Positions 1 through 64,000 of a stretch of DNA of 64,000 nucleotides are shown one piece after another (position 1 is the stretch's first letter; the number at the start of each line of letters is the position of its first letter). Made by a program: the position numbers and the translations under genes. The notes under the pieces were generated by a model that saw nothing but the letters and a program-made list of their open reading frames with translations, ran no database searches and was not told where the DNA came from. This DNA is from Sulfurimonas sediminis (GTDB taxonomy: Bacteria > Campylobacterota > Campylobacteria > Campylobacterales > Sulfurimonadaceae): positions 2,170,001 through 2,234,000 of the forward strand of contig NZ_CP041235.1 in NCBI RefSeq assembly GCF_014905115.1. The letters are read 5' to 3'.

Positions 1-295
1 TCACAGCATCATACAACTGGCTGATTGTCAATCCGTTTGCTTCGGCCATTTTTTTAATATCATCATACACTTCCGTACTCGAAACCGAAATATCTCTTTT
101 GGCAATTTCAAGCGCTTCAAGTTTTTTACGGATAAGGATGTCGGACGCTTTTTTTGCATCTATATGCGCCTGCTGCATCTCTTTTTCAATATCGAGCAGA
201 GTAATTGCTTTATCCTCTACAACAATTGCGACACCGTCATAGACTTCTGCATTTACCAGGCTTGAAAGCATCAGTAATACGAGTAATTTAAACAT
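1..295 (-). CDS. SurA-like peptidyl-prolyl isomerase / periplasmic chaperone, N-terminal part
   Basis: The gene starts at the ATG complementary to 293-295 and runs off the left edge, so only about 98 residues are visible. They begin with a short signal peptide (MFKLLVLLMLSSLVNA), followed by YDGVAIVVEDKAITLLDIEK, which resembles the opening of SurA-type N-terminal domains (an 'IAVVN...IT..D' segment) and then charged helices. Members of this family escort outer-membrane proteins through the periplasm. It is transcribed divergently from gltX. The catalytic parvulin domain would lie outside the window, so the family call rests on the N-terminus only. Confidence 0.6.
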   Translation of the reverse strand, partial: MFKLLVLLMLSSLVNAEVYDGVAIVVEDKAITLLDIEKEMQQAHIDAKKASDILIRKKLEALEIAKRDISVSSTEVYDDIKKMAEANGLTISQLYDAV

Positions 296-360
296 AAAAA
301 TCCATTTTGTTAATTTTAATAGAGTATTTTACCAACCTTTAACCAACAATTGCCTAAAAT

Positions 361-378
361 TGTAAGAAACTTCTTACA
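361..378. promoter_or_regulatory. Perfect inverted repeat in the gltX leader
   Basis: TGTAAGAA and TTCTTACA form 8-bp arms around a 2-nt centre, 12 nt upstream of the gltX start and just before the AAGG ribosome site. It could be an operator or a leader hairpin. There is no run of T after it, so it is not a terminator. No family of regulator is recognised. Confidence 0.35.
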
Positions 379-390
379 TAAGGCACAATC

Positions 391-1779
391 ATGGTTGTTA
401 CTCGTTTTGCTCCATCTCCTACAGGCTATCTGCATATCGGCGGTTTACGCACGGCTCTTTTTTCTTATCTGTGGGCAAGAAAAAACAATGGAAAGTTTCT
501 TCTTCGCATTGAAGATACCGACAAAGCAAGAAATTCGCAAGAGGCAACAGAAGCAATTTTAAAAGCATTCCAATGGCTCGGGCTTGAAGCTGACGGAGAA
601 ATCACTTACCAGAGCAAACGCGAAGATATATACAAAAAATACATACAGCAGCTGCTTGATGAGGGCAAAGCCTACAAATGTTACATGAGCAAAGAAGAGT
701 TAGACGCACTTAGGGAAACACAAATGGCAAATAAAGAGCGCACAAAATATGACGGAAGATACCGTGATTTTACAGGAACTCCACCAGAGGGAGTCGAGCC
801 TGTTATACGCATAAAAGCACCTCTAAGCGGTGAAATAATCGTGCATGACGGTGTCAAAGGAGATATCTCTTTTCAAGCAGAAGATATTTTGGATGATTTT
901 GTCATTGCCCGTGCTGACGGTTCTCCTACCTATAACTTTGTCGTGGCAATAGACGATGCTTTAATGGGTGTCAATGAAGTGATTCGAGGCGATGACCACC
1001 TCTCAAATACCCCCAAACAAATCGTCGTTTATGAAGCGCTCGGATTTGATGTTCCGAAATTTTATCATGTGCCTATGATTCACAATGCCCAGGGCAAAAA
1101 GCTCTCAAAACGTGACGGTGCGACAGATGTTATGGCATACAAAGAGATGGGGTATCTGCCACAGGCACTGCTCAATTTTCTTGTGCGTCTTGGCTGGAGC
1201 CACGGAGATCAGGAAATTTTTTCGATGGATGAAATGAAAGAGCTGTTTGATCCAAAAGACATCAACAAATCAGCCTCTATTTACAATACGGAAAAACTCG
1301 ATTGGCTCAACGCCCACTACATCAAAAACACACCCAATGAGGAACTCACAGAACTGCTCACTGATTTTGGCGTAGTATTAAGTTCACACGATAAAAAAGA
1401 GATTTTACTCGATGCCCTTAAAGAGCGGGCAAAAACCCTCAAAGAACTGTCAACACTTATCAATGAGATAGTGACAACACCTCAGTCATATGATGAAAAA
1501 GCTGTCAAAAAAGCCTTCAAAGGCAATGCGATTGAAATTCTTGAAACATTTGCCAACAAGCTTGATGCAGCAAAAGAGCTGCACCTGCCAAGTGATTATC
1601 ATCATGTGATGGAAACAGTTGTCAATGAAATGGAAATCGGGTTTGGCAAGATAGGCAATCCTCTGCGTGTCGCACTGCTGGGTAAAATGAGCGGTCCGGG
1701 ACTTGATGTCGTTATGTCTGTCATCGGAAAAGATGAAACCATCTTGCGTATTGCAAGAGCCATAGAAGCCAATATATAA
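391..1779 (+). CDS. gltX: Glutamyl-tRNA synthetase
   Basis: Class I aminoacyl-tRNA synthetase that charges tRNA-Glu (and, in bacteria lacking GlnRS, may also glutamylate tRNA-Gln). The HIGH-type motif is visible near residues 9-19 (PSPTGYLHIGG) and the KMSKS-type motif as KKLSKRDGA near residue 235. The 462-aa length is normal for the family. The ATG start follows AAGG at 380-383. The gene stands alone between the divergent SurA-like gene and the convergent peroxidase operon. Campylobacterota usually carry two gltX copies with different tRNA specificity; which one this is cannot be told from sequence alone. Confidence 0.95.
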   Translation: MVVTRFAPSPTGYLHIGGLRTALFSYLWARKNNGKFLLRIEDTDKARNSQEATEAILKAFQWLGLEADGEITYQSKREDIYKKYIQQLLDEGKAYKCYMSKEELDALRETQMANKERTKYDGRYRDFTGTPPEGVEPVIRIKAPLSGEIIVHDGVKGDISFQAEDILDDFVIARADGSPTYNFVVAIDDALMGVNEVIRGDDHLSNTPKQIVVYEALGFDVPKFYHVPMIHNAQGKKLSKRDGATDVMAYKEMGYLPQALLNFLVRLGWSHGDQEIFSMDEMKELFDPKDINKSASIYNTEKLDWLNAHYIKNTPNEELTELLTDFGVVLSSHDKKEILLDALKERAKTLKELSTLINEIVTTPQSYDEKAVKKAFKGNAIEILETFANKLDAAKELHLPSDYHHVMETVVNEMEIGFGKIGNPLRVALLGKMSGPGLDVVMSVIGKDETILRIARAIEANI

Positions 1780-1794
1780 TGGCTTCTATATTTT
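1762..1794. terminator. Hairpin between convergent gltX and peroxidase genes
   Basis: ATAGAAGCCA (1762-1771) pairs with TGGCTTCTAT (1780-1789) over an 8-nt loop, followed by ATTTT. The left arm lies inside the last codons of gltX, and the convergent peroxidase gene ends at 1793. This is a compact terminator that could serve both directions. Confidence 0.75.
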
Positions 1795-2803
1795 AGTTTG
1801 TCTCCGGTAAAAGAGGTACTGTTACGATATCTTGCGATAATTTTCCGGTTAGAGACTCTAAAAAAAGATAAATACTTTGCGTTTCCTCTTGTGATAAATC
1901 TACCCCTAACTGTACCTTTGCCATTATTTTGACAGCTTCTTTCAATGATGTGACACTGCCATCATGAAAGTAAGGGGAAGTCATGGCAATATTTCTGAGT
2001 TGTGGCACTTTAAAGACATATTTGTCTCCTTCTTTTTTCGTGACATTGTAGCGTCCTTCATCAATCTTCTTGCTTTTTGTATATTCCCAGTAAGGCGCAA
2101 CCATACCGAATTTTTGATTCATTGTTCCGCCAAGCAATGCACCTGAGTGGCAAGAGGCACAGCCTGTTTTTATAAATGTTTTGAGACCTGCTTTTTCCTC
2201 TTGTGTCAAAGCATTTGATCTGCCCTCTAAAAATTCGTCAAACCGTGAAGGTGTTGAAAGCATCCGCTCCCATGCCCCAATCGCCTTTGCATAATTGGCA
2301 ACACTTATCGGCTTTGCATCATTTGGAAATGCTTTTTTAAACAAAACAGTATATTGTTCAATACTTTGCAGCTTTTTTTCCACCCATTCATTAGAAGGTG
2401 CGCCAAAAGAGCCTTTGCCCAACAATGCCTTTCTTGCCTGTTCTTCAACATCTTTTCTGTCTCCGCGCCAATGCTGAGAAATCTGACCTGCGGCATTAAG
2501 GACCGTTGGGGCATTTCTTGGATTCAGTTTTCCAAAGTTTCCACGTGATTTTTCAAGATTGTCTGCTCCGTAATAACTAAAAGGGTGGCATTTCGCACAA
2601 CTCGTTGTTCCGTCTATGGAAACTCTTTTCTCATGAAAAAGCATCTTTCCAAGCTTTATTTTTGCCTGCGTTAATGTATTTGTCTCAGAGGGAAATGTTT
2701 TTGGCAATGGCCCAAAATTTTGTTTTGCCTCTTGTAACAGCAAGCCCTCAGAAGCATATGCACATGATATCGCAACAGATATCGACAGTATAGTTTTTTT
2801 CAC
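1793..2803 (-). CDS. Diheme cytochrome c peroxidase (CcpA/MauG family)
   Basis: Periplasmic diheme enzyme that reduces hydrogen peroxide with electrons from c-type cytochromes. A signal peptide is visible (residues 1-18, ending CAYA), with heme motifs CAKCH at 69-73 and CASCH at 215-219, and the family segment RNAPTVLNAA near 96-105. Length 336 aa fits the family. It is the last gene of a four-gene minus-strand operon starting at 5471 and ends at the hairpin shared with gltX. It is a second, diverged member next to the 382-aa paralogue at 4323-5471. Confidence 0.9.
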   Translation of the reverse strand: MKKTILSISVAISCAYASEGLLLQEAKQNFGPLPKTFPSETNTLTQAKIKLGKMLFHEKRVSIDGTTSCAKCHPFSYYGADNLEKSRGNFGKLNPRNAPTVLNAAGQISQHWRGDRKDVEEQARKALLGKGSFGAPSNEWVEKKLQSIEQYTVLFKKAFPNDAKPISVANYAKAIGAWERMLSTPSRFDEFLEGRSNALTQEEKAGLKTFIKTGCASCHSGALLGGTMNQKFGMVAPYWEYTKSKKIDEGRYNVTKKEGDKYVFKVPQLRNIAMTSPYFHDGSVTSLKEAVKIMAKVQLGVDLSQEETQSIYLFLESLTGKLSQDIVTVPLLPETN

Positions 2804-2840
2804 AGTTTATTCCTTGTATTGTATTGTTTCTTATTTATAA

Positions 2841-3245
2841 CTAATGTTTTCCCGGTGCCAATTTAACACCTTTTCTCTCATGCGTAATATATGCGATAAG
2901 AGCTGTCATTTTTGGATTATCCAGCGCCATTTTCTTCCCTTCAAGAGGGTTTGCAATACACCAGTTTATCATCTCGCCCATTGTCGCTACTTTGCCTAAT
3001 TGTTTTTGAAACTTGGGATATGTCTCCGGATGCGTGTTAGTTGCATTTGGATGGCATTCATTACATGTAACGGTGTTCGTTCCCAGCTTTGTATCTGTAA
3101 ATACTTTTCTTCCCTCTTTGACAACACTTTTATACTCAGCACTCCCGAAGTCAAGATCCTTTTGTGTAAACTGGTCTGCATAGAGTCCGTTTTGTATAAA
3201 TACAGCAGCACTTAACAGTATAATTGATTTTAATACTTTTTTCAT
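2841..3245 (-). CDS. Small periplasmic mono-heme cytochrome c
   Basis: 134 aa with a signal peptide (to about residue 23) and one heme motif CNECH at 61-65; the distal Met ligand could be one of the Met residues near TMGEMINW or KMTALIAY. A likely role is donating electrons to the neighbouring peroxidases. The gap to the upstream metallophosphoesterase is 10 nt, so it is probably co-transcribed. The iterated palindrome TTACATGTAA (3061-3070) encodes the T-C-N of the heme motif here, placing the palindrome on a functional cysteine. Confidence 0.85.
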   Translation of the reverse strand: MKKVLKSIILLSAAVFIQNGLYADQFTQKDLDFGSAEYKSVVKEGRKVFTDTKLGTNTVTCNECHPNATNTHPETYPKFQKQLGKVATMGEMINWCIANPLEGKKMALDNPKMTALIAYITHERKGVKLAPGKH

Positions 3246-3255
3246 AATTAACTCC

Positions 3256-4326
3256 TTAATAATGTCTCTGTGAAGGTATTTTCTGATGTTGATATTTTAT
3301 ATCTTCAGGCTCTTGCGTTTTTTCATTGTATGCTACCGTTCTGTTCTCATTATTTGGAAGTTGAAAATGTAAGTCAACTCTTCCAGAGTGCACATCAATC
3401 ATCTCCCAGCCAGTTGCATCACGCTCAAAAAATGGATCGGCACGATTCATCTCAATGGTAAGTTTTGGCATATAACTTGTACCTTGTGTATAAGTTTTCG
3501 GATACGGCCACGGCCATGCTGTTGACATTACAGAATTAAAAGCTATATTGCCGATTTTATTATATTGAATCTGATGGACATGACCATAAATAACATTTAC
3601 TTTTTTAAAAGGTTTTAAAATCGCTTGAATCTGTTCTGCATCATCAGTCCAGAAATTCCAACCCTTATATATCTTTTGTAAAGGAGAGTGAGAAAAAACA
3701 ATAATAGGCGTCTCGTTAGAAATTGTACTCAAATCCTCTTTCAGCCATTGTCTTTGTTTCTCTCCAACCATAAATGCAGAACCGTTAGGATCATCCAAAC
3801 CTGCCATGGTTTGCATTCTATCCATTGGATTTTTCCATTTATGTGTCCATTTTTCATCGACTAATATAGAATTAAGAACAACAATATGAACACCTTTATG
3901 ATCAAAACTATAATATGGATCACCAAAACGATTCATCCAGTGTTCACCTAAATCAAGATAGTAATCATGCTCGCCCAGCATCATTTTCACAGGTGCTCTT
4001 AAAGCCGAAAGAATTTCCGCTCCGTGATCAATCTCTGCTGCTTTGCCAAGTTGTCCTAAATCCCCACCAAACAAAACAAAATCTGGTTTTGGATTCATTA
4101 AATTACACTCTGCAATCGCTTTTTTTAGTCCCATATCCCAGTTTCTGACAAATTTTGCCCCTTTAATTTGTTGCAAATGTGCATCAGAAATGACAGCAAA
4201 AGTAAAATTTTTACCTGATTTGCTACCATCTATATTATCAGCAAAAGCCACTTCAATGATGCTCATAGGTAAAATAGTACCCGCTGCTACAACGCTTGCC
4301 TTTTTAATAAAATCTCTTCTTTTCAT
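3256..4326 (-). CDS. Tat-exported metallophosphoesterase
   Basis: Calcineurin-like phosphoesterase of 356 aa. The N-terminus MKRRDFIKKA is a twin-arginine signal. The dimetal motifs appear in order: SDAHLQ (D-x-H), FGGDLGQ (GGD), GEHDYY (a GNHD variant with Glu for Asn), FSHSP, and YGHVHQI (GHxH). The substrate cannot be told. Its ATG overlaps the end of the upstream peroxidase by 4 nt (ATGA), so translation is coupled and the protein probably acts in the same periplasmic process as the peroxidases and cytochrome. Such an enzyme in a peroxidase operon is unusual. Confidence 0.85.
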   Translation of the reverse strand: MKRRDFIKKASVVAAGTILPMSIIEVAFADNIDGSKSGKNFTFAVISDAHLQQIKGAKFVRNWDMGLKKAIAECNLMNPKPDFVLFGGDLGQLGKAAEIDHGAEILSALRAPVKMMLGEHDYYLDLGEHWMNRFGDPYYSFDHKGVHIVVLNSILVDEKWTHKWKNPMDRMQTMAGLDDPNGSAFMVGEKQRQWLKEDLSTISNETPIIVFSHSPLQKIYKGWNFWTDDAEQIQAILKPFKKVNVIYGHVHQIQYNKIGNIAFNSVMSTAWPWPYPKTYTQGTSYMPKLTIEMNRADPFFERDATGWEMIDVHSGRVDLHFQLPNNENRTVAYNEKTQEPEDIKYQHQKIPSQRHY

Positions 4327-5471
4327 TTTTCATCCTTTACATTCTCAAATTCCGAACTTGTAAGTGCTTTTAGAAAAGCAACTAAATCTGCCATCTGTTC
4401 TCCATTTAAATGAAGCGGTCGAATTCCCCCATCTAAAAATGGTGAATCCGGAGCATCTGGATTCAGTTTACCTCCAAAGTTGTAAAATGCAACAACTTCT
4501 TCAAGCGTACTCAAGCTTCCATCATGCATATAAGGCCAAGTCTTCTCTATATTTCGTAGTGAAGGTGTTTTAAAGGCACCTATCTCATCTACTTCATTTG
4601 TTACAACAAAGCGTCCAAGTTCAGAGAATTTTTTTTCAGCAAGAATAAGTTCATCACTTGCAAGGTTCTTTTTGTTCTTTCCTACCTGCTCTTTTTGTTG
4701 TGCAAGAATTTTTATATATTCAGAAGCAACTTCAGCTGTTTTCCCCTGGAGTGATTTAAATCCTACACCAATGTTGTAAAAACGGTTGTCAGTAAAGAGT
4801 GCCTGTGTTTGGCTGATTACATGGCAAGAAACACATCTGCCTTGACCGAGATAAATTTTCAGCCCCCTTTTTTCCTGTTCATTTAAAGCATTTTTATCAC
4901 CCCCATACATGTAACGATCAAATTTTGAATTGCCAGATATAACTGTTCTCTCAAAACTTGCTATTGCCTTGGAAAAATGCTCTATCGAAATCTCTGAGGG
5001 CTTCACACCAAAAACTTTCTTGAACTCTTGTTTATAATATGCATCTTTTTTGAGCATATCGACTAAATCCTTCCATGAATGCAAGCCCCCTTCTACGGGA
5101 TTAATCGGTGGGAGCTTAGATTGTTCTTCCAAACTAGCTACTCTTCCATCCCAAAACTGTGATGTATAGTAAGCAGAATTTATGACCGTAGGCGCATTCC
5201 TGGTCCCCACTCTTGTACCGTCTTTGTCTGTAAAGCCTTTTGAAACACTCAAGTGGTCCGTAAAAGCTTTTTCCCTTGCATGACAAGTAGCACAGCTCAC
5301 TTTGCCATCAGCACTAAACCTTGGGTCATGAAATAATACATCCCCCAATTTTATTTTTGCCTCTGTTTGTGGATTATCTGCCGGAACTGGCACATCAGGC
5401 AGTCCCAACGGTGCAGCTTCTGCAATAACAGCAAAACCAGCATACACACAGATTTTTTTCCATAACTTCAT
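4323..5471 (-). CDS. Diheme cytochrome c peroxidase (CcpA/MauG family)
   Basis: First gene of the minus-strand periplasmic operon. 382 aa with a signal peptide (residues 1-20), heme motifs CATCH at 60-64 and CVSCH at 213-217, and RNAPTVINSA near 91-100. It is longer than the paralogue at 1793-2803, with an inserted segment around residues 230-280. Expected role is reduction of hydrogen peroxide in the periplasm using cytochrome electrons; MauG-type oxidation of a protein substrate is an alternative. A -10-like element (TATAAT in the complement near 5570) precedes it. Confidence 0.9.
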   Translation of the reverse strand: MKLWKKICVYAGFAVIAEAAPLGLPDVPVPADNPQTEAKIKLGDVLFHDPRFSADGKVSCATCHAREKAFTDHLSVSKGFTDKDGTRVGTRNAPTVINSAYYTSQFWDGRVASLEEQSKLPPINPVEGGLHSWKDLVDMLKKDAYYKQEFKKVFGVKPSEISIEHFSKAIASFERTVISGNSKFDRYMYGGDKNALNEQEKRGLKIYLGQGRCVSCHVISQTQALFTDNRFYNIGVGFKSLQGKTAEVASEYIKILAQQKEQVGKNKKNLASDELILAEKKFSELGRFVVTNEVDEIGAFKTPSLRNIEKTWPYMHDGSLSTLEEVVAFYNFGGKLNPDAPDSPFLDGGIRPLHLNGEQMADLVAFLKALTSSEFENVKDEK

Positions 5472-5793
5472 CTTTTCCCCCTTTTTTCACATTGTTTTAT
5501 ACAACTCTTTATGAGCAACTTGAAAACCTCTTCCTATAAAAGAAAATAATTTTCTTTTAGTAATTATTATATTTTAATGCTTAAAAAGAACTGTAATGTA
5601 ATAAAAAATTTTAAATAATTCATTGTGTGCCATGAATGGGAAAAAAATGAATAATTTATATAAGAAAAACATATAAATATAAAAGTGTTGAGGGGTAAGT
5701 ACCTGTTGCTTAACAGGTATTGATGATACACATGACGTTTAGAAACTTAACAAGTTGTTTGTCATGTGCATGGATGAACGTTTATTTTACTAT
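5472..5793. other. Intergenic region with two inverted repeats
   Basis: About 320 nt without a credible gene, between the peroxidase operon and a small secreted protein, both on the minus strand. It holds the promoter of the peroxidase operon at its left end. Two inverted repeats are visible: ACCTGTT/AACAGGT (5701-5718) and CACATGAC/GTCATGTG (5729-5736 and 5761-5768, 24-nt loop). Neither is followed by a T run in the sense expected for the small gene, so they may be operators. Confidence 0.4.
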
Positions 5794-6072
5794 TTAAATA
5801 TCATCTCTGTAGACATCCGTCATATCAAAATCATTTTCTGGTTCAATGGTAGGGATTGCATCCAAATCACTTGGATCCACTTCCACTGCTGAGAGATTAT
5901 AATCTTTGCCCTGATAAAACTTTTGTTCTTTGGCATATTTTTGTTCTCTTTGCATCTGCTCCTGAATGTGTTTTTTCACCACATCACTCTTTTTTTCTAC
6001 CGCAGAATTCTCTGCATTTGCTGCCATTACATGTAACGCTGTAAAGGCAAGACTCAACAATAGTTTTTTCAT
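5794..6072 (-). CDS. Small secreted protein of unknown function
   Basis: 92 aa. A signal peptide is clear (MKKLLLSLAFTALHVMAANA), followed by a charged, coiled-coil-like stretch rich in Lys, Glu and Gln (residues 28-52) and an acidic C-terminus (PENDFDMTDVYRDD). I do not recognise a family. An SD-like GGGGAAG precedes the ATG. The palindrome TTACATGTAA (6027-6036) encodes LHV inside the signal peptide. It is divergent from the ABC exporter. Confidence 0.6.
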   Translation of the reverse strand: MKKLLLSLAFTALHVMAANAENSAVEKKSDVVKKHIQEQMQREQKYAKEQKFYQGKDYNLSAVEVDPSDLDAIPTIEPENDFDMTDVYRDDI

Positions 6073-6174
6073 AACTTCCCCTTATTATTATTTTCACAAT
6101 ATATTATACCTGAAATAAATAGAAAAATAAATATGTTAATTTTTGGCTCTTTCTTTTTGAGATATAATTGCATT

Positions 6175-7947
6175 ATGAATAACAATTCCATAACCATAAA
6201 ATCTATTTTTCGCCTTGCCTGGCATAAAAAATCTGCACTGATAAAGGGGCAGATTTTTACTCTTTTGTCCATCATCGTCAGTGTACCGATTCCTCTGATG
6301 CTCCCTGTCATGGTTGATGAAGTTCTTTTGCACAAGCCGGAGTACATCGTTCCTGCCATTGACAGGCTTTTTGGCAGCGGTTCTGCTTTTTACTATATTG
6401 CGCTTGTTGCTTTTGCCGTTATCTTTTTGCGTTTTTTATACTATTTTTTAGGCGTTGTCAGTACAAAAATATTTACCGAAATTTCAAAATATGTTACCTT
6501 TATGGTCCGTTTTCGTCTCTTAAAACATCTCCAAAAAACCTCTATGAATGCCTATGAAACACTGGGAAGCGGTGCTATTTCTGCAAACCTTATTACCGAT
6601 GTAAACACCCTTGATGCTTTTATAATGAGCAGTGCCTCACGCTTTGTAGCATCGGTTTTAACCCTCATTGCCGTTGGCATTGTGATGATAATCATCAATC
6701 CTGTTTTGGGCATACTCATACTTTTTGTGCAGCCGCTTATCATGTTTGTCAGCAAGAAAATGTCCGCACGCGTGGGAGAGCTCAAAAAAGAAGAAAACCA
6801 GGCAATTGCACAATTTCAGGAAAATATCGGCGAGACTCTGGAACTTTTTGGACAAATCAAAGCAAGTAACAAAGAGCAGCATTTTTTTGCCAAAGCGCTA
6901 GAACAGGCAAAAAAAATTCAGGATACTTCCAATGAATTTGGCTTTAAAAGTGTCGCCTATGAAAAGCTCTCTTATACAATCTTTTTAAGTGTTTTTGAAC
7001 TCATCCGTGCTTCAGGACTGCTGCTTGTAGCCTACAGTGATCTGAGTATCGGTATGATGTTTGCCATGTTTGGCTACATCTGGTTTATTATGACACCGGT
7101 ACAGGACATTCTCTCCATGCAGTACAGTTACGCCTCCGCCAAAGCTGCTTTAGAGCGTATAAACAAAGTTTTAACGCTCAAAACAGAAACAAGCGGGGAG
7201 AAAAAACTCACAGCAAACAGTGTTGATATTTCTGTGAAAAATTTATGTTTCAGTTATGCCTCAAGTGACAAACTCATTCTTAAAGGGATAACTTTTGATG
7301 TAGTATACGGCTCAAAAATAGCGCTTATCGGAGCAAGCGGCAGCGGCAAGACAACCCTTGCGCAGATAATTGCCGGTTTTTATGAAAAAACATCCGGTGA
7401 ACTCCGGTACAATAACATACCAACAGAAGAACTCGACAAACACTCCGTGCGTCAAAAAATCTTTTTAGTCCTGCAGATGCCTATACTTTTCAATGCTTCA
7501 CTGCGTTTTAATATTACAATGGGACATGAAGATGTCAGTGATGATGAAATTTACAAAGCCCTTGAAATCGCACAGCTGCAAGACATGCTCAAAAGTATGC
7601 CTAGTGGACTTGAGACCATAGTAGGACATCACGGCATCAGACTCTCAGGCGGGCAGAGACAAAGGCTGAGCATCGCCAGAATGATAATCGCGAATCCGAG
7701 TGTCGTCATTTTTGATGAATCAACCTCCGCCCTTGATGTGCATACCGAAGCCAAACTCTTTAGAGCACTCGCTCCCCTGCTTGAGCAAAAAACAGTCATC
7801 ACCATTGCCCATCGTCTCAGCACCGTTAAAAATGCCGATATGATTTATGTCCTCAATGAGGGTGAAATAGTCCAACGGGGCACACATAAAGAACTTGAAG
7901 AACAAGAAGGACACTACAGCGAATTTCTCAAGGAGCAGTTGTTATAA
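6175..7947 (+). CDS. ABC exporter, fused membrane and ATPase domains
   Basis: Half-size exporter (about 590 aa from this start). The N-terminal half has around six membrane segments; the C-terminal half has Walker A GASGSGKTTL, signature LSGGQRQR, Walker B VVIFDEST and the H-loop TIAHRLS. Such proteins act as dimers and export lipids, peptides or drugs; the cargo cannot be told. A longer reading from 6133 is open, but TATAAT at 6163-6168 looks like its -10 box and would place transcription start at or near the ATG at 6175. Four codons before its end AAGGAG appears, the likely ribosome site of mutY downstream. Confidence 0.85.
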   Translation: MNNNSITIKSIFRLAWHKKSALIKGQIFTLLSIIVSVPIPLMLPVMVDEVLLHKPEYIVPAIDRLFGSGSAFYYIALVAFAVIFLRFLYYFLGVVSTKIFTEISKYVTFMVRFRLLKHLQKTSMNAYETLGSGAISANLITDVNTLDAFIMSSASRFVASVLTLIAVGIVMIIINPVLGILILFVQPLIMFVSKKMSARVGELKKEENQAIAQFQENIGETLELFGQIKASNKEQHFFAKALEQAKKIQDTSNEFGFKSVAYEKLSYTIFLSVFELIRASGLLLVAYSDLSIGMMFAMFGYIWFIMTPVQDILSMQYSYASAKAALERINKVLTLKTETSGEKKLTANSVDISVKNLCFSYASSDKLILKGITFDVVYGSKIALIGASGSGKTTLAQIIAGFYEKTSGELRYNNIPTEELDKHSVRQKIFLVLQMPILFNASLRFNITMGHEDVSDDEIYKALEIAQLQDMLKSMPSGLETIVGHHGIRLSGGQRQRLSIARMIIANPSVVIFDESTSALDVHTEAKLFRALAPLLEQKTVITIAHRLSTVKNADMIYVLNEGEIVQRGTHKELEEQEGHYSEFLKEQLL

Positions 7948-7976
7948 AAAAGATAAAACAGGCACAAAAAGAACTT

Positions 7977-8894
7977 TTGGCATGGTATGAAAAAGCAGGC
8001 AGGCATGAACTTCCCTGGCGAAACACACAGGACATTTACCGTATATATCTCAGTGAAATTATGCTCCAACAAACACAGGTCAGCCGTGTACGGGATGAAT
8101 ACTATCCCCGGTTTTTGGAGAAATTTCCCACGCTGCAAAGCCTGGCAAATGCGTCGCTTGATGATGTTTTAGCAGCCTGGAGCGGATTGGGCTACTATTC
8201 GCGTGCAAGAAATCTTCATAAAACAGCCTATCTTGCACAGAAATCTCTGCCGACAGACTACAAAGAGCTGCTCTCTCTGCCCGGCATAGGGCAGTACACC
8301 GCAAGTGCCGTTTGCAGTTTCGGCTACAATCAAAGTATTCCCGTTGTCGATACAAACATAGCAAGAGTGCTCAAGCGTTATTTTGCTCTTTTACATGTAA
8401 AGGATAAAACCGTTTGGGAATATGCCCAAAAACTGCTTAATCACAAAGACCCAAAAAATCACAATCTTGCTCTTATGGATTTAGGTTCGCTTATCTGCCT
8501 ACCAAAAAATCCAAAATGTGAAGAGTGTCCACTCCAACAAGAGTGTCAGGGAAAAACAGAAGCGGAATTATATACACAGACCAAGAAAAAAGAGTATGAA
8601 TCCCTCGAACTTTTTTACGGTATTTGCATACAAAACGAAAAAATAGCACTTACCCCGGCTACAGGAAACATGTACAAAGGTATGCTTGAACTTCCCGCCG
8701 TCGATCCGATTGAAGAGGATTTTTTAGGTAGTTTCAAACACTCCTATACAAAATACCGCTTACATGTAAAGCTTTATCATCTAGACTCTTTTGAAAAAGC
8801 CATCTGGGTTAGCACGGATGCCTTACATGTAACACCAATTTCTTCTTTGACAAAAAAAGCACTCTCAACTGCTTTGAACAAAAAAACTATGTAA
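7977..8894 (+). CDS. mutY: A/G-specific adenine glycosylase
   Basis: Base-excision enzyme that removes adenine opposite 8-oxoguanine. Motifs visible: SEIMLQQTQVSRV, the helix-hairpin-helix LPGIGQYTASA with the catalytic Asp in VVDTNIARVL, and four Cys for the 4Fe-4S cluster in CLPKNPKCEECPLQQEC. About 305 aa, slightly short C-terminal domain. The start is uncertain: TTG at 7977 cuts into the first helix, and the frame stays open upstream (IKKIKQAQKELLAWYEKAG) to non-standard codons 8 nt after AAGGAG at 7930-7935. The palindrome TTACATGTAA occurs three times in this gene (8391, 8760, 8823). Confidence 0.93.
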   Translation: MAWYEKAGRHELPWRNTQDIYRIYLSEIMLQQTQVSRVRDEYYPRFLEKFPTLQSLANASLDDVLAAWSGLGYYSRARNLHKTAYLAQKSLPTDYKELLSLPGIGQYTASAVCSFGYNQSIPVVDTNIARVLKRYFALLHVKDKTVWEYAQKLLNHKDPKNHNLALMDLGSLICLPKNPKCEECPLQQECQGKTEAELYTQTKKKEYESLELFYGICIQNEKIALTPATGNMYKGMLELPAVDPIEEDFLGSFKHSYTKYRLHVKLYHLDSFEKAIWVSTDALHVTPISSLTKKALSTALNKKTM

Positions 8895-8949
8895 TAGCAA
8901 TATAGACTCTTACATACTCGCGATTAAAACTACTATCAACGACGGAATG

Positions 8950-9060
8950 GCAATATGTAAGATCAGTTAATAATTCGTTAACAAAAAATTAATACTTAGT
9001 TTATACATTTCTTTTATACTGTTAAAACAATTTCGTAATTCTCCATTACAAAATTTCAAA
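8950..9060 (+). promoter_or_regulatory. Promoter region of the DUF302 gene with TTAA boxes
   Basis: The stretch contains AGTTAATAA, CGTTAAC and AAAAAATTAAT followed by TAGTTTATA and a TATACT -10-like element near 9016. Nearly the same order of elements precedes the porin at 12920. The TTAA(C/T) repeats, spaced roughly one helical turn apart, suggest binding by the OmpR-type regulator encoded next to it; this is inference. Confidence 0.4.
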
Positions 9061-9109
9061 TACACAGCATAACTTTCTTAAAGCTATGCAAAATACAAAG
9101 GAATTAAAT

Positions 9110-9589
9110 ATGAAAAAAATTCTCATTTTATGTTTGTTGAGTTTATCACTCTGGTCTACCGCTCTGACAAATGTATATTCTGTCACGTACAAAGGTTCTA
9201 TTGATACAATAGAAGAAAATATTCTAGAACACTTCAAAGAAGTAAAACTGGTTGTTCCTTGGAAACTTGACATTTTAAATGAATTTAAGAGAAAGGGGCT
9301 TGAAAAAAAATTTGGTAAAAACTTCAACACATCTCATCTTTCAAGTGTCAGGACTATCGTCGCCTGTAATGGTAAGTTCGGTAACATGATTATAAATGCT
9401 GATCCAACAATGATGGCATTCTGTCCTATTAGAATAACACTTATAGAAAAAGATGGAAAAACCACTGTTTTGTATGTAAGACCAACAAGTGCGCCAAAAG
9501 ATTCTAAAGCATACCCAATATTAAAAAAACTTGAGAAAAAAGTAATCAAAGCAATTGAGGATGCTAATGATTTTGAAAATAAAAGTTAA
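9110..9589 (+). CDS. Secreted DUF302-family protein
   Basis: About 159 aa from the ATG preceded by AAGGAA (9098-9103). A signal peptide (MKKILILCLLSLSLWSTALT) is followed by a DUF302-like domain with VPWKLDILNEFKRKGL, VACNGKFGNMIINAD and FCPIRITLIEKDGK. DUF302 proteins are small, often periplasmic, and of unknown biochemical function; several occur beside sulfur or metal genes. A second DUF302 protein is encoded at 40096. The gene sits directly upstream of the response regulator and the two may be regulated together by the TTAAC boxes. Confidence 0.75.
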   Translation: MKKILILCLLSLSLWSTALTNVYSVTYKGSIDTIEENILEHFKEVKLVVPWKLDILNEFKRKGLEKKFGKNFNTSHLSSVRTIVACNGKFGNMIINADPTMMAFCPIRITLIEKDGKTTVLYVRPTSAPKDSKAYPILKKLEKKVIKAIEDANDFENKS

Positions 9590-9596
9590 TTAAAGT

Positions 9597-9621
9597 GGGT
9601 GTTAACATTAAATTAACACCC
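9597..9621. promoter_or_regulatory. Inverted repeat GGGTGTTAA/TTAACACCC upstream of the response regulator
   Basis: Perfect 9-bp arms (9597-9605, 9613-9621) around a 7-nt loop. It lies after the DUF302 stop and 45 nt before the response regulator start. It may terminate the upstream gene, but no T run follows, and the TTAAC cores match elements upstream of the DUF302 and porin genes, so an operator for autoregulation is equally likely. Confidence 0.45.
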
Positions 9622-9665
9622 GTCTTGTAATATATGCTAAATTTATAAATGTGAGCATATAAAAT

Positions 9666-10349
9666 ATGAAAAAAATAAGTATACTTATGATCGAAGATGA
9701 TCTTGTGTTAGCTGAGCTAATTTCTGACTATCTTCGCAATGCAGATATGGACATTCTTATACAAGGTGACCCAACTACAATACTCTCTTTGCTAAAAAAT
9801 AAAAAATTTGACATCATTATATTGGACTTAACCCTTCCAAAGATGGATGGTTTATTTTTATGTGAACAAATTTCCACCTTATACAAAACACCTATTATTA
9901 TTTCATCCGCACGGGGAGGTGTGAGTGACAAAGTACTTGGCTTGGAAAAAGGAGCTGATGATTACATTGCAAAACCATATGATCCACGAGAACTAGTCGC
10001 AAGAATTCATGCACACTTAAGACAAAAAAAAAGCAATGTTATTGTAGGACAAAAAATTCAATTTGGAGAGTTCAGTGTTGATAAAGCACGGATGCTTATA
10101 TTTCAAAATGAAAATGAACTATCTTTAACTATAGCTGAATACGGTATTCTACTTCTATTTTTAGAAGAAAGAGGTCGAGTCCTTTCTCGTGGCACCATTC
10201 TTGACAGTGTTGATGGCATGAGTTGGGAAAGCGATGAAAGAAGTATTGATGTCATTATTAGCCGGCTACGATGCAAACTTGGTGATACTCCAAGAAATTC
10301 AAAGTATATAGAATCTATTCGTGGCATAGGATACAGGATGAAAGAATGA
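9666..10349 (+). CDS. OmpR-family response regulator
   Basis: 227 aa: receiver domain with acidic pair IEDD (residues 9-12), phospho-acceptor Asp in IIILDLTLPKMDG (about residue 54) and conserved Lys in DDYIAKPYDP, then a winged-helix DNA-binding domain ending SIRGIGYRMK. It overlaps the kinase gene start by 4 nt (ATGA), so the pair is coupled. It resembles the acid-response ArsRS-type pairs of Campylobacterota, but the signal is unknown. Because the partner kinase is disrupted, this regulator may now be orphaned. Confidence 0.9.
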   Translation: MKKISILMIEDDLVLAELISDYLRNADMDILIQGDPTTILSLLKNKKFDIIILDLTLPKMDGLFLCEQISTLYKTPIIISSARGGVSDKVLGLEKGADDYIAKPYDPRELVARIHAHLRQKKSNVIVGQKIQFGEFSVDKARMLIFQNENELSLTIAEYGILLLFLEERGRVLSRGTILDSVDGMSWESDERSIDVIISRLRCKLGDTPRNSKYIESIRGIGYRMKE

Positions 10350-11465
10350 ACAGACATTCTATATTATTTAAAATAATAATTTTTTTTATTGTCGCACTTG
10401 TAGCTACAACAGCTTTATTTAAAGTAATGTATACTCATGAATTTACTTCGGCAAAAGCAAATTTAAGAACACATTATCATCATGTCGCTATGTCTATTAT
10501 GCGATGGAAGTTCGCAGGCGGAAGTAAAAATCAACTTCTTAAAGATTTAAAAACTATGAATATAGAAATAGTAAAGGACGCATCTCTTAAAAAATCAATA
10601 TTACAAACAAAAAGTATAGACAGAGTTTCTTGTGCGAGAGGGCATTTTGACCTTTATGAACTTGGTGATTATCGTTATATTGTAACACCAAAAGCAACAG
10701 GAAGTATTATACTGAAAGATTTAAAAACAGAATTTATTAATGTTAATTATGTATGGGTTCTTTATGGATTCTTTATCGTTATCTTATGTATTTTATTTAT
10801 TTCTATTGCAATTAGTATTTATCCTTTAAAACAGCTTCAAAGAAAAATAAAAAAGTTTGGTGAAGGAAATAATGAAATAGATTTTTCCACAACAAGAAAA
10901 GATGAAATTGCTGATGTAGCAAATGAATTTGACCACACATTAAAAAAAATACAAAATATGATTGATGCACGTGTTATTTTTTTAAGAAATGTGACACATG
11001 AATTAAAAACACCAATTACAAAAGGACAATTATCCTTAGAGTTTTTAGAAGATTCACGGACAAAAACAATATTATCAAATGTTTTTGTGAGATTAACCAT
11101 ACTTGTACAAGAATTCCTACATATAGAAAATGTTACAGCCTGTGACTGTGTTATCAATAAAAAAAGCTACCATATCGCAGATATTTTAAACAATGCCTGT
11201 GATTTACTTTTTTTAGAACCAGATAGCATAACCCACAATCTAGATAATGAAATGATTGAAGTTGATTTTAATCTTGCCAGTATTGTATTTAAAAATCTTA
11301 TTGATAATGGAATAAAGTATGCAGATGATGCTGCTATTTTTCTATATTATGAAAATAACACATTGGCTTTTTGTTCCCGTGGTGAAAAAATGGATAAACC
11401 TCTTGAGCATTATACCAAAGCATTCACAAAAGAAAGTATAAAAAATATAAATCACAGTTTTGGAT

Positions 11466-12720
11466 CACCACAATCCTCTAAAAACTCAATTTTAATATTT
11501 GAGCGATAGAGTCATCCAAATCCCATCTATTGTTGATGAGTTGTTCTTGTATAGATTTTGCACCATTAAGGTGTAAAATATTCAAAATCATACTTCTAAG
11601 AATAGTCATTAAAAATGGATTTAAATGACAATTATGAGCATCTTCTAAAAGTGAATTATCTTTGTATTGATGCATGGTTTCCACTTTCCAATGGTGTAAA
11701 ATTTTATTGTGAAAGAATTCTGCACTTTCATGAAAATTTGCAATACAGAATTGAATTCTAGTGCTATTAGTAATCTCGCCAGTTTTATGATTTGTTGACT
11801 CTACTTTTTTTATAACTTTTATTATTGAGCGAATATGAGTTATGCCATTATGATAAAAAGTAGTTGGTTGATATACAAACACCTTCCTATTAATCCATTC
11901 ATTAGATTGTTGGACAGGTTTAGCCTTGTAAATATTTGTCGGTTTTATATCTCTTGAAATTTCATCTATTTTATCAAGTAAGGTTTTTTGATTATCTTTT
12001 ACCTTGGCAATATATTTTGAACCACTATTTTCGATAGCATCAAGAGTTTTTTTGGGTATTCATTGCATCAAAAGTAAAGATAAATTCATCTCCCAATTCC
12101 CCTATCATAGCCTGAAGGGCAGGTATTTCATTCGACTTCTCTGCTATTTGTTGATGAGCAATTATTACCCCTATCTCAGATAAAACAGCACCAACTACTT
12201 CTATTGATCTCTTATCTTTGTATTTGCTGCCATTCATAACCTTGCCATCTACGCTCAGGTGCTTTCCTCTTGTATCGACATAGGTTCTTATCCATTTCCT
12301 AAAAACAACTTCAACTTCTTGGCTATCAACTTTCGCTAACACATCAGAAACCAAACTTTTCTTTGGTGTTAATATAAACTCTACACCTAATAATCTTTTA
12401 ACTTGTTCTTTTTGAATATGCTTCTCTATCCAAATAGATATTTGCTTATAGTCAGTTGCTCCCATCAATCCAGCCAATACTGAAAGATATAAAATATGTT
12501 CTAGTCGGTGTCTTTTACCTTGAGGTTTCCGATAGTCTGTCACCTCTGAAAACAATTTTAAAAGTTGATTTGATTGGGCTTGATCTGCATACCCTCTTAT
12601 AGAACGCTTTTTCGCTAATTTTTCTCTTGTTTTTGTTGCCATATGTAATCACTTTAGTTTTTTAGAGTTTAAGCAATTATTGTTCTTCTTTTAAATTCCT
12701 GTTTTTTTAGGATTGGGGTG
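11466..12720 (-). mobile_element. ISAs1-family insertion sequence, copy 1
   Basis: 1255 bp flanked by a 9-bp target duplication GTTTTGGAT. The ends are short imperfect inverted repeats: CACCACAATCC at the left and the complement of GGATTGGGGTG at the right. It carries one frameshifted transposase gene on the minus strand. ISAs1 elements make 8-10 bp duplications, consistent with this. It sits inside the sensor kinase gene. Its ends differ from those of the ISAs1 copy at 29086-30394, so the two are different elements. Confidence 0.9.
11478..12642 (-). pseudogene. ISAs1-family transposase, frameshifted
   Basis: The N-terminal part (12642 down to about 12047) includes the DDE-associated domain (DYRKPQGKRHRLEHILYLSV) and the first catalytic Asp in LSVDGKVMNG. 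It ends early as FDAMNTQKNS. Comparison with the intact copy at 29 kb (FDALLTQSEILNTIDEQG) shows the frame should continue as TLDAIENSGSKYIAKVKD, which is present one base out of frame. The fault is a run of seven T (12047-12053) where six would keep the frame. The remainder (HHWKVETMH... to 11478) is open. Either real decay or a homopolymer sequencing error. Confidence 0.85.
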
Positions 12721-12830
12721 GTTTTGGATTAGGCTTATATATTGTTGATTATATTATAAAAAAGCATGGTTATAATTTTTTATATGTACATGAGAACAAC
12801 TATAATAAATTTATTTTAGACTTTACAACT

Positions 12831-12900
12831 GTTAACATTCAATTAATAAAAAATTAACAACTAATTTATATAAAACTCTTATAATACTTTCATAGCATAA
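12831..12900 (+). promoter_or_regulatory. Porin promoter with TTAAC/TTAAT boxes
   Basis: CTGTTAAC, CAATTAAT and AAAATTAAC lie in series, followed by CTAATTTATA and TATAAT (near 12879). The arrangement matches that upstream of the DUF302 gene at 9110 and the TTAAC inverted repeat before the response regulator. The kinase gene ends inside this stretch, so the promoter overlaps its 3' end. Confidence 0.45.
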
Positions 12901-12919
12901 ATATAAAAAAGGGGTAAAA

Positions 12920-14311
12920 ATGAAAACGGAATTAAAAAAATCAATCGTAGTTCTAATGACCTGTGCGAGTGTCAGCCAAATAAATGCAGCAGAGGTTACA
13001 ATAGATGGCTACAGAGGAGGGAATATCGAATTGCAATTAAAAGCAATGACTGTTCTAAGTGACAATAAAAATAATTTTGGACCAAGTAATGGAAGTGGTT
13101 TTTTAGTAAAATTAAAATATGAAACACCCGAAATTTTTGACAATATAAAGGTCGGCGTAGCTTCCTATACAAACGGAGATGGAGGATTAACAACATGGGA
13201 TGAAAGAGCTGCACCTGAGTATAATAAAGGTGCTTATGGGATGGTTGTTTCACCTGATGGAAAAGAAAAAACTCTTCTAGGAGAAGCCTATATAAATTAT
13301 AAAAATTCTTATATAAAACTTAAACTTGGGAGACAACAACTTAAAACGCCATTAACAGTCATCAAAACATCTTTGATGCCAAATTTTTATGAAGCCTATA
13401 TACTTGAGAGTGAAATCACACAAGGCTTAAAATTTACAGGAGGGCATATCAATAAAATCTCTTTTGGCTCTCGAGCAATGGCTGACTGGGGAGTAATAGG
13501 AGAAAAAACTGGCACTGCAGGTGTTGGATTAGGTGGTAGCGGAGTTTTATTTGAACAAGCCGGTGGAGATTTAGAACAAGCAAAATTTTATAACATAGGT
13601 ACTGCCGCAGGAAAAACTTCCACCAATGGAAGAAGCATAGTTGCTCTAACATATACTGGAATTCACAATTTTCAAGCTAATTTTTGGATCTATCATTCAT
13701 GGGATATTGCTACAGATTATTATACAGAACTACAATACACGCTTGGAATCAAAAAAGGTATAAAATTAAAATTATCTGCTCAATATTTAGCACAAAAAGA
13801 TACAGGAACTGCCCTGGCAGGTGCTAGAGATTTTAATTTATACGGATTTAAGGCATTTGTAGGCAACAAAAAAATTGGAATGTATATAGCACTCAATCAA
13901 TCTGGAAAAAAAGATTCTGATCCAATAAATCAAGAAGGACAATATTTTAATGCTTGGGGAGCAGATCCGGCTTACACTAGTTCAATATTCTCTCGTAATG
14001 CATACAGAGAAGATGTTACAGCATATAAGATAGGAGGTCATTATACTATTTTCAAAGGATTAAAAATCATGATGAGTTATGCAAATTATGGACAGTCATT
14101 AACATCTGCCGGAAACAGCCCCAGCCCAAGTTTTGTATCACAAAACAATGCCTATGAACTCGACACAGTTTTAGTATATAAACCAAACAGAAAATGGATG
14201 TTTAAAGTATTTAATGCAAAAAGATTAAGCGAGTATGATGGTGTAGCATACCCTACGGTGCTTAATAGAGAAATGGATCATTACAGATTTATAACTTCAT
14301 ATATATTCTAA
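12920..14311 (+). CDS. Outer-membrane porin (OprD-like)
   Basis: 463 aa with a signal peptide (to about residue 24, VSQINAAE), then a beta-barrel composition of alternating hydrophobic residues and many Gly/Tyr/Asn, the porin-like segment AYINYKNSYIKLKLGRQQLKTPL, and a C-terminal strand ending YIF, the usual aromatic end of outer-membrane proteins. It follows a strong GGGG ribosome site. Its position after the two-component pair and the shared TTAAC boxes suggest it is a target of that pair. The solute is unknown. A related porin is at 43587-45089. Confidence 0.8.
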   Translation: MKTELKKSIVVLMTCASVSQINAAEVTIDGYRGGNIELQLKAMTVLSDNKNNFGPSNGSGFLVKLKYETPEIFDNIKVGVASYTNGDGGLTTWDERAAPEYNKGAYGMVVSPDGKEKTLLGEAYINYKNSYIKLKLGRQQLKTPLTVIKTSLMPNFYEAYILESEITQGLKFTGGHINKISFGSRAMADWGVIGEKTGTAGVGLGGSGVLFEQAGGDLEQAKFYNIGTAAGKTSTNGRSIVALTYTGIHNFQANFWIYHSWDIATDYYTELQYTLGIKKGIKLKLSAQYLAQKDTGTALAGARDFNLYGFKAFVGNKKIGMYIALNQSGKKDSDPINQEGQYFNAWGADPAYTSSIFSRNAYREDVTAYKIGGHYTIFKGLKIMMSYANYGQSLTSAGNSPSPSFVSQNNAYELDTVLVYKPNRKWMFKVFNAKRLSEYDGVAYPTVLNREMDHYRFITSYIF

Positions 14312-14334
14312 AACTAGATTTAGTCAATCCCTTT

Positions 14335-14354
14335 CCTTCTTTTTTAAAGAAGGG
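14335..14354. terminator. Hairpin between porin and convergent GGDEF gene
   Basis: CCTTCTTT (14335-14342) pairs with AAAGAAGG (14346-14353) over a 3-nt loop of T. It lies between two convergent genes and could stop transcription in either direction. Confidence 0.55.
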
Positions 14355-14374
14355 ATATACACGATTGATTCATA

Positions 14375-15859
14375 CTAAGGCACAGAAAATAAAACAACTT
14401 TGTTTCTTCCGCTCTCTTTCACTTTATAGAGGGCATTGTCCGCACTTTTATAAATATGTTTCACTTCACCCTTGCGTGCATCAGAGAGATAACATACGCC
14501 TATAGATATGGTAAGCACTCCATACTTTTCGTTGTAAAGATGCTCAATTTTCAGGTTTTGCACCTCTTTGCATATATTTTGCAGGTGACTAAAGGCTTCC
14601 TCTTTTGTATAGGCACTGCAGACAAAACCAAACTCTTCTCCGCCCAAACGGAAAAAAAACTCATTGGCACGCTGTGTCAGTTCTGTGATTTTTGCAGTAA
14701 TTTTCTGCAAAGCTTCATCGCCTGCATCATGTCCGTAGTTATCATTGTAGAGTTTAAAATTATCCACATCCATAATCGCAAAACAAAAACTCTCATGGGT
14801 TCTTTTTGCTCTGTTTAGCTCCTGGGGAAACACTACATTAAAGTAACGCCTGTTGTAAATACTTGTCAGTGCGTCCTGCATGGACAAATCTTCAAATTTA
14901 TGCCGAATATTATATATTTCTGTTATATCATTTAATGTCACCATCATGTGCATTTTATTCTCTTCATATATCTTTTTGGCATACACAGAAAAGTAGTACT
15001 CTTGTTCCAGGTAACAGATTTTTATGATTGGCTCTTCCTCACTCAGAACCTCTTCTACCCATTGCATTTTTGTACTGTTGATGGTATCGCCATGACATGA
15101 TGCACAAAAAAAGTCACAAATACATTCATGCTCTCTTTTAAACTCTTCCAAAGAAGCGTACTCTTTGAAAAATTTAAAAAATGCTTCATTGGCCCGGGTA
15201 ATGCTGTTGCCGGTTGTAATAATGATGATATTGGGACTCTTCTCAAAAAGGGTCTCCAGATAAATCTCTTTTTTGGCATGTTCTTTTTCGAGCAGTTTTG
15301 TCTGTTGGCGGACTTTGAGTTCAAGTGTATTGCTTAGCTTTTCATAACTGCTGCTCTTTTTTTGTAAAAACCTGATGAGAAAAAGAAGAACAAATGTAAA
15401 AACAGTAAATAAAAAACTTACTGCAAAAAATTTGATCCAGACACTCTGTATCTTCTCTACATAAAAAGAGGCATCCATATCAATGGCAATGTCCTTGTAA
15501 ACATAGTAAAGCCTTTTTTTTTCGCTCTCAAGCCTGTAAGTAGGTTTTTTTGACAGCTTTGGAGTCACTGTATAGTAAAAATCGTTGTTTTGGTATTGTT
15601 TCAAGAGAGTTTGCACAAGCAGTTTGGAATCAACTTTTTTAAAGGTATCACCTTCTTTTACATAAAAAGTTCCAATCTCTGCAGGAAGACTACGGATATT
15701 TTCTATCTCTTCATAATGTTCCTGTGCATCTTTGAGTAAATTGTCAGTATAGTTTTTTTGTGCCTCTACAGCTATCATGTAGAGGTATGCTTCTATAAAA
15801 ACCCATACAAGCAAAATGCTAATCCCAATAATAAAAAATTTATTTTTTGAGTTCTTCAT
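14375..15859 (-). CDS. Membrane diguanylate cyclase with PAS-like domain
   Basis: 494 aa that should make cyclic di-GMP. Two membrane segments (about residues 9-30 and 145-167) bracket a periplasmic sensor region; then a coiled coil (LSNTLELKVRQQTKLLEKEH), a PAS-like domain containing a CICDFFCASCHGD cysteine cluster, and a GGDEF domain with the active site as RLGGEEF. CASCH in the PAS region matches a heme c motif by pattern, but it lies in a predicted cytoplasmic domain, so a heme is doubtful. The gene is convergent with the porin and alone on its strand until the next small gene. Confidence 0.9.
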   Translation of the reverse strand: MKNSKNKFFIIGISILLVWVFIEAYLYMIAVEAQKNYTDNLLKDAQEHYEEIENIRSLPAEIGTFYVKEGDTFKKVDSKLLVQTLLKQYQNNDFYYTVTPKLSKKPTYRLESEKKRLYYVYKDIAIDMDASFYVEKIQSVWIKFFAVSFLFTVFTFVLLFLIRFLQKKSSSYEKLSNTLELKVRQQTKLLEKEHAKKEIYLETLFEKSPNIIIITTGNSITRANEAFFKFFKEYASLEEFKREHECICDFFCASCHGDTINSTKMQWVEEVLSEEEPIIKICYLEQEYYFSVYAKKIYEENKMHMMVTLNDITEIYNIRHKFEDLSMQDALTSIYNRRYFNVVFPQELNRAKRTHESFCFAIMDVDNFKLYNDNYGHDAGDEALQKITAKITELTQRANEFFFRLGGEEFGFVCSAYTKEEAFSHLQNICKEVQNLKIEHLYNEKYGVLTISIGVCYLSDARKGEVKHIYKSADNALYKVKESGRNKVVLFSVP

Positions 15860-15907
15860 ACAAATAGCTTATAGCAAACAAACTGAAAGCTATGTTAATT
15901 TGTTACC

Positions 15908-16246
15908 TTACTTTTCTTCTATACTAATTTGAGAAGCGACAATATACAAAGGCGCATTGTGTACATGTAACATGGTACTCCCACTTCCCAGTGCAAAGCC
16001 ATACAAATCTTTTTCTTTTATAAGTGTAATTCCAAAGCCCATATCCATAAAAGAGAGTACGCTGTTATCTAAGATTCTTGATGCACTCACTCCTTTAAAT
16101 GTAATATCAACACTATTGACATCTTCACCTTCATCGTCTAAGACTCCAAGTGTCACAACTGTTGCATCCGGAAGTTGCTGTATTGAACGCAGTTGTTCAT
16201 GTTTAAAGTGGTTGTACTTTTGCAGTAATTCTTCTATTTCTTTCAT
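15908..16246 (-). CDS. Conserved hypothetical protein
   Basis: 113 aa from the ATG at 16244-16246, which is preceded by AGGGA; a longer frame from 16279 lacks a ribosome site. No signal peptide or membrane segment. The sequence (KEIEELLQKYNHFKHEQLRS, then alternating strands VVTLGVLDDEGEDVNSVDITF) suggests a small alpha/beta cytoplasmic protein. I do not recognise the family. It lies between the GGDEF gene and the copper-box promoter of cusC, divergent from the latter. Confidence 0.55.
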   Translation of the reverse strand: MKEIEELLQKYNHFKHEQLRSIQQLPDATVVTLGVLDDEGEDVNSVDITFKGVSASRILDNSVLSFMDMGFGITLIKEKDLYGFALGSGSTMLHVHNAPLYIVASQISIEEK

Positions 16247-16339
16247 TTTTTCCCTTTTATTAAAACGACATCTTAACAATAAAAGACTTTCTCACCGCTT
16301 CGTTGGCTGAGTTAGAGTCGCCACATAAGCAACAAAACT

Positions 16340-16369
16340 CACAAACACTACACATTAGCATGCTATACT
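16340..16369 (+). promoter_or_regulatory. Copper-regulon box and -10 of cusCB
   Basis: CACA-AACACTA-CACA (16340-16354), 9 nt, then TATACT (16364-16369). The box replaces the -35 element. The same geometry recurs at seven other promoters listed here. About 45 bp around it are nearly repeated in front of cusA (22181-22210). Confidence 0.75.
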
Positions 16370-16398
16370 TTGAAAACTAAAAAACAGAGGAATAATTT

Positions 16399-17577
16399 AT
16401 GAAAACGATGATACTCGGTATCTTTTTACTCTGCAGTGGGCTCCAGGCAATCAGCCTGAATGAGATTATTGATACCGCTTTGGCAAAAAAACCGTCGCTC
16501 GAAGCTATTAATGCAAGAATTGAGGCAAACAAATACAATATAGCAGTCTCAAATCAATTTGAAAATCCCCAACTGCTCATAACAAAAAACACACTCAATT
16601 CTTCGCAGGCGATGAGTCAGTCTGTAGTGACATTCAAACAAAAAATTCCTTTTTACAATAAACGTGAAACCAACAAAAGAATTGCAGAAGCTGAAGATGC
16701 TTTGCTGCAGGAACAATTAAATGCAGCAAAAACAAAACTGGTTGCACAGATAAAAAGTGAAGCCTACACCATTTGGAAACTGGGGGAGTTGTATAAAATT
16801 ATTGATGAGTATGTCACACTGACACAACAAAACATTGATCTGTATGAATCCTACACAAGTATTGATGCAAACCAGCATATCGGAATAATGAAAGCGGAAC
16901 TCTCCCTCTCGGATCTGCAAATCCAAAAAAGTGTTTTGCGTGAAAAAATCAATGCCGCCTATGCAAGACTCTCCTATCTGGCCTCATTTAAAGTCCAACA
17001 TTTGGAGATAACTATACAAATGGGAAAAAAACCAAATTTAGGGCAACTCCAAAAATCTTTGGCAGATAACCCGGATATTAAAATAAAAGACAAAGAGATT
17101 CTCAAACAAAATGCAAAATTAAAAATGGCTGATCTCAACAACTATCCGGACATCAATCTCATCGCAGGCTATGCTCTTCGAGAAAATTTTAATAACTATT
17201 TTAACTTTGGTTTCGGTTTGAGCCTGCCTATATACGGCACAGAGGATTATAAAGAAGAAGAAGCACGCGCCTTGGTTCTCTCTGTAAGAAGCCAAAAGGC
17301 AGATACTCAGATATCTGTCAATGCCGAACTTGAAGCCTATTATGCCCAAATGCTCTCTTCGTATGAAATTTACCATATTATCCAAGATGAGGCCCTTCCC
17401 CAGGTTGCTCACATGTTTGAGCTCTCAAGCTCTTCCATCTCCGTTGGGGCTGATTTGTTCAAATATATAGATGTCCTGTTTCAAAAACTTGATTTGGAAC
17501 AAAAAAGTATCAAAGCGGTCGCAAACTACAACCTGGCACAAGCCAAAATAGCACAACTTAAAGGAGAATTACAGTGA
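16399..17577 (+). CDS. cusC: TolC-like outer-membrane channel of an RND efflux system
   Basis: 392 aa with signal peptide (MKTMILGIFLLCSGLQA) and the two-repeat helical architecture of outer-membrane efflux proteins, including long coiled-coil helices (ETNKRIAEAEDALLQEQL; ILKQNAKLKMADLNNYPDI with the typical N-Y-P-D turn). It would form the outer-membrane exit duct for the CusB/CusA pump. It overlaps cusB by 4 nt. The symbol is by context: the copper box upstream and the HME-type pump at 22238. Zinc/cobalt (Czc) specificity cannot be excluded. Confidence 0.8.
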   Translation: MKTMILGIFLLCSGLQAISLNEIIDTALAKKPSLEAINARIEANKYNIAVSNQFENPQLLITKNTLNSSQAMSQSVVTFKQKIPFYNKRETNKRIAEAEDALLQEQLNAAKTKLVAQIKSEAYTIWKLGELYKIIDEYVTLTQQNIDLYESYTSIDANQHIGIMKAELSLSDLQIQKSVLREKINAAYARLSYLASFKVQHLEITIQMGKKPNLGQLQKSLADNPDIKIKDKEILKQNAKLKMADLNNYPDINLIAGYALRENFNNYFNFGFGLSLPIYGTEDYKEEEARALVLSVRSQKADTQISVNAELEAYYAQMLSSYEIYHIIQDEALPQVAHMFELSSSSISVGADLFKYIDVLFQKLDLEQKSIKAVANYNLAQAKIAQLKGELQ

Positions 17578-18572
17578 AAAATTTAAAATTACTACTACTT
17601 TTGTTACCGTTGATGGTATCGGCAAAAGAAGCATCGGTACAACAGCTTTTTTCAGTTCAGACCGTAAAAGTACAAAAAATAAAAACAAGCCACTCTAAAA
17701 AGAACTACGGTTTTGTCAAAGCAAATGAAGCGAGAGTGTATGAAGTGAGTCCCCGTTTTGGAGGATTTGTCGAAAAACTTTATGCCGACAAAATTTACAA
17801 ATATGTCAAAAAAGGCGAGCCTTTGGCGGTTGTTTACTCTCCTGAGGTATACAAGGCAAAAGAGGACTATGTCAACTCGTACAACTACACAAAAAACAGA
17901 CCGAACAAAGGCATGCTCAAAAGTGCCAAACTGAAACTTGCCCTACTGGAAGTCGCGCCAAATGAGATTTCTCAAGTTATAAAGATGAGAAAAGTATCAC
18001 CCAACACAACAATCTATGCACCGCAAAGCGGTTATATCTTTATGAAAAACATTAATGAAGGATCTGCTTTTAATGCAAAAACAAATCTTTTTGAGATAGT
18101 CAATCTTGATGATGTCTGGGTAGAGGTAAAGGTCTTTGAAGATGATGTCAAATGGCTCAAACATGCCAATGACTTTCGCGTCAGTTTTAAAACAACCGAC
18201 AAAACATATGAAACACATACAAAGTTTCTTTATCCGAACCTGAGTCCAAAAGAGGCAACACTGACTATGCGACTCACTTTGGCGAACAAAGACCATAGCC
18301 TCTTTCCGGGAATGTATGCGGATGTCATTTCAAAAGACAAAGCAAAAGAGTACCTGACACTGCCCCAAAGTGCGGTTATCTTAAAAAACGGCAAGTATTA
18401 TGTTTTTGTTGTCGGAGAATTTGAGGGAGAGTATGAACCGATGGAAGTCGATATCAAACCGCTCAATAATGAAACATACATCATAACAAGCGGACTAAAT
18501 GCAGGTGATGAAGTTGTCAACAATGCCCTCTTTATGATGGACAGTGATGCGCAGATCAACGGGCTTTACTAA
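17574..18572 (+). CDS. cusB: RND efflux periplasmic adaptor
   Basis: 332 aa. A signal peptide (residues 1-17) is followed by a barrel-sandwich hybrid (SPRFGGFVEKLYADKIYKYV, KGEPLAVVYSPEVYKAKEDY), a short alpha hairpin, then IYAPQSGYIFMKNINEGSAF and beta-barrel parts, as in CusB. It links the inner pump to the outer channel. Start overlaps the channel gene by 4 nt, so the two are coupled. Unusually, the pump gene does not follow at once: a toxin-antitoxin pair, an MFS gene and an IS element lie between, and cusA has its own copper-box promoter. Confidence 0.85.
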   Translation: MKNLKLLLLLLPLMVSAKEASVQQLFSVQTVKVQKIKTSHSKKNYGFVKANEARVYEVSPRFGGFVEKLYADKIYKYVKKGEPLAVVYSPEVYKAKEDYVNSYNYTKNRPNKGMLKSAKLKLALLEVAPNEISQVIKMRKVSPNTTIYAPQSGYIFMKNINEGSAFNAKTNLFEIVNLDDVWVEVKVFEDDVKWLKHANDFRVSFKTTDKTYETHTKFLYPNLSPKEATLTMRLTLANKDHSLFPGMYADVISKDKAKEYLTLPQSAVILKNGKYYVFVVGEFEGEYEPMEVDIKPLNNETYIITSGLNAGDEVVNNALFMMDSDAQINGLY

Positions 18573-18580
18573 GACTGTGC

Positions 18581-18607
18581 TATAATACTCTTAAAAGTAC
18601 TTTTAAG
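18581..18607 (+). promoter_or_regulatory. Promoter and palindromic operator of the toxin-antitoxin pair
   Basis: TATAAT (18581-18586) is followed at once by the perfect 18-bp palindrome CTTAAAAGTACTTTTAAG (18590-18607), ending 9 nt before the antitoxin ATG. Phd/YefM-type antitoxins repress their own promoter through such palindromes, so this is the expected autoregulatory site. Confidence 0.6.
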
Positions 18608-18616
18608 GATACTCTT

Positions 18617-18865
18617 ATGATAGTCAGCGCAAATGAAGTAAAAAAACGGGGAGTTTCTCTTTTTGGGGAACTCTTGGAGAAATGGGATGAGGTTATCATC
18701 AATTTTCGTGGTGAAAAAAAATATGTCGTTATGGATGTAGAACGGTACAAAGAGCTGCGTGCTTTGGAACTCGACCATGCTTATACAGAGGTGATGGAGG
18801 ATATTAAAAATGGAGATTATCATACAGATGTAGTTAAACATTTAAAAGAAATAGCTGATGTATGA
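18617..18865 (+). CDS. Phd/YefM-family antitoxin
   Basis: 82 aa. The N-terminal dimerisation and DNA-binding fold is visible as MIVSANEVKKRGVSLFGELL and FRGEKKYVVMDVERYKELRA; the C-terminal half (AYTEVMEDIKNGDYHTD) would wrap the toxin. It overlaps the toxin gene by 8 nt, the usual coupling in type II pairs. The palindromic operator directly upstream supports autoregulation. The pair is inserted between cusB and cusA, likely by transfer. Confidence 0.85.
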   Translation: MIVSANEVKKRGVSLFGELLEKWDEVIINFRGEKKYVVMDVERYKELRALELDHAYTEVMEDIKNGDYHTDVVKHLKEIADV

Positions 18866-19130
18866 AATCACTTTTAGTAAAAAGTATGAAAAAACAGTAA
18901 AAAAGTTTTTTAAAAAGCATCAAAATTTAAAAGAAAAATACACAAAAACTATTCTTCTCTTGCAAAAAAACCCTTTTCACCCTTCACTGCGTTTACACAA
19001 ACTGCAGGGATCGTTAAATGAATATCATTCTGTCTCTATTGATATGGACCACAGAATCCTCATAGATTTTATCATCATCGATGAACAGATTGTTCTTATA
19101 GACATCGGTTCACATGATGAAGTATATTAA
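18858..19130 (+). CDS. RelE/YafQ-like toxin
   Basis: 90 aa of the RelE/ParE superfamily: ITFSKKYEKTVKKFFKKHQ, then LLLQKNPFHPSLRLHKLQG, YHSVSIDMDHRILIDF and IVLIDIGSHDEVY. The ending with a conserved His and Tyr resembles YafQ-type ribosome-dependent endoribonucleases, which cut mRNA during translation. The toxin overlaps its antitoxin and ends 9 nt from the convergent MFS gene. ParE-type gyrase poison is less likely from the C-terminus. Confidence 0.8.
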   Translation: MYEITFSKKYEKTVKKFFKKHQNLKEKYTKTILLLQKNPFHPSLRLHKLQGSLNEYHSVSIDMDHRILIDFIIIDEQIVLIDIGSHDEVY

Positions 19131-19138
19131 TTTACATC

Positions 19139-20413
19139 TTATTCCATCGCTTCGCGAACCTCTTTTGCCACTTTTTTCTCATCTACAAAAAAGAGAAACA
19201 ATCCTCCAAAAATAAAAAGAACAGCAACAGAAGCAATTGAGAGTCTGGAGTTGTGACTAAAAAGTGCAACAAAAGCGACCAAAAGTGGTCCTACAATAAC
19301 TGCAAATTTTCCAAGTAAATTATAAAAACCAAAAAATTCAGCTGCATATTTTTGTGGTATCATTTTGGCATAATATGAACGGCTCAATGCCTGAATACCA
19401 CCTTGAACAAGAGAAATAAGTAAAGCCAGTATATAAAATTCTTTTTCCTCCTCCATCATTGATGCAAAAACAATAATAAAAATATAAACACTGATACAGA
19501 GATAAATCACTTTTTTCGTATCCAAGGTATCCGCCAGTTTTGCGACAAGAAGCGTAGCCGGAAACCCGACAAACTGGACAATAAGCAAGGACATTATAAG
19601 GCTGTTGCTGTCAAACCCCAGCGCCATTCCATAATCAACTGCCATACGAATGATAGTATCAACTCCGTCAATGTAAAGCCAGTAGGCAACAAGAAAAAGG
19701 AAAAGTCCTTTGAGACTTCTCACTCTTTGAAAGGTTTTTTTCAAACGCAGATATCCTGCAACCAATAAAATATTTTTCTGCTCTTTATCTCTCTTTTTCT
19801 CCTTTACAAAAAGCAAAAGAGGCAGAGAGAAAAGTGCCCACCACACAGCTACACTGACAAATGAGGCTTTGATTGCCACAGCTTCGTCAGAAAATCCAAA
19901 AAAAGAGGGTTCTTGCACCATAAAAACATTGAGTGCAAATAAAATTCCCCCGCCGAGATAGCCCAGGGCAAAGCCCAGTCCTGAAACATAGTCAACATTT
20001 TTATCATCACTCACAGAGGGAAGCAAAGCGTCATAAAAAATATTTGATCCCATAAAACCGATATTTCCCAATGTATAGATAAGTGCCGCCATCTGCCAGT
20101 TTCCCTGCTCGACAAGAGCCAGTGAGGCACTCATCAAAATACCCAAAAATGCAAAAAGAAACAAAAAACGCTTTTTGAGTGAACCTGCATCAGCCACAGC
20201 TCCAAGCAAAGGGGCGAGAAGAACAACCACAAAGCTGGAAATCGAATTTGCAAATCCAAGCTGTGCGGTACTCACCGTCACCTCAGTTCCCACACTGTAA
20301 TAAGACTTGAAAAAAATAGGGAAAAACCCAGCCATAACCGTTGTTGCATAGGCAGAATTTGCCCAGTCATACAGTGCCCATGAGTATATAGATTTTTTAT
20401 TATTGTTTTGCAT
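19139..20413 (-). CDS. MFS transporter of the UMF1/Atg22-like type
   Basis: 424 aa with about 12 membrane segments. The opening SIYSWALYDWANSAYATTVMAGFFPIF-type block is typical of the UMF1 family (seen here near residues 8-30), and LLAPLLGAVADAGSLKKRFL carries the MFS loop motif. Substrate unknown. It is a single gene on the minus strand between the toxin-antitoxin pair and the IS4 element; its promoter region abuts the IS4 target duplication at 20440-20450. Confidence 0.8.
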   Translation of the reverse strand: MQNNNKKSIYSWALYDWANSAYATTVMAGFFPIFFKSYYSVGTEVTVSTAQLGFANSISSFVVVLLAPLLGAVADAGSLKKRFLFLFAFLGILMSASLALVEQGNWQMAALIYTLGNIGFMGSNIFYDALLPSVSDDKNVDYVSGLGFALGYLGGGILFALNVFMVQEPSFFGFSDEAVAIKASFVSVAVWWALFSLPLLLFVKEKKRDKEQKNILLVAGYLRLKKTFQRVRSLKGLFLFLVAYWLYIDGVDTIIRMAVDYGMALGFDSNSLIMSLLIVQFVGFPATLLVAKLADTLDTKKVIYLCISVYIFIIVFASMMEEEKEFYILALLISLVQGGIQALSRSYYAKMIPQKYAAEFFGFYNLLGKFAVIVGPLLVAFVALFSHNSRLSIASVAVLFIFGGLFLFFVDEKKVAKEVREAME

Positions 20414-20450
20414 ACCCTAATTCTATAAGAAAATATATTAAGGGCACCTC

Positions 20451-22035
20451 CAACGCCATTAAGTTAAGCAATGAGAAGAACTAAAAAATAGCTTGAAGTT
20501 TTAAAAAAAACTATAAAAAACATTTTGTAAAATCTTTACAAACCACTTAATATAGGGATTTCAAAGCTATCTGAAAGTGTTATTTGAGTATAATATATTT
20601 ATATATTAAGGGTTGGTTATGTTAAAAAAAACTATCGAAATTTCGGGAGTTTTTAAAGACAAAAAAAGAGAAGAATCTTTCCAGATGAAACATAAAATTG
20701 GAATAAATTCTTTTACAAGGGATAGAAAGCTAGGGTTTGCTAAAATTATGACTATGATGATTAAAAAGAGTAATAAATCTTTACAAAACAGCATTAATGA
20801 TACACAACTTGCTTTAGGTGAAGATGTCACTATCTCTAATAGTGCATATACGCAAGCACGAGCGAAACTTAACTATACAGCATTTGAAGAGTTTGCACAG
20901 ATGGCAGCTGAAATCTTTTACAAAGATGGAGATTATGAAACCTATAAAGGATATAGAATCTTAGCTGTAGATGGTTCTATTGTAACACTTCCAAATACAG
21001 AGGATGTAAAAAAAGAGTTTAATCCTATGAAGGTTAAATGTCAGATAAAAGATTATGCTAAAGATGTCTCTCAAGCACGAGTATCTTGCCTCTTTGATGT
21101 GCTTAATAATATTGCACTTGATTCTTGTATTGAGAATAAAAATAGTAGTCAAATAAATGAGCTTATAGCTTATGATGAGCGAACTCTAGCGATGAATCAC
21201 TTTGAGTATTGTAAAGAGGATGATTTAGTGCTTATGGATAGAGGTTATCCATCATTTGAACTCTTTGCAGTTGCTTATAATAAAACAAAAATAGTTTGTC
21301 GTATTAGAACAAATAGCTTCTCAAAAGCTAAGTTTCTTTTTGCTCCACATAGTGAAAAAAAAGATGTGATACTTGAGATAAATGCTCCTAAAATCATAAG
21401 AGATGATCTAAAAAGTCTGAATTTACCTACAAAGTTAAAAATACGATTTGTACAGGTAATTTTAGATAACGGTACTGTAGAAGTGTTGGCAACAAATGTA
21501 CTTGATAGAGAAGTACTTAAAACATCAGAGTTTAAAGAGTTATACTCTCTTAGATGGGGAATTGAGACATACTTTGATTTGATAAAAAATAGACTCTCTT
21601 TAGAAAACTTTACAGGTCAAAGTGCATTATCAGTAAAACAAGATTTCTTTGCAACTATCTTTTTGACAAACTATGAATCTGCCATGACATACGACATAAA
21701 CCAAGACCTAAAAGAGAAAACCAAAGAGAATAAATATATCCAAAAAGTAAATAAAGCAGTCTCTTTTAATATCATCAAACATAAGGTATTTGACCTTTTT
21801 TATTTGGATGAACCAATAGAAGATATGCTTGAGCAGATGGAGAAACTTTTTCTGACAAATACAATAGTAATTCGACCAAATAGGAAATCAAAACCACGGC
21901 TGGATAAAGATATACAAAAGTCCACCATAGCCACCAATTCGATAAATTATCTTAAAATGAAGAAGAAAAATGTTGGAAACTAATCAGCAGGAAGTTCGTA
22001 AATTAGGTGGTTGTAGGCTTAACTTAATGGCGTTG
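20451..22035 (+). mobile_element. IS4-family insertion sequence
   Basis: 1585 bp bounded by perfect 19-bp inverted repeats: CAACGCCATTAAGTTAAGC (20451-20469) and its complement at 22017-22035. An exact 11-bp duplication AAGGGCACCTC flanks it (20440-20450, 22036-22046); 10-13 bp duplications are known for IS4-type elements. One intact transposase. A third AAGGGCACCTC lies at 22140-22150, after a relic carrying a related left end. Related ends define the miniature element at 53863-53996. Confidence 0.93.
20619..21983 (+). CDS. IS4-family transposase
   Basis: About 454 aa from the ATG that follows AAGGG at 20608-20612. DDE catalytic core: first Asp in ILAVDGSIVTLPNT, second in VLMDRGYPSFELF, and the Glu-containing YREK-type segment in LYSLRWGIETYFDLIKNRL. 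The reading frame is complete, so the element may still be active and able to move the miniature copies with similar ends. It lies between MFS and cusA genes. Confidence 0.92.
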   Translation: MLKKTIEISGVFKDKKREESFQMKHKIGINSFTRDRKLGFAKIMTMMIKKSNKSLQNSINDTQLALGEDVTISNSAYTQARAKLNYTAFEEFAQMAAEIFYKDGDYETYKGYRILAVDGSIVTLPNTEDVKKEFNPMKVKCQIKDYAKDVSQARVSCLFDVLNNIALDSCIENKNSSQINELIAYDERTLAMNHFEYCKEDDLVLMDRGYPSFELFAVAYNKTKIVCRIRTNSFSKAKFLFAPHSEKKDVILEINAPKIIRDDLKSLNLPTKLKIRFVQVILDNGTVEVLATNVLDREVLKTSEFKELYSLRWGIETYFDLIKNRLSLENFTGQSALSVKQDFFATIFLTNYESAMTYDINQDLKEKTKENKYIQKVNKAVSFNIIKHKVFDLFYLDEPIEDMLEQMEKLFLTNTIVIRPNRKSKPRLDKDIQKSTIATNSINYLKMKKKNVGN

Positions 22036-22150
22036 AAGGGCACCTCTAATACCATTAAGTTAAGAAACTAAATGCTTTCTCGGAACCGGTACTTCAGTGC
22101 CGGCTGAGAGTGGCAAGACTATTCCAACAGTCGGCACTGAAGGGCACCTC
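22036..22150. repeat. Relic of an IS4-derived miniature element with hairpin
   Basis: Begins TAATACCATTAAGTTAAG (22047-22064), close to the IS4 left end, and is bracketed by AAGGGCACCTC at 22036-22046 and 22140-22150. It holds a long hairpin: CTTCAGTGCCGGCTG (22092-22106) pairs with CAGTCGGCACTGAAG with one mismatch. The loop (AGAGTGGCAAGACTATTCCAA-like) is the reverse complement of the loop in the related hairpin at 56341-56391. No right-end IS4 repeat is present, so the unit is truncated. Confidence 0.65.
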
Positions 22151-22180
22151 TAAAAACCCTGATTGTCTCATACTATTTCT

Positions 22181-22210
22181 CACAAACGCTACACACTAGA
22201 ATGCTATAAT
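22181..22210 (+). promoter_or_regulatory. Copper-regulon box and -10 of cusA
   Basis: CACA-AACGCTA-CACA (22181-22195), 9 nt, TATAAT (22205-22210). The sequence from CTCACAAAC to AAAACTAAAAAA is almost the same as upstream of cusC, so this looks like a duplicated promoter that keeps cusA under the same control although it is separated from cusCB. Confidence 0.75.
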
Positions 22211-22237
22211 TTTCAAAACTAAAAAAATGGACAAATT

Positions 22238-25200
22238 ATGATAGAAAAACTCATCGCTTTTAGTATAAAAAACAAGTTTATTGTTCTATTGGCAGCTTTG
22301 GCTCTTGTCGGTGCCTCTATATGGAGTATGAAAAATACGCCTCTCGATGCTTTGCCTGACCTCTCTCCGCCTCAGGTTATCGTACAGATTAGCTGGGCAG
22401 GACAATCCCCTGAAATTGTTGAAGATCAGGGAACATACCCCCTTGTTGCACAGTTTTTAGCCATTGCAAATATTGATACGGTTCGTGGCTACTCTACGTA
22501 CGAGAACGGTCTGATTTACATCATTTTCAAAGAGGGAACCGACCTCTACTGGGCACGAAGCCGTGTTTTGGAACAACTAGCAAGTATCCAATCACAACTT
22601 CCACGAGGCATGGATGTTGCCCTTGGTCCTGATGCCAGTGGTGTGGGCTGGGTATATGAGTATGCCCTCAAATCAAAAACTAAAAATCTTGCCCAGCTAC
22701 GTACCCTTCAGGACTACTATTACAAATATGCACTTATGGGTGTTGACGGCGTGAGTGAAGTGGCTAGTATCGGTGGATTTATTCCTACCTTTGAGGTCAC
22801 TGTAAATAATGATAATCTTGTTCGATACAACCTCAGCATCCAAGACATCAAAAGAGTATTGGCAAAAAACAACAATGACACCGGCGGGCGTATTGTCATT
22901 AAAAACGGCTATGAATGGATGGTTCAGGCAAAGGGCTACATCAAAAATCTGGATGACATCAGAAGACTTGTTGTCACTACAAAAGCGGGAACACCTGTCA
23001 AACTCGGCGATATTGCTAGAGTGGAACTTACCCCTGCCCCTCGTCGTGGCCTGGCAGACTTAAACGGCGAAGGTGAAGTGGTCGGCGGTATCGTTATGGC
23101 ACGTTACGGCGAAGATGTCTACACTATGATTCAGCGTGTACAAGAGAAAATGAAGGAGCTTAAAGTTGACGGCGTGGATGTTGTCACCGTGTATGACCGT
23201 TCAGGTCTCATTGACAAAGCGGTAGATACTTTAAAAGATACGCTCATTGAAGAAAGTGTTATAGTCGTTGTCATCATCGGACTTTTTTTGATGCACTTTC
23301 GCTCCTCTCTTATTGTAATTATTGTCCTGCCTCTGACCGTCGGTTTTACCTTTTTACTGATGAAAATTTTTGGTATCAGCTCAAATATTATGAGTCTCGG
23401 TGGTATTGCCATCGCCATCGGTGCCATGGTGGATGCTTCCATCGTTATGATAGAAAATGCCCATAAAATGTTGCACAAATTTGAGCACAAAGAAGGCAGA
23501 ATGCCAACAGAAAAAGAGCGTGTTGCTATCATACTCAAATCTTCACAGCTGGTCGGGCGTCCTATATTTTTCGCACTGGCACTCATTGTTGTTTCCTTTT
23601 TGCCTATTTTTGCACTGACTGGGCAAGAGGGACTCTTGTTTACCCCTCTTGCCTTTACAAAAACCTTTGCAATGGCTGCAGGTGCACTACTGAGTATCAC
23701 TTTAGTTCCTGCATTGATGATATTTTTTGTCAAAGGAAGAATTCTCCCTGAGAGCAGAAATCCTCTCAACAGATTTTTCATCTGGGTATATCGTCCTGTT
23801 ATTGTCTATGGACTCAAAGCAAAATATCTTGTTATTATCCTTGTTTTACTCTCTCTTGGTTACATGTATCCGCTTTACAAGAGTCTGAAATGGGAATTTA
23901 TGCCAATGCTTAATGAGCAGACATTTATGTATATGCCGGTAACCCCTTACGGTATCAGTATAGACCAGACAAAACAACTGCTGCAAAAAACAGATAAAAT
24001 CATCAAATCTTTTCCAGAAGTTGAAAATGTGTTCGGAAAAGCGGGACGCGCAGGTACTCCAACCGATCCTGCACCGTTAGGTATGCTTGAGACTATCATC
24101 ACACTCAAACCAAAATCCGAGTGGCCAAAAGGCATGACATATGACAAACTGCGAGAAGATATGGAAGCTGCCCTGCAGGTTCCAGGACTGACAAATTCCT
24201 GGACCTATCCGATTCGTGGACGGATAGATATGCTTTTGAGTGGTATCCGAACGCCTATTGGTATCAAACTCTACGGAATGGATACAAAAGGACTGCAAAA
24301 ATTCGGCAAACAGATAGAAGAGCAATTGCGCCAATATGACAAAACACTCTCTGTTTTTGCCGATCAGGCAAGTGCCGGATACTACATCGATATCATTCCC
24401 GATGAAGATAAACTTGCCCGATACAATCTCACAAAAGACGCCCTTTTGGAATATACCGCTTTTGCTATTGGTGGTATGCAGGTTTCAACAATGTATAAAG
24501 GGCTCGAACGCTACCCTATCTCCCTGCGTCTCGAAGACAATGAAAGAAGAAGTCTTGAGTCTATCAGAAACATACAGATTAAGACCAAGCTCGGTTTTGT
24601 TCCGCTTGGAAGCTTGGCAAAAGTAGCCTACAGACAAAGTGCTTCTGTCATCAAAAGTGAAATGGCAGCACCCGTTACTTTCATTTATATTACGCCAAAA
24701 GAGGGTATCAGTGCGACAGAGTATAAAATAGGCGCACAAAAGTTCATCGATCAAATCAAATTTGATCCGGGATATTATATAGAATGGGCGGGACAGTCTG
24801 AGTATCTTGATTCGGCTATGAAGCGTATCATCTGGATTGTACCTGCTGTTCTTGTTGTCATATTTTTACTCATCTATATGGCTCTTAAAAAACCCGGACC
24901 AACGCTCATTGTCTTTTTTACCCTGCCGTTCGCACTTTTGGGCGGACTTATTTATATAGATATGCTTAACTTTGCCATGAGTATAGCCGTCATTGTCGGA
25001 TTTCTGGCACTGCTAGGCGTCGCCGCCGAGACAGCTATCGTTATGATAATTTATCTGCAAGAAGCGGTGGATGAATATAAAGAAAAATATGGAAAAAACT
25101 TTGGAATCAAAGAACTCAATGCAGCAATTTATGAGGGAGCGGTTCAAAGAGTCCGTCCAAAACTCATGACGGTCTTTGCTATTTTAGCGGGGCTTACCCC

Positions 25201-25360
25201 TATTATGTACACCCACGGAGTGGGAAGCGAAGTGATGCAGCGTATTGCCGCACCTATGCTTGGCGGAGTTGTTAGTTCAGCAGTGCTGAGTCTTGTCATC
25301 ATTCCTATTTTGTTTGAAATTTATGCCAAACGACAACTTGCCCAAAAAGAGGATATCTAA
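22238..25360 (+). CDS. cusA: HME-type RND efflux pump (copper/silver)
   Basis: 1040 aa proton-driven inner-membrane pump. It shows 12 membrane segments in two halves, two large periplasmic loops, the N-terminal TPLDALPDLSPPQVIVQ block, the membrane acidic motif GGIAIAIGAMVDASIVMIENAHK and FMPMLNEQTFMYMPVTPYG, all typical of CusA/CzcA. Monovalent metal (Cu/Ag) is favoured by the copper box and the surroundings; I did not verify the substrate methionines by alignment. It works with CusB and CusC encoded 3.7 kb upstream. The stop codon lies inside a bidirectional terminator. Confidence 0.88.
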   Translation: MIEKLIAFSIKNKFIVLLAALALVGASIWSMKNTPLDALPDLSPPQVIVQISWAGQSPEIVEDQGTYPLVAQFLAIANIDTVRGYSTYENGLIYIIFKEGTDLYWARSRVLEQLASIQSQLPRGMDVALGPDASGVGWVYEYALKSKTKNLAQLRTLQDYYYKYALMGVDGVSEVASIGGFIPTFEVTVNNDNLVRYNLSIQDIKRVLAKNNNDTGGRIVIKNGYEWMVQAKGYIKNLDDIRRLVVTTKAGTPVKLGDIARVELTPAPRRGLADLNGEGEVVGGIVMARYGEDVYTMIQRVQEKMKELKVDGVDVVTVYDRSGLIDKAVDTLKDTLIEESVIVVVIIGLFLMHFRSSLIVIIVLPLTVGFTFLLMKIFGISSNIMSLGGIAIAIGAMVDASIVMIENAHKMLHKFEHKEGRMPTEKERVAIILKSSQLVGRPIFFALALIVVSFLPIFALTGQEGLLFTPLAFTKTFAMAAGALLSITLVPALMIFFVKGRILPESRNPLNRFFIWVYRPVIVYGLKAKYLVIILVLLSLGYMYPLYKSLKWEFMPMLNEQTFMYMPVTPYGISIDQTKQLLQKTDKIIKSFPEVENVFGKAGRAGTPTDPAPLGMLETIITLKPKSEWPKGMTYDKLREDMEAALQVPGLTNSWTYPIRGRIDMLLSGIRTPIGIKLYGMDTKGLQKFGKQIEEQLRQYDKTLSVFADQASAGYYIDIIPDEDKLARYNLTKDALLEYTAFAIGGMQVSTMYKGLERYPISLRLEDNERRSLESIRNIQIKTKLGFVPLGSLAKVAYRQSASVIKSEMAAPVTFIYITPKEGISATEYKIGAQKFIDQIKFDPGYYIEWAGQSEYLDSAMKRIIWIVPAVLVVIFLLIYMALKKPGPTLIVFFTLPFALLGGLIYIDMLNFAMSIAVIVGFLALLGVAAETAIVMIIYLQEAVDEYKEKYGKNFGIKELNAAIYEGAVQRVRPKLMTVFAILAGLTPIMYTHGVGSEVMQRIAAPMLGGVVSSAVLSLVIIPILFEIYAKRQLAQKEDI

Positions 25361-25371
25361 TCCTCTTTTTT
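25344..25371. terminator. Bidirectional terminator at the cusA 3' end
   Basis: AAAAAGAGGAT (25344-25354) and ATCCTCTTTTT (25360-25370) form a perfect 11-bp stem with a 5-nt loop, ending in T. The cusA stop codon is in the loop region. The A run on the left gives the convergent ferritin-like gene the same structure. Confidence 0.85.
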
Positions 25372-25882
25372 ACTGCATCGTGCTTTTTATATTTTGGACA
25401 AACTCTGTAATATCATCATGCAAATCCTGTAAATCCGCTTCATGTTCTACCTCATCAGCCAGTATCTGAGAAACTATATCGTAAGTGACTATATCTTTAT
25501 CTTTAACAAGGTCTGCTAATTCCGAATAGGTGCTGATTGCACACTGTTCTCCTTTTATAGAGTCTTCAAGGATGGCGACCACATCAAATTTTTTTGGTTC
25601 TTCATACCCACAATTAGTGTGCGTAAACCACTCTTGCGGATTTAACAGCGGTGTACCGCCAAGCTGTATAATTCTGTCGGCAACCATATTGGCATGTCGG
25701 AGTTCATCGTTTGCATGCTGTGTCAGTTCGGCAAATGCCGCGTCTTTCATAATCCCTTTAATTACTTTCGCTTCTATAAAGTACTGATAATAGGCCAACC
25801 ACTCATCTGCATAGGCTCTGTTAAGCAACTTCACCACTGTTTCAGGCTCTATGCCTTTAATAATTGAATTTCCTCGTGTCAT
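25370..25882 (-). CDS. Ferritin-like / Dps-like di-iron protein
   Basis: 170 aa four-helix-bundle protein with ferritin-type iron ligands: ADEWLAYYQYF (Glu), ANDELRHANMV (E..H), GEQCAISTYSEL (Glu) and ADEVEHEADL (E..H). It matches the bacterioferritin/DPS-like group that stores iron or consumes peroxide to protect DNA. No signal peptide, so it is cytoplasmic. AGGAGAAG precedes the ATG. It is convergent with cusA and follows no obvious operon. In a metal and peroxide stress region this role fits. Confidence 0.8.
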   Translation of the reverse strand: MTRGNSIIKGIEPETVVKLLNRAYADEWLAYYQYFIEAKVIKGIMKDAAFAELTQHANDELRHANMVADRIIQLGGTPLLNPQEWFTHTNCGYEEPKKFDVVAILEDSIKGEQCAISTYSELADLVKDKDIVTYDIVSQILADEVEHEADLQDLHDDITEFVQNIKSTMQ

Positions 25883-25949
25883 AATATTCTTCTCCTCTGG
25901 TTTGAATTACCTCAAGTATAAGGCAATTCTTCTTAAAAGAAAATTATTA

Positions 25950-27095
25950 TTATTTAAATAAAAGCGTGAATCGTGTTCCTTTTCCAAGTTGGGATTCAAC
26001 ATTGATTGTTATACCGTATGCATTACATATTTGTTTCACAATGCTCAGACCTACACCAAATCCGCCTGCTATATCTGACTCACGTTTATACATCTCAAAA
26101 ATTTCATCAAGTTTTTTTTGCTCTATACCGACACCCTCATCTTCTATAACAAAAGAGTCTTTATCCAGTTTTATCTTTATAGTTGTTTGTGGCATTGAGT
26201 ATTTTATAGCATTTGAGAGCAGATTTGAAAACAACAGTTCTGCCCGTGAGGGAATGATATAAAAATAGACATCTTCAAGCTCTGCCTCTATCTTTATGTT
26301 TTTTGCATTTGTAAGTTCACTGTAGTAACCGATAGTCTGCTCCAAAATATTTTTAAGATTCACATCCTCTGCTTCTTGCTGTTTTTGATTAAAATTTAAA
26401 AATGTCAGTGACTTATAGATACTCTCAAGCTGTTTTGTGCTTATAGAGATATTCGTCAGTATTTTTTTATCATAAACTTTTTTCTTGATTGCTCGACTCG
26501 CACTCATTTTCAAAGCGGTTATAGGAGTGTTTAATTCATGTGAGACATCCTGAATGAAGCTCTCTATCTGCTCCATTCTCTGGTGCACAGGCTTCATAAA
26601 CAGTTTGGCAAGCATAAAAGAGATGAGGACAATAAAGAAAAAGCCCACGCTCATAACCAAAAGAACATTTTTTTGCAGTTCCCAAAGTTGTTTGAAATAC
26701 TCTTTTGTTCTGACAATGACATATTCAATATTGAGATGTTCCTGCGGTGCGTCTGAAACAAGAACCTTATAGCCGTTTTTTTCATAATACCCTGTTTTAA
26801 AATCCCCTGCTTCATTTGTACCAATCAAACGGTATTCATACCCTTTTTCATTTGGAAGTTGCAGTGTTGTCCCTTTCATCTGCGCATTAATAATAAGCCC
26901 TGAAAGTTTGTCGGCGATATGATTAAGCTTGTAATAGGTTGCACTCTCCAAAGAATTTTTCTGTGCACTGTAGTACCAGTATCCTGAGAGCAAAACAAAT
27001 AAAAGAGAAGAAATGAGATATAAAACTACAAAAGCGTAAAAAGACTTTTTTTCCAACTCATTCAAACTTATACCCTTCTCCACGGATATTGACAA
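25950..27095 (-). CDS. Sensor histidine kinase, candidate copper sensor
   Basis: 381 aa. Two membrane segments (about residues 18-40 and 140-165) enclose a roughly 100-residue periplasmic sensor; then H-box QDVSHELNTPITALKM, N-box LFSNLLSNAIKYS, and DEGVGIEQKK / GGFGVGLSIVKQI for ATP binding. It overlaps the regulator by 38 nt. The periplasmic loop contains no obvious Cys or His cluster, so copper sensing is inferred from the location between cusA and mer/cop genes rather than seen. Confidence 0.88.
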   Translation of the reverse strand: MSISVEKGISLNELEKKSFYAFVVLYLISSLLFVLLSGYWYYSAQKNSLESATYYKLNHIADKLSGLIINAQMKGTTLQLPNEKGYEYRLIGTNEAGDFKTGYYEKNGYKVLVSDAPQEHLNIEYVIVRTKEYFKQLWELQKNVLLVMSVGFFFIVLISFMLAKLFMKPVHQRMEQIESFIQDVSHELNTPITALKMSASRAIKKKVYDKKILTNISISTKQLESIYKSLTFLNFNQKQQEAEDVNLKNILEQTIGYYSELTNAKNIKIEAELEDVYFYIIPSRAELLFSNLLSNAIKYSMPQTTIKIKLDKDSFVIEDEGVGIEQKKLDEIFEMYKRESDIAGGFGVGLSIVKQICNAYGITINVESQLGKGTRFTLLFK

Positions 27096-27705
27096 TATGT
27101 TCTTTGCCGATGTGTTTTCGCAAATTTTTCACAATGGTGCGAATAGCATCATCACTCGGCATATCTTCGTATTCCCAAAAGTTTTGCAGCAATTCATCAG
27201 AACTTACCACACGATGACGGTTCTTATAAAAGTAATGCAGACAGTCACTCTCTTTATGTGTCAGTTTGATTGTTTTGTCGGCAATTTTCAGTGTATGTGT
27301 TTTTGTATCAAATATAATCTGATCATCCAGTTTCACCAGACTCTCCAGTCCAAAATGCCTCTTAATGTTTTCTATACGCTGTGCCAACTCTTCCAAATCA
27401 AAAGGTTTTCTGATGAAATCATTTGCACCCGACTCAAAAGCAGATTTAAGATACTTTGTATCATGAAAAGCAGTAATAAAAATAGCCGGTGTTTCATCAT
27501 GAAAGTCTCTCAGTTCTTGCAATAGTGATATGCCGTCGCCATCAGGAACATTGATGTCAAAAATATACAAATCAAATTTTTCATTTTCTGCAAGTTCAAG
27601 TGCCTGTTTCATACTGTAAGTCTGCACAACCTCGTACTCGTCTTGTAAAAAATCAACCAAAATGTTTGCCAGTGCCGTGTCGTCTTCAAGGAGTAATATT
27701 TTCAT
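27058..27705 (-). CDS. OmpR-family response regulator, candidate activator of the copper box
   Basis: 215 aa: receiver with LEDD, phospho-Asp in LYIFDINVPDGDG and conserved Lys in DFIRKPFDL, then a winged helix ending VNIRGEGYKFE. Its ATG overlaps the hepT stop by 4 nt (ATGA) and it overlaps the kinase gene by 38 nt. OmpR-type regulators bind direct repeats spaced 10-11 bp in the -35 region, which is the layout of the CACA-N7-CACA boxes, so it is the best candidate in this window for their activator. That link is inference. Confidence 0.88.
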   Translation of the reverse strand: MKILLLEDDTALANILVDFLQDEYEVVQTYSMKQALELAENEKFDLYIFDINVPDGDGISLLQELRDFHDETPAIFITAFHDTKYLKSAFESGANDFIRKPFDLEELAQRIENIKRHFGLESLVKLDDQIIFDTKTHTLKIADKTIKLTHKESDCLHYFYKNRHRVVSSDELLQNFWEYEDMPSDDAIRTIVKNLRKHIGKEHIVNIRGEGYKFE

Positions 27706-28064
27706 TTTTCGTTTATAAGTATATCTTCAGTCGTTTTTTTAATGATGGGTAATCTTATTTTTATTACATCTTCCACTATATACAGGTCCACACCTTCATA
27801 ATCATGCGCTATAAAATTTCTTAGTTCGTAACTTCCTTTTATATCCTCTTTTGCAAATTTTGAAAGTATCTCAAGTTCACCGTTATGAAGTAATTTATCA
27901 AACTGTTCTGAAATGGATGTAAGATGCATAAGTATAGCGGCTCTTGCATTTTGTTCGTCTTCTAACGCTTTCTCAATAGAGCCATTTTGTTTTACTATAT
28001 CCTCTATGAAGAGAATCTTTTTCTTTATGACTTTTATTCTCTCTACAGATTTTTGACTAAACAT
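27702..28064 (-). CDS. hepT: HEPN-family toxin HepT
   Basis: 120 aa all-helical protein with the HEPN RNase motif R-x4-H-x-Y at R82 to Y89 (RNFIAHDY). In studied HepT/MntA pairs HepT is the toxin RNase and MntA neutralises it by adding AMP to the Tyr of this motif. The mntA gene overlaps its start by 8 nt. At the other end it overlaps the response regulator ATG by 4 nt, so toxin, antitoxin and two-component system probably share one mRNA. Confidence 0.85.
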   Translation of the reverse strand: MFSQKSVERIKVIKKKILFIEDIVKQNGSIEKALEDEQNARAAILMHLTSISEQFDKLLHNGELEILSKFAKEDIKGSYELRNFIAHDYEGVDLYIVEDVIKIRLPIIKKTTEDILINEK

Positions 28065-28371
28065 ATATAAGTTCCTTTTTGATACTCTCTTTAAACGGAC
28101 TGTTGCTGTCTAAGTCAAAAATATCTATATTTCTATGAAACTGCTTTCGTATTTTTGATTTTATCATTGTTACTGTATCAAAATAATCATAAGATGTGTT
28201 TTTTTGTAAGAAATTTTTATCTTTGGATATAGCAATGTCAATATCACTGTAAACTGTTTGTGTCTCTTTTGCAAAACTCCCGAAAAGGGCAAGTGAGCTG
28301 ATGCCATTTTTGTAAAGTTCGGGTTTTATCTGCCTGAGATACTCTATGATATTATTTTTTGTCGCTTTCAT
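28057..28371 (-). CDS. mntA: MNT nucleotidyltransferase antitoxin MntA
   Basis: 105 aa from the ATG at 28369-28371 (MKATKNNIIEYLRQ); a 9-residue longer frame exists. The minimal nucleotidyltransferase motif GS-x10-D-x-D is complete (G31-S32, D43-x-D45). Expected to transfer AMP to the HepT tyrosine and so silence the toxin. First gene of the mntA-hepT-regulator-kinase set. Start choice rests on family length, since neither start has a strong ribosome site. Confidence 0.83.
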   Translation of the reverse strand: MKATKNNIIEYLRQIKPELYKNGISSLALFGSFAKETQTVYSDIDIAISKDKNFLQKNTSYDYFDTVTMIKSKIRKQFHRNIDIFDLDSNSPFKESIKKELIYV

Positions 28372-28402
28372 AAGAGAGATTATAGCATAAATGCCTGACA
28401 TC

Positions 28403-28948
28403 CTAACTCTGTATTGTAAGCTCTTTTATCGCCTTGCTTACATCTCCAAGACAACACCCGCCACTTGGATTCAGCACTTCGCAGGCACATCCCGGATTTT
28501 CCATCTTCGCTTTAATGTCTTCAATCACTGTTGTTTTGCCTGTTTCTGCAAGTTCGGCTCTTATTTTCTCTTTGCTCCACCCAAAACAGTAGCATACAGT
28601 AGCCGGGATTGCTCCTTCTTTGAGTCCGACGACCACACTCACATCTTTTTGTGTCAGTATCTCATCCCCTCGAAAATAGACTACTTTACATGTAGCTGTC
28701 TTACAGTAGTAAAAGCCGTCAAAGCAGGAAAGTTTTGATTTTGCCTCATCTTTTAAAAGATGTCGCAGTGTTTTACCAAGCACCCCCTTTGCTTTTTCTC
28801 CACACTTCGGACATACTACTTTGGCTTTTGGCTGTGGTGTGCAACAGTTGTCTCCCTCTGTTTCACAACTCGCACCCTGATTTTCCTGTACTTTTAATCC
28901 ACTTGAACAACAATCTTCTTTTTTTTGAGTCGTAAACATACTAAACAT
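28403..28948 (-). CDS. Cys-rich CopZ-type zinc/iron-sulfur protein (no HMA domain)
   Basis: 181 aa with 17 or so Cys. Visible groups: DCCSSG and NCCTPQ at the N-terminus, a zinc-ribbon-like VCPKCGEKAKG, then FYYCKTATCKVVYF, TVCYCFGWSKEKI and NPGCACEVLNPSGGCCLG. This resembles the N-terminal domain of Archaeoglobus-type CopZ, which binds zinc and a 2Fe-2S cluster, but the copper-binding HMA domain is absent. A role in mercury or copper handling is inferred. AAGGAG precedes the ATG 12 nt after the gdhA stop, so it was the last gene of the mer-gdhA operon and now lies behind an IS insertion. Confidence 0.7.
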   Translation of the reverse strand: MFSMFTTQKKEDCCSSGLKVQENQGASCETEGDNCCTPQPKAKVVCPKCGEKAKGVLGKTLRHLLKDEAKSKLSCFDGFYYCKTATCKVVYFRGDEILTQKDVSVVVGLKEGAIPATVCYCFGWSKEKIRAELAETGKTTVIEDIKAKMENPGCACEVLNPSGGCCLGDVSKAIKELTIQS

Positions 28949-29085
28949 AGCAGGCTCCTTTTATAAATTTTGAAAGTATTCTTTTGTGCCTCGGTTTTGT
29001 ATAGCACCTGAAATTTTTTCAAGTCCTTCAACATATGCAGCACTACGAAGTGTCACCTTTTTTTCTTCTGCTATATGAAAAATAA

Positions 29086-30394
29086 TAGGTAAATCCCACG
29101 AAAAATAAAATAAATCTTAATCAATAGATTCAAAAGAACTGGAAGAAATATTGCTTAGACTCCTAAAACAAGGAGTTTACCATCAAATTAACACGCACAA
29201 AAGCCTTACTTGAATCGCTAAAAAGTATCCCAGACTATAGAGTAGATACAGGGAAGATAGAATATCCATTGCACGAAGTTCTTTTCATGACACTTTTTGC
29301 ACTTATCAAAGGAAATACAACTTTTAAGGATATATTTTCATGGATGATATATAACAAAGACAATGCAATACTCAAAGAGATTTTTGATAAAGAAGAGATA
29401 ACGATTCCTTCCAAATCAACATATCATCGTTTATTGATAAACACAGATAATAATGCTTTGGAAAAAGTATTTAGAGAGTTCTTTTTTCCATTCATTGCAC
29501 AAGAAAATATTGCTATTGACGGGAAGTGGCTGAGAGGTAGCGACGTGAATGGTCAATACACACAGGAAAGACATAAAGCAATACTAAATATCTTGGATAA
29601 AGATATAAAAATAGTGTTTGCTCACAAGTTTTTAGATAAAAATAAGAGTAGCGAAATTACTGCACTCAAAGAGGTTTTAAACGATAATATTTTTAGCAAT
29701 GAAGGACAGATATTTTCCTTTGATGCACTGCTTACTCAATCAGAGATTCTCAACACTATTGATGAGCAAGGTAACAGATATATAGCAAAACTCAAAGATA
29801 ACCAGAAACACCTCAAAGAGAAAGCTATAAAGACCATAGAAGAGTTTAATCAGCCTACAGATAGAGTTGATGATGAAGATAGCTATTTAACTGAAAACAA
29901 CAAAAGAGTCTCTCGAAAAGTAGAAGTTTTTCAAAATAAAAGTGCTGATTTAGTTATGTATCATGAGAACTTTCAAAATATTCAATCACTCATTAAAGTG
30001 ACGAAAACATTAACAAATGCACAGACTGGTGAAGTTACAATTTCAACTCAATATTTAATGGCTAACTTTAAAACAACTGCAAAAGAGTTTCTTCAAAAGA
30101 TACTGCAACATTGGAGAGTGGAAACATATCACTATCACTTAGATATGCTTACTGAAGAAGATGACCATATAGCATATAAAGAGCCTTTCTCTATAGCTAT
30201 TCTTAGAAGTTTTACTGTTAATCTTTATCAGTTGTTTTTAAATGAGAACAAAGATAAAAAGGTACTCCTAACCGGTAAAACTACAATGGCAGATATTAAA
30301 AGAAATGCTCTTTATCGTGATGATTTTAGTGTTCAATTGATTGAATCAAACTATATTGATTAAGATTTGTTTTATTTTTCGTGGGATTTACCTA
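29086..30394 (+). mobile_element. ISAs1-family insertion sequence, copy 2
   Basis: 1309 bp with 37-bp terminal inverted repeats differing at one position (29086-29122 and 30358-30394), flanked by the 9-bp target duplication GAAAAATAA (29077-29085, 30395-30403). It carries one transposase on the plus strand, opposite to the gdhA gene it interrupts. The long near-perfect ends suggest a young insertion. Confidence 0.95.
29182..30363 (+). CDS. ISAs1-family transposase
   Basis: DDE transposase with N-terminal LESLKSIPDYRVDTGKIEYP (the DDE-associated domain), first Asp in IAIDGKWLRGS, second in FSFDALLTQ and the Glu in ILQHWRVETYHYHLD. A frame from 29167 is open but holds no ATG before the conserved N-terminus; AAGGAG at 29170-29175 is 6 nt before ATC at 29182, where an ATG would be expected, so translation may use ATC or the start was lost. 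A TTG at 29269 would give a truncated protein of 364 aa. Distinct from the frameshifted copy at 11.5-12.6 kb. Confidence 0.85.
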   Translation: MKLTRTKALLESLKSIPDYRVDTGKIEYPLHEVLFMTLFALIKGNTTFKDIFSWMIYNKDNAILKEIFDKEEITIPSKSTYHRLLINTDNNALEKVFREFFFPFIAQENIAIDGKWLRGSDVNGQYTQERHKAILNILDKDIKIVFAHKFLDKNKSSEITALKEVLNDNIFSNEGQIFSFDALLTQSEILNTIDEQGNRYIAKLKDNQKHLKEKAIKTIEEFNQPTDRVDDEDSYLTENNKRVSRKVEVFQNKSADLVMYHENFQNIQSLIKVTKTLTNAQTGEVTISTQYLMANFKTTAKEFLQKILQHWRVETYHYHLDMLTEEDDHIAYKEPFSIAILRSFTVNLYQLFLNENKDKKVLLTGKTTMADIKRNALYRDDFSVQLIESNYID

Positions 30395-31579
30395 GAAAAA
30401 TAACCTTTGACTGTTTTTCTAAGATATATTTAAGTTTTTCATTCACTTCTTCCTCTTCCCAGTAGTATCCTGCCCTGTTTTGCACCCATTCAAAATAGCT
30501 CACAGTAACCCCTCCCGCATTTGCAAGTACATCGGGAATCACAATAGCATTGTTCTTTTGCAGAATTTCATCTGCTTGTGAAGTAATCGGACCGTTTGCA
30601 ATCTCTAAAATAAGTTTTGCCTGTATTTTTGCGGCATTCTCTTTTGTGATTTGATTTTCCATTGCGGCAAGCACCAATACATCAACATCCAACGCTAAGA
30701 GTTCTTCATTTGTCATGACCTCATTTTCTGCCTCTTCGCAGATAGACACATCACAATAAAGCATGGCTTTGAGCTCATTATGCTTTTTACGATGAAACAT
30801 TATCTTTTTCGGGTCTAGCCCGTCTTTAGAGTAGATGGCACCCTTGGAGTCAGAAAGCGCTACAACTTTATACCCTGCTTCTTTTGCAAGCCTGGCAAAA
30901 TGATACCCTGCATTTCCAAAACCCTGTACTGCTATGCGCATTCCCTGCAGTTTTTTTGCATTGCGCTTTAGCCAGCACTCAAGGACGTAAAGAGCACCTT
31001 GACCCGTAGCTGCTTCCCTACCTTTTGAACCGCCAAGATACACAGGCTTTCTGGTAATAACACCCGGAAGCTGTTCTCGCATTATTTGATTATACTCGTC
31101 TGCCATCCAGCCCATAATTGTTGCATTGGTGTACATATCTGGAGCGGGAATATCTCTCTTTGGTCCTATAATGTCAACAATAGCACGGATATAACCACGG
31201 CTTAGTCTTTCTAACTCAAGTTTTGAGAGCGTTTTTGCATCTACTGCAACACCACCTTTTGCACCCCCCAAAAGGCAGCCCTGCAACGGCACATTTTACC
31301 GTCATCCAAAAAGCAAGAGAAGTAACTTCATCTATGCAAACATCAGGATGAAAACGAATACCGCCTTTATAAGGGCCTCTTGTATCGTCATACTGCACGC
31401 GATATCCTGTAAAAACCCTCAAACTGCCATCATCCATTCTTACGGGAATGTTTACAGTGAGATTAAGTTTAGGCTGTGCCAAGCGAATCGCAATATCTTC
31501 CGGCAGGCTTATAAGAGGTAAAACTTTATCCAATCTACTTTTTGCATCATCAAACAAATTTCTCATAATATTTTCCTTT

Positions 31580-33196
31580 TTATGTTGCACAACAACTTAA
31601 TTCTTTCACATTTTTATCAAATGTAATAGCCGCTAATTTAATACCTTCTCCAAGCGTTAAATAGGGATGAAGCATCTCTTTTAAATCACTTACTTTTATA
31701 CCAAATTTCATGGCGACGGAAATTTCCATAAGCAGTTCAGAACCCTCAGCAGCTACAATGCGAGCACCGATTAAAGTGTCATCTGCTGTGTTTCTTAAAA
31801 GTTTAATCATACCTCGTGTATCTTTAGCGGCAATGGCACGGGGCACATAGCTCAGAGGCAGGGTTGCCACCTCAAAATCTATGCCTTTGTCTTTTGCCTG
31901 TTTTTCATCCAAACCCACACCGGCAACTTGAGGATCGGTAAAAATGACCCACGGCAATACAGAAAAGTCCAGTTTTTGCTGCGAAGAAGAAAACATATTG
32001 GCAACCGCTGTTTTAGCCTCATACGCAGCAGTATATACAAACATATGCTCTCCTGTCACATCGCCTGCTGCATATATTGTTGCAACATTTGTCTGCCCAA
32101 AATCATTCACTTTCACAGCACCGTTTACATGTAACGATAAGTCCAAAGATTCCAAGTTCATATTTTGTGTATTTGCAACCCGTCCTGTGGCAACAACTAT
32201 TTTTTCGGCTTCTATCTCTAAAGTTTCATCGCCTACTACTGTTTTGACAATGACACTACCATTCTTTTGATGCACACTCTGTATAACATTATCTGTAATA
32301 ATTTCTATGCCCTCATCTTGCAAATAGCCACTGAGCATATCTGTAATATCCGGGCTTTCATGCGAGAGTATACGCTCTGAGCGTTGTAAAACCGTTATTT
32401 TTGAGCCAAACCTTGCAAACATTTGCGCCATTTCCAAGGCAATGTAGCTCCCACCGAGAATTATCATAGATGCAGGCAGAGATTCCAAGGCAAAAGCCTC
32501 ATCATTTGTCAGGTAATCCACTTCACTTAAACCCTCAATATCTGCTATCATAGGACGCGCACCGGTAGCTATTAAAATATGACTTCCCTCTATAATTCGT
32601 CCGTTTACTTCTACGGCTGTTGGAGAAACCAAAGAAGCATGCCCCTCAATAAACTCAAAATTTTCCATATCTTTGATGATATTGATGTATTTTTGCTCAC
32701 GCAAATCTAAAACAAGCTTTGTTTTTTCTTCTATTACAGTTTTAAAATCAGCAAGCTTGGCAGATGATGTGATGCCTCCAAATGGATTATTGTTTGCATT
32801 ATAAAGCGTCTGGGCTGCCCGAATGAGATTTTTTGAAGGAACACAGCCAATATTGACACATGTTCCACCGATTGGCAATCCATCATTAATCATCGTTACT
32901 TTAACACCATGTTCTTTCGCTTCAATGGTCGCTGCAAACGCAGCAGAACCACCGCCTATGATAATAAGATGTTTTTCCTCTTGAGAAACATCTGTAACTT
33001 TATAGTTTCCTATACTGTTGATTGTTTCCTGAATTGCCTCTATATTTGTAAGTGTTTCGTCAAAAGAGACGACTGCTTTTTTCTCAGGATAGCTGACTTT
33101 TTTTTCTTTCACACCTTCAATGTCCAATTTTTTTTCAATAATAAGCGCACAATGATCACAGGTCATGCCCTCTATTTGTAATTCATACGTTTGCAT
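31580..33196 (-). CDS. merA: Mercuric reductase with N-terminal metal-binding domain
   Basis: About 538 aa from the ATG behind AGGAG. It reduces Hg(II) to Hg(0) with NADPH. Domains: HMA (GMTCDHC at 10-16), FAD and NAD(P)H domains (IIIGGGSAAFAATIEA, IILGGSYIALEMAQ), redox disulfide GGTCVNIGCVPSK (C113, C118), the dimerisation domain with YVPRAIAAKDTRGMIKL, and the C-terminal vicinal cysteines in ELSCCAT. All features needed for a working MerA are present. It follows the MerT-MerP fusion after 11 nt and overlaps gdhA by 11 nt. The palindrome at 32125 encodes LHV. Confidence 0.93.
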   Translation of the reverse strand: MQTYELQIEGMTCDHCALIIEKKLDIEGVKEKKVSYPEKKAVVSFDETLTNIEAIQETINSIGNYKVTDVSQEEKHLIIIGGGSAAFAATIEAKEHGVKVTMINDGLPIGGTCVNIGCVPSKNLIRAAQTLYNANNNPFGGITSSAKLADFKTVIEEKTKLVLDLREQKYINIIKDMENFEFIEGHASLVSPTAVEVNGRIIEGSHILIATGARPMIADIEGLSEVDYLTNDEAFALESLPASMIILGGSYIALEMAQMFARFGSKITVLQRSERILSHESPDITDMLSGYLQDEGIEIITDNVIQSVHQKNGSVIVKTVVGDETLEIEAEKIVVATGRVANTQNMNLESLDLSLHVNGAVKVNDFGQTNVATIYAAGDVTGEHMFVYTAAYEAKTAVANMFSSSQQKLDFSVLPWVIFTDPQVAGVGLDEKQAKDKGIDFEVATLPLSYVPRAIAAKDTRGMIKLLRNTADDTLIGARIVAAEGSELLMEISVAMKFGIKVSDLKEMLHPYLTLGEGIKLAAITFDKNVKELSCCAT

Positions 33197-33207
33197 AGCA
33201 AACTCCT

Positions 33208-33939
33208 TTATTTTGTTCCACACTTTCCAGAACCGCACTTACCGGCTCCACACTTTCCACCGCCACATTTTGAAGCACCTGCTTTTTGGGCTTTTTTGTG
33301 TTGCGTCACTTGAATATCACCTGCTTTATGCGTTCCATTCTCATCCGTATAACCTACAGGTCTATATCCGGTCGTTCCTATCGCTTTCATAATAGTATTT
33401 ATATCTGTCTTTGTTTTATCATAACTGACAACTGCTTGTTTTTTGGGTGTTGAGGCTTTTGAAGAGATAACACCATCCACTTCATAACTGACTTTTTGCA
33501 CTGTTGCTTCACAGGCTGCACAGGTCATGCCCTTTATATGTATCACTTTTGTAAGCACATTCTTTTTATCTACTATGACTGTTTTTGGCTTGTTGCTTTG
33601 AATAAACGTATCACCCCAATATGGAAAAGAGAGCATAACAGCGGCAAAGAGAGTAACAATCGCCAAAAATGTTTTGCTGTACCAAAAAGAGACTTTTCCC
33701 TCTTCATCCGCATCGCATGCACATTCTATCTCTGCTTGTTTTGGCTTGAGTTTATCCCACCATGCATACGCAAGTACTATAACAGTAAGGGCTATAAGAT
33801 AAGGACGAAACGGCTCCATCCATGAAAAACTCGATGCCAATCCCGTACTCCCCGCCAATACTGCCAATACCGGTGTAATACAGCATAAAGATGCTCCAAT
33901 TGCCGCAAGTACGCCTGTGATGATTTTTTTATCTGCCAT
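33208..33939 (-). CDS. MerT-MerP fusion with a KCG-repeat tail
   Basis: 243 aa. Residues 1-130: MerT-like membrane part with the vicinal cysteines in GASLCCITPVLAVLAGSTG and an ECACDADE loop. Residues about 150-215: a MerP-like HMA domain (KGMTCAACEATVQ). The last 25 residues form KCGGGKCGAGKCGSGKCG repeats, the same motif type as in two small copper-regulon proteins in this window. The protein should pass Hg(II) from periplasm to MerA. MerT-MerP fusions are known; I do not know of one with this tail. Confidence 0.88.
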   Translation of the reverse strand: MADKKIITGVLAAIGASLCCITPVLAVLAGSTGLASSFSWMEPFRPYLIALTVIVLAYAWWDKLKPKQAEIECACDADEEGKVSFWYSKTFLAIVTLFAAVMLSFPYWGDTFIQSNKPKTVIVDKKNVLTKVIHIKGMTCAACEATVQKVSYEVDGVISSKASTPKKQAVVSYDKTKTDINTIMKAIGTTGYRPVGYTDENGTHKAGDIQVTQHKKAQKAGASKCGGGKCGAGKCGSGKCGTK

Positions 33940-33942
33940 GAT

Positions 33943-34290
33943 TTATCCTTTTATAAGACGTTCAAGTCTCTCTTTTTGTCTAGGGTTAATAAAGTAAAAA
34001 ATTGTCATTCCCTCGCGTTTGTTGAGCAGCAGTCCTCCATCTTTAAGCTTTCGTAAATGCTGAGAAATGGGAGACTGATTCATTGCTAAAATATCTGCCA
34101 AATCGCAAACACACATGCGTTCAAACTCTAAAAAGAGGCGTATAATTTTCAATCTTACCTCATTGCCTAAAAGAGAAAATATTTGTGCCTGAGAGGATAA
34201 CCCTTCTTTATGCTTCACAAGACACGCCTTTGCATTTTCTATTAAACTACTGTCAACACTGATTCTGCAACAACTGTTTTCTTCTTTCAT
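33943..34290 (-). CDS. ArsR/SmtB-family metal-sensing repressor
   Basis: 116 aa from the ATG behind AAGGAG (34296-34301 in complement). Winged helix with the alpha-3 metal motif MCVCDLADILAMNQSPISQHLRKL (C-x-C), as in ArsR-type arsenic/antimony/mercury sensors, plus an N-terminal ENSCCR pair that may join the site. First gene of the mer operon and presumably its repressor, releasing the palindrome at 34311-34328 on metal binding. ArsR-type control of mer, instead of MerR, is known in some lineages. A longer frame from 34398 has no ribosome site. Confidence 0.85.
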   Translation of the reverse strand: MKEENSCCRISVDSSLIENAKACLVKHKEGLSSQAQIFSLLGNEVRLKIIRLFLEFERMCVCDLADILAMNQSPISQHLRKLKDGGLLLNKREGMTIFYFINPRQKERLERLIKG

Positions 34291-34310
34291 TTTCCACTCC
34301 TTAAACAGTA

Positions 34311-34328
34311 TATTAGTATATTCTAATA
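34311..34328. promoter_or_regulatory. Operator palindrome of the mer operon
   Basis: TATTAG-TATATT-CTAATA: perfect 6-bp arms around a 6-nt centre, 20 nt upstream of the ArsR-type regulator start and overlapping its likely promoter. Size and position fit an ArsR/SmtB operator. Confidence 0.6.
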
Positions 34329-34357
34329 AACTTGTCAAGTTGAATTGCTTTTTTCTA

Positions 34358-34387
34358 CACAAACACACCACAAAAAAGTTATATACT
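34358..34387 (+). promoter_or_regulatory. Copper-regulon box and -10 of the YtkA-DsbD-MCO-CopB operon
   Basis: CACA-AACACAC-CACA (34358-34372), 9 nt, TATACT (34382-34387). It shares the short divergent intergenic region with the mer operator, so mercury and copper operons are back to back. Confidence 0.72.
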
Positions 34388-34416
34388 TCTCCTAACAAAA
34401 CAAAAAGGAGTTTCTT

Positions 34417-34803
34417 ATGAAAACTTTGGCAAAAATCTTTTTCGCACTGCTTTTAGGTGCAACACTGACTCATGCAGCCGCATTCAGCAAAGATGCAAAA
34501 TTCAGAACAACAGCGGTACATATCACCGCAGACAAACCGCTTACTACCGGTTCCAACACACTTATCGTCACTATCAAAAAAAACGGCAAGCTTGTAGATG
34601 ATGCAAAGGTGGCACTCAAAGCCTTTATGCCTGCAATGCCCGGTATGCCTGCTATGAGCTCAAAAGCAAATGCCCAAAATCTTGGTAACGGGAAATACAA
34701 AACAACACTCAACCTTGCAATGAGCGGAACATGGCAGTTGCATATATTTATCACACCAAAAACAGGAAAAAGGTCTCGTGTAAAAACAACACTGAACTTT
34801 TAA
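34417..34803 (+). CDS. Secreted YtkA/FixH-like protein with Met-rich loop
   Basis: 128 aa. Signal peptide (to about residue 20, LTHAAA), then an immunoglobulin-like beta domain as in YtkA-like/FixH C-terminal proteins (NTLIVTIKKNGKLVDDAKV, GTWQLHIFITPKTGK). The loop FMPAMPGMPAMSSK carries four methionines, a pattern seen in periplasmic copper carriers. AAAGGAG precedes the ATG. It leads the operon with DsbD, multicopper oxidase and CopB under a copper box, so a periplasmic copper-binding role is likely but unproven. Confidence 0.75.
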   Translation: MKTLAKIFFALLLGATLTHAAAFSKDAKFRTTAVHITADKPLTTGSNTLIVTIKKNGKLVDDAKVALKAFMPAMPGMPAMSSKANAQNLGNGKYKTTLNLAMSGTWQLHIFITPKTGKRSRVKTTLNF

Positions 34804-34815
34804 AAGGCAAAAAAG

Positions 34816-36177
34816 ATGAGAAAAAAGATTATTTTACTTTTTCTGTTCTTAGCAACAATCCCGTTGTTTGGAGCTGCAGAAAGTCTCCAAACAAACACGC
34901 TTATGGGCTTGTTACTCGGAGCATTTGGAGCCGGATTACTGCTTACCTTTACTCCCTGTGTACTGCCTATGATTCCGATTCTCTCAAGCATCATAGCCGG
35001 TCAGGGTGAAAAGCTTACAAAGAAAAATGGTTTTCTTCTCTCTGTTGCTTATGTTCTTGGGACAGCACTGACATATACACTTATGGGTGCTCTTGCCGGG
35101 GCTACAGGGGAACAGCTACAGTCTTATTTTCAAAATATCTGGGCGATTGGTATTATGAGCTTTATCTTTTTTCTGCTGGCACTTTCCATGTTTGGTTTTT
35201 TCAACCTGCAGATGCCTTCTTTTATTCAATCCAAACTTGACAACCAAACCAGAAATATTAAAGGCGGTACTTTTTTTGCCGTTTTTTTACTTGGATTACT
35301 CTCAGCGCTTATTTTAGGAGCCTGTGTCTCTCCTGTCATTATCTCATTTTTAAGTGTTGCCATTGCCCAAGCAAATCCTGTATTGGGAGCAGAGATGATG
35401 TTTGCACTCTCCCTTGGTATGGGTGTTCCGCTGTTACTCGTTGGTCTGGGTGCCGGATATTTGATTCCAAAAGCAGGCGCATGGATGGATTATGTGAAGT
35501 ACTTTTTCGGTATTTTACTTTTAGGTGTTGCTGTGAGTATATTTTCCGAGCTTGAACTCTTTTCTGCTTTGTATCTGTGGGGGGTTTATTTTATAGTAAT
35601 CGGCGCATTTATATATCCCTACTCAACAGCAGATGACTCCTTTACACTATGGCAGAGATTTTTAACAACTCTGGCAATACTGTGTCTTGTTTGGGGAACT
35701 ATCAGCTTAACAGGGGCTTCTATGGGGCATGACAACATATATATGCCACTCAAAAGCAACGCTGTGCAACAAGCAACATCAAGTGTGCAGGCCGTTACAA
35801 AAACACCTTCTCTTTTTACAGAAGTACCAAATCTCAAAGCAATGGATGCAAAACTGGCAGAGGCAAAACAAACCGACAAGCCTGTATTTGTCTATTTTCA
35901 TTCAAAATATTGCAAGGTTTGCAAAAAACTCGATGAAACAACATTCAAAGATCCAAAAATTATTGAAATTCTCAATAATAAATATATTGCTCTCGTCGTT
36001 GACTTGTCTGATAAAAGCAATGAAGATACACTGGCTATTAAAGAGAAGTATGGTGTTTTCGGCTATCCCGCATTTTTACTTATAGACAGTGACACAACGC
36101 CACAGACAAATACGATACATTATGGTTATGAAGGTGCACAAGAACTGTTTGATGTACTTGATTTAAATGCAGAATAA
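34816..36177 (+). CDS. dsbD: DsbD-type thiol:disulfide interchange protein
   Basis: 453 aa. The membrane domain carries the paired cysteines in TPCVLPMIPIL and GACVSPVIISF and about eight segments; the C-terminal periplasmic thioredoxin domain (residues about 340-450) has HSKYCKVCKKLDE with the CxxC active site and FGYPAFLLID. It lacks the N-terminal alpha domain of E. coli DsbD, as in shorter relatives. It would bring electrons to the periplasm to reduce cysteines of copper proteins or cytochromes. It lies 12 nt after the YtkA-like gene. Confidence 0.87.
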   Translation: MRKKIILLFLFLATIPLFGAAESLQTNTLMGLLLGAFGAGLLLTFTPCVLPMIPILSSIIAGQGEKLTKKNGFLLSVAYVLGTALTYTLMGALAGATGEQLQSYFQNIWAIGIMSFIFFLLALSMFGFFNLQMPSFIQSKLDNQTRNIKGGTFFAVFLLGLLSALILGACVSPVIISFLSVAIAQANPVLGAEMMFALSLGMGVPLLLVGLGAGYLIPKAGAWMDYVKYFFGILLLGVAVSIFSELELFSALYLWGVYFIVIGAFIYPYSTADDSFTLWQRFLTTLAILCLVWGTISLTGASMGHDNIYMPLKSNAVQQATSSVQAVTKTPSLFTEVPNLKAMDAKLAEAKQTDKPVFVYFHSKYCKVCKKLDETTFKDPKIIEILNNKYIALVVDLSDKSNEDTLAIKEKYGVFGYPAFLLIDSDTTPQTNTIHYGYEGAQELFDVLDLNAE

Positions 36178-36200
36178 CAAATAAAATAAAAGGCATTTCT

Positions 36201-37916
36201 ATGAAACACAATAAACACTCTTTATCAAGAAGAACTTTTGTCAAAGGCGTTGTCGCTTCAGGCGCAATGCTTTACGGAATAAACCTCAACGCTTCAACTG
36301 ACACAGTTAAAAAACGTAAAAAGACCGAAGAACTCTCGGGAACAGTTTTTCATCTGACTATAGACAAAACCCTTGTCAATGTAACAGGAGAACCCTCATA
36401 TGCCACAGCTGTCAATGCCATGCTGCAGGGTCCGACACTTAAATGGCGCGAGGGCGATACCGTTACCTTACATGTAACCAATAACTTGCAGGAATCTTCC
36501 TCTATTCACTGGCACGGCATAATTTTGCCTTATCAAATGGACGGTGTTCCGGGAATCAGCTATGAGGGTATCGCACCGGGAGAGACATTTACATATACTT
36601 TTACAGTCAATCAAAGCGGAACATTCTGGTATCATTCCCATTCTGCTTTTCAGGAACAGACAGGTGTTTACGGAGCCATTGTTATTGAACCAAAAGAGAA
36701 AGATCCGTATGAATATGACAGAGACTATGTTGTCCTTTTATCCGATTATTCAGATGAAAAACCCGCAACTATTTACCGAAAACTGAAACTTTTTCCTGAT
36801 TATTATAATTTCAATAGAAGAACTGTCGGCGATTTCTTCTCCGAAGTAAAAACAAAAGGATTCCTTGAAGCTTTCAAAGCACGTCAAATGTGGAATAAAA
36901 TGCGTATGTCAGACAGAGATCTTTCCGATGTAACAGCCTATACCTATACTTTTTTGATGAACGGGCAAAATCCGGCAACACGCTTTAGGGCACTTTTTCA
37001 AAATGGCGACAAGGTACGACTCCGATTTATCAATGCTGCCGCAATGACATTTTTTGATGTTCGCATTCCAGGGCTCAAAATGAAGGTTGTTGCAGCAGAC
37101 GGGAACAATATACAGCCCGTAGATGTTGATGAGTTTCGTATAGGTGTCGCCGAAACCTATGATGTCATAGTCGAGCCCGAAGATGACAAGGCCTATGCCA
37201 TTTTTGCGCAAAGTATAGCAAGAAAGGGCTATGCACTTGGCAACCTCTCAACGGATGCAGATATATTGGCAGAAGTGCCACAGATGGATCCGCCGCAAGC
37301 ACTCACAATGCTCGATATGGGCATGAGAAAAGATATGGCACAGATGAAAAGTATGGATATGTCCAAGGGAGACTCTATGTCATCTTTAAAAAAGCCCATT
37401 CCTCTTACAAAACTGCCTATTCGATGGGGTGTCGGTACAACAATGCGGGCAATGAATCCTCAATACAGACTCGATGACCCTGGTGTCGGACTCAGAAATA
37501 ATGGTAGAAAAGTCTTAACATATGCAGATTTACGCTCTTTGCGTTCTACAAAAGAAGACAGATACCCAGACAGAGAGATAGTTTTGCATCTTACCGGAAA
37601 TATGGAGCGTTACATGTGGTCTATCAACGGTATTCCTTATCACGAAGCTGCACCTTTGGAGTTTCATTACGGCGAACGTCTGCGTATCACTTATATAAAT
37701 GACACTATGATGAACCATCCGATGCATCTGCATGGTTTATGGAGTGATCTTGAAACCGGTGATGAAAACCATCTCGTACGCAAGCACACTATTATCTCAC
37801 AACCCGGTTCCAAAATAAGCTTTCGTGTCACCGTGGATGCAAAAGGTGCATGGGCGTACCACTGCCACTTACTCTATCACATGACAGATATGTTTAGAAA
37901 AGTCGTGGTTGCATAA
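36201..37916 (+). CDS. Tat-exported multicopper oxidase (CopA/CueO type)
   Basis: 571 aa. Twin-arginine signal SRRTFVKGVVASGA; copper ligands HWHG, WYHSHS, HPMHLHG and HCHLLYHM are all present, giving complete type 1, 2 and 3 sites. A Met-rich insert (MLDMGMRKDMAQMKSMDMSK) near residues 372-395 resembles the Cu(I)-collecting segment of CueO/PcoA. Function: oxidises Cu(I) to less toxic Cu(II) in the periplasm. Third gene of the copper-box operon, followed at once by CopB. Confidence 0.92.
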   Translation: MKHNKHSLSRRTFVKGVVASGAMLYGINLNASTDTVKKRKKTEELSGTVFHLTIDKTLVNVTGEPSYATAVNAMLQGPTLKWREGDTVTLHVTNNLQESSSIHWHGIILPYQMDGVPGISYEGIAPGETFTYTFTVNQSGTFWYHSHSAFQEQTGVYGAIVIEPKEKDPYEYDRDYVVLLSDYSDEKPATIYRKLKLFPDYYNFNRRTVGDFFSEVKTKGFLEAFKARQMWNKMRMSDRDLSDVTAYTYTFLMNGQNPATRFRALFQNGDKVRLRFINAAAMTFFDVRIPGLKMKVVAADGNNIQPVDVDEFRIGVAETYDVIVEPEDDKAYAIFAQSIARKGYALGNLSTDADILAEVPQMDPPQALTMLDMGMRKDMAQMKSMDMSKGDSMSSLKKPIPLTKLPIRWGVGTTMRAMNPQYRLDDPGVGLRNNGRKVLTYADLRSLRSTKEDRYPDREIVLHLTGNMERYMWSINGIPYHEAAPLEFHYGERLRITYINDTMMNHPMHLHGLWSDLETGDENHLVRKHTIISQPGSKISFRVTVDAKGAWAYHCHLLYHMTDMFRKVVVA

Positions 37917-37926
37917 GGAAATGATC

Positions 37927-38610
37927 ATGAAAAATATACTCACAAAATTAACACTTTTAGCTACTTTGACAACACTCTCTTTTGCGGGAGGCGGTGGTGA
38001 TACCCTGCGTGCCACTTTTACCGCCGACAACCTGGAGTACCAGACAAACAGCGAAAAAAATCTTTACTGGGACACCTATGGATACATTGGCTATGACCTC
38101 AACAAACTCTATTTCTACAGTGAGGGAGAAAAACCCAGCAGTGGCGATGCTAGCAGTGAAAATCAACTCCTTTACTCCCGTGCCATTGCCCCTTTTTGGG
38201 ATGTGCAGGCCGGTATCAGTTATGATATAGCAGGATCAAACAACAAAACATGGGGCGCTCTTGCCCTCTCGGGACTGGCTCCTTACTTTTTTGAAACACG
38301 GGCAGCTGTACTTTTTAGTGACGATGGCAATATTGGTCTGAGAATTGACATGGAATATGAAGCACTCATTACCCAAAGACTCATCCTCACACCAAAATTT
38401 ACGCTCGATGCCTATTCAAAAGATGCCCCGGCTATGGGTTACGGTTCAGGCATTTCAAACCTTACTCTCGGTGCAAGACTTCGATATGAATTCACAAGAC
38501 AGTTCGCTCCCTATGTCGGCATTGAATGGGCAAAAAACTTCGGTACAACAAATACCTACGCTCCGCTTAATGAAGCCTATGCAACTTTTGGTTTGCGATT
38601 TTGGTTTTAA
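37927..38610 (+). CDS. copB: Outer-membrane copper resistance protein CopB
   Basis: About 228 aa from the ATG 7 nt after AAGGA. Signal peptide (to LSFAGGGG), then the CopB/PcoB barrel: YWDTYGYIGYDLNKLYFYSEGE, LLYSRAIAPFWDVQAGISYD, FETRAAVLFSDDGNIGLRIDMEYEALITQRL, ending in the aromatic strand FGLRFWF. Usually paired with the CopA/PcoA-type oxidase as here. It lacks the long Met/His-rich N-terminus of plasmid-borne versions. Last gene before a hairpin. Confidence 0.9.
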   Translation: MKNILTKLTLLATLTTLSFAGGGGDTLRATFTADNLEYQTNSEKNLYWDTYGYIGYDLNKLYFYSEGEKPSSGDASSENQLLYSRAIAPFWDVQAGISYDIAGSNNKTWGALALSGLAPYFFETRAAVLFSDDGNIGLRIDMEYEALITQRLILTPKFTLDAYSKDAPAMGYGSGISNLTLGARLRYEFTRQFAPYVGIEWAKNFGTTNTYAPLNEAYATFGLRFWF

Positions 38611-38637
38611 TATACTGCTAAGTACCTCTCAATAAAT

Positions 38638-38660
38638 ATGTAAGCTTTTTCAGCTTACAT
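38638..38660 (+). terminator. Terminator-like hairpin after copB
   Basis: ATGTAAGCT (38638-38646) and AGCTTACAT (38652-38660) form a perfect 9-bp stem with a TTTTC loop, 28 nt after the copB stop and 10 nt before the next copper box. The T tract lies in the loop, so termination would be factor-assisted or weak. Confidence 0.55.
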
Positions 38661-38669
38661 AAATCTCCT

Positions 38670-38699
38670 CACAAACTCATCACACTTTTTTGATACCGT
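38670..38699 (+). promoter_or_regulatory. Copper-regulon box upstream of the heme-porin
   Basis: CACA-AACTCAT-CACA (38670-38684), 9 nt, then TACCGT (38694-38699), the weakest -10 of the set. The CACA pair and spacing match the other sites. Confidence 0.55.
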
Positions 38700-38766
38700 A
38701 TCAATATCTTAAGTATTGTTTTGTATTTCAAAACTAATTTTAAAACTTAAGAATAAGGGGTATATT

Positions 38767-39969
38767 ATGTTAAAAATGTTCTTTTTACTCGGTATCAGTC
38801 TCGTCACCTTTGTAACAAATGCTTATGCTATTCCGGCATTTGCAAGGCAGATGGGAATCTCGTGTAATGCCTGCCATTCACAAAACGGATTTCCTGCGCT
38901 CAATCGTTTCGGACGAAGCTTTAAGGCAAGCGGCTACACAATGGTCGGTGCACAGAAATCTATTTATGATGACCAAAACGGGAAATTTCTCTCACTGACA
39001 GACACACTCAACCTCTCTTTGAATGTCAAAATCGGGTATGTTCAAGGGGAAGATCCTGCCGAAGCAGCCCAAATTCAGTTTCCACAGGCTCTTGGCTTTA
39101 TGATAGCGGGACGTGTTGCCAACAATATTGGTGTATTTACCGAAATCGGTTACGAATCAGAAGACGGGAATGATCCTTTATTTCAACTCGCTACTTTGGT
39201 AGTGCCTGTTGTGTATGAACTTCCAGACTATACACTCGGAACCGTTTTTTACCGAACAAGTGAATTTGGAGCAGCCGCTTCTTATGACACACTGGCAACC
39301 GGTTCCAAGGCAAACGGGCAGACACTTGAAGCTGTTTCTGTCACATCTGCGCAGTCTTACATTGTCAATAATGCAGGAGAAGAAGCTGCTGCAGAAGGTA
39401 TCGGCTTTTATATTGCAAGTGATTTATGGTACGGTGTTTACTCTGCCTATGTGCCGACTGTCGGTACCGTCTCAGGTGTTACACCCGCACATTACGCTTC
39501 GCTTGCTTTTACACCGCAGGTCGGCAACTGGGATCTTGGGATGAGTGGACAACTCTGGTGGGGAACAGCCTCAAGAGATGATGCCAATACTTCTTTGCCA
39601 AAAATAGAAGATAAAACAGACAAGTTTGCACTGAACTTTCAGGCTATGGGATCCGTTGACACACTTCCTGTGAGTGTTTTTCTCACCTATGCCCAGGCAA
39701 AACAAGGTAGTATCTTTGCACAGACTCCAAACAAAGTAAAAGCAGCTACCATTATGGGTGAAATAGCGCCTATCGCGCATATTCTTATGTTCTCAGCAGG
39801 CTACAGGGCAGCAGACAACGGTGCAAATACAAACTCTACAGACAATGCACAACTTCTGGCTGTCAAATATTTTTACAAAGAAAATGTGCAATGTCAGTTT
39901 GATTATGTCTTTAATCAAAATTCTCAAAAACGCAATGAGATATACTTTACATTACGTGCTGTTTTCTAA
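38767..39969 (+). CDS. Outer-membrane barrel with an N-terminal heme c motif
   Basis: About 401 aa from the ATG behind AAGGGG. Signal peptide (to NAYA), then one heme motif CNACH at 33-37 in ARQMGISCNACHSQNGFPALN, a short helical part, and a long beta-barrel region ending YFTLRAVF. Such heme-plus-barrel proteins could move electrons or bind metal at the outer membrane; the function is unknown to me. A copper box precedes it and a hairpin follows, so it is a single-gene unit within the copper regulon. Confidence 0.7.
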   Translation: MLKMFFLLGISLVTFVTNAYAIPAFARQMGISCNACHSQNGFPALNRFGRSFKASGYTMVGAQKSIYDDQNGKFLSLTDTLNLSLNVKIGYVQGEDPAEAAQIQFPQALGFMIAGRVANNIGVFTEIGYESEDGNDPLFQLATLVVPVVYELPDYTLGTVFYRTSEFGAAASYDTLATGSKANGQTLEAVSVTSAQSYIVNNAGEEAAAEGIGFYIASDLWYGVYSAYVPTVGTVSGVTPAHYASLAFTPQVGNWDLGMSGQLWWGTASRDDANTSLPKIEDKTDKFALNFQAMGSVDTLPVSVFLTYAQAKQGSIFAQTPNKVKAATIMGEIAPIAHILMFSAGYRAADNGANTNSTDNAQLLAVKYFYKENVQCQFDYVFNQNSQKRNEIYFTLRAVF

Positions 39970-39985
39970 CACTTCCTTTTTTTCT

Positions 39986-40020
39986 GTCATGCTATAGACT
40001 TTTCTCCTCCATAGCATGAC
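39986..40020 (+). terminator. Terminator hairpin after the heme-porin gene
   Basis: GTCATGCTAT (39986-39995) pairs with ATAGCATGAC (40011-40020); 15-nt loop, followed by ATCTTTT. It separates the heme-porin unit from the next copper-box promoter. Confidence 0.6.
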
Positions 40021-40035
40021 ATCTTTTGCGAAACT

Positions 40036-40065
40036 CACAAATTCACCACAAACTCTTACTATACT
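40036..40065 (+). promoter_or_regulatory. Copper-regulon box and -10 of the DUF302-CopA operon
   Basis: CACA-AATTCAC-CACA (40036-40050), 9 nt, TATACT (40060-40065); gene start 31 nt further on. Confidence 0.7.
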
Positions 40066-40095
40066 TTTCTAAAATAAATTCTAAAAGGATAGAAA

Positions 40096-40476
40096 ATGAT
40101 TTACAAAACACAAACGAACACTCCTCTTGAAACAGTCAAAGCAGAGATTCAAGACAAAGCAAAAGCATTAGGTTTTGGTGTATTGGGGTCTTATGATTTT
40201 CAGAATATTCTGCACAACAAAGGATTTGAGCTTGACACTCCAATTACTGTATATGAACTCTGCAATCCACCGGCTGCAAATATGGCACTCAATGCCATCC
40301 CTGATATTTCCGTGTATCTTCCCTGCCGGATATCAGTATACGAACAAAACGGGGTGACAGTTTTAGCAACAATCGGTATAGAAGATATACTCAATGCAGT
40401 AGATGTAGATGATGATTTCAAACAACATATGGGCGAAATATTTAACAATCTGCGTACGCTTATGGATACTCTTTAA
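40096..40476 (+). CDS. Cytoplasmic DUF302-family protein
   Basis: 126 aa, no signal peptide. DUF302 features: TVKAEIQDKAKALGFGVLGSYD, YELCNPPAANMALNAIPDISVYLPCRISVYE and IGIEDILNAV. The Cys in ELCNPP and in LPCRIS are both conserved in the family as I know it and could bind a metal. It opens the copper-box operon that continues with a small membrane protein, CopA and a GKCG lipoprotein, so a cytoplasmic copper-handling role is plausible. A secreted relative is encoded at 9110. Confidence 0.8.
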   Translation: MIYKTQTNTPLETVKAEIQDKAKALGFGVLGSYDFQNILHNKGFELDTPITVYELCNPPAANMALNAIPDISVYLPCRISVYEQNGVTVLATIGIEDILNAVDVDDDFKQHMGEIFNNLRTLMDTL

Positions 40477-40487
40477 AGGAGTCAATT

Positions 40488-40697
40488 ATGTTTGATCATG
40501 CAATGACAGGATGGGGGTTTACAATGGGTTTAGGATGGATAATACCACTGCTTTTGATTTTCGCGCTTTTTTATTTTATTAACAACAATAACAACAGTGA
40601 CAGAGAGTCAGCACGAGATATTTTAGACAGAAAATATGCAAACGGTGAAATAGACGAAGAAGAGTACAAGCGAAAAAAAGAGCTGTTAAAACACTGA
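40488..40697 (+). CDS. Small membrane protein with SHOCT domain
   Basis: 69 aa. One membrane segment (about residues 12-32, [18 protein letters not shown]), an Asn run, and a C-terminal SHOCT motif [28 protein letters not shown] proteins are common beside copper ATPases and in metal or stress operons; their role is unknown. AAAGGAG precedes the ATG. Spacing of 11 nt from DUF302 and 14 nt to copA shows one operon. Confidence 0.85.
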
Positions 40698-40711
40698 TTT
40701 GGAGGTGTATT

Positions 40712-43015
40712 ATGAGTGAAAAGAAAACAGAAGAAAACACAGAAGAAGAAAATATTTACTGTATAGATGATTCCTGTGAAATAGGCAATGTATTTTATAC
40801 CTGTCCTATGCACCCCGAGATTCATCAGGACCATCCGGGGAACTGTCCAAAATGTGGCATGACTCTTGAAAAAGAGGTTGAAGCACTGCCGACAATAAAA
40901 ACACAATACACCTGTCCCATGCACCCTGAAATTATCCGTGATGAACCGGGAGACTGTCCTATCTGTGGAATGCATCTTGAACCTATAACAGTACAGGCCG
41001 AAGAAAAAAACGAAGAACTTGATGATATGAGCCGTCGCTTTTTGATAAGCACCGTTTTGTCAATTCCTTTGTTTGCCCTGGCAATGGTTCATGACATTAC
41101 TCCGCAGTATATTCCCTCCTGGCTGAGTGCACAATTAGTACAGTGGATTGAATTTGTTTTGGCAACGCCTGTTGTACTTTGGGGCGGCTGGCCTTTTTAT
41201 GTCAAAGGCTATCAGTCGGTAAAAACATGGAATTTAAATATGTTTACGCTCATCTCCATGGGTGTGGGAGCTGCCTATCTTTACAGTGTCGTGGCTCTCT
41301 TTTTTCCTGAAATTTTTCCACCGCTTATGCACACAGCAGAAGGTGTCGTACCTGTTTACTTTGAGGCAGCAGCCGTTATTACAACCCTTGTTCTTTTGGG
41401 TCAGGTGCTGGAACTGCGGGCAAGAAGCAAAACAAACACAGCCATCAAAACCCTGCTTAACCTTGCTCCCAAAAAAGCACACAGAATTATAGATGAAGCG
41501 GGCAATGAAGAGGAGGTCAATCTCGAACTTGTACATGTAGGCGACAAGCTCCGAGTCAAACCGGGAGAAAAAATTCCTGTTGACGGTGTGGTTATTGAGG
41601 GACAGAGTAATATTGACGAATCTATGATAACAGGAGAACCTGTGCTTGTCCAAAAAACGGTAGGCGATACACTCATAGGTGCTACCATCAATAAAAACGG
41701 AACCTTGGTTATGCAGGCGACAAAAGTAGGCTCTGATACAATGCTGGCCCAGATTGTTCAGATGGTAGCCCAGGCCCAACGATCCCGCGCACCGATTCAG
41801 CAGCTTGCCGATACCGTGTCAAGTTATTTTGTACCTGCAGTTGTCATTTCTGCGGTACTTGCTTTTATAGGCTGGTATATCTGGGGACCGTCTCCGCAAC
41901 TCGCTTATGCCGTTGTCGCTGCAGTTTCCGTACTGATTATTGCCTGTCCGTGTGCCCTCGGCCTTGCTACACCAATCTCGATAATGGTGGCTACCGGTCG
42001 TGCAGCACTCTCAGGCATCCTGATCAAAGACGCAAAAACACTCGAGACGATGGAAAAAATAGACACTCTCGTCGTAGATAAAACCGGAACACTTACTCTT
42101 GGAAAACCAAAAGTGACTGATTTTCTCACAGCTTCGGGCTATGATACAAAAGAGCTTGTCAAATATGCTGCTTCATTGGAGCGGGCAAGTGAGCATCCTC
42201 TTGCACAGTCTGTTATAGACTATGCAACAGAGCTCAATATTTCACTTATCAATGTAGACAATTTTGAAGCGGTACCCGGCAAAGGAGTCATTGCCAAAAT
42301 TGACGGTAAAAAGATAATTTTAGGCAGTGAAAAACTTTTACAGGAAGAAAATATTTCCATAGAAGAGGTACGGGCAAAAGCAGATGCCATGCGCAATGAT
42401 GCAAAAGGCATTATTTTTATGGCGATAGATAATAAATATTGTGCAATAATTGCGATAGAAGATCCTATAAAAGAGACTTCTGTTGAAGCTGTACATACAT
42501 TGGAAAAAGAGGGTATAACTGTTGTCATGCTCAGTGGCGACAATGAATTTACCGCCAATGCAGTGGCTAAAAAACTCGGTATTTCAAAAGTGTATGCCAA
42601 TGTTCTGCCTGACGGCAAAGCCGATATCATCAAAGAACTCCAAAGTAGTGGAGCACGTGTTGCAATGGCCGGTGACGGCATCAATGATGCTCCGGCACTG
42701 GCACAGGCAGATGTCGGTATTGCCATGGGAACAGGAACAGATGTCGCTATTGAGAGTGCGGGAGTTACTCTTATCAAAGGAGATTTGCTCGGTATTGTAA
42801 AAGTTCTGAGACTCTCTCGTGCCACGATGCAAAACATTAGACAAAATCTCTTTTTTGCTTTTGTTTACAACAGCGCCGGCGTTCCGATTGCGGCAGGTGT
42901 ACTCTATCCGTTCTTTGGGATTGTGCTCTCCCCTATTATTGCCGCAGCCGCAATGAGTTTCAGTTCTGTTTCTGTTATAGCAAACGCACTGCGTTTAAAA
43001 AATGTAAAACTGTAA
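40712..43015 (+). CDS. copA: Copper-exporting P1B-type ATPase
   Basis: 767 aa. Instead of HMA domains it has two heavy-metal-binding domains of the YTCPMHPEI...CPKCGM type (residues 29-53 and 66-88). Then six to eight membrane segments, the transport motif ACPCALG, phosphorylation site [11 protein letters not shown] motif SEHPLAQ and [16 protein letters not shown]. It pumps Cu(I) to the periplasm at the cost of ATP. Third gene of the copper-box operon; GGAGGTG precedes the ATG. Confidence 0.93.
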
Positions 43016-43027
43016 TCAGGAGGTATA

Positions 43028-43402
43028 ATGAAAATTGTTTTACTGACCCTCAGCACTTTTGTACTCTTCATAAGTGCCTGCAGCGATGAAAAAAAAGTTA
43101 CCAAATCTTCGGCGCCGGGAATGAAATGCGGCTCCGGGAAATGTGGTGCAAATATGTTTGACGGCAGTACGGCGCTGACCAAAAAAAAGAAAAATATTTT
43201 AGCACAGATGAGACAAGATGACCCGCGTCAAGACTGTGTAAAAAATGCAAAAAGTACGAAAAAAATGTATGATTGTGTAAGAGATCCCAAAACACACATT
43301 ATGACACTCAAATGCGGAGAAGGAAAATGCGGTGCAGCCATGCCGGAGCCAAAACCCATAATGAAATGCGGTGCAGGCAAATGTGGCGGTTCTATGAAAT
43401 AG
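43028..43402 (+). CDS. Lipoprotein with GKCG repeats, possible RiPP metallophore precursor
   Basis: 124 aa. A lipobox (FISAC, Cys18) ends the signal peptide. Three paired motifs follow: KCGSGKCG (33-40), KCGEGKCG (95-102) and KCGAGKCG (113-120). The middle pair contains EGKCG exactly, the sequence that MNIO enzyme HvfB modifies to a copper-binding group in HvfA-type peptides. Between them lies a DUF-like linker with two more Cys (RQDCVKNAK, YDCVRDPK). It is the last gene of the CopA operon, 12 nt after copA. No MNIO (DUF692) gene lies in this window, so modification is a hypothesis; plain thiolate binding of copper is the alternative. Confidence 0.7.
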   Translation: MKIVLLTLSTFVLFISACSDEKKVTKSSAPGMKCGSGKCGANMFDGSTALTKKKKNILAQMRQDDPRQDCVKNAKSTKKMYDCVRDPKTHIMTLKCGEGKCGAAMPEPKPIMKCGAGKCGGSMK

Positions 43403-43455
43403 TGCTTAGTCTGGAACTATTTTCAAACCTTAAGATAAAGTTGAATAAATTTTTC

Positions 43456-43520
43456 GTTTGATTACAGACAAACTTAAGGAAAGAGAAAATAAGGAGAAAA
43501 AAATCCGTCTGTAATCAAAC
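43456..43520. repeat. Long inverted repeat between convergent operons
   Basis: GTTTGATTACAGAC (43456-43469) and GTCTGTAATCAAAC (43507-43520) are perfect 14-bp arms, flanked by TTTTTC and AAAAAA that extend the pairing. The 37-nt loop is purine-rich with two AAGGA(G) stretches. It may act as a two-way terminator, but the loop is long; a miniature element or small RNA is possible. Confidence 0.5.
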
Positions 43521-43586
43521 AAAAAACTTATTATTTGCTTTTAAATAGTTCATACAGTCTAATTAAAGACCATATGAAACTACCTT

Positions 43587-45089
43587 TTAAAATTCAAGAG
43601 ATGCTATTAAACGCAAGATATGATTATCAGCATCTCCATAAGAGCCTGCTATATTATTTGAGCCTGGCACATATGTTTGATCTACATAAACATAAATAGC
43701 TTTCATCTTAATATTTTCATACCTCGTACTATAAACAAGATCAAGCTCGTTTAAATCTATATCTTTTCCTAAAGCATTTGCTATATAACCCATAGATGAA
43801 GGTCCGCCACTAAATGCATTTGGTTGGAGATAACCTGTGTTAGATCCAACTGTATAATTACCATAAGAAAGAGCAACTGAGCTTACATCACCAACTTTTA
43901 GAGATCCACCGATTTTAAATGCTGTTGTACCTGGTTGTGCAGCTACCATCCCATCATTGAACACAGATGCTGTTGGAAGTTTTGTTTTCTTATAGTTTGT
44001 TGCAAAGTTTGCAACTGGTAAATTTCCTTCTGTAGTCTTTGATGCTGCCCCGTAAACAGCAAGTTTGCCTATATTTGCCACTGCCTTAGCAGCTACTGCA
44101 TAAGTAGTATCTGTTTTTGTTTGCCCATTGCCAAATGTATCAGCTGTTATAGCATCTTTTAATGCCCCTGTTGTACCATTACCTGCTCCAATCACTTGCA
44201 AAGATGGTTTATTAAGAAAACCTAATTTTTTTCGTTTTACATCAACTTGTAGCCAAAAAGCCTGTACAGAATCTGGAGCAAGATAGTACCATGCCTGAAG
44301 AGGCATATTTACAATACTTTTATTTTTAACACCTGCCACAAGCATCCCTGCTTTACTAATACTTGTACCATTATAGTCATATTGCATAAAACCATTATAT
44401 GTTTTCTCTACACCAAAAACTTGAGGTGCTTCCATAAAATTATTAGTCGCACCATTTCCTTTAGCAATCCACATCCCTATTAGTTCCGTATTTGCTATAT
44501 CTTTATTCGTCACTGTCATAGCTTCAAAAGTATTTGAAACTGCATTCCATTTTTCAGTATAAACAAGAGGTGTATCTAATTCTATTCGTCCAAGTTTTAC
44601 CTTTGTATTTCCTTTTGTATATATTCCATACATTTCACTAAACCAAAATGGAATTCCATCAGCACCAGTATCAATTGTATCTCCATTGAAATCTGGATTA
44701 ACAACTGCTTCACTACCGACTATATAAGAATTTAAACCAAAAGATGTTGCACCCTGCACTGCTGCTCCATAAGAGAATGATGAGCTAACATCTCCAACTA
44801 CTTTTAAATGAGCACTTATACTTGCCCAATCATTCATTTGAGCATTGTTACCTGCTTGTCTAACAAACCAACCAGCTTCACCATCTACTCCACCATGATC
44901 TAATGTTTGGTACCAAAGTTTAATATGTCCAACTGCTTTCATCTTGTGCTCAGCAATCTTAAACTTTTTAGTTGGTTCCCCTGAAGGAATACTATATATG
45001 TCACTTGGATTATCTGAAGTAACATCTATTGCATATACACCACTAGATAACATTAATGTTGCTATCGTACTCATTGTTATTATTTTCAT
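43587..45089 (-). CDS. Outer-membrane porin (OprD-like)
   Basis: 500 aa. Signal peptide (to VYAID), then beta-barrel sequence with KVKLGRIELDTPLVYTEKWNAV, LQAWYYLAPDSVQAFWLQVDV and a final strand LRLIASLEF. Related in style to the porin at 12920 and preceded by a similar GGGG ribosome site. It lies downstream of the Rieske/FccB-like genes on the same strand but 106 nt away, so it may have its own promoter. Substrate unknown. Confidence 0.78.
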   Translation of the reverse strand: MKIITMSTIATLMLSSGVYAIDVTSDNPSDIYSIPSGEPTKKFKIAEHKMKAVGHIKLWYQTLDHGGVDGEAGWFVRQAGNNAQMNDWASISAHLKVVGDVSSSFSYGAAVQGATSFGLNSYIVGSEAVVNPDFNGDTIDTGADGIPFWFSEMYGIYTKGNTKVKLGRIELDTPLVYTEKWNAVSNTFEAMTVTNKDIANTELIGMWIAKGNGATNNFMEAPQVFGVEKTYNGFMQYDYNGTSISKAGMLVAGVKNKSIVNMPLQAWYYLAPDSVQAFWLQVDVKRKKLGFLNKPSLQVIGAGNGTTGALKDAITADTFGNGQTKTDTTYAVAAKAVANIGKLAVYGAASKTTEGNLPVANFATNYKKTKLPTASVFNDGMVAAQPGTTAFKIGGSLKVGDVSSVALSYGNYTVGSNTGYLQPNAFSGGPSSMGYIANALGKDIDLNELDLVYSTRYENIKMKAIYVYVDQTYVPGSNNIAGSYGDADNHILRLIASLEF

Positions 45090-45195
45090 TTTTACCCCTT
45101 TTTTGTAAAATTATTTTAGGTTATACCCACACTGTATGTTTTAAATATTTCTTATCTTTTTATAAGTGTTTTCCCCTTTGCTCTTTCCTCCCTGT

Positions 45196-45927
45196 TTAGT
45201 ATTGAATAATCTCTTTTGTATATTCATCAAGAACAACGGTAATTGCGTGTTCTTTAACCCATTTTTTCGCTTTTCTTTTTCCACCATAAAACTTTTTCAT
45301 TTCTGTTTTATAGCGCTTAAAATATTCATGAAACTTGTCAGGTCCAAGTACTGCAGAAACCCATAAAGTGTCATCCTCTGCAACTTCTAGTATTATAGAA
45401 GCTAAAGGCTGTTCTGCAGGTCCGGCTACTTTTTTACACCCTTTTGAAGGATCAAAAGCAGAAAGATGCGAAGAGCAGACTACTAAACCACCTTTTTGTT
45501 TACATGCTATTGTCGTTTTTCCCCTTTGTAAATATTGCAAAAAACTATCAGCTGGTGTCGGATGTGCTAATTGGTGAGAACAGATTGCGGAGTATGCAAC
45601 AAGACTTTTTTTCTCACCTACACCACCTTTCCAGATATATTCTTCCCCCTCTTCAGAAAAAAGCTTAATGTCCCTCTGTGTTTGAACACCCAAATCCAAC
45701 AAGATTGCAGGTGTTCCTACAAAAGGATAGTTAAACACATAATTTATCTCTTCTTTCAGTGCAGTTGCTTTGAGTGCCTTTCCATTGGCATCAACAAGTT
45801 GTACCTTTTCATATGCTGTAAAAAGTCTACCATCATCAGCATATAGTTTTCCCCTAATAATTGATGGAGAAAGTGCCATCATCACACCACCGACTCCTGA
45901 TATTTTTAAAAAGTTACGTCTGTCCAT
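45196..45927 (-). CDS. Rieske-type iron-sulfur protein, Tat-exported
   Basis: 243 aa. The N-terminus MDRRNFLKISGVGG is a twin-arginine signal. The 2Fe-2S ligands are seen as C-x-H in AICSHQLAHP and C-x-x-H in VVCSSHLSAFD, with the extra Cys of ACKQKGG nearby. C-terminal basic helix region (YKTEMKKFYGGKRKAKKW). Directly follows an FccB-like flavoprotein by 13 nt, so it probably accepts electrons from that enzyme in place of the usual FccA cytochrome. This pairing is inference. Confidence 0.83.
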   Translation of the reverse strand: MDRRNFLKISGVGGVMMALSPSIIRGKLYADDGRLFTAYEKVQLVDANGKALKATALKEEINYVFNYPFVGTPAILLDLGVQTQRDIKLFSEEGEEYIWKGGVGEKKSLVAYSAICSHQLAHPTPADSFLQYLQRGKTTIACKQKGGLVVCSSHLSAFDPSKGCKKVAGPAEQPLASIILEVAEDDTLWVSAVLGPDKFHEYFKRYKTEMKKFYGGKRKAKKWVKEHAITVVLDEYTKEIIQY

Positions 45928-45940
45928 TCTTTACTCTATC

Positions 45941-47329
45941 TTATGAAAAGAGATCAGCTGTAATACCTGAATACCAATCATGAAGTGCTTTTGCTGTTCC
46001 TGTAGAACGAAACTTACCAGATGCTGCTCTTGGTACATGTCCTTTACCTTTAATTGTTTTGCCGGTCCATGAAAAATCATGGGTTACCATAATTCCTTCT
46101 TCCGGATTGTCCCCTACCATGGAGTAACAAACATTTCCGGCATGCACTGCTTTCTTTTTTACAGGAAGAGTATATGCCTTACCTGCTAATCTTGCTAAAA
46201 TCTCAGCTGCACATTGTTTTCCGGCCCAAACTGCGGTTTGTCCACTTGGTGGTATAGCATGCCCAACAACATCACCAACTGCATACACATCTTTATCTGT
46301 TGCTGTTTGAAAAGAACAGCCATTCATTAAAACTTTATGGAATGTATCTGATGTCGTTTTTAGTTCCGCCATCTCTATTACTGGATTTGCTTTGTTTGTT
46401 GGCATAAGATTAAGCACTTCGTACTTAATACTTTTTCTAATGACCTTCTTTGTTTCAAAGTCATCTTCAATTTCTTGTGTATAAGAAATTACCTTATTTT
46501 TTAAATCAACATCATCAACTTTTGCATTTGGAACATATACAATTCGATCTTTATATAAATCTTTAAAAGATTCCATAAATGCACCGTATTTTGCAAACTT
46601 TTCTTTAGGGTTTAAGATAATGACTTTTCCCTGTATATCCTCTTTTTCCATATATGCAGCAATCATACATGCTCGCTCAAACGGTGCAGGAGGACAGCGA
46701 AATTTACCATTTGGCACAGTAATAACAATATCACCATCATCCATATTTGAAAGCATTCTTTCAAGTGCCACATGTTCGGAACCTGGAATTAATGCGGCAG
46801 GTGCTGTTCTTTTTGCTTCTTCTATCTTTTCTTTAGACCAGGTTGGAAACTGTGTTTCATAACTGTATGCAATCCCGGGAGAGAGAACAAGAATGTCATA
46901 ACCAATAACCCCTTTTGCCGTAGTGACCGTTTTATTCTTTCGGTCTATGCCAAGGACTTCTGATTGACACATTTTATAACCATATTTCTCTATTGGCTGA
47001 GCATAATCAAAAACAAATGTTCCCAAATTAATACCATCAAGTTTTCCAAGGTAGGTATTGGAAACAGGACAAGACATAAAAGTATCCCTTTTTTCTATTA
47101 CTAAAACATCTAAATTTTTATTTTTTTTCTTTAAATTATTAGCAACTGTTAAACCTCCAAATCCCCCACCTATAATTACGACAGTGTGCTTTCCAAGCTT
47201 TTTAGCACTGCCTTGTTCCTTGGATGGAGAGGCTTCAGCCTTGCTACAACCACTTAGACCCCCTGCAATTGCTGCTGATACAACACCGACTGCACCCATC
47301 TTAATCGCATCTCTACGTGTAAAATTCAT
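45941..47329 (-). CDS. FccB-like sulfide dehydrogenase flavoprotein
   Basis: 462 aa. Tat-type signal (TRRDAIKMGAVGVVSAAIAGG) with a possible lipobox (SGC), FAD-binding VVIIGGGFGGLTVANNL, VIEKRDTFMSCPVSNTYLG, the FccB signature VPNGKFRCPPAPFERACMIAAY and DVYAVGDVVGHAIPPSGQTA. The Cys at SCPVS and at NGCSFQTA are placed as the redox cysteines of flavocytochrome c. It should oxidise sulfide (or another reduced sulfur compound) in the periplasm. First gene of a pair with the Rieske protein; a Fur-box-like sequence precedes it. Confidence 0.83.
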   Translation of the reverse strand: MNFTRRDAIKMGAVGVVSAAIAGGLSGCSKAEASPSKEQGSAKKLGKHTVVIIGGGFGGLTVANNLKKKNKNLDVLVIEKRDTFMSCPVSNTYLGKLDGINLGTFVFDYAQPIEKYGYKMCQSEVLGIDRKNKTVTTAKGVIGYDILVLSPGIAYSYETQFPTWSKEKIEEAKRTAPAALIPGSEHVALERMLSNMDDGDIVITVPNGKFRCPPAPFERACMIAAYMEKEDIQGKVIILNPKEKFAKYGAFMESFKDLYKDRIVYVPNAKVDDVDLKNKVISYTQEIEDDFETKKVIRKSIKYEVLNLMPTNKANPVIEMAELKTTSDTFHKVLMNGCSFQTATDKDVYAVGDVVGHAIPPSGQTAVWAGKQCAAEILARLAGKAYTLPVKKKAVHAGNVCYSMVGDNPEEGIMVTHDFSWTGKTIKGKGHVPRAASGKFRSTGTAKALHDWYSGITADLFS

Positions 47330-47358
47330 TTACCTACTCCTACTAAAATTTTAGAAAC

Positions 47359-47382
47359 AAAATGATAATGATTTCTATTACG
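47359..47382 (-). promoter_or_regulatory. Fur-box-like sequence upstream of the FccB-like gene
   Basis: AAAATGATAATGATTTCTATTA (read in parts: AATGATAATG at 47361-47370, ATTTCTATTA at 47371-47380) matches about 14 of 19 positions of the GATAATGATAATCATTATC consensus by eye. It lies 30-50 nt before the start, where a repressor would act. Iron control of two iron-containing proteins would make sense. Confidence 0.45.
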
Positions 47383-47696
47383 ACTAGCATAGTAGGGTTT
47401 AAAATATAAATTGAAACTTTATTATAAAAATTAATTATTTTATTTTGAGTGTTTAAAAGATGTGATAATAATATTTTGTTATATTTGTATGCGTTATATG
47501 TATCACATTAATTTGATAAAATTGATTTTTTCCCAATTATGGGGATATAAAATATAAAATATTCTAAATATACATAACTAAATATTATATATTAAATTTT
47601 ATTTAAGGTGTGAAGAATAGTAACAGTTTGTATGTGTGAAAATTCAAAATAGTATAATACGCAACACAATTCATATAAAAAAAACTTTTTTATTTA
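47383..47696. other. AT-rich intergenic region before the IS982 element
   Basis: About 310 nt without an open frame of note. It is very AT-rich with several TATAAT-like hexamers (for example near 47652) and ends in the IS target copy TATTTA at 47691-47696. I see no RNA gene or repeat family in it. It separates the FccB-like promoter from the insertion. Confidence 0.4.
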
Positions 47697-48668
47697 ACGT
47701 GAGTTCGGTTTAAGAAAAATGGAGTAAAAATTGCTTAGGTGTCATCCAAAAAAGACTAACTCAAAGGATGACAAACATGATTTTAACAAAACTTTTTGTA
47801 GAAATAGATGCTTGTATGAAAATTTATGAACAAAATTTTAATGTAGAGCTTATAAAAAATGGGAAAAAACATCGAAAAAGAGATACGAAACTCTCACTCA
47901 GTGAGATAATGACAATAGTAGTCTACTTCCATATGTCAGGCTATCGCACTTTTAAAAATTTTTACAGGAAACATATCTGCACAATTCATAGAGAAGCATT
48001 TCCATGTTTAGTATCGTATAATAGATTTGTAGAACTAATACCAAGAGTATTACTGCCACTGAGTGTTTTTATGAAAACACAACGAACAGGAAGTTCAACA
48101 GGAATCACCTTTGTAGATTCTACAACAATAGATGTCTGTCACAACAGACGAATACACCAACACAAAGTTTTTAAAGGGATTGCACAAAGAGGCAAAAGTT
48201 CTACAGGCTGGTTTTATGGATTTAAATTAGTTAATGAGTTTGGAGAGATAGTAAACTTTGCTTTTACCCCAGGGAATACTGATGATAGAAATGAAGAACT
48301 GATGTTAAAACTTACAAAAAACATCTCGGGGAAACTTATTGGAGACAAAGGATATCTTTCACAAAAACTTTTTGATCTGCTATGGAAAAATGGAACTCAG
48401 CCCATTACAAAAATCAAAAAGAATATGAAAAATAAGTTGATGCCATTGTTTGATAAACTCTTGCTTAGAAAGAGAGCTTTAATTGAATCTATCAATGATC
48501 AGCTTAAAAATATTTCACAACTTGAACATAGTAGACACAGAAGCCCTACAAATGCAATGGTTAACTGGGTAGCTGCACTTGTTGCTTATTCTTATCAGCC
48601 AAAGAAGCCTTCTATCAACTTTGCAAATAATCAAAGAAAAATGATTGTAGTTTAAACCGAACTCACGT
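47697..48668 (+). mobile_element. IS982-family insertion sequence
   Basis: 972 bp with perfect 17-bp terminal inverted repeats ACGTGAGTTCGGTTTAA (47697-47713 and complement at 48652-48668), flanked by the 6-bp duplication TATTTA (47691-47696, 48669-48674). One intact transposase. Inserted in intergenic DNA between the FccB-like and beta-CASP genes, disrupting no visible gene. Confidence 0.93.
47777..48655 (+). CDS. IS982-family transposase
   Basis: About 292 aa from the ATG 8 nt after AAAGGA; a start 9 nt earlier is possible. Typical IS982 text: TFVDSTTIDVCHNRRIHQHKVF, GIAQRGKSSTGWFYGFKL, FTPGNTDDRNE, GDKGYLSQKLFDLL and RKRALIESINDQLKN, giving the three acidic residues of the DDE site. The stop codon lies in the right inverted repeat. 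The frame is complete. Confidence 0.93.
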   Translation: MILTKLFVEIDACMKIYEQNFNVELIKNGKKHRKRDTKLSLSEIMTIVVYFHMSGYRTFKNFYRKHICTIHREAFPCLVSYNRFVELIPRVLLPLSVFMKTQRTGSSTGITFVDSTTIDVCHNRRIHQHKVFKGIAQRGKSSTGWFYGFKLVNEFGEIVNFAFTPGNTDDRNEELMLKLTKNISGKLIGDKGYLSQKLFDLLWKNGTQPITKIKKNMKNKLMPLFDKLLLRKRALIESINDQLKNISQLEHSRHRSPTNAMVNWVAALVAYSYQPKKPSINFANNQRKMIVV

Positions 48669-48813
48669 TATTTATATTTTATCTTCATGTGTTAGTTATT
48701 AAACTGCATATGATAGAAAAGAAATTTAAATCAAAACTATAAAAGTATTAAGTTTGAAATAAGTTAAAGAAATTGTAGTTTTTGGTATTCAAAATCGGTA
48801 AAAGAGATGCCTT

Positions 48814-50214
48814 TTATGAAATAACTACCTTTTCTTTAAAAGAGACGATATGCGCAGCCAGATGCAGCTTTTTATTGAGCATTTTCTTAAAAGCTTTTTG
48901 ACTCTTGAGCTCTCCATGCACCAGGAAGACTTTTCTCAAATCTTGCATACTCGAGATCCACTCTAAGATTCCGTCCCTGTCCGCATGGGCGGAAAATCCG
49001 TTAATCGTATGAATAGACGCCTTGACAACAATATCTTCTCCCAAAACATTTATCCATTTTGCACCATCTACTATCTCACGACCTAAAGTTCCCTCCGCTT
49101 GAAATCCTACAAAAATCACAGCATTGCGTTTGTCCCAGATTCTATGTTTAAAATGGTGTGTAATGCGTCCTCCACTACACATACCCGATCCTGCAATGAT
49201 AATAGCTCTGCTTTTTATATCATTTATACTTTTAGAAGCCTCTGGTGTTTCAGTATATATAAGTGAATCAAAGTTAAATACACTTCCCTCTTCTTTAAGA
49301 TTTTTTTGACACTTTTTACTCAGCTCTTTGGCATAGTTCCCATAAACAACTGTTGCTCTTGTCGCCATGGGAGAATCCAAAAATACTTTACATTTTGGCA
49401 ACTCTCCACTCTCATACATTTCTCGTAAAACACATAGCAGTTCTTGCGTGCGTTCGATGGCAAAAGATGGTATTAAAACATTTCCACCGCTCTTTAAAGT
49501 TTTTACAATAACTTGTTTGAACTCTTCAATCGTTGCCTGAATAGACCGATGATCTCTGTCTCCATAAGTTGTTTCCACATACAAACTTTGTGTTTTATCA
49601 CACTTCTTTAAATTTGGCAAAACCAAACCGTTGTTATTGCCAATATCTCCCGAAAAAACTATGGTATGCGAGTCATTATCTTGCATATATGAGAGTTCTA
49701 TAAAAGCAGATCCAAGTATGTGTCCGGCATTACGATAGATAAAACTCACACCTTCACACAGATCATAATATTTATCATATTCCGGATTTACCCACTCTAT
49801 CTTTTGAAATGTTTTTTCCACATCCAAAGGCTGGTAGAGTGGTTTTGACAGTTTCTTTTCTCTCCCTTTACGCAAAGCTTTACGATAGCGTGTTTGAAAA
49901 TCTTCACTCATAATTTTCGCACTGTCCATCAAAATAATCTCTGCCAAATCCATTGTAGCGGCAGTAGCATAGATTTTTCCCCTAAAACCCTCTTTGACCA
50001 GCTTGGGAATCCGTCCGATATGATCAAGATGGGCATGTGTCACCAAAAGATAATCTATACTCGAGGGTTCAAAATAAAAGGCCTCTTCGTTTTTCTCCTC
50101 ATCTTCACCTTGAAACATCCCACAGTCTATCATGATTTTCACGCCACCGATTTTGAGGACATGACACGAACCGGTCACCTCTTTTGTTGCACCGTACGAT
50201 CTTACTGTTGCCAT
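48814..50214 (-). CDS. Beta-CASP metallo-beta-lactamase nuclease
   Basis: About 466 aa from the ATG behind AAAGGA. Metallo-beta-lactamase motifs: THAHLDHIGRIPKLV (HxHxDH), NAGHILGSAF and FSGDIG; the beta-CASP part has ETTYGDRDH, LIPSFAIERTQELL, AGSGMCSGGRITHH and HTINGFSAHADRDG. Members resembling CPSF73/Ysh1 cut or trim RNA. It stands alone on the minus strand. Two adjacent copies of the TTACATGTAA palindrome (one exact, one with a mismatch) lie just upstream of the start. Confidence 0.88.
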   Translation of the reverse strand: MATVRSYGATKEVTGSCHVLKIGGVKIMIDCGMFQGEDEEKNEEAFYFEPSSIDYLLVTHAHLDHIGRIPKLVKEGFRGKIYATAATMDLAEIILMDSAKIMSEDFQTRYRKALRKGREKKLSKPLYQPLDVEKTFQKIEWVNPEYDKYYDLCEGVSFIYRNAGHILGSAFIELSYMQDNDSHTIVFSGDIGNNNGLVLPNLKKCDKTQSLYVETTYGDRDHRSIQATIEEFKQVIVKTLKSGGNVLIPSFAIERTQELLCVLREMYESGELPKCKVFLDSPMATRATVVYGNYAKELSKKCQKNLKEEGSVFNFDSLIYTETPEASKSINDIKSRAIIIAGSGMCSGGRITHHFKHRIWDKRNAVIFVGFQAEGTLGREIVDGAKWINVLGEDIVVKASIHTINGFSAHADRDGILEWISSMQDLRKVFLVHGELKSQKAFKKMLNKKLHLAAHIVSFKEKVVIS

Positions 50215-50224
50215 CACCAATCCT

Positions 50225-50245
50225 TTACATGTAATCTACATGTAA
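50225..50245. repeat. Iterated palindrome TTACATGTAA (dispersed, 16 exact copies)
   Basis: One exact copy (50225-50234) and one with a single mismatch (50236-50245) sit in tandem here. Exact copies in the window begin at 3061, 6027, 8391, 8760, 8823, 32125, 36468, 50225, 52565, 53132, 56496, 58142, 58282, 59718, 60342 and 61323. One-mismatch copies begin at 4905, 15961, 23860, 28686 and 50236. Fourteen of the exact copies are inside genes, read as L-H-V, T-C-N/K or, at 53132, Y-M-stop. No copy lies in an insertion sequence. Confidence 0.85.
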
Positions 50246-50281
50246 CGATTATACGCCAATGTTTCTTAAAAATATAACAAA

Positions 50282-51457
50282 CTACTTTCTTGGTATAAAT
50301 TCAAGCACCGAAGCATTGATACAAAACCGTTTGCGTCCATCAGGCAGAGGAAAAACATGCCCGAGATGAATACCGCTTTTTTTCGCAATAATTTCAATGC
50401 GTTTCATACCAAAACTGTTATCCTCTTTTTGTATTGTCGCACCGTCAACCGCCTTGTAAAAACTGAGCCATCCGGTTCCTGAGTTAAACCTGTCTTGTGT
50501 GTCAAACAGCACTTCACCGCTGAGTTTGTCTACAAATACGCCATCAGGCGTATGGTTAAATATATCATACTGCTTGCAAAAACGGTTATCTGTTCCTTGG
50601 TTAAATGCCACCTTGTAACTCTCAGAATTTTTTCCCAGTTTAAAATTACCCAACGCTTTGTAAAACTCTTTTTCATTCATAAAACCGACATGGCTCCTCA
50701 TTTCTTTGCCGTCTTGTACAAAAAGGATTGTAGGCGTTGCATAAAGTTTTGTTTGTATATCAAAGCCTTTGAGGCTGTTTGCTGTCACCGTCCGCATCGG
50801 CACGCTCCCTTTGTATTTTTGTGCCACTTCTTTATCAAATTTTTCGCAATAGGGGCAAAAATTCGGACTTTTTATCACTAAAATCTCTTTGCCGCCCAAA
50901 GGTGTTATCTCCTTCTGCTTTGTCTCTTCTTTTTGAAACTTCACCCCTGTGGCATGATTCGGACAGTAGCCGTTGGGATGTTTTTGCAGATAATCCTGAT
51001 GATACGATTCTGCCGTATAAAAATGCTTGAGCGGTTTTATCTCTGTCTGTATCGTGCCCAAGCCCTTTTGTCTTAAGAGTTTTTGGTATGCCTCTTGTGT
51101 CTCATGAGCAATTTTTTCCTGTCTGGGCGTTGTGTAAAAAATGGCACTTCTGTAATTATTGCCAATGTCGTTGCCCTGTCCGTTTGCCTGTGTCGGATCA
51201 TGCAGTTCCCAAAAAGATTTTATCAGTGTTTTTGCATCTGTTTTAGAATTGTCATAAACGACTTTAACCGATTCGGTGTAGTTAATGATCTTTTTGCCGT
51301 CTTTGGTGTAACGGTTTTTCAGTACCTTTTCATAGGTCGGGTTGGGATAATTTCCGCCTGCATACCCGGACTCGGCACTGATAACCCCCTGCATATGTTC
51401 AAAATGTTTCTCAACACCCCAAAAACACCCTGCCGCAAATACGATAGAAACTATCAT
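50282..51457 (-). CDS. MsrA-thioredoxin-MsrB fusion methionine sulfoxide reductase
   Basis: 391 aa. Residues 1-175: MsrA with catalytic GCFWG (C11) and GYCPNHATG. Residues 188-275: thioredoxin-like domain with CPYC (201-204) and the cis-Pro loop YATPTILFV. Residues 278-391: MsrB with GTGWLSFY, GIHLGHVFP and catalytic Cys in RKRFCINAS (C379). The fusion repairs both sulfoxide isomers and carries its own reductant domain. Its order differs from Neisseria PilB (Trx-MsrA-MsrB). The zinc CxxC pairs of many MsrB proteins are not visible. No clear signal peptide at this start. It overlaps the GMC gene by 4 nt. Confidence 0.88.
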   Translation of the reverse strand: MIVSIVFAAGCFWGVEKHFEHMQGVISAESGYAGGNYPNPTYEKVLKNRYTKDGKKIINYTESVKVVYDNSKTDAKTLIKSFWELHDPTQANGQGNDIGNNYRSAIFYTTPRQEKIAHETQEAYQKLLRQKGLGTIQTEIKPLKHFYTAESYHQDYLQKHPNGYCPNHATGVKFQKEETKQKEITPLGGKEILVIKSPNFCPYCEKFDKEVAQKYKGSVPMRTVTANSLKGFDIQTKLYATPTILFVQDGKEMRSHVGFMNEKEFYKALGNFKLGKNSESYKVAFNQGTDNRFCKQYDIFNHTPDGVFVDKLSGEVLFDTQDRFNSGTGWLSFYKAVDGATIQKEDNSFGMKRIEIIAKKSGIHLGHVFPLPDGRKRFCINASVLEFIPRK

Positions 51458-53118
51458 GACTTCTCCTTTTTTAATTGTTCTTTGATAACATCTGCCACAC
51501 GAAAAGAGTTTGCATAAATCGTCCAGGTATAAGGAATACTCCCGCCTGTAGGCATAAATGAAGCATCCGAAACATACAGATTTTCTAAATCATGGGCTTT
51601 GCAGTTTTTATCCAGCACGGATGTCTTTGCATCATTACCAAACCTGCATCCGCCGGCAACAAGGTTCGGTGGAGGAGCAGAAGATATGGAGTAGTCAATC
51701 TCCTCACAACCGAGTCGCTCTAAAACTTTCACTGCTTTTTGTGCCAGATATTCGCCTACTTCCAAATCCTGGGGATGTCCGTAGAGATTTATGACCCCTA
51801 CCGGCACACCGTATTTGTCTTTGGTCTTCTCATCCACACCCACAAAACATTTATCAGTCGGCAACCAGTCGTTAAAGACTTCAAAAGTCAGCACTCGTGA
51901 AGTTGTCAGCCGTTTGTGCAGTTTTTCTTTGAGTTTTTCACCCCACAAAAGCTTCCCGTTTTCATCATAAACTTCGCGCATCACACGGGATATAATATTT
52001 TGATGTTCAAACAAAAAGTCTATAGTTCCGCCTTTGTAGGCTTTGTCCTCATTTTTATATTCATACCAGTCCTGCAAAGAACGGTTAAAAAAAGCACCAA
52101 CCTCCATCAGCTCTTTTTGCTGCTGTGGTGTCAGTTTTTCAAAAACAAAGCGTCCACTGCCGCTGCCGCCTGCCGAAAAAATGAGATTTTTCCCGACTTC
52201 CCCGCTGGAGTTTGCCAAACCGTTTGGAAAATGCTCGTTTTTAGAATTAAGCAAGAGTCGTGAGGTCTCAATCGCCTGTGCCGCTACGACAAAGATTTTT
52301 GCCTGCACAGAGTGTCTGATACCGTTTTTTGTATAGTAATATGCCCGTGTTACTTTTTTCTCATTACTTTGAAGTCTGTAGACAAAGGCATCGGTAATGA
52401 TTTTTGCCTTGCATTTTTGCAACAAGGCAGCACGCCCACTTCCCTTTGCTCCACTCGCACAGCCATAGCTCCCGCAAAAATTGGAGTAGTAACAGGCATT
52501 ACGCCCAAGAGCATTTTGTGATAATATCGCTCGGGGCGTGGGAATCGCTTCATAGCCCAAGTCTTTACATGTAAGGTCAAACCATTTTGTTGCACCGTTT
52601 ATCTGCAGCTCAGGATAAGGAAAATCTGCACTTGAGCGGGGTTCAAGATGTTTATGTTGGACAATCTTGCCACTCACACCCACAACTTTTTCGACCCTGT
52701 CATAGTAAGGTTCCAAATCCTTATAGCTGATCGGCCAGTCAACAACATTTGCCCCTTTGATTTCGCCATAGACACTTTTTAGCTGAAAATCATTGGGCTT
52801 GAGCCTGTGAAAATAACCGCTCATCAGGTTTGACGAACCACCGACCATGGAACCGTTCCAAAAACTCCAGCCTGATTCTTCCCCGTCATAACGGGTAAAT
52901 GTCCCGTCTGCCCTATACTCGTTTATGATATGCTTTTGTTCATTTAAAGGAGGGGTAAACATATCACGTCGTGTGACAGCTATTTCATCTTTGTTAAAAT
53001 CACTCTCTGAAAAGTTCTCGCCCTTTTCCAGCACAACAACGCTAAATCCAGCATTTGCAAGTTCATAGGCTATTGGTGAGCCACCTGCTCCACTGCCGAT
53101 TATACATACATCAACCAT
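51454..53118 (-). CDS. GMC-family FAD oxidoreductase (gluconate dehydrogenase-like large subunit)
   Basis: About 555 aa from the ATG at 53116-53118, chosen because FAD-binding VDVCIIGSGAGGSPIAYELA begins there. Further motifs: GWSFWNGSMVGGSSNLMSGY, a Cys-rich NACYYSNFCGSYGCASGAKGSG segment, and C-terminal YVSDASFMPTGGSIPYTWTIYANSFRVAD with the His/Asn-type active region. Its partner, a gluconate 2-dehydrogenase subunit 3-like protein, lies 13 nt upstream. Substrate unknown: a sugar acid or alcohol is likely from the family. The operon has a copper-regulon box and continues into MsrAB. Confidence 0.83.
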   Translation of the reverse strand: MVDVCIIGSGAGGSPIAYELANAGFSVVVLEKGENFSESDFNKDEIAVTRRDMFTPPLNEQKHIINEYRADGTFTRYDGEESGWSFWNGSMVGGSSNLMSGYFHRLKPNDFQLKSVYGEIKGANVVDWPISYKDLEPYYDRVEKVVGVSGKIVQHKHLEPRSSADFPYPELQINGATKWFDLTCKDLGYEAIPTPRAILSQNALGRNACYYSNFCGSYGCASGAKGSGRAALLQKCKAKIITDAFVYRLQSNEKKVTRAYYYTKNGIRHSVQAKIFVVAAQAIETSRLLLNSKNEHFPNGLANSSGEVGKNLIFSAGGSGSGRFVFEKLTPQQQKELMEVGAFFNRSLQDWYEYKNEDKAYKGGTIDFLFEHQNIISRVMREVYDENGKLLWGEKLKEKLHKRLTTSRVLTFEVFNDWLPTDKCFVGVDEKTKDKYGVPVGVINLYGHPQDLEVGEYLAQKAVKVLERLGCEEIDYSISSAPPPNLVAGGCRFGNDAKTSVLDKNCKAHDLENLYVSDASFMPTGGSIPYTWTIYANSFRVADVIKEQLKKEKS

Positions 53119-53131
53119 TATATCTCTGCCA

Positions 53132-53620
53132 TTACATGTAAGCCTTTTGCGGTCTGGGTTGTCCGCCTTTGAAATTGAGCCATTGCCAGCCGGCTTCTTT
53201 GTTGTTTCCGCCATATACAGGGTCACCGAGCATTGCTTCAAACATATAGTTCATCACCTCATAAACAAAACTCTCTCCCCACTCTGTTTGTGTTATATGC
53301 TCAAGAATACTTTGTCTTTGCATTGGAGAAAGCTTTGTGTACTCTTTTTTATAACTTTGTACAGCTTCTTCATTGAGCCATTTCACACCGTTTTTTAAAA
53401 AAGTTTTATCCGCATCGCTTATGCGGCTGTGATGAAATATTTTTTGCATATACGGAGCAGTTTGTATCCCTAAATGCTGTGCCTGAGGGAAGAGGTCTTT
53501 GTGTAAAAGGCTGAAGGTTTGCAGGGGTGTTGTTACGCCAAAAAGAGTGCATCCGTCCATTAAAAAAACGGCACCACAAAGAAAACCTGCCTGTAAAAAC
53601 TTTCTACGAGAAAAGGTCAT
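53132..53620 (-). CDS. Gluconate 2-dehydrogenase subunit 3-like protein, Tat-exported
   Basis: About 162 aa from the ATG at 53618-53620, giving MTFSRRKFLQAGFLCG, a twin-arginine signal with a possible lipobox (MDGC). The rest matches the small subunit family: LLHKDLFPQAQHLG, LEHITQTEWGESFVYEVMNYMFEAMLGDPVYGGN, GWQWLNFKGGQPRP. It escorts or anchors the GMC flavoprotein encoded next. The stop codon is supplied by a copy of TTACATGTAA (53132-53141). Confidence 0.83.
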   Translation of the reverse strand: MTFSRRKFLQAGFLCGAVFLMDGCTLFGVTTPLQTFSLLHKDLFPQAQHLGIQTAPYMQKIFHHSRISDADKTFLKNGVKWLNEEAVQSYKKEYTKLSPMQRQSILEHITQTEWGESFVYEVMNYMFEAMLGDPVYGGNNKEAGWQWLNFKGGQPRPQKAYM

Positions 53621-53792
53621 CAAAAAACGAACCTTTCTTTTTTGGTTTATAAGAGGATGTCCGCTCATCCACAAAATCAGGATCCCCTTTTTCAAGCATC
53701 TCTTTTGAAGGTTTTTGTATATGTTTTTTCGGCTTTTTCTCTTTAACAAATCCAGTGTTCGTTGTGCGAGCCGTACCGTGAGGAATGCACAT
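53604..53792 (-). CDS. Small protein of unknown function at the head of the GMC operon
   Basis: 62 aa preceded by a strong AAGGAGG. Basic and proline-rich (KEKKPKKHIQKPSKEMLEKGDPDFVDERTSSYKPKKKGSFFDDLF), no membrane segment. It overlaps the next gene start by 17 nt. The copper-regulon promoter ends 30 nt upstream, so it is the first gene translated from that mRNA. I recognise no family; the Cys-Ile-Pro-His start is the only possible metal feature. Confidence 0.65.
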   Translation of the reverse strand: MCIPHGTARTTNTGFVKEKKPKKHIQKPSKEMLEKGDPDFVDERTSSYKPKKKGSFFDDLFS

Positions 53793-53820
53793 GATAGCCT
53801 CCTTCTCTTATTTTAAAACT

Positions 53821-53850
53821 ATTATACTAAAAATCTGTGTAGTAATTGTG
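53821..53850 (-). promoter_or_regulatory. Copper-regulon box and -10 of the GMC-MsrAB operon
   Basis: Read on the minus strand: CACA-ATTACTA-CACA (53850-53836), 9 nt, TATAAT (53826-53821). The miniature IS4-derived element at 53863 begins just upstream of the box. Confidence 0.75.
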
Positions 53851-53862
53851 CAACCACCCCTT

Positions 53863-53996
53863 CAATGCCATTAAGTTAAGAAAAAAACTTGATGTTTTCT
53901 TGGAACCTAGGTTTTAACCTAGGCTTTAGGCTTGAAAAACACAAAGCCCGCACTAAAGTACGGGTTCCGAAAAAGTCGCTTAACTTAATGGTATTG
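53863..53996. mobile_element. IS4-derived miniature inverted-repeat element (MITE)
   Basis: 134 bp with ends CAATGCCATTAAGTTAAG and CTTAACTTAATGGTATTG, matching the 19-bp ends of the IS4 element at 20451-22035. The 11-bp flanks are AACCACCCCTT (53852-53862) and AACAACCCCTT (53997-54007), one mismatch, as expected for a target duplication of the same enzyme. Inside are hairpins CCTAGG/CCTAGG and CCCG...CGGG. Positions 53941-53979 are repeated at 60529-60567 with one difference. Confidence 0.82.
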
Positions 53997-54041
53997 AACA
54001 ACCCCTTAATCTATTAAAGATTCTTCAAAATAGGTAAGTAC

Positions 54042-55733
54042 CTATCCAAAAATAAGATTTTCCTTACTGAGTTGTGACATATGCTTTAATCCCATAACTG
54101 CAAGAAGATTTTTTATACCTGCAAGCAACTGTTCATGATATGATGCAATGTTTCTTGCTTTTTTCTCTATCAAAAAGGAGGCTCGTTTTTTCTTGTCCTG
54201 CGTTGCCAGACCAACCGGACAGGCACGACCATGCGCGCCTGAACACTCACGAGCCCGAATGCATCCCGCACTCATCATAAATGCCCTTGCAATAGCGACA
54301 AAATCCGCTCCCAGTCCAAAAAGGACTATCGCATCATCAGGCGTTAACACCTTTTCACTTGCAATAAGTTTGACATTTTCTCGAACACCGACTCTTTTTA
54401 ATTCGTTATCTGCTATATAGAGTGCTTTAGTGATAGTCATTCCTACACTCATCATCATCTCCAACGGTGCCGCACCGCTCCCGCCGTCTCCGCCGTCTAT
54501 GGTAATAAAATCCGGGTAAGCATTAGAACCGGCATGCAAACGTTCTTTGATTAAATTTGCATACTGTGTAAAATTTTCCTGGGAAGATATGACGATTTTG
54601 ACACCTACAGGCTTTTGCGATAAGGCTTTGAGTCTGCCTATAAAATCAAAAAGTTCTTCCAGCGTATGTGCAAACGGAAACTGATTGGGAGAAAACAGGT
54701 CTTTATGTGCCTCGACACCTCGGTAATAAGCAATTTCTTCACTTACTTTCGTAGCAAGCAGTTTCCCTCCTGTCTGCTTGGCGCCTTGCGCCATTTTTAC
54801 CTCTGTCATTTTGCAAAAACGCATAGTTTTTTGATAGCGTTCTTCGCAAAAATTACCTTCTTCATCTCGCACACCGTACAAACCGCTTCCCATTTGAAAA
54901 ACAATATCGGGCATATCATCAGGCACCTCGGAAGGAAAAGTTTTCATAGGAGCATCCCAATTAACTCGGTAAAAGACCAATTCAGTTTTATCAAAGAGGT
55001 AACTGTCAGGTGCAGACGTTGTCACAACCATATGTTTATACACACTTTGTGCAGTGGCGGCATTGGTAAAAAACTTGATAAATTTATACACATTTTTGGC
55101 AAAAAAAGTTCCCTCTTGAGTTTGAAAAAATTTACACTCTCTTGTATATTTATGGGTATAAAAAAAGTTTGAAGTCAGACTTCCTTCTCCTGTATTTATA
55201 GGAAACTTTCCAAGATATGCGCCTTTGGTAAAGGCACGTGTTCCCTCAGGAGAGATAGCCCCGTCACTCATGGCACTCCGCCCGAGAATAGACCTTGTTG
55301 TAAAAGGCTTGGGAGAAGCTTCTCCAAAAGTTGTAGAAAAATCATCGCTGACATCCTGTGTATTGAGCACACAGTTTGCATTTTTTATGCCAAGTCTTGC
55401 ACTCTTTTGCGGTTGTCCAGGAGAAAAAGAGGCATAGGCGGATTTGCGTTCAGCCGAATCATACACCCATTTGACCTTGTCAAAAGATTCATAAAATTTT
55501 TCATCACCGAAATACTGGCGCATCGGGTCACGAAGGGCATAAAAGAGATACCGCATACGACCGATTAACGGATAGTTAATCAGCAATTGGTTTTCCCGTT
55601 GAATATACCTGTCGTAAATAAACAAAACTATAGAAGTTACAATAAAAAGAATAGTTATTGCCTTAAACATAAACATCAATATTGGAAATTGGATTTCTCC
55701 TATTTCATGAGTAAATCTAAATAATGCTTCCAT
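54042..55733 (-). CDS. FMN-binding glutamate synthase-like protein with membrane anchor
   Basis: 563 aa. One N-terminal membrane segment (about residues 18-42), then a glutamate synthase FMN/Fe-S-type domain: GRSAMSDGAISPEGTRAFTKGA, VFQMGSGLYGVRDEEGNF, the FMN site TIDGGDGGSGAAPLEMMM, and Cys in MSAGCIRARECSGAHGRACPVG, where the 3Fe-4S ligands lie. Stand-alone proteins of this type have unclear roles and do not imply ammonia assimilation. It lies 3 nt after the DoxX gene and shares its copper-box promoter. Confidence 0.83.
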   Translation of the reverse strand: MEALFRFTHEIGEIQFPILMFMFKAITILFIVTSIVLFIYDRYIQRENQLLINYPLIGRMRYLFYALRDPMRQYFGDEKFYESFDKVKWVYDSAERKSAYASFSPGQPQKSARLGIKNANCVLNTQDVSDDFSTTFGEASPKPFTTRSILGRSAMSDGAISPEGTRAFTKGAYLGKFPINTGEGSLTSNFFYTHKYTRECKFFQTQEGTFFAKNVYKFIKFFTNAATAQSVYKHMVVTTSAPDSYLFDKTELVFYRVNWDAPMKTFPSEVPDDMPDIVFQMGSGLYGVRDEEGNFCEERYQKTMRFCKMTEVKMAQGAKQTGGKLLATKVSEEIAYYRGVEAHKDLFSPNQFPFAHTLEELFDFIGRLKALSQKPVGVKIVISSQENFTQYANLIKERLHAGSNAYPDFITIDGGDGGSGAAPLEMMMSVGMTITKALYIADNELKRVGVRENVKLIASEKVLTPDDAIVLFGLGADFVAIARAFMMSAGCIRARECSGAHGRACPVGLATQDKKKRASFLIEKKARNIASYHEQLLAGIKNLLAVMGLKHMSQLSKENLIFG

Positions 55734-55736
55734 TGT

Positions 55737-56177
55737 TTAATTTTTTTCTCCAAAAACAAGTCTGTCCAATGAAAATTTTCCTGCACCAAAAGATAAGAAA
55801 ATAAATAAAAATGCCATATAATAGAGTGGAATTTCAAAACCATTATCACCTGCTGCAAAGCCATTATGCAGATGTACAGTGACTATGGCCACAATCATTA
55901 TGATAATCAAAGGAATAGAAATCAGTCTCGTAAAAAATCCCAATGTTAACAACACGACCCCTGTTATTTCCGTACTGGCAGCCATGTAGGCATTCAATAC
56001 CGGGAAAGGAATGCCCATTGAGCCAAACCACTCTGCAACAGACTTCATATCATTCCATTTCATCATTGCCGGTTCATAAAAACCGTATGCTACCAAGAGC
56101 CTTGCAAAAAGCAGACTCAACGGTTGCAGATATTCACCTAAGCGTGAAAATTCAAGATATATTTTTTTAAGATTCAT
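55737..56177 (-). CDS. DoxX-family membrane protein
   Basis: 146 aa from the ATG behind AAGGAG. Four membrane segments; PLSLLFARLLVAYGFYEPAMMKWND and STEITGVVLLTLGFFTRL are typical DoxX text. DoxX proteins (HvfD/BufD) accompany MNIO-modified copper peptide operons, and here a GKCG peptide gene lies 340 nt upstream on the same strand with its own identical box. The protein may help supply electrons or quinone chemistry; function unproven. Start chosen over 56255 because the promoter -10 (56204-56209) lies inside the longer frame. Confidence 0.85.
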   Translation of the reverse strand: MNLKKIYLEFSRLGEYLQPLSLLFARLLVAYGFYEPAMMKWNDMKSVAEWFGSMGIPFPVLNAYMAASTEITGVVLLTLGFFTRLISIPLIIIMIVAIVTVHLHNGFAAGDNGFEIPLYYMAFLFIFLSFGAGKFSLDRLVFGEKN

Positions 56178-56203
56178 AACAAACTCCTTAAGTTGTATCA
56201 AAA

Positions 56204-56233
56204 ATTTTACTGCTTTTGTGTGTAGTAAGTGTG
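56204..56233 (-). promoter_or_regulatory. Copper-regulon box and -10 of the DoxX operon
   Basis: On the minus strand: CACA-CTTACTA-CACA (56233-56219), 9 nt, TAAAAT (56209-56204). Start codon 27 nt downstream. Confidence 0.7.
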
Positions 56234-56276
56234 CAGAATCAAACTCTACTGACAAATTACAGATACAGGGCCAACA

Positions 56277-56470
56277 CAGGCCCGCACTGAAGTACGGGTT
56301 CCAAATAAATGCTTAACTTAATGCTTTCTCGGAACCGGTACTTCAGTGCCGGCTGTTGCAATAGTCTTGCCACTCTCAGCCGGCACTGCAGAAAAAAATG
56401 CTTAACTTAATGGTACTGATAGGGGGAATCATGTTTTTATCGTAAAGTAATGGTATTAGAGGAGGGGAAT
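56277..56470. repeat. Cluster of IS4-derived ends and hairpins
   Basis: Contains CCCGCACTGAAGTACGGG (56281-56298), GCTTAACTTAATGC (56311 on), the hairpin CTTCAGTGCCGGCTG (56341-56355) with its complement ending 56392, and an intact right end CTTAACTTAATGGTACTG (56401-56418). A degenerate end GTAATGGTATTA follows at 56447-56458. The 11-mers after the two ends (ATAGGGGGAAT, GAGGAGGGGAA) resemble each other. This looks like nested or decayed miniature elements between the DoxX promoter and the GKCG gene. Confidence 0.65.
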
Positions 56471-56512
56471 TGAAGTAAATGAGCCTTATGCCCATTTACA
56501 TGTAATAAAAAA

Positions 56513-56794
56513 CTAGTTAGCGCCGCATTTTCCTTTGCCACACTTCATAGCACCTGCTTTCTTTTCTTTCATCTCTTTCTTTTTTTTCATCTCTTTCATG
56601 GCAGCACCACATTTCATGCCCGCTTTTTTCATGCCGGCACCACATTTCATGCCGCCTTTTTTCATTGGCTTATCCATTGAAGATCCACATTTCCCTGCGC
56701 CGCATTTCATATCGCCTGCACTGAGTGAAACTGCGCCGAGTCCTGTAAAAAGAGCCGCGCCTAAAAGTAAGGCTGTAAGATTTAACTTTTTCAT
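56513..56794 (-). CDS. Secreted GKCG-repeat peptide, possible HvfA/bufferin-like metallophore
   Basis: 93 aa. Signal peptide (residues 1-26, VSLSAG). The mature part is Lys/Met/Gly-rich with KCGAGKCG (30-37), KCGAGMKK (50-57), KCGAAM (61-66) and KCGKGKCG (84-91): six Cys, all in KCG units. This pattern resembles MNIO-modified copper peptides (EGKCG in HvfA), though without the exact Glu. It has its own copper box and lies upstream of a DoxX gene, the usual HvfD/BufD neighbour, but no DUF692 or DUF2063 gene is present in the window. A simple Cu-thiolate protein is the alternative. Confidence 0.72.
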   Translation of the reverse strand: MKKLNLTALLLGAALFTGLGAVSLSAGDMKCGAGKCGSSMDKPMKKGGMKCGAGMKKAGMKCGAAMKEMKKKKEMKEKKAGAMKCGKGKCGAN

Positions 56795-56877
56795 TCTCTT
56801 ATCCTTTGATATTTTAAGTTAGAACAATTGTAACATAAAATAAGTTTTCTTTATGTGACAACTGTTACATTAGAAAA

Positions 56878-56907
56878 ATTATACATTTTAAGTGTGTAGT
56901 ATTTGTG
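56878..56907 (-). promoter_or_regulatory. Copper-regulon box and -10 of the GKCG peptide gene
   Basis: On the minus strand: CACA-AATACTA-CACA (56907-56893), 9 nt, TATAAT (56883-56878). Confidence 0.75.
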
Positions 56908-56959
56908 TAATATCATCTTTAGTGTATAATTTTACATTAATATAAAAAAGGCATCACTT

Positions 56960-57844
56960 TTGATTTCAAACAATACAACACTCAAAGAAGAGTTCAAAAT
57001 ATTTTACAAAGAACACCCTACAAAAAATTTTGAAGATTTAGTAGAAAAATTTGCAATTTTTGGTGGTGTGGGCTGGGGCGAGATAGATACATCAAAGCCT
57101 TCGTATGAGCTTATAGAAAAACTCATACTCAAAGACTATCACTACATCCGAAACGATGTCAGTGACATTACCGGCGGGGCCCCGCTGTATCATGCGCTAC
57201 TGAGTGCTGTTGCCATGGGTGACGGCAAAACACACTCTAGTTATAAACGTGCAAAACTTGAAAAAGAAGTCGGAGACAACGCCATTAGTGAACTTGTAGA
57301 GAGAGGTATCATCCGCGTTGAAAAACCAAAAAAAGAGTTTACCTCGTGGAGCAATAATGAAAAAATTGATAACAAACTCTACTTCACAACACCGTTTTTA
57401 CGTTTTTGGTTTGCTTTTGTCTCGCCGCTTTTTAAAGGTATTCGTGACGGTGACTACACAGAGGTGAAAAAACGCTGGCAAAACAGAGAAGCAGAGTTTA
57501 GTAACCTCATCTTTACCCAACTCTCGCATGAACTGCTCAAAGAAAACTTTGCAAAAGAGGATCCTTTGGTAGAGATTTCAAGCTACTGGGACAAGAATGC
57601 AGAATTTGACATCTTTGCCAAAACACAATCAGGAAAAACAATCCTCGGCAGTACAAAATACACCAATGCGAAAGTCAAAAAAAGTGAACTGACACGCCTG
57701 CAGGAGCTTGCGAAAAAAGCGGATATTGATTCGGATATATTTGTCATTGTGGCTAAAAAAGGCTTTTCCAGCGAACTTAAAGCCTTAAAAGGTGAAAACT
57801 TACGCCTTTTGACACTGAAAAATTTTGCAAAACTGGTAGAATAG
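56960..57844 (+). CDS. DUF234-domain protein (PD-(D/E)XK-like)
   Basis: 294 aa, cytoplasmic. The central part (YHALLSAVAMGDGKTHSSYKRAKLEKEVG, LVERGIIRVEKP, FTTPFLRFWFAFVSPLFKGI) matches the winged helix plus C-terminal region that follows archaeal-type ATPases; the C-terminal EISSYWDKNAEFDIFAKTQSGKTILGSTKY has the D...E/K layout of a PD-(D/E)XK nuclease. Here the ATPase domain is missing. Function unknown. The start at 56960 is not ATG-led by the tract (TTG); AAAGG lies upstream. The following hydrolase begins 3 nt after its stop. Confidence 0.7.
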   Translation: MISNNTTLKEEFKIFYKEHPTKNFEDLVEKFAIFGGVGWGEIDTSKPSYELIEKLILKDYHYIRNDVSDITGGAPLYHALLSAVAMGDGKTHSSYKRAKLEKEVGDNAISELVERGIIRVEKPKKEFTSWSNNEKIDNKLYFTTPFLRFWFAFVSPLFKGIRDGDYTEVKKRWQNREAEFSNLIFTQLSHELLKENFAKEDPLVEISSYWDKNAEFDIFAKTQSGKTILGSTKYTNAKVKKSELTRLQELAKKADIDSDIFVIVAKKGFSSELKALKGENLRLLTLKNFAKLVE

Positions 57845-57846
57845 TT

Positions 57847-58386
57847 ATGAGTAAAAAAGTGTTGCTGTTACACGGCTGGGGAGGAAGTGATTATCCGCAC
57901 TGGCAAAGCTGGCTTGCGGGTGAAATAGCAAAAGATTACGGCTGTGTCAATTTTTTAAAATTCTCAAACTTTGATGCGCCTAAACTGGATGTCTGGATGC
58001 AGGAACTTGAAGCTGCTCTTGTAGATTTTAAACCAGACATTGTTATCTGTCACTCTTTGGCAAATACCTTATGGTTTCATTTGTGCAATACAAAAACAGT
58101 GCAGGAAATAAAAAAGCTATATCTGGTTGCCCCGCCGAGCCTTACATGTAACATAGAAGAACTCAGCGAATTTTTTCCGGTATCAGCGCCCAATCAACTC
58201 TATGCAAAAGAGACTCTTCTTATAGCCTCTACAAACGACCCCTATATGAGTCTGGATGAAGTACACCAACTGCAACAACGCTTACATGTAAAGATGAAAA
58301 TACTCAAGAATGCAGGCCATATAAATGCTGACAGCGGATATGGAAAATGGGAGTGGATGCACAAAGAGCTACAAACTGTTTTATAG
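57847..58386 (+). CDS. RBBP9/YdeN-family alpha/beta hydrolase
   Basis: 179 aa. LLLHGWGGSDYPHWQSWL near the N-terminus, nucleophile elbow VICHSLANTL (Ser in C-H-S-L-A, instead of G-H-S-L-G), Asp in ASTNDPYMSL and His in NAGHINADSGYG complete a catalytic triad. The family contains serine hydrolases of unknown physiological substrate. It is coupled to the DUF234 gene. Two copies of the TTACATGTAA palindrome lie inside it (58142, 58282). Confidence 0.87.
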   Translation: MSKKVLLLHGWGGSDYPHWQSWLAGEIAKDYGCVNFLKFSNFDAPKLDVWMQELEAALVDFKPDIVICHSLANTLWFHLCNTKTVQEIKKLYLVAPPSLTCNIEELSEFFPVSAPNQLYAKETLLIASTNDPYMSLDEVHQLQQRLHVKMKILKNAGHINADSGYGKWEWMHKELQTVL

Positions 58387-58391
58387 CTCTT

Positions 58392-58619
58392 TTATGCGTA
58401 AAGATCCAATGAACCTGACGGGGAGACACTCGGTTTAACGTCACTTTTTAAAGATGTCTCAAACACCTCTGCCCGCTTTAAAGTTTCATTACTGGACTTG
58501 AGCAGTGAAGAGGTGTCATTTTGAGAGGAAGAAGAATCTTTGAGTGAATTTGGATCCAGTCTTCCAACCTGAACAGGGCTCGGATAAGGTGATTGAAATG
58601 TATACTGAGCAACCTTCAC
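58392..58619 (-). CDS. Small Ser-rich hypothetical protein
   Basis: 75 aa starting with GTG 5 nt after AAGGAGG. No signal peptide, no membrane segment; Ser/Pro-rich and likely disordered (DSSSSQNDTSSLL, SDVKPSVSPSGS). No family recognised. Convergent with the hydrolase. The strong ribosome site is the main support. Confidence 0.5.
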   Translation of the reverse strand: MKVAQYTFQSPYPSPVQVGRLDPNSLKDSSSSQNDTSSLLKSSNETLKRAEVFETSLKSDVKPSVSPSGSLDLYA

Positions 58620-58699
58620 ATCGTCCTCCTTGAGCTGTTTTTCTCAATTATAGCACAAACTATGTAAAAATTTAATAGACAAAAGTGTAAAATACTTTT

Positions 58700-60544
58700 A
58701 TGATTCAACTAACAAATATTTCAAAATCTTTTACATCACAAGAACTTTTTTCAAATCTTAACCTGAAACTAAACTCCGGCAATCGTCTTGGACTGGTCGG
58801 GCGCAACGGCAGTGGGAAATCAACACTTTTTAAAATAATTACCGGTGAAGAAGATGCCGATGAGGGTGAAATCAGCATCCCTAAAAACTACCGTATCGGC
58901 ATACTCAAACAACATTTGAGCTTCAGTGAAAAAACACTGGGAGAAGAAGCGGCACTGGCACTGAGCCAAGAGATGCAGTATGATACCTACAGAGTGGAAA
59001 AAATCCTTTTCGGACTGGGATTCAGTGCAGATGATTTGGACAAAGACCCGCTCTCTTTCTCGGGCGGGTATCAAATACGCATCAACCTCGCAAAACTTTT
59101 GGTGACCGAACCAAATCTTTTACTGCTTGATGAACCGACAAACTACCTCGATATTGTCTCGCTTCGCTGGCTAAAATCGTTTTTAAGAAGTTTTGACGGG
59201 GAGGTCATTCTCATTACCCATGACAGAAACTTTATGGACGGTGTTTGCACACATACCGCAGGCATAGTACGAAAAAAACTCAAACTTGTCGAGGGCAATA
59301 CACACAAATTTTATGCCCAACTCGCAAGCGATGACGAACTGCACCAAAAACAAAAACTCTCGCAGGACAAAAAAGTAAAAGAGCTTGAAGAGTTTATAGC
59401 CAAGAACAAAGCCCGGGCATCTACCGCTTCTTTGGCACAGTCCAAAGTAAAACAGCTGCAAAAAATGCAGAAGCTTGAAGATTTAGACACAGATGCCTCG
59501 CTTGCATTTAAATTTAATTACAAAGATACGCCTGCCAAAGTCTTGCTTGATGTTAAAAATTTAAGTTTTGGCTACACAGCGGACAAAATACTTTTTAAAG
59601 ATATCAGCTTCACACTTGCAAATGGCGAAACACTCGGCATCATCGGGAAAAACGGCAAAGGAAAATCAACTCTTTTAAACACCATTGCAGGAGAGCTCAA
59701 ACAAAACAGCGGGGAGGTTACATGTAACGCTGCAACTAAGTCTGCCCACTTTGGACAGACGAACATTGCTCATTTAAATCCTGAAAATACCGTCATGGAT
59801 GAAATCTACAATGCCAATGCCAAACTCAGTGAAGCAAAAGTAAGAAGTATCTGCGGGGCGATGCTCTTTAGCGGTGAGAGTGCCGAGAAAAAAATCTCTC
59901 TGCTTTCAGGCGGAGAAAAAAGCCGCGTAATGCTTGGACAGATAATTGCCAAAGATGTCAATCTTTTGCTTTTGGATGAACCGACAAACCACCTCGATAT
60001 GCAAAGTATCGAAGCCCTTACAAATGCCATCAATGCCTTTGAAGGCTCCAGCATCATCGTTACCCACTCCGAAGAGTTACTGCGCCGTGTTTGTGACCGA
60101 CTTATCATTTTTGCAAAAGAGGGCGCTGAGTATTTTGACGGTGGCTATGACGACTTTTTAGAAAAAATCGGCTGGGATGAGGAAGAGCAGGAAGAAAAAA
60201 CTAAAACAGCCCCAAAATCAAATCACAAAGAAAATAAAAAACTGCGTGCCGAACTTATACGGGAGCGAAACAAACTTGCTTCCCCGCTCAAGAAAAAAGT
60301 CGAAAAACTAGAAGAGAAAATTATGGAGCTTGAAGAGACACTTACATGTAAACATAAAGAGCTAATAGAGGCTTCAAATGTAGGAGACAGCGCTACACTG
60401 ATGGAACTCTCAAAAACAGTCTCAGAAATGGAAAACCAGGTAGAAGAGCTGTTTAAAGAGCTCGAAGAAGCACAAACCAAACTTGATGAAATTTTAGACG
60501 AGTATGCATCAAAAATAGAGGAAAAGGCACAAAGCCCGCACTGA
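58700..60544 (+). CDS. ABC-F family ATPase
   Basis: 614 aa with two ABC domains and no membrane part. Walker A GRNGSGKSTLF and GKNGKGKSTLL; signatures LSFSGGYQIR and LSGGEKSR; Walker B LLLLDEPTNYLD and LLLLDEPTNHLD; a linker of charged helices between; and a C-terminal coiled coil (residues about 520-605) as in Uup. ABC-F proteins act on ribosomes or DNA. The last residues (AQSPH) and the stop codon are encoded by a dispersed repeat (60529-60567). Two TTACATGTAA copies inside. Confidence 0.92.
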   Translation: MIQLTNISKSFTSQELFSNLNLKLNSGNRLGLVGRNGSGKSTLFKIITGEEDADEGEISIPKNYRIGILKQHLSFSEKTLGEEAALALSQEMQYDTYRVEKILFGLGFSADDLDKDPLSFSGGYQIRINLAKLLVTEPNLLLLDEPTNYLDIVSLRWLKSFLRSFDGEVILITHDRNFMDGVCTHTAGIVRKKLKLVEGNTHKFYAQLASDDELHQKQKLSQDKKVKELEEFIAKNKARASTASLAQSKVKQLQKMQKLEDLDTDASLAFKFNYKDTPAKVLLDVKNLSFGYTADKILFKDISFTLANGETLGIIGKNGKGKSTLLNTIAGELKQNSGEVTCNAATKSAHFGQTNIAHLNPENTVMDEIYNANAKLSEAKVRSICGAMLFSGESAEKKISLLSGGEKSRVMLGQIIAKDVNLLLLDEPTNHLDMQSIEALTNAINAFEGSSIIVTHSEELLRRVCDRLIIFAKEGAEYFDGGYDDFLEKIGWDEEEQEEKTKTAPKSNHKENKKLRAELIRERNKLASPLKKKVEKLEEKIMELEETLTCKHKELIEASNVGDSATLMELSKTVSEMENQVEELFKELEEAQTKLDEILDEYASKIEEKAQSPH

Positions 60545-60567
60545 AGTACGGGTTCCGAAAAAGTCGC
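60529..60567. repeat. Dispersed hairpin repeat at the ABC-F/DbpA junction
   Basis: 39 bp that match 53941-53979 at all but one position, with the hairpin CCCGCACT/AGTACGGG. It supplies the ABC-F stop codon TGA (60542-60544) and ends 7 nt before the convergent dbpA stop. It may now act as a shared terminator. Confidence 0.75.
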
Positions 60568-60573
60568 CTCTTT

Positions 60574-61932
60574 TTAGAGTACCCAGACGCTGAATTTTCT
60601 GTTTTTGATTTTTCCGTTTTTAAGTTTTTTGTGGGCTTCGTCTATAAAAGCATTTTCAATTGCCACATAACTTTGTCTGTCATACAAGTCAATTTTACCG
60701 ATGCTTTTTCCCTGCAATCCGGCATCACCGGTTAAGGCTCCGAGTATATCACCGGCACGAATTTTGTCTTTTTTCCCACCTTCTATGACAAGGGTCACAA
60801 ACTCCGGTTTCATCTCAAAACCCTGCTCTTTTTTCAGCACAGAGACATCCAAAAACTGATGCTTTTCATCTGACTCATAGGGTTCTATCTTTTGTGCTTC
60901 ATATTCATTATAGAGCGTTATTGCAATACCCTCGGCACCTGCACGGCCTGTCCGCCCTATGCGATGCGTATAGGTCTCCAAACCGTGAGGCAGGTCATAA
61001 TTGACAACCATGCTTAACTCTTTTATGTCAAGTCCACGTGCCGCCACATCCGTAGCAACAAGAACAGGACAGGATCTGTTTGCAAACTGTACCAGCACAT
61101 CATTTCTTTCATACTGTTCCAAATCTCCGTGAATAGCAAGAGCGTCTATTTTGTTTTTCACCAAAGATTCTGCCAACTCTTTAGCTTTGAGCTTGGTATT
61201 TGTAAAAACGATGACATTTTCGGGTTTGTAGTTTGAAAATATTTTTATCAGCGTATCCACTTTGTCCTCTGTTTTATAAAAGACCTGCGAAATCTTATTT
61301 TCCACCTCTTGCTCTGTTGTCTTTACATGTAAAGCATTCTTTTGGATTTTTTTACTGATTTCTAAAATCTCATCATCATAGGTAGCGGAAAAAAGCAGTG
61401 TCTGACGCTCTTTGGGAACAAAAGTAAGTACAGACTCTATCTCTTCTATAAAACCCATATCAAGCATTCTGTCTGCTTCATCCAAAACAAGCGTTTTTAG
61501 ATTACTCAGCTCCAGACTCTCTTTATTCAAGTGCTTTAAAACCCGTCCTGGTGTTCCTACAATAACATGTGCCTGATGTTCGAGTGAACCAAGCTGTTTA
61601 CCAAAAGACTCTCCGCCTGTGAGCATCAAAATTTTAATGTTATGCTGAAATCGTGCAATACGGCGTAACTCTTTTGCCACCTGATCGGCAAGCTCACGCG
61701 TTGGGCACAGCACCAAAGACTGCACACGAAACTTCTTCACATCCAGATGATGCAAAAGCCCTATGCCAAAAGCAGCTGTTTTCCCACTGCCTGTTTTTGC
61801 CTGAGCAATGACATCGCGTCCTTCCAATACGCCAGGAAGTGCCTGAGCCTGAATGGCTGTCATCTGTGTGTAACCGAGTGATTCTATAGTCTGAATCATT
61901 TGAGAAGAAAGAGGAAGTGTTGTAAATTTCAT
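60574..61932 (-). CDS. dbpA: DEAD-box RNA helicase DbpA
   Basis: 452 aa. Q-motif and motif I AQAKTGSGKTAAF, PTRELADQV, DEAD box VLDEADRMLDMGF, SAT in LLFSATYDD, DVAARGLDI and HRIGRTGRAG; the C-terminal domain (FVTLVIEGGKKDKIRAGDILGALTGDAGL) is the RNA-binding domain that directs DbpA to 23S rRNA hairpin 92. It assists large-subunit assembly. Single gene, convergent with ABC-F. The palindrome at 61323 encodes LHV. Confidence 0.93.
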   Translation of the reverse strand: MKFTTLPLSSQMIQTIESLGYTQMTAIQAQALPGVLEGRDVIAQAKTGSGKTAAFGIGLLHHLDVKKFRVQSLVLCPTRELADQVAKELRRIARFQHNIKILMLTGGESFGKQLGSLEHQAHVIVGTPGRVLKHLNKESLELSNLKTLVLDEADRMLDMGFIEEIESVLTFVPKERQTLLFSATYDDEILEISKKIQKNALHVKTTEQEVENKISQVFYKTEDKVDTLIKIFSNYKPENVIVFTNTKLKAKELAESLVKNKIDALAIHGDLEQYERNDVLVQFANRSCPVLVATDVAARGLDIKELSMVVNYDLPHGLETYTHRIGRTGRAGAEGIAITLYNEYEAQKIEPYESDEKHQFLDVSVLKKEQGFEMKPEFVTLVIEGGKKDKIRAGDILGALTGDAGLQGKSIGKIDLYDRQSYVAIENAFIDEAHKKLKNGKIKNRKFSVWVL

Positions 61933-61972
61933 GGAGTAATTTCTTTTTTGTAATTATAGCATTATTCCTGTA

Positions 61973-62632
61973 CTAAAATGTCAATTTATAGCCAACACCA
62001 TACTCCGTTTTAAGATACTGGGCTTTTGTTCCGGTATCGCCTATTTTTTTACGAATATTTTTTATATGATTATCTAAAGAACGGTGTGAACTGATGGAAG
62101 AGAGGGCGTTGACAAGTTCTTCCCTTCGCATAACACTGTTTTTGTTTTTGATAAGCAAAGAGAGGAGTTCAAACTCAATAGTCGTCAGATCAAGCTGTTT
62201 TTGTTGAAAATAGACATGATTGTTTTTTATTTCAAAGGTTTTTTTTTCGTCTTCTGTTTTAATCGCACTGTTTTTTCCAAGCTGCAGCCATATTCTAGCC
62301 TCAAGTTCTTCAAGATCCAAAGGTTTTGTCATATAGTCACTTGCCCCATATTTAAAAGCCAGGAGTTTTTTTTGTGTATCACTGTAGGCACTTGTCACTA
62401 TAATTGGCACAGAAGTGTGATTTTTAAGACTTTTCAAGACTTCAAACCCGTCAAAATCAGGTAGATTTATATCAAGCAATACAAGATCAAACGGCTCGTT
62501 TTTCACTTTTGCCACACCATCAGTCGCCGTAAATACAGGTTCGACGAAAAACCCGCAGTCACTCAAATATTCGAAAACAAGCTCCGAAGAGAGTTCATCA
62601 TCTTCTACAAGTAATATTTTGCTCTTTCTCAT
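61973..62632 (-). CDS. OmpR-family response regulator
   Basis: About 219 aa from ATG 62630-62632 (GGAAAAG just upstream); a frame four residues longer exists. Receiver: VEDDELSSELV, phospho-Asp in LVLLDINLPDFDG, Lys in DYMTKPLDL; winged helix ends LKTEYGVGYKLTF. No kinase lies next to it on its strand; the divergent gene at 62729 encodes another receiver protein with a PAS domain, which may belong to the same pathway. Confidence 0.87.
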   Translation of the reverse strand: MRKSKILLVEDDELSSELVFEYLSDCGFFVEPVFTATDGVAKVKNEPFDLVLLDINLPDFDGFEVLKSLKNHTSVPIIVTSAYSDTQKKLLAFKYGASDYMTKPLDLEELEARIWLQLGKNSAIKTEDEKKTFEIKNNHVYFQQKQLDLTTIEFELLSLLIKNKNSVMRREELVNALSSISSHRSLDNHIKNIRKKIGDTGTKAQYLKTEYGVGYKLTF

Positions 62633-62728
62633 GAACTTTTCCAATTAAATACAGATTTAACAGATTTTAGTGTAATTTTGCTTAGATTTGTATTTTAAAA
62701 TTATAAATCTGTTTTAAGGGGTGTTATT

Positions 62729-64000
62729 ATGATTGAAATCAAGGAAGTCACTAGATATTCGCAGAGTTTAAAACTCTTGTATGTTGAGGATGACATTGAT
62801 GCAAGAGAGATTACAACGATGCTTTTGGAGGATTTTTTCGATACTATCATTGTCGCAGAAAACGGACAGGAGGGCCTGGAAAAATTTCAAAAAGAGCATA
62901 TAGATATCATTATTACAGATATTAATATGCCCCACATGAATGGGCTGGAAATGGCAAAAAAAATAAGAGCCATCGACATTGAAGTCCCTATCATCATACT
63001 TTCAGCCCATAATGAAGAGGACTTTTTTCTCAAAAGCATACAAATCGGTATTAACGGATACCTTTTAAAACCCATTGATATGAAACAGCTCTCCAGCACC
63101 ATTTTTCAGGTCACACAAAGATACAAATATGCTCTGCAGGCCAAAGAAAATCTTCATCTTCTCAAAGAGTATCAAGAAGCAACAAACAGCAGCGCTATCG
63201 TCTCTAAAACAGATACAGCAGGCATCATCACCTATGTAAACAATGCTTTTTGTGAAATTTCAGGATATACAAAAGAGGAACTTCTCGGACAAAATCATAA
63301 TATTGTACGTCATCCCGACAATCCCAAATCAATTTTTCAAGAAATGTGGAACACCATAAAAAATAAAAAGAAAATCTGGAAAGGAGTTATAAGAAACAGA
63401 ACAAAAAACGGAAAAAGCTACTATCTTGATGCTGTTGTCAAACCGATTCTTGATTTAGACGGAAATATTCTTGAGTATATTTCATTGCGACATGACATCA
63501 CAGACATTATGCATCCGCTCAAACAACTCAAAAACGAACTCAAAAATGCCCATGACCCTTTGCTTATTTATATCAAACTTGAAGACTATGATGATCTTGA
63601 GGATTTTTATGATACAAATACGCTTTATATTCTTGAACAAAAAGTACGAATATATCTACAGAATACTTTTACAAAGAAATACAGTTTTGACAAAATATAT
63701 CAATTGCAAAACGGAGAGTATGCTTTTATACTTGATGCCAAAGAACACACCGACAATATAGCATCGTTTGTGCAGGAGTTACAGGCACTGCAACAGCAGG
63801 TCCGCGATGACACCATTACTTTTGAAGGTCTTGAATATGATATTGCAATTTTACTCACCTTTGCCTATGAAGATGACAAACTCTACGAGTCGGTAAAACT
63901 TGGCATGAAAACGCTTGTAAAAGAGAAGCAGCGTTTTTTACTTGCCAATAATTTTGCGTCTCAGGAGCAGAAAAAAGCACAAGAAAATATAAAAACAGTG
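62729..64000 (+). CDS. Receiver-PAS signalling protein, 3' end outside the window
   Basis: 424 codons are visible from the ATG behind AAGGGG, and the frame is open at the right edge. Receiver domain (residues about 14-130): YVEDDIDAREI, phospho-Asp in IIITDINMPHMNG, Lys in GYLLKPIDM. PAS domain (about 150-265): ATNSSAIVSKTDTAGIITYVN, YTKEELLGQNHNIVRHPDNP, the Aer-like RHPDNP motif. After that a region resembling a degenerate GGDEF (FDKIYQLQNGEYAFILDAKE), so a diguanylate cyclase/phosphodiesterase or a kinase end is expected. Divergent from the regulator at 61973. Confidence 0.82.
   Translation, partial: MIEIKEVTRYSQSLKLLYVEDDIDAREITTMLLEDFFDTIIVAENGQEGLEKFQKEHIDIIITDINMPHMNGLEMAKKIRAIDIEVPIIILSAHNEEDFFLKSIQIGINGYLLKPIDMKQLSSTIFQVTQRYKYALQAKENLHLLKEYQEATNSSAIVSKTDTAGIITYVNNAFCEISGYTKEELLGQNHNIVRHPDNPKSIFQEMWNTIKNKKKIWKGVIRNRTKNGKSYYLDAVVKPILDLDGNILEYISLRHDITDIMHPLKQLKNELKNAHDPLLIYIKLEDYDDLEDFYDTNTLYILEQKVRIYLQNTFTKKYSFDKIYQLQNGEYAFILDAKEHTDNIASFVQELQALQQQVRDDTITFEGLEYDIAILLTFAYEDDKLYESVKLGMKTLVKEKQRFLLANNFASQEQKKAQENIKTV

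Follow-up and report, generated by a model that had tools for sequence, protein, structure and literature searches.

A KCG-repeat tail common to most MerT–MerP fusion proteins found in Campylobacterota and its putative role in metal capture

Results and discussion

The MerT–MerP (MerTP) fusion encoded in the window—i.e. the whole stretch of 64,000 nucleotides from Sulfurimonas sediminis analysed here—ends in a tail of KCG units, which is shared by 11 of the 13 MerTP fusions recovered from genomes of the phylum (the window included), the 13 not being a full census since the contig scan detects close relatives only. We lean somewhat towards considering the tail to be inherited in the MerTP importer of Campylobacterota and maintained by selection, serving as an unmodified, flexible periplasmic thiol bait for soft metals. 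The contig scan yielded 11 loci, ten of which (L001–L010), originating from Sulfurovum, Sulfurimonas, Helicobacteraceae, Epsilonproteobacteria and Arcobacter records, contain KCG units, the eleventh (L011) matching the MerT part only.

The MerTP fusion and its tail

The fusion gene (33208–33939, reverse strand; stop codon at 33208–33210) encodes a protein of 243 residues that consists of a three-helix MerT part, one HMA domain and the C-terminal KCG tail, the C-terminus reading ...QKAGASKCGGGKCGAGKCGSGKCGTK. The Pfam domains MerT and HMA cover residues 5–110 and 132–192, respectively, and the NCBIfam model for MerTP (NF033556) scores 246.5 bits over residues 8–193, i.e. above its curated cut-off of 180. 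The end of the HMA domain (residue 192) is separated by a 31-residue linker from the tail KCGGGKCGAGKCGSGKCGTK (33211–33270, reverse strand), the four cysteines of which exhibit a 5-residue spacing and are kept in relatives. The four KCG units following the HMA domain, as already recognized in the preceding sequence-only reading, correspond to residues 224–241 (33217–33270), and the complete set of cysteines comprises positions 19, 20, 73, 75, 140, 143, 225, 230, 235 and 240. The units take the forms GGKCG, AGKCG and SGKCG, with one EGKCG in L009. At the DNA level, TRF reports a 15-nt repeat at 33218–33279 with 4.1 copies and 68% matches; because the agreement between the copies is only that high, the units appear to be old and diverged rather than freshly expanded.

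The HMA part matched the MerP structures 1afi and 1osd in the PDB, copper ATPase domains being ranked above MerP among its matches. The AF2 model based on the 10-row alignment A1, a weak one (mean pLDDT 57.1, pTM 0.39), contains helices at residues 4–32, 34–64 and 89–112 and an HMA-like fold at approximately 128–205, the pLDDT being below 50 across residues 216–243. The orientation of MerT in the membrane is known and, taken together with the count of three helices, it would place both the HMA domain and the tail on the periplasmic side. A search of viral contigs gave a match of 15 residues only.

The mer operon and its copper neighbourhood

The operon follows the order ArsR–MerTP–(MerA)–CopZ_N. 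In the window, MerTP has the mercuric reductase MerA directly downstream (31580–33196, reverse strand; over the cut-off of TIGR02053 with 515.3 bits; N-terminal HMA at 6–63 and C-terminal SCCAT), the start of which was set at an ATG instead of the GTG of the listed open reading frame. Upstream is an ArsR/SmtB-type regulator with the CVCDL motif (33943–34398, reverse strand; NF033788, 76.9 bits), for which a later ATG (MKEENSCC...) is a likelier start than the TTG of the listed frame. The putative metallochaperone of the CopZ N-terminal type (zf_CopZ, Fe–S; 28403–28948, reverse strand; PF18423 and NF047645), with tblastn matches in L001, L003 and L005–L009, immediately follows MerTP or MerA in relatives and is set apart in the window. 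It is separated there from the mer operon by a transposase-like frame (29269–30363) and a glutamate-dehydrogenase-like gene that occupies two overlapping frames (31216–31590 and 30372–31292, reverse strand) and is probably frameshifted, both having been identified by sequence reading.

According to tblastn, ArsR is positioned upstream of MerTP in all ten loci L001–L010; MerTP is followed by MerA in the window, L001, L006 and L009, and directly by CopZ_N in L003, L005, L007 and L008, the loci L002, L004 and L010 ending at that point. A MerA over the cut-off is present in five of the 11 tail-bearing genomes and none was detected in the other six, several of which are incomplete MAGs. Since these six genomes are without MerA over the cut-off and CopZ_N directly follows MerTP in four loci, mercury is perhaps not the sole substrate. 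It should be pointed out that MerA as a constant companion of the tail is ruled out, the tail occurring in loci both with and without MerA and the beginning of a MerA-like frame (identified by sequence reading) coming after the tail-less MerTP of L083.

Copper genes adjoin the mer operon in three of the 11 loci, i.e. the window, L002 and L009. Those of L002 correspond to those of the window—YtkA, multicopper oxidase, CopA and a KCG protein, the identities of the first three having been tested in the window—and the copper side of L009 consists of a CusA-like protein, CopA, a response regulator and a histidine kinase (CusA, regulator and kinase by sequence reading). The CopA-type P-type ATPase of the window (40712–43015, forward strand; E1–E2 ATPase and HMBD domains) is directly followed by an exported, lipoprotein-like KCG protein (43028–43402, forward strand; NF050137, 38.6 bits, cut-off 19.5). 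A DsbD-like reductase adjoins as well and could keep periplasmic thiols reduced. The second exported KCG peptide (56513–56794, reverse strand) scores 18.7 bits, just below the same cut-off. Both exported proteins with which the tail had been said to share its unit thus exist, and the proposed link between the mer operon and the copper peptides is supported by the shared unit and by the three loci with adjoining copper genes.

With respect to these neighbours, the tail might be mainly a copper device that buffers Cu(I) or screens it off from the mercury importer, or MerTP itself might move copper in the loci lacking MerA. The tail unit is identical to that of the KCG protein beside CopA, the copper genes are adjacent in the three loci named, copper ATPases lead the PDB matches of the HMA part, and the loci L005, L007 and L008 contain CopZ_N instead of MerA, no MerA over the cut-off having been found in their genomes. 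The operon of the window, however, holds MerA over the cut-off and is headed by a regulator of the ArsR type; moreover, the published EGKCG peptides are described, in the part of PMC13097082 considered here, as binding copper when modified, and the same is not shown there for bare KCG. A copper function is therefore regarded as a tentative alternative of appreciable, although clearly lower, probability.

Conservation of the tail

The tail comprises four units in L002, L004, L006, L007, L008 (one being RCG) and L009; L001 has three units and L005 two, L003 combines three KCG with one KCS, and in L010 the contig end cuts the tail after three. The Lys, Cys and most of the Gly residues of the units are kept across the tail-bearing genes, the Cys and Lys positions even across Sulfurimonas, Sulfurovum and Arcobacter records sharing 56–77% protein identity. 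The linker ahead of the tail is variable in both sequence and length (28–36 residues). Comparison of 13 tail codons in 45 pairs formed by ten of the 11 tail-bearing genes (L005 excluded) gave 246 identical, 285 synonymous and 54 replacement codon pairs, and the prevalence of silent changes points to purifying selection, keeping in mind that related sequences enter the count repeatedly.

Two tail-less MerTP proteins, L012 (genome G052) and L083 (G420), emerged from the searches of 149 relatives and 397 phylum genomes, so the tail is not essential. The former may be of foreign origin, its length being nearer to that of the Bacteroidota form. Since alignment A1 had matches at 1e-40 in only four of the 397 phylum genomes—the window genome (G000), the tail-less G420 and two matching in the MerT part only—MerTP fusions are rare among them. 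Excluded before counting were sequences with a different C-terminal part after MerT (L011, L017–L022, L084 and L085), duplicates of the window, L002, L005 and L010 (L013–L016 and L082), loci with HMA as a separate frame (L023–L026) and one with a stop inside the match (L027). Those of the first set are MerT proteins of about 300 residues without the HMA part and with similar C-termini; in L017, MerT is fused via a Cys-containing linker to a rhodanese domain, whereas the C-terminal parts of the others were judged by sequence reading.

A local repeat expansion absent from close homologues, which the sequence-only reading had named as the finding that would speak against its proposal, is ruled out by the presence of the tail in most MerTP proteins and by units differing at the DNA level. 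Some MerTP copies are perhaps nonfunctional, given an in-frame stop in the MerT part of L005 (2508–3203) and a frame change in that of L010 (8001–8728), each reflecting either real decay or an assembly error. That the tail is what is left of a fused KCG peptide, neutral and functionless, would agree with the two MerTP proteins without it and with the varying number of units (two in L005, three in L001), but it is considered improbable in view of the Cys and Lys positions kept at the above-mentioned identities and the mostly silent codon changes.

Occurrence of the modifying enzyme

In the sequence available, the 2.32-Mb one-contig window genome (99.99% complete) gave no match to either PF05114 (MNIO) or PF09836 (DUF2063 partner), the control genomes being matched in two of 14 and one of 14 cases, respectively; the tail as an MNIO substrate is rejected on this ground for this genome. 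PF05114 was found in three of the 11 tail-bearing genomes (those of L005, L008 and L009), where modification of the tail is possible, and not in the other eight, the window genome among them. The earlier suggestion that the tail may be a substrate of the same modifying enzyme as the copper peptides is accordingly not supported, and the outcome of the check proposed with it is mostly negative, no MNIO genes being detected in most of the tail-bearing genomes.

The KCGxxKCG pattern searched at the DNA level was present in 74 of the 149 relatives, with nine matches in the window genome, vs two of the 149 for the reversed pattern used as a control, i.e. more often than expected by chance. Of the 149 relatives, many of which are incomplete genomes, ten possess PF05114 and eight both PF05114 and the pattern, so that 66 of the 74 are without MNIO; NF050137 exceeded its cut-off in 42, MNIO being present in six of those. 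Among the 397 phylum genomes, all at least 90% complete, the pattern occurred in 64 and the control in 14, and single pattern matches may thus be due to chance; at least three of them (G258, G340 and G395) read through a stop. PF05114 was found there in 25 genomes over the cut-off (27 at E 0.001) and coincided, over the cut-off, with the pattern in 12, leaving 52 of the 64 without it. In a published survey, Buf_EGKCG precursors without MNIO are rare, being found in 67 of 2583 genomes (PMC12452194, as far as the part considered here reports); the contrast with the 66 of 74 relatives is large, although rough, since the survey profile differs from the KCGxxKCG pattern. MNIO genes adjoin KCG peptides in L042, L046, L048, L049 and L081, the unit thus being a possible MNIO substrate elsewhere.

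A tail with thiooxazole-type modified cysteines, as in HvfA and bufferins, is consequently very unlikely in spite of the similar motif, MNIO in three of the 11 tail-bearing genomes and beside KCG peptides of relatives, and the AKCGA variant modified once by FonBC according to the part of PMC13097082 considered, there being no PF05114 and PF09836 in the window genome and no PF05114 in seven of the other ten tail-bearing ones.

Other KCG proteins

The fourth KCG protein of the window genome is a c-type cytochrome (L065/L077; 982–1530 of L065, near C1:23358) with MKCGAGKCG close to its end, a similar one being found in locus L071 of a relative. In relatives, KCG units also follow the HMA domain at the C-terminus of the HMA proteins of L032 and L053. 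The YtkA-like protein of L052 (identified by sequence reading) begins with KCGxxKCG, which is present in small exported peptides as well. The exported peptide at 56513–56794 adjoins a DoxX protein of the HvfX family (55737–56255, reverse strand; NF050144, 123.3 bits, cut-off 80). These two belong to a one-strand row (50282–56794, reverse strand) together with a glutamate-synthase-like FMN protein, a gluconate-2-dh3-like subunit, a GMC oxidoreductase and MsrA/B; some of these partners recur next to KCG peptides in MNIO-free relatives.

Concerning the 139 MNIO-free relatives, KCGxxKCG is present in 39 of the 40 with HvfX over the cut-off vs 27 of the 99 without it, and in the own genus in 36 of 36 vs 25 of 49, all being raw counts that ignore kinship. 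Within approximately 1.5–3 kb around the KCG match, the 27 MNIO-free loci inspected (L047 and L050–L075) contain HvfX/DoxX in five cases (L051, L060, L062, L069 and L070), a glutamate-synthase-like protein in three (L051, L060 and L062) and a gluconate-2-dh3-like protein and/or GMC oxidoreductase in six (L050, L051, L061, L069, L070 and L075); none of these was seen in the short flanks of the remaining loci.

The co-occurrence of HvfX with KCG and the flavoprotein neighbours are the ground for a broader reading, i.e. an MNIO-free KCG system in Sulfurimonas and its kin, with the unit on the importer, cytochrome c, HMA and YtkA-like proteins and peptides, its cysteines being either processed by another enzyme or used as a bare metal-catching module. 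This would be a rather speculative view, drawn from sequence comparison. Flavoproteins adjacent to KCG peptides and HvfX would be candidates for such an enzyme, be it the glutamate-synthase-like FMN protein or the GMC oxidoreductase with its gluconate-2-dehydrogenase-3-like subunit.

Possible function of the tail

Because the genome is without the known KCG-modifying enzyme, the tail would probably grip metal with unmodified Cys thiols, and the metal-holding role put forward for it is plausible. Connected with the MerP-like HMA domain through the linker of about 30 residues and presumably exposed to the periplasm, the four cysteines, each flanked by Lys and Gly, would capture first of all Hg(II) and possibly Cu(I), raising the local concentration of the ions. 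The metal might then be relayed from the tail to the CxxC of the HMA domain, the Cys pair of helix 1, the cytoplasmic Cys pair and, eventually, MerA or CopZ_N.

Databases and publications treat the KCG unit as a sign of MNIO-modified copper peptides. In the present case, it is found on a mercury importer and without MNIO in most KCG-bearing genomes of the whole bacterial group. If this is true, the naming of NF050137 matches as oxazolone/thioamide-modified RiPPs would be doubtful in these genomes; the role of the bare unit would be directly testable, and so would be a possible periplasmic thiol module common to mercury and copper handling. The protein at 43028–43402 is one that would be so labelled, in a genome without a match to the modifying enzyme.

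Comparison with known systems

No publication on a KCG tail of MerTP or on bufferins in Campylobacterota was found in the open-licence literature. Five of the listed Bacteroidota plasmid MerTP proteins (NF033556) share with the window the MerT–HMA fusion and, in four of the five, ArsR before MerTP, but they are shorter (196–207 residues) and all five are without KCG and have no Cys among their 20 C-terminal residues. In four of the five loci (L086–L090), a small GDCCVxC (seleno)protein is annotated after MerTP, an unnamed protein of similar size being found in the fifth.

The tail resembles the HvfA/Buf_EGKCG oxazolins (NF050137, NF050188) in the repetition of GKCG units, the location on the exported side, the copper context and the presence of an HvfX-family DoxX in the genome. 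It differs from them in belonging to a transporter instead of being a secreted peptide and in its GGKCG, AGKCG and SGKCG units vs EGKCG; moreover, MerTP had no match to NF050137 (KCGExKCG_twice) at E 0.001, and the window genome has no match of the HvfB/HvfC type.

The closest parallel is represented by the fusions of MerC with bufferins, MerC|Buf1 and MerC|Buf2, the C-terminus of which is periplasmic (PMC12452194): in both cases, a mercury-transport membrane protein carries a C-terminal periplasmic, Cys-rich, metallophore-like segment. The window protein, in contrast, consists of MerT–HMA with a bare KCG tail instead of the bufferin domain, in a genome without an MNIO match. As far as the part of that source considered here goes, a mercury transporter with a metallophore-like tail is thus known from the MerC–bufferin fusions, and the novelty lies in the KCG tail on MerTP.
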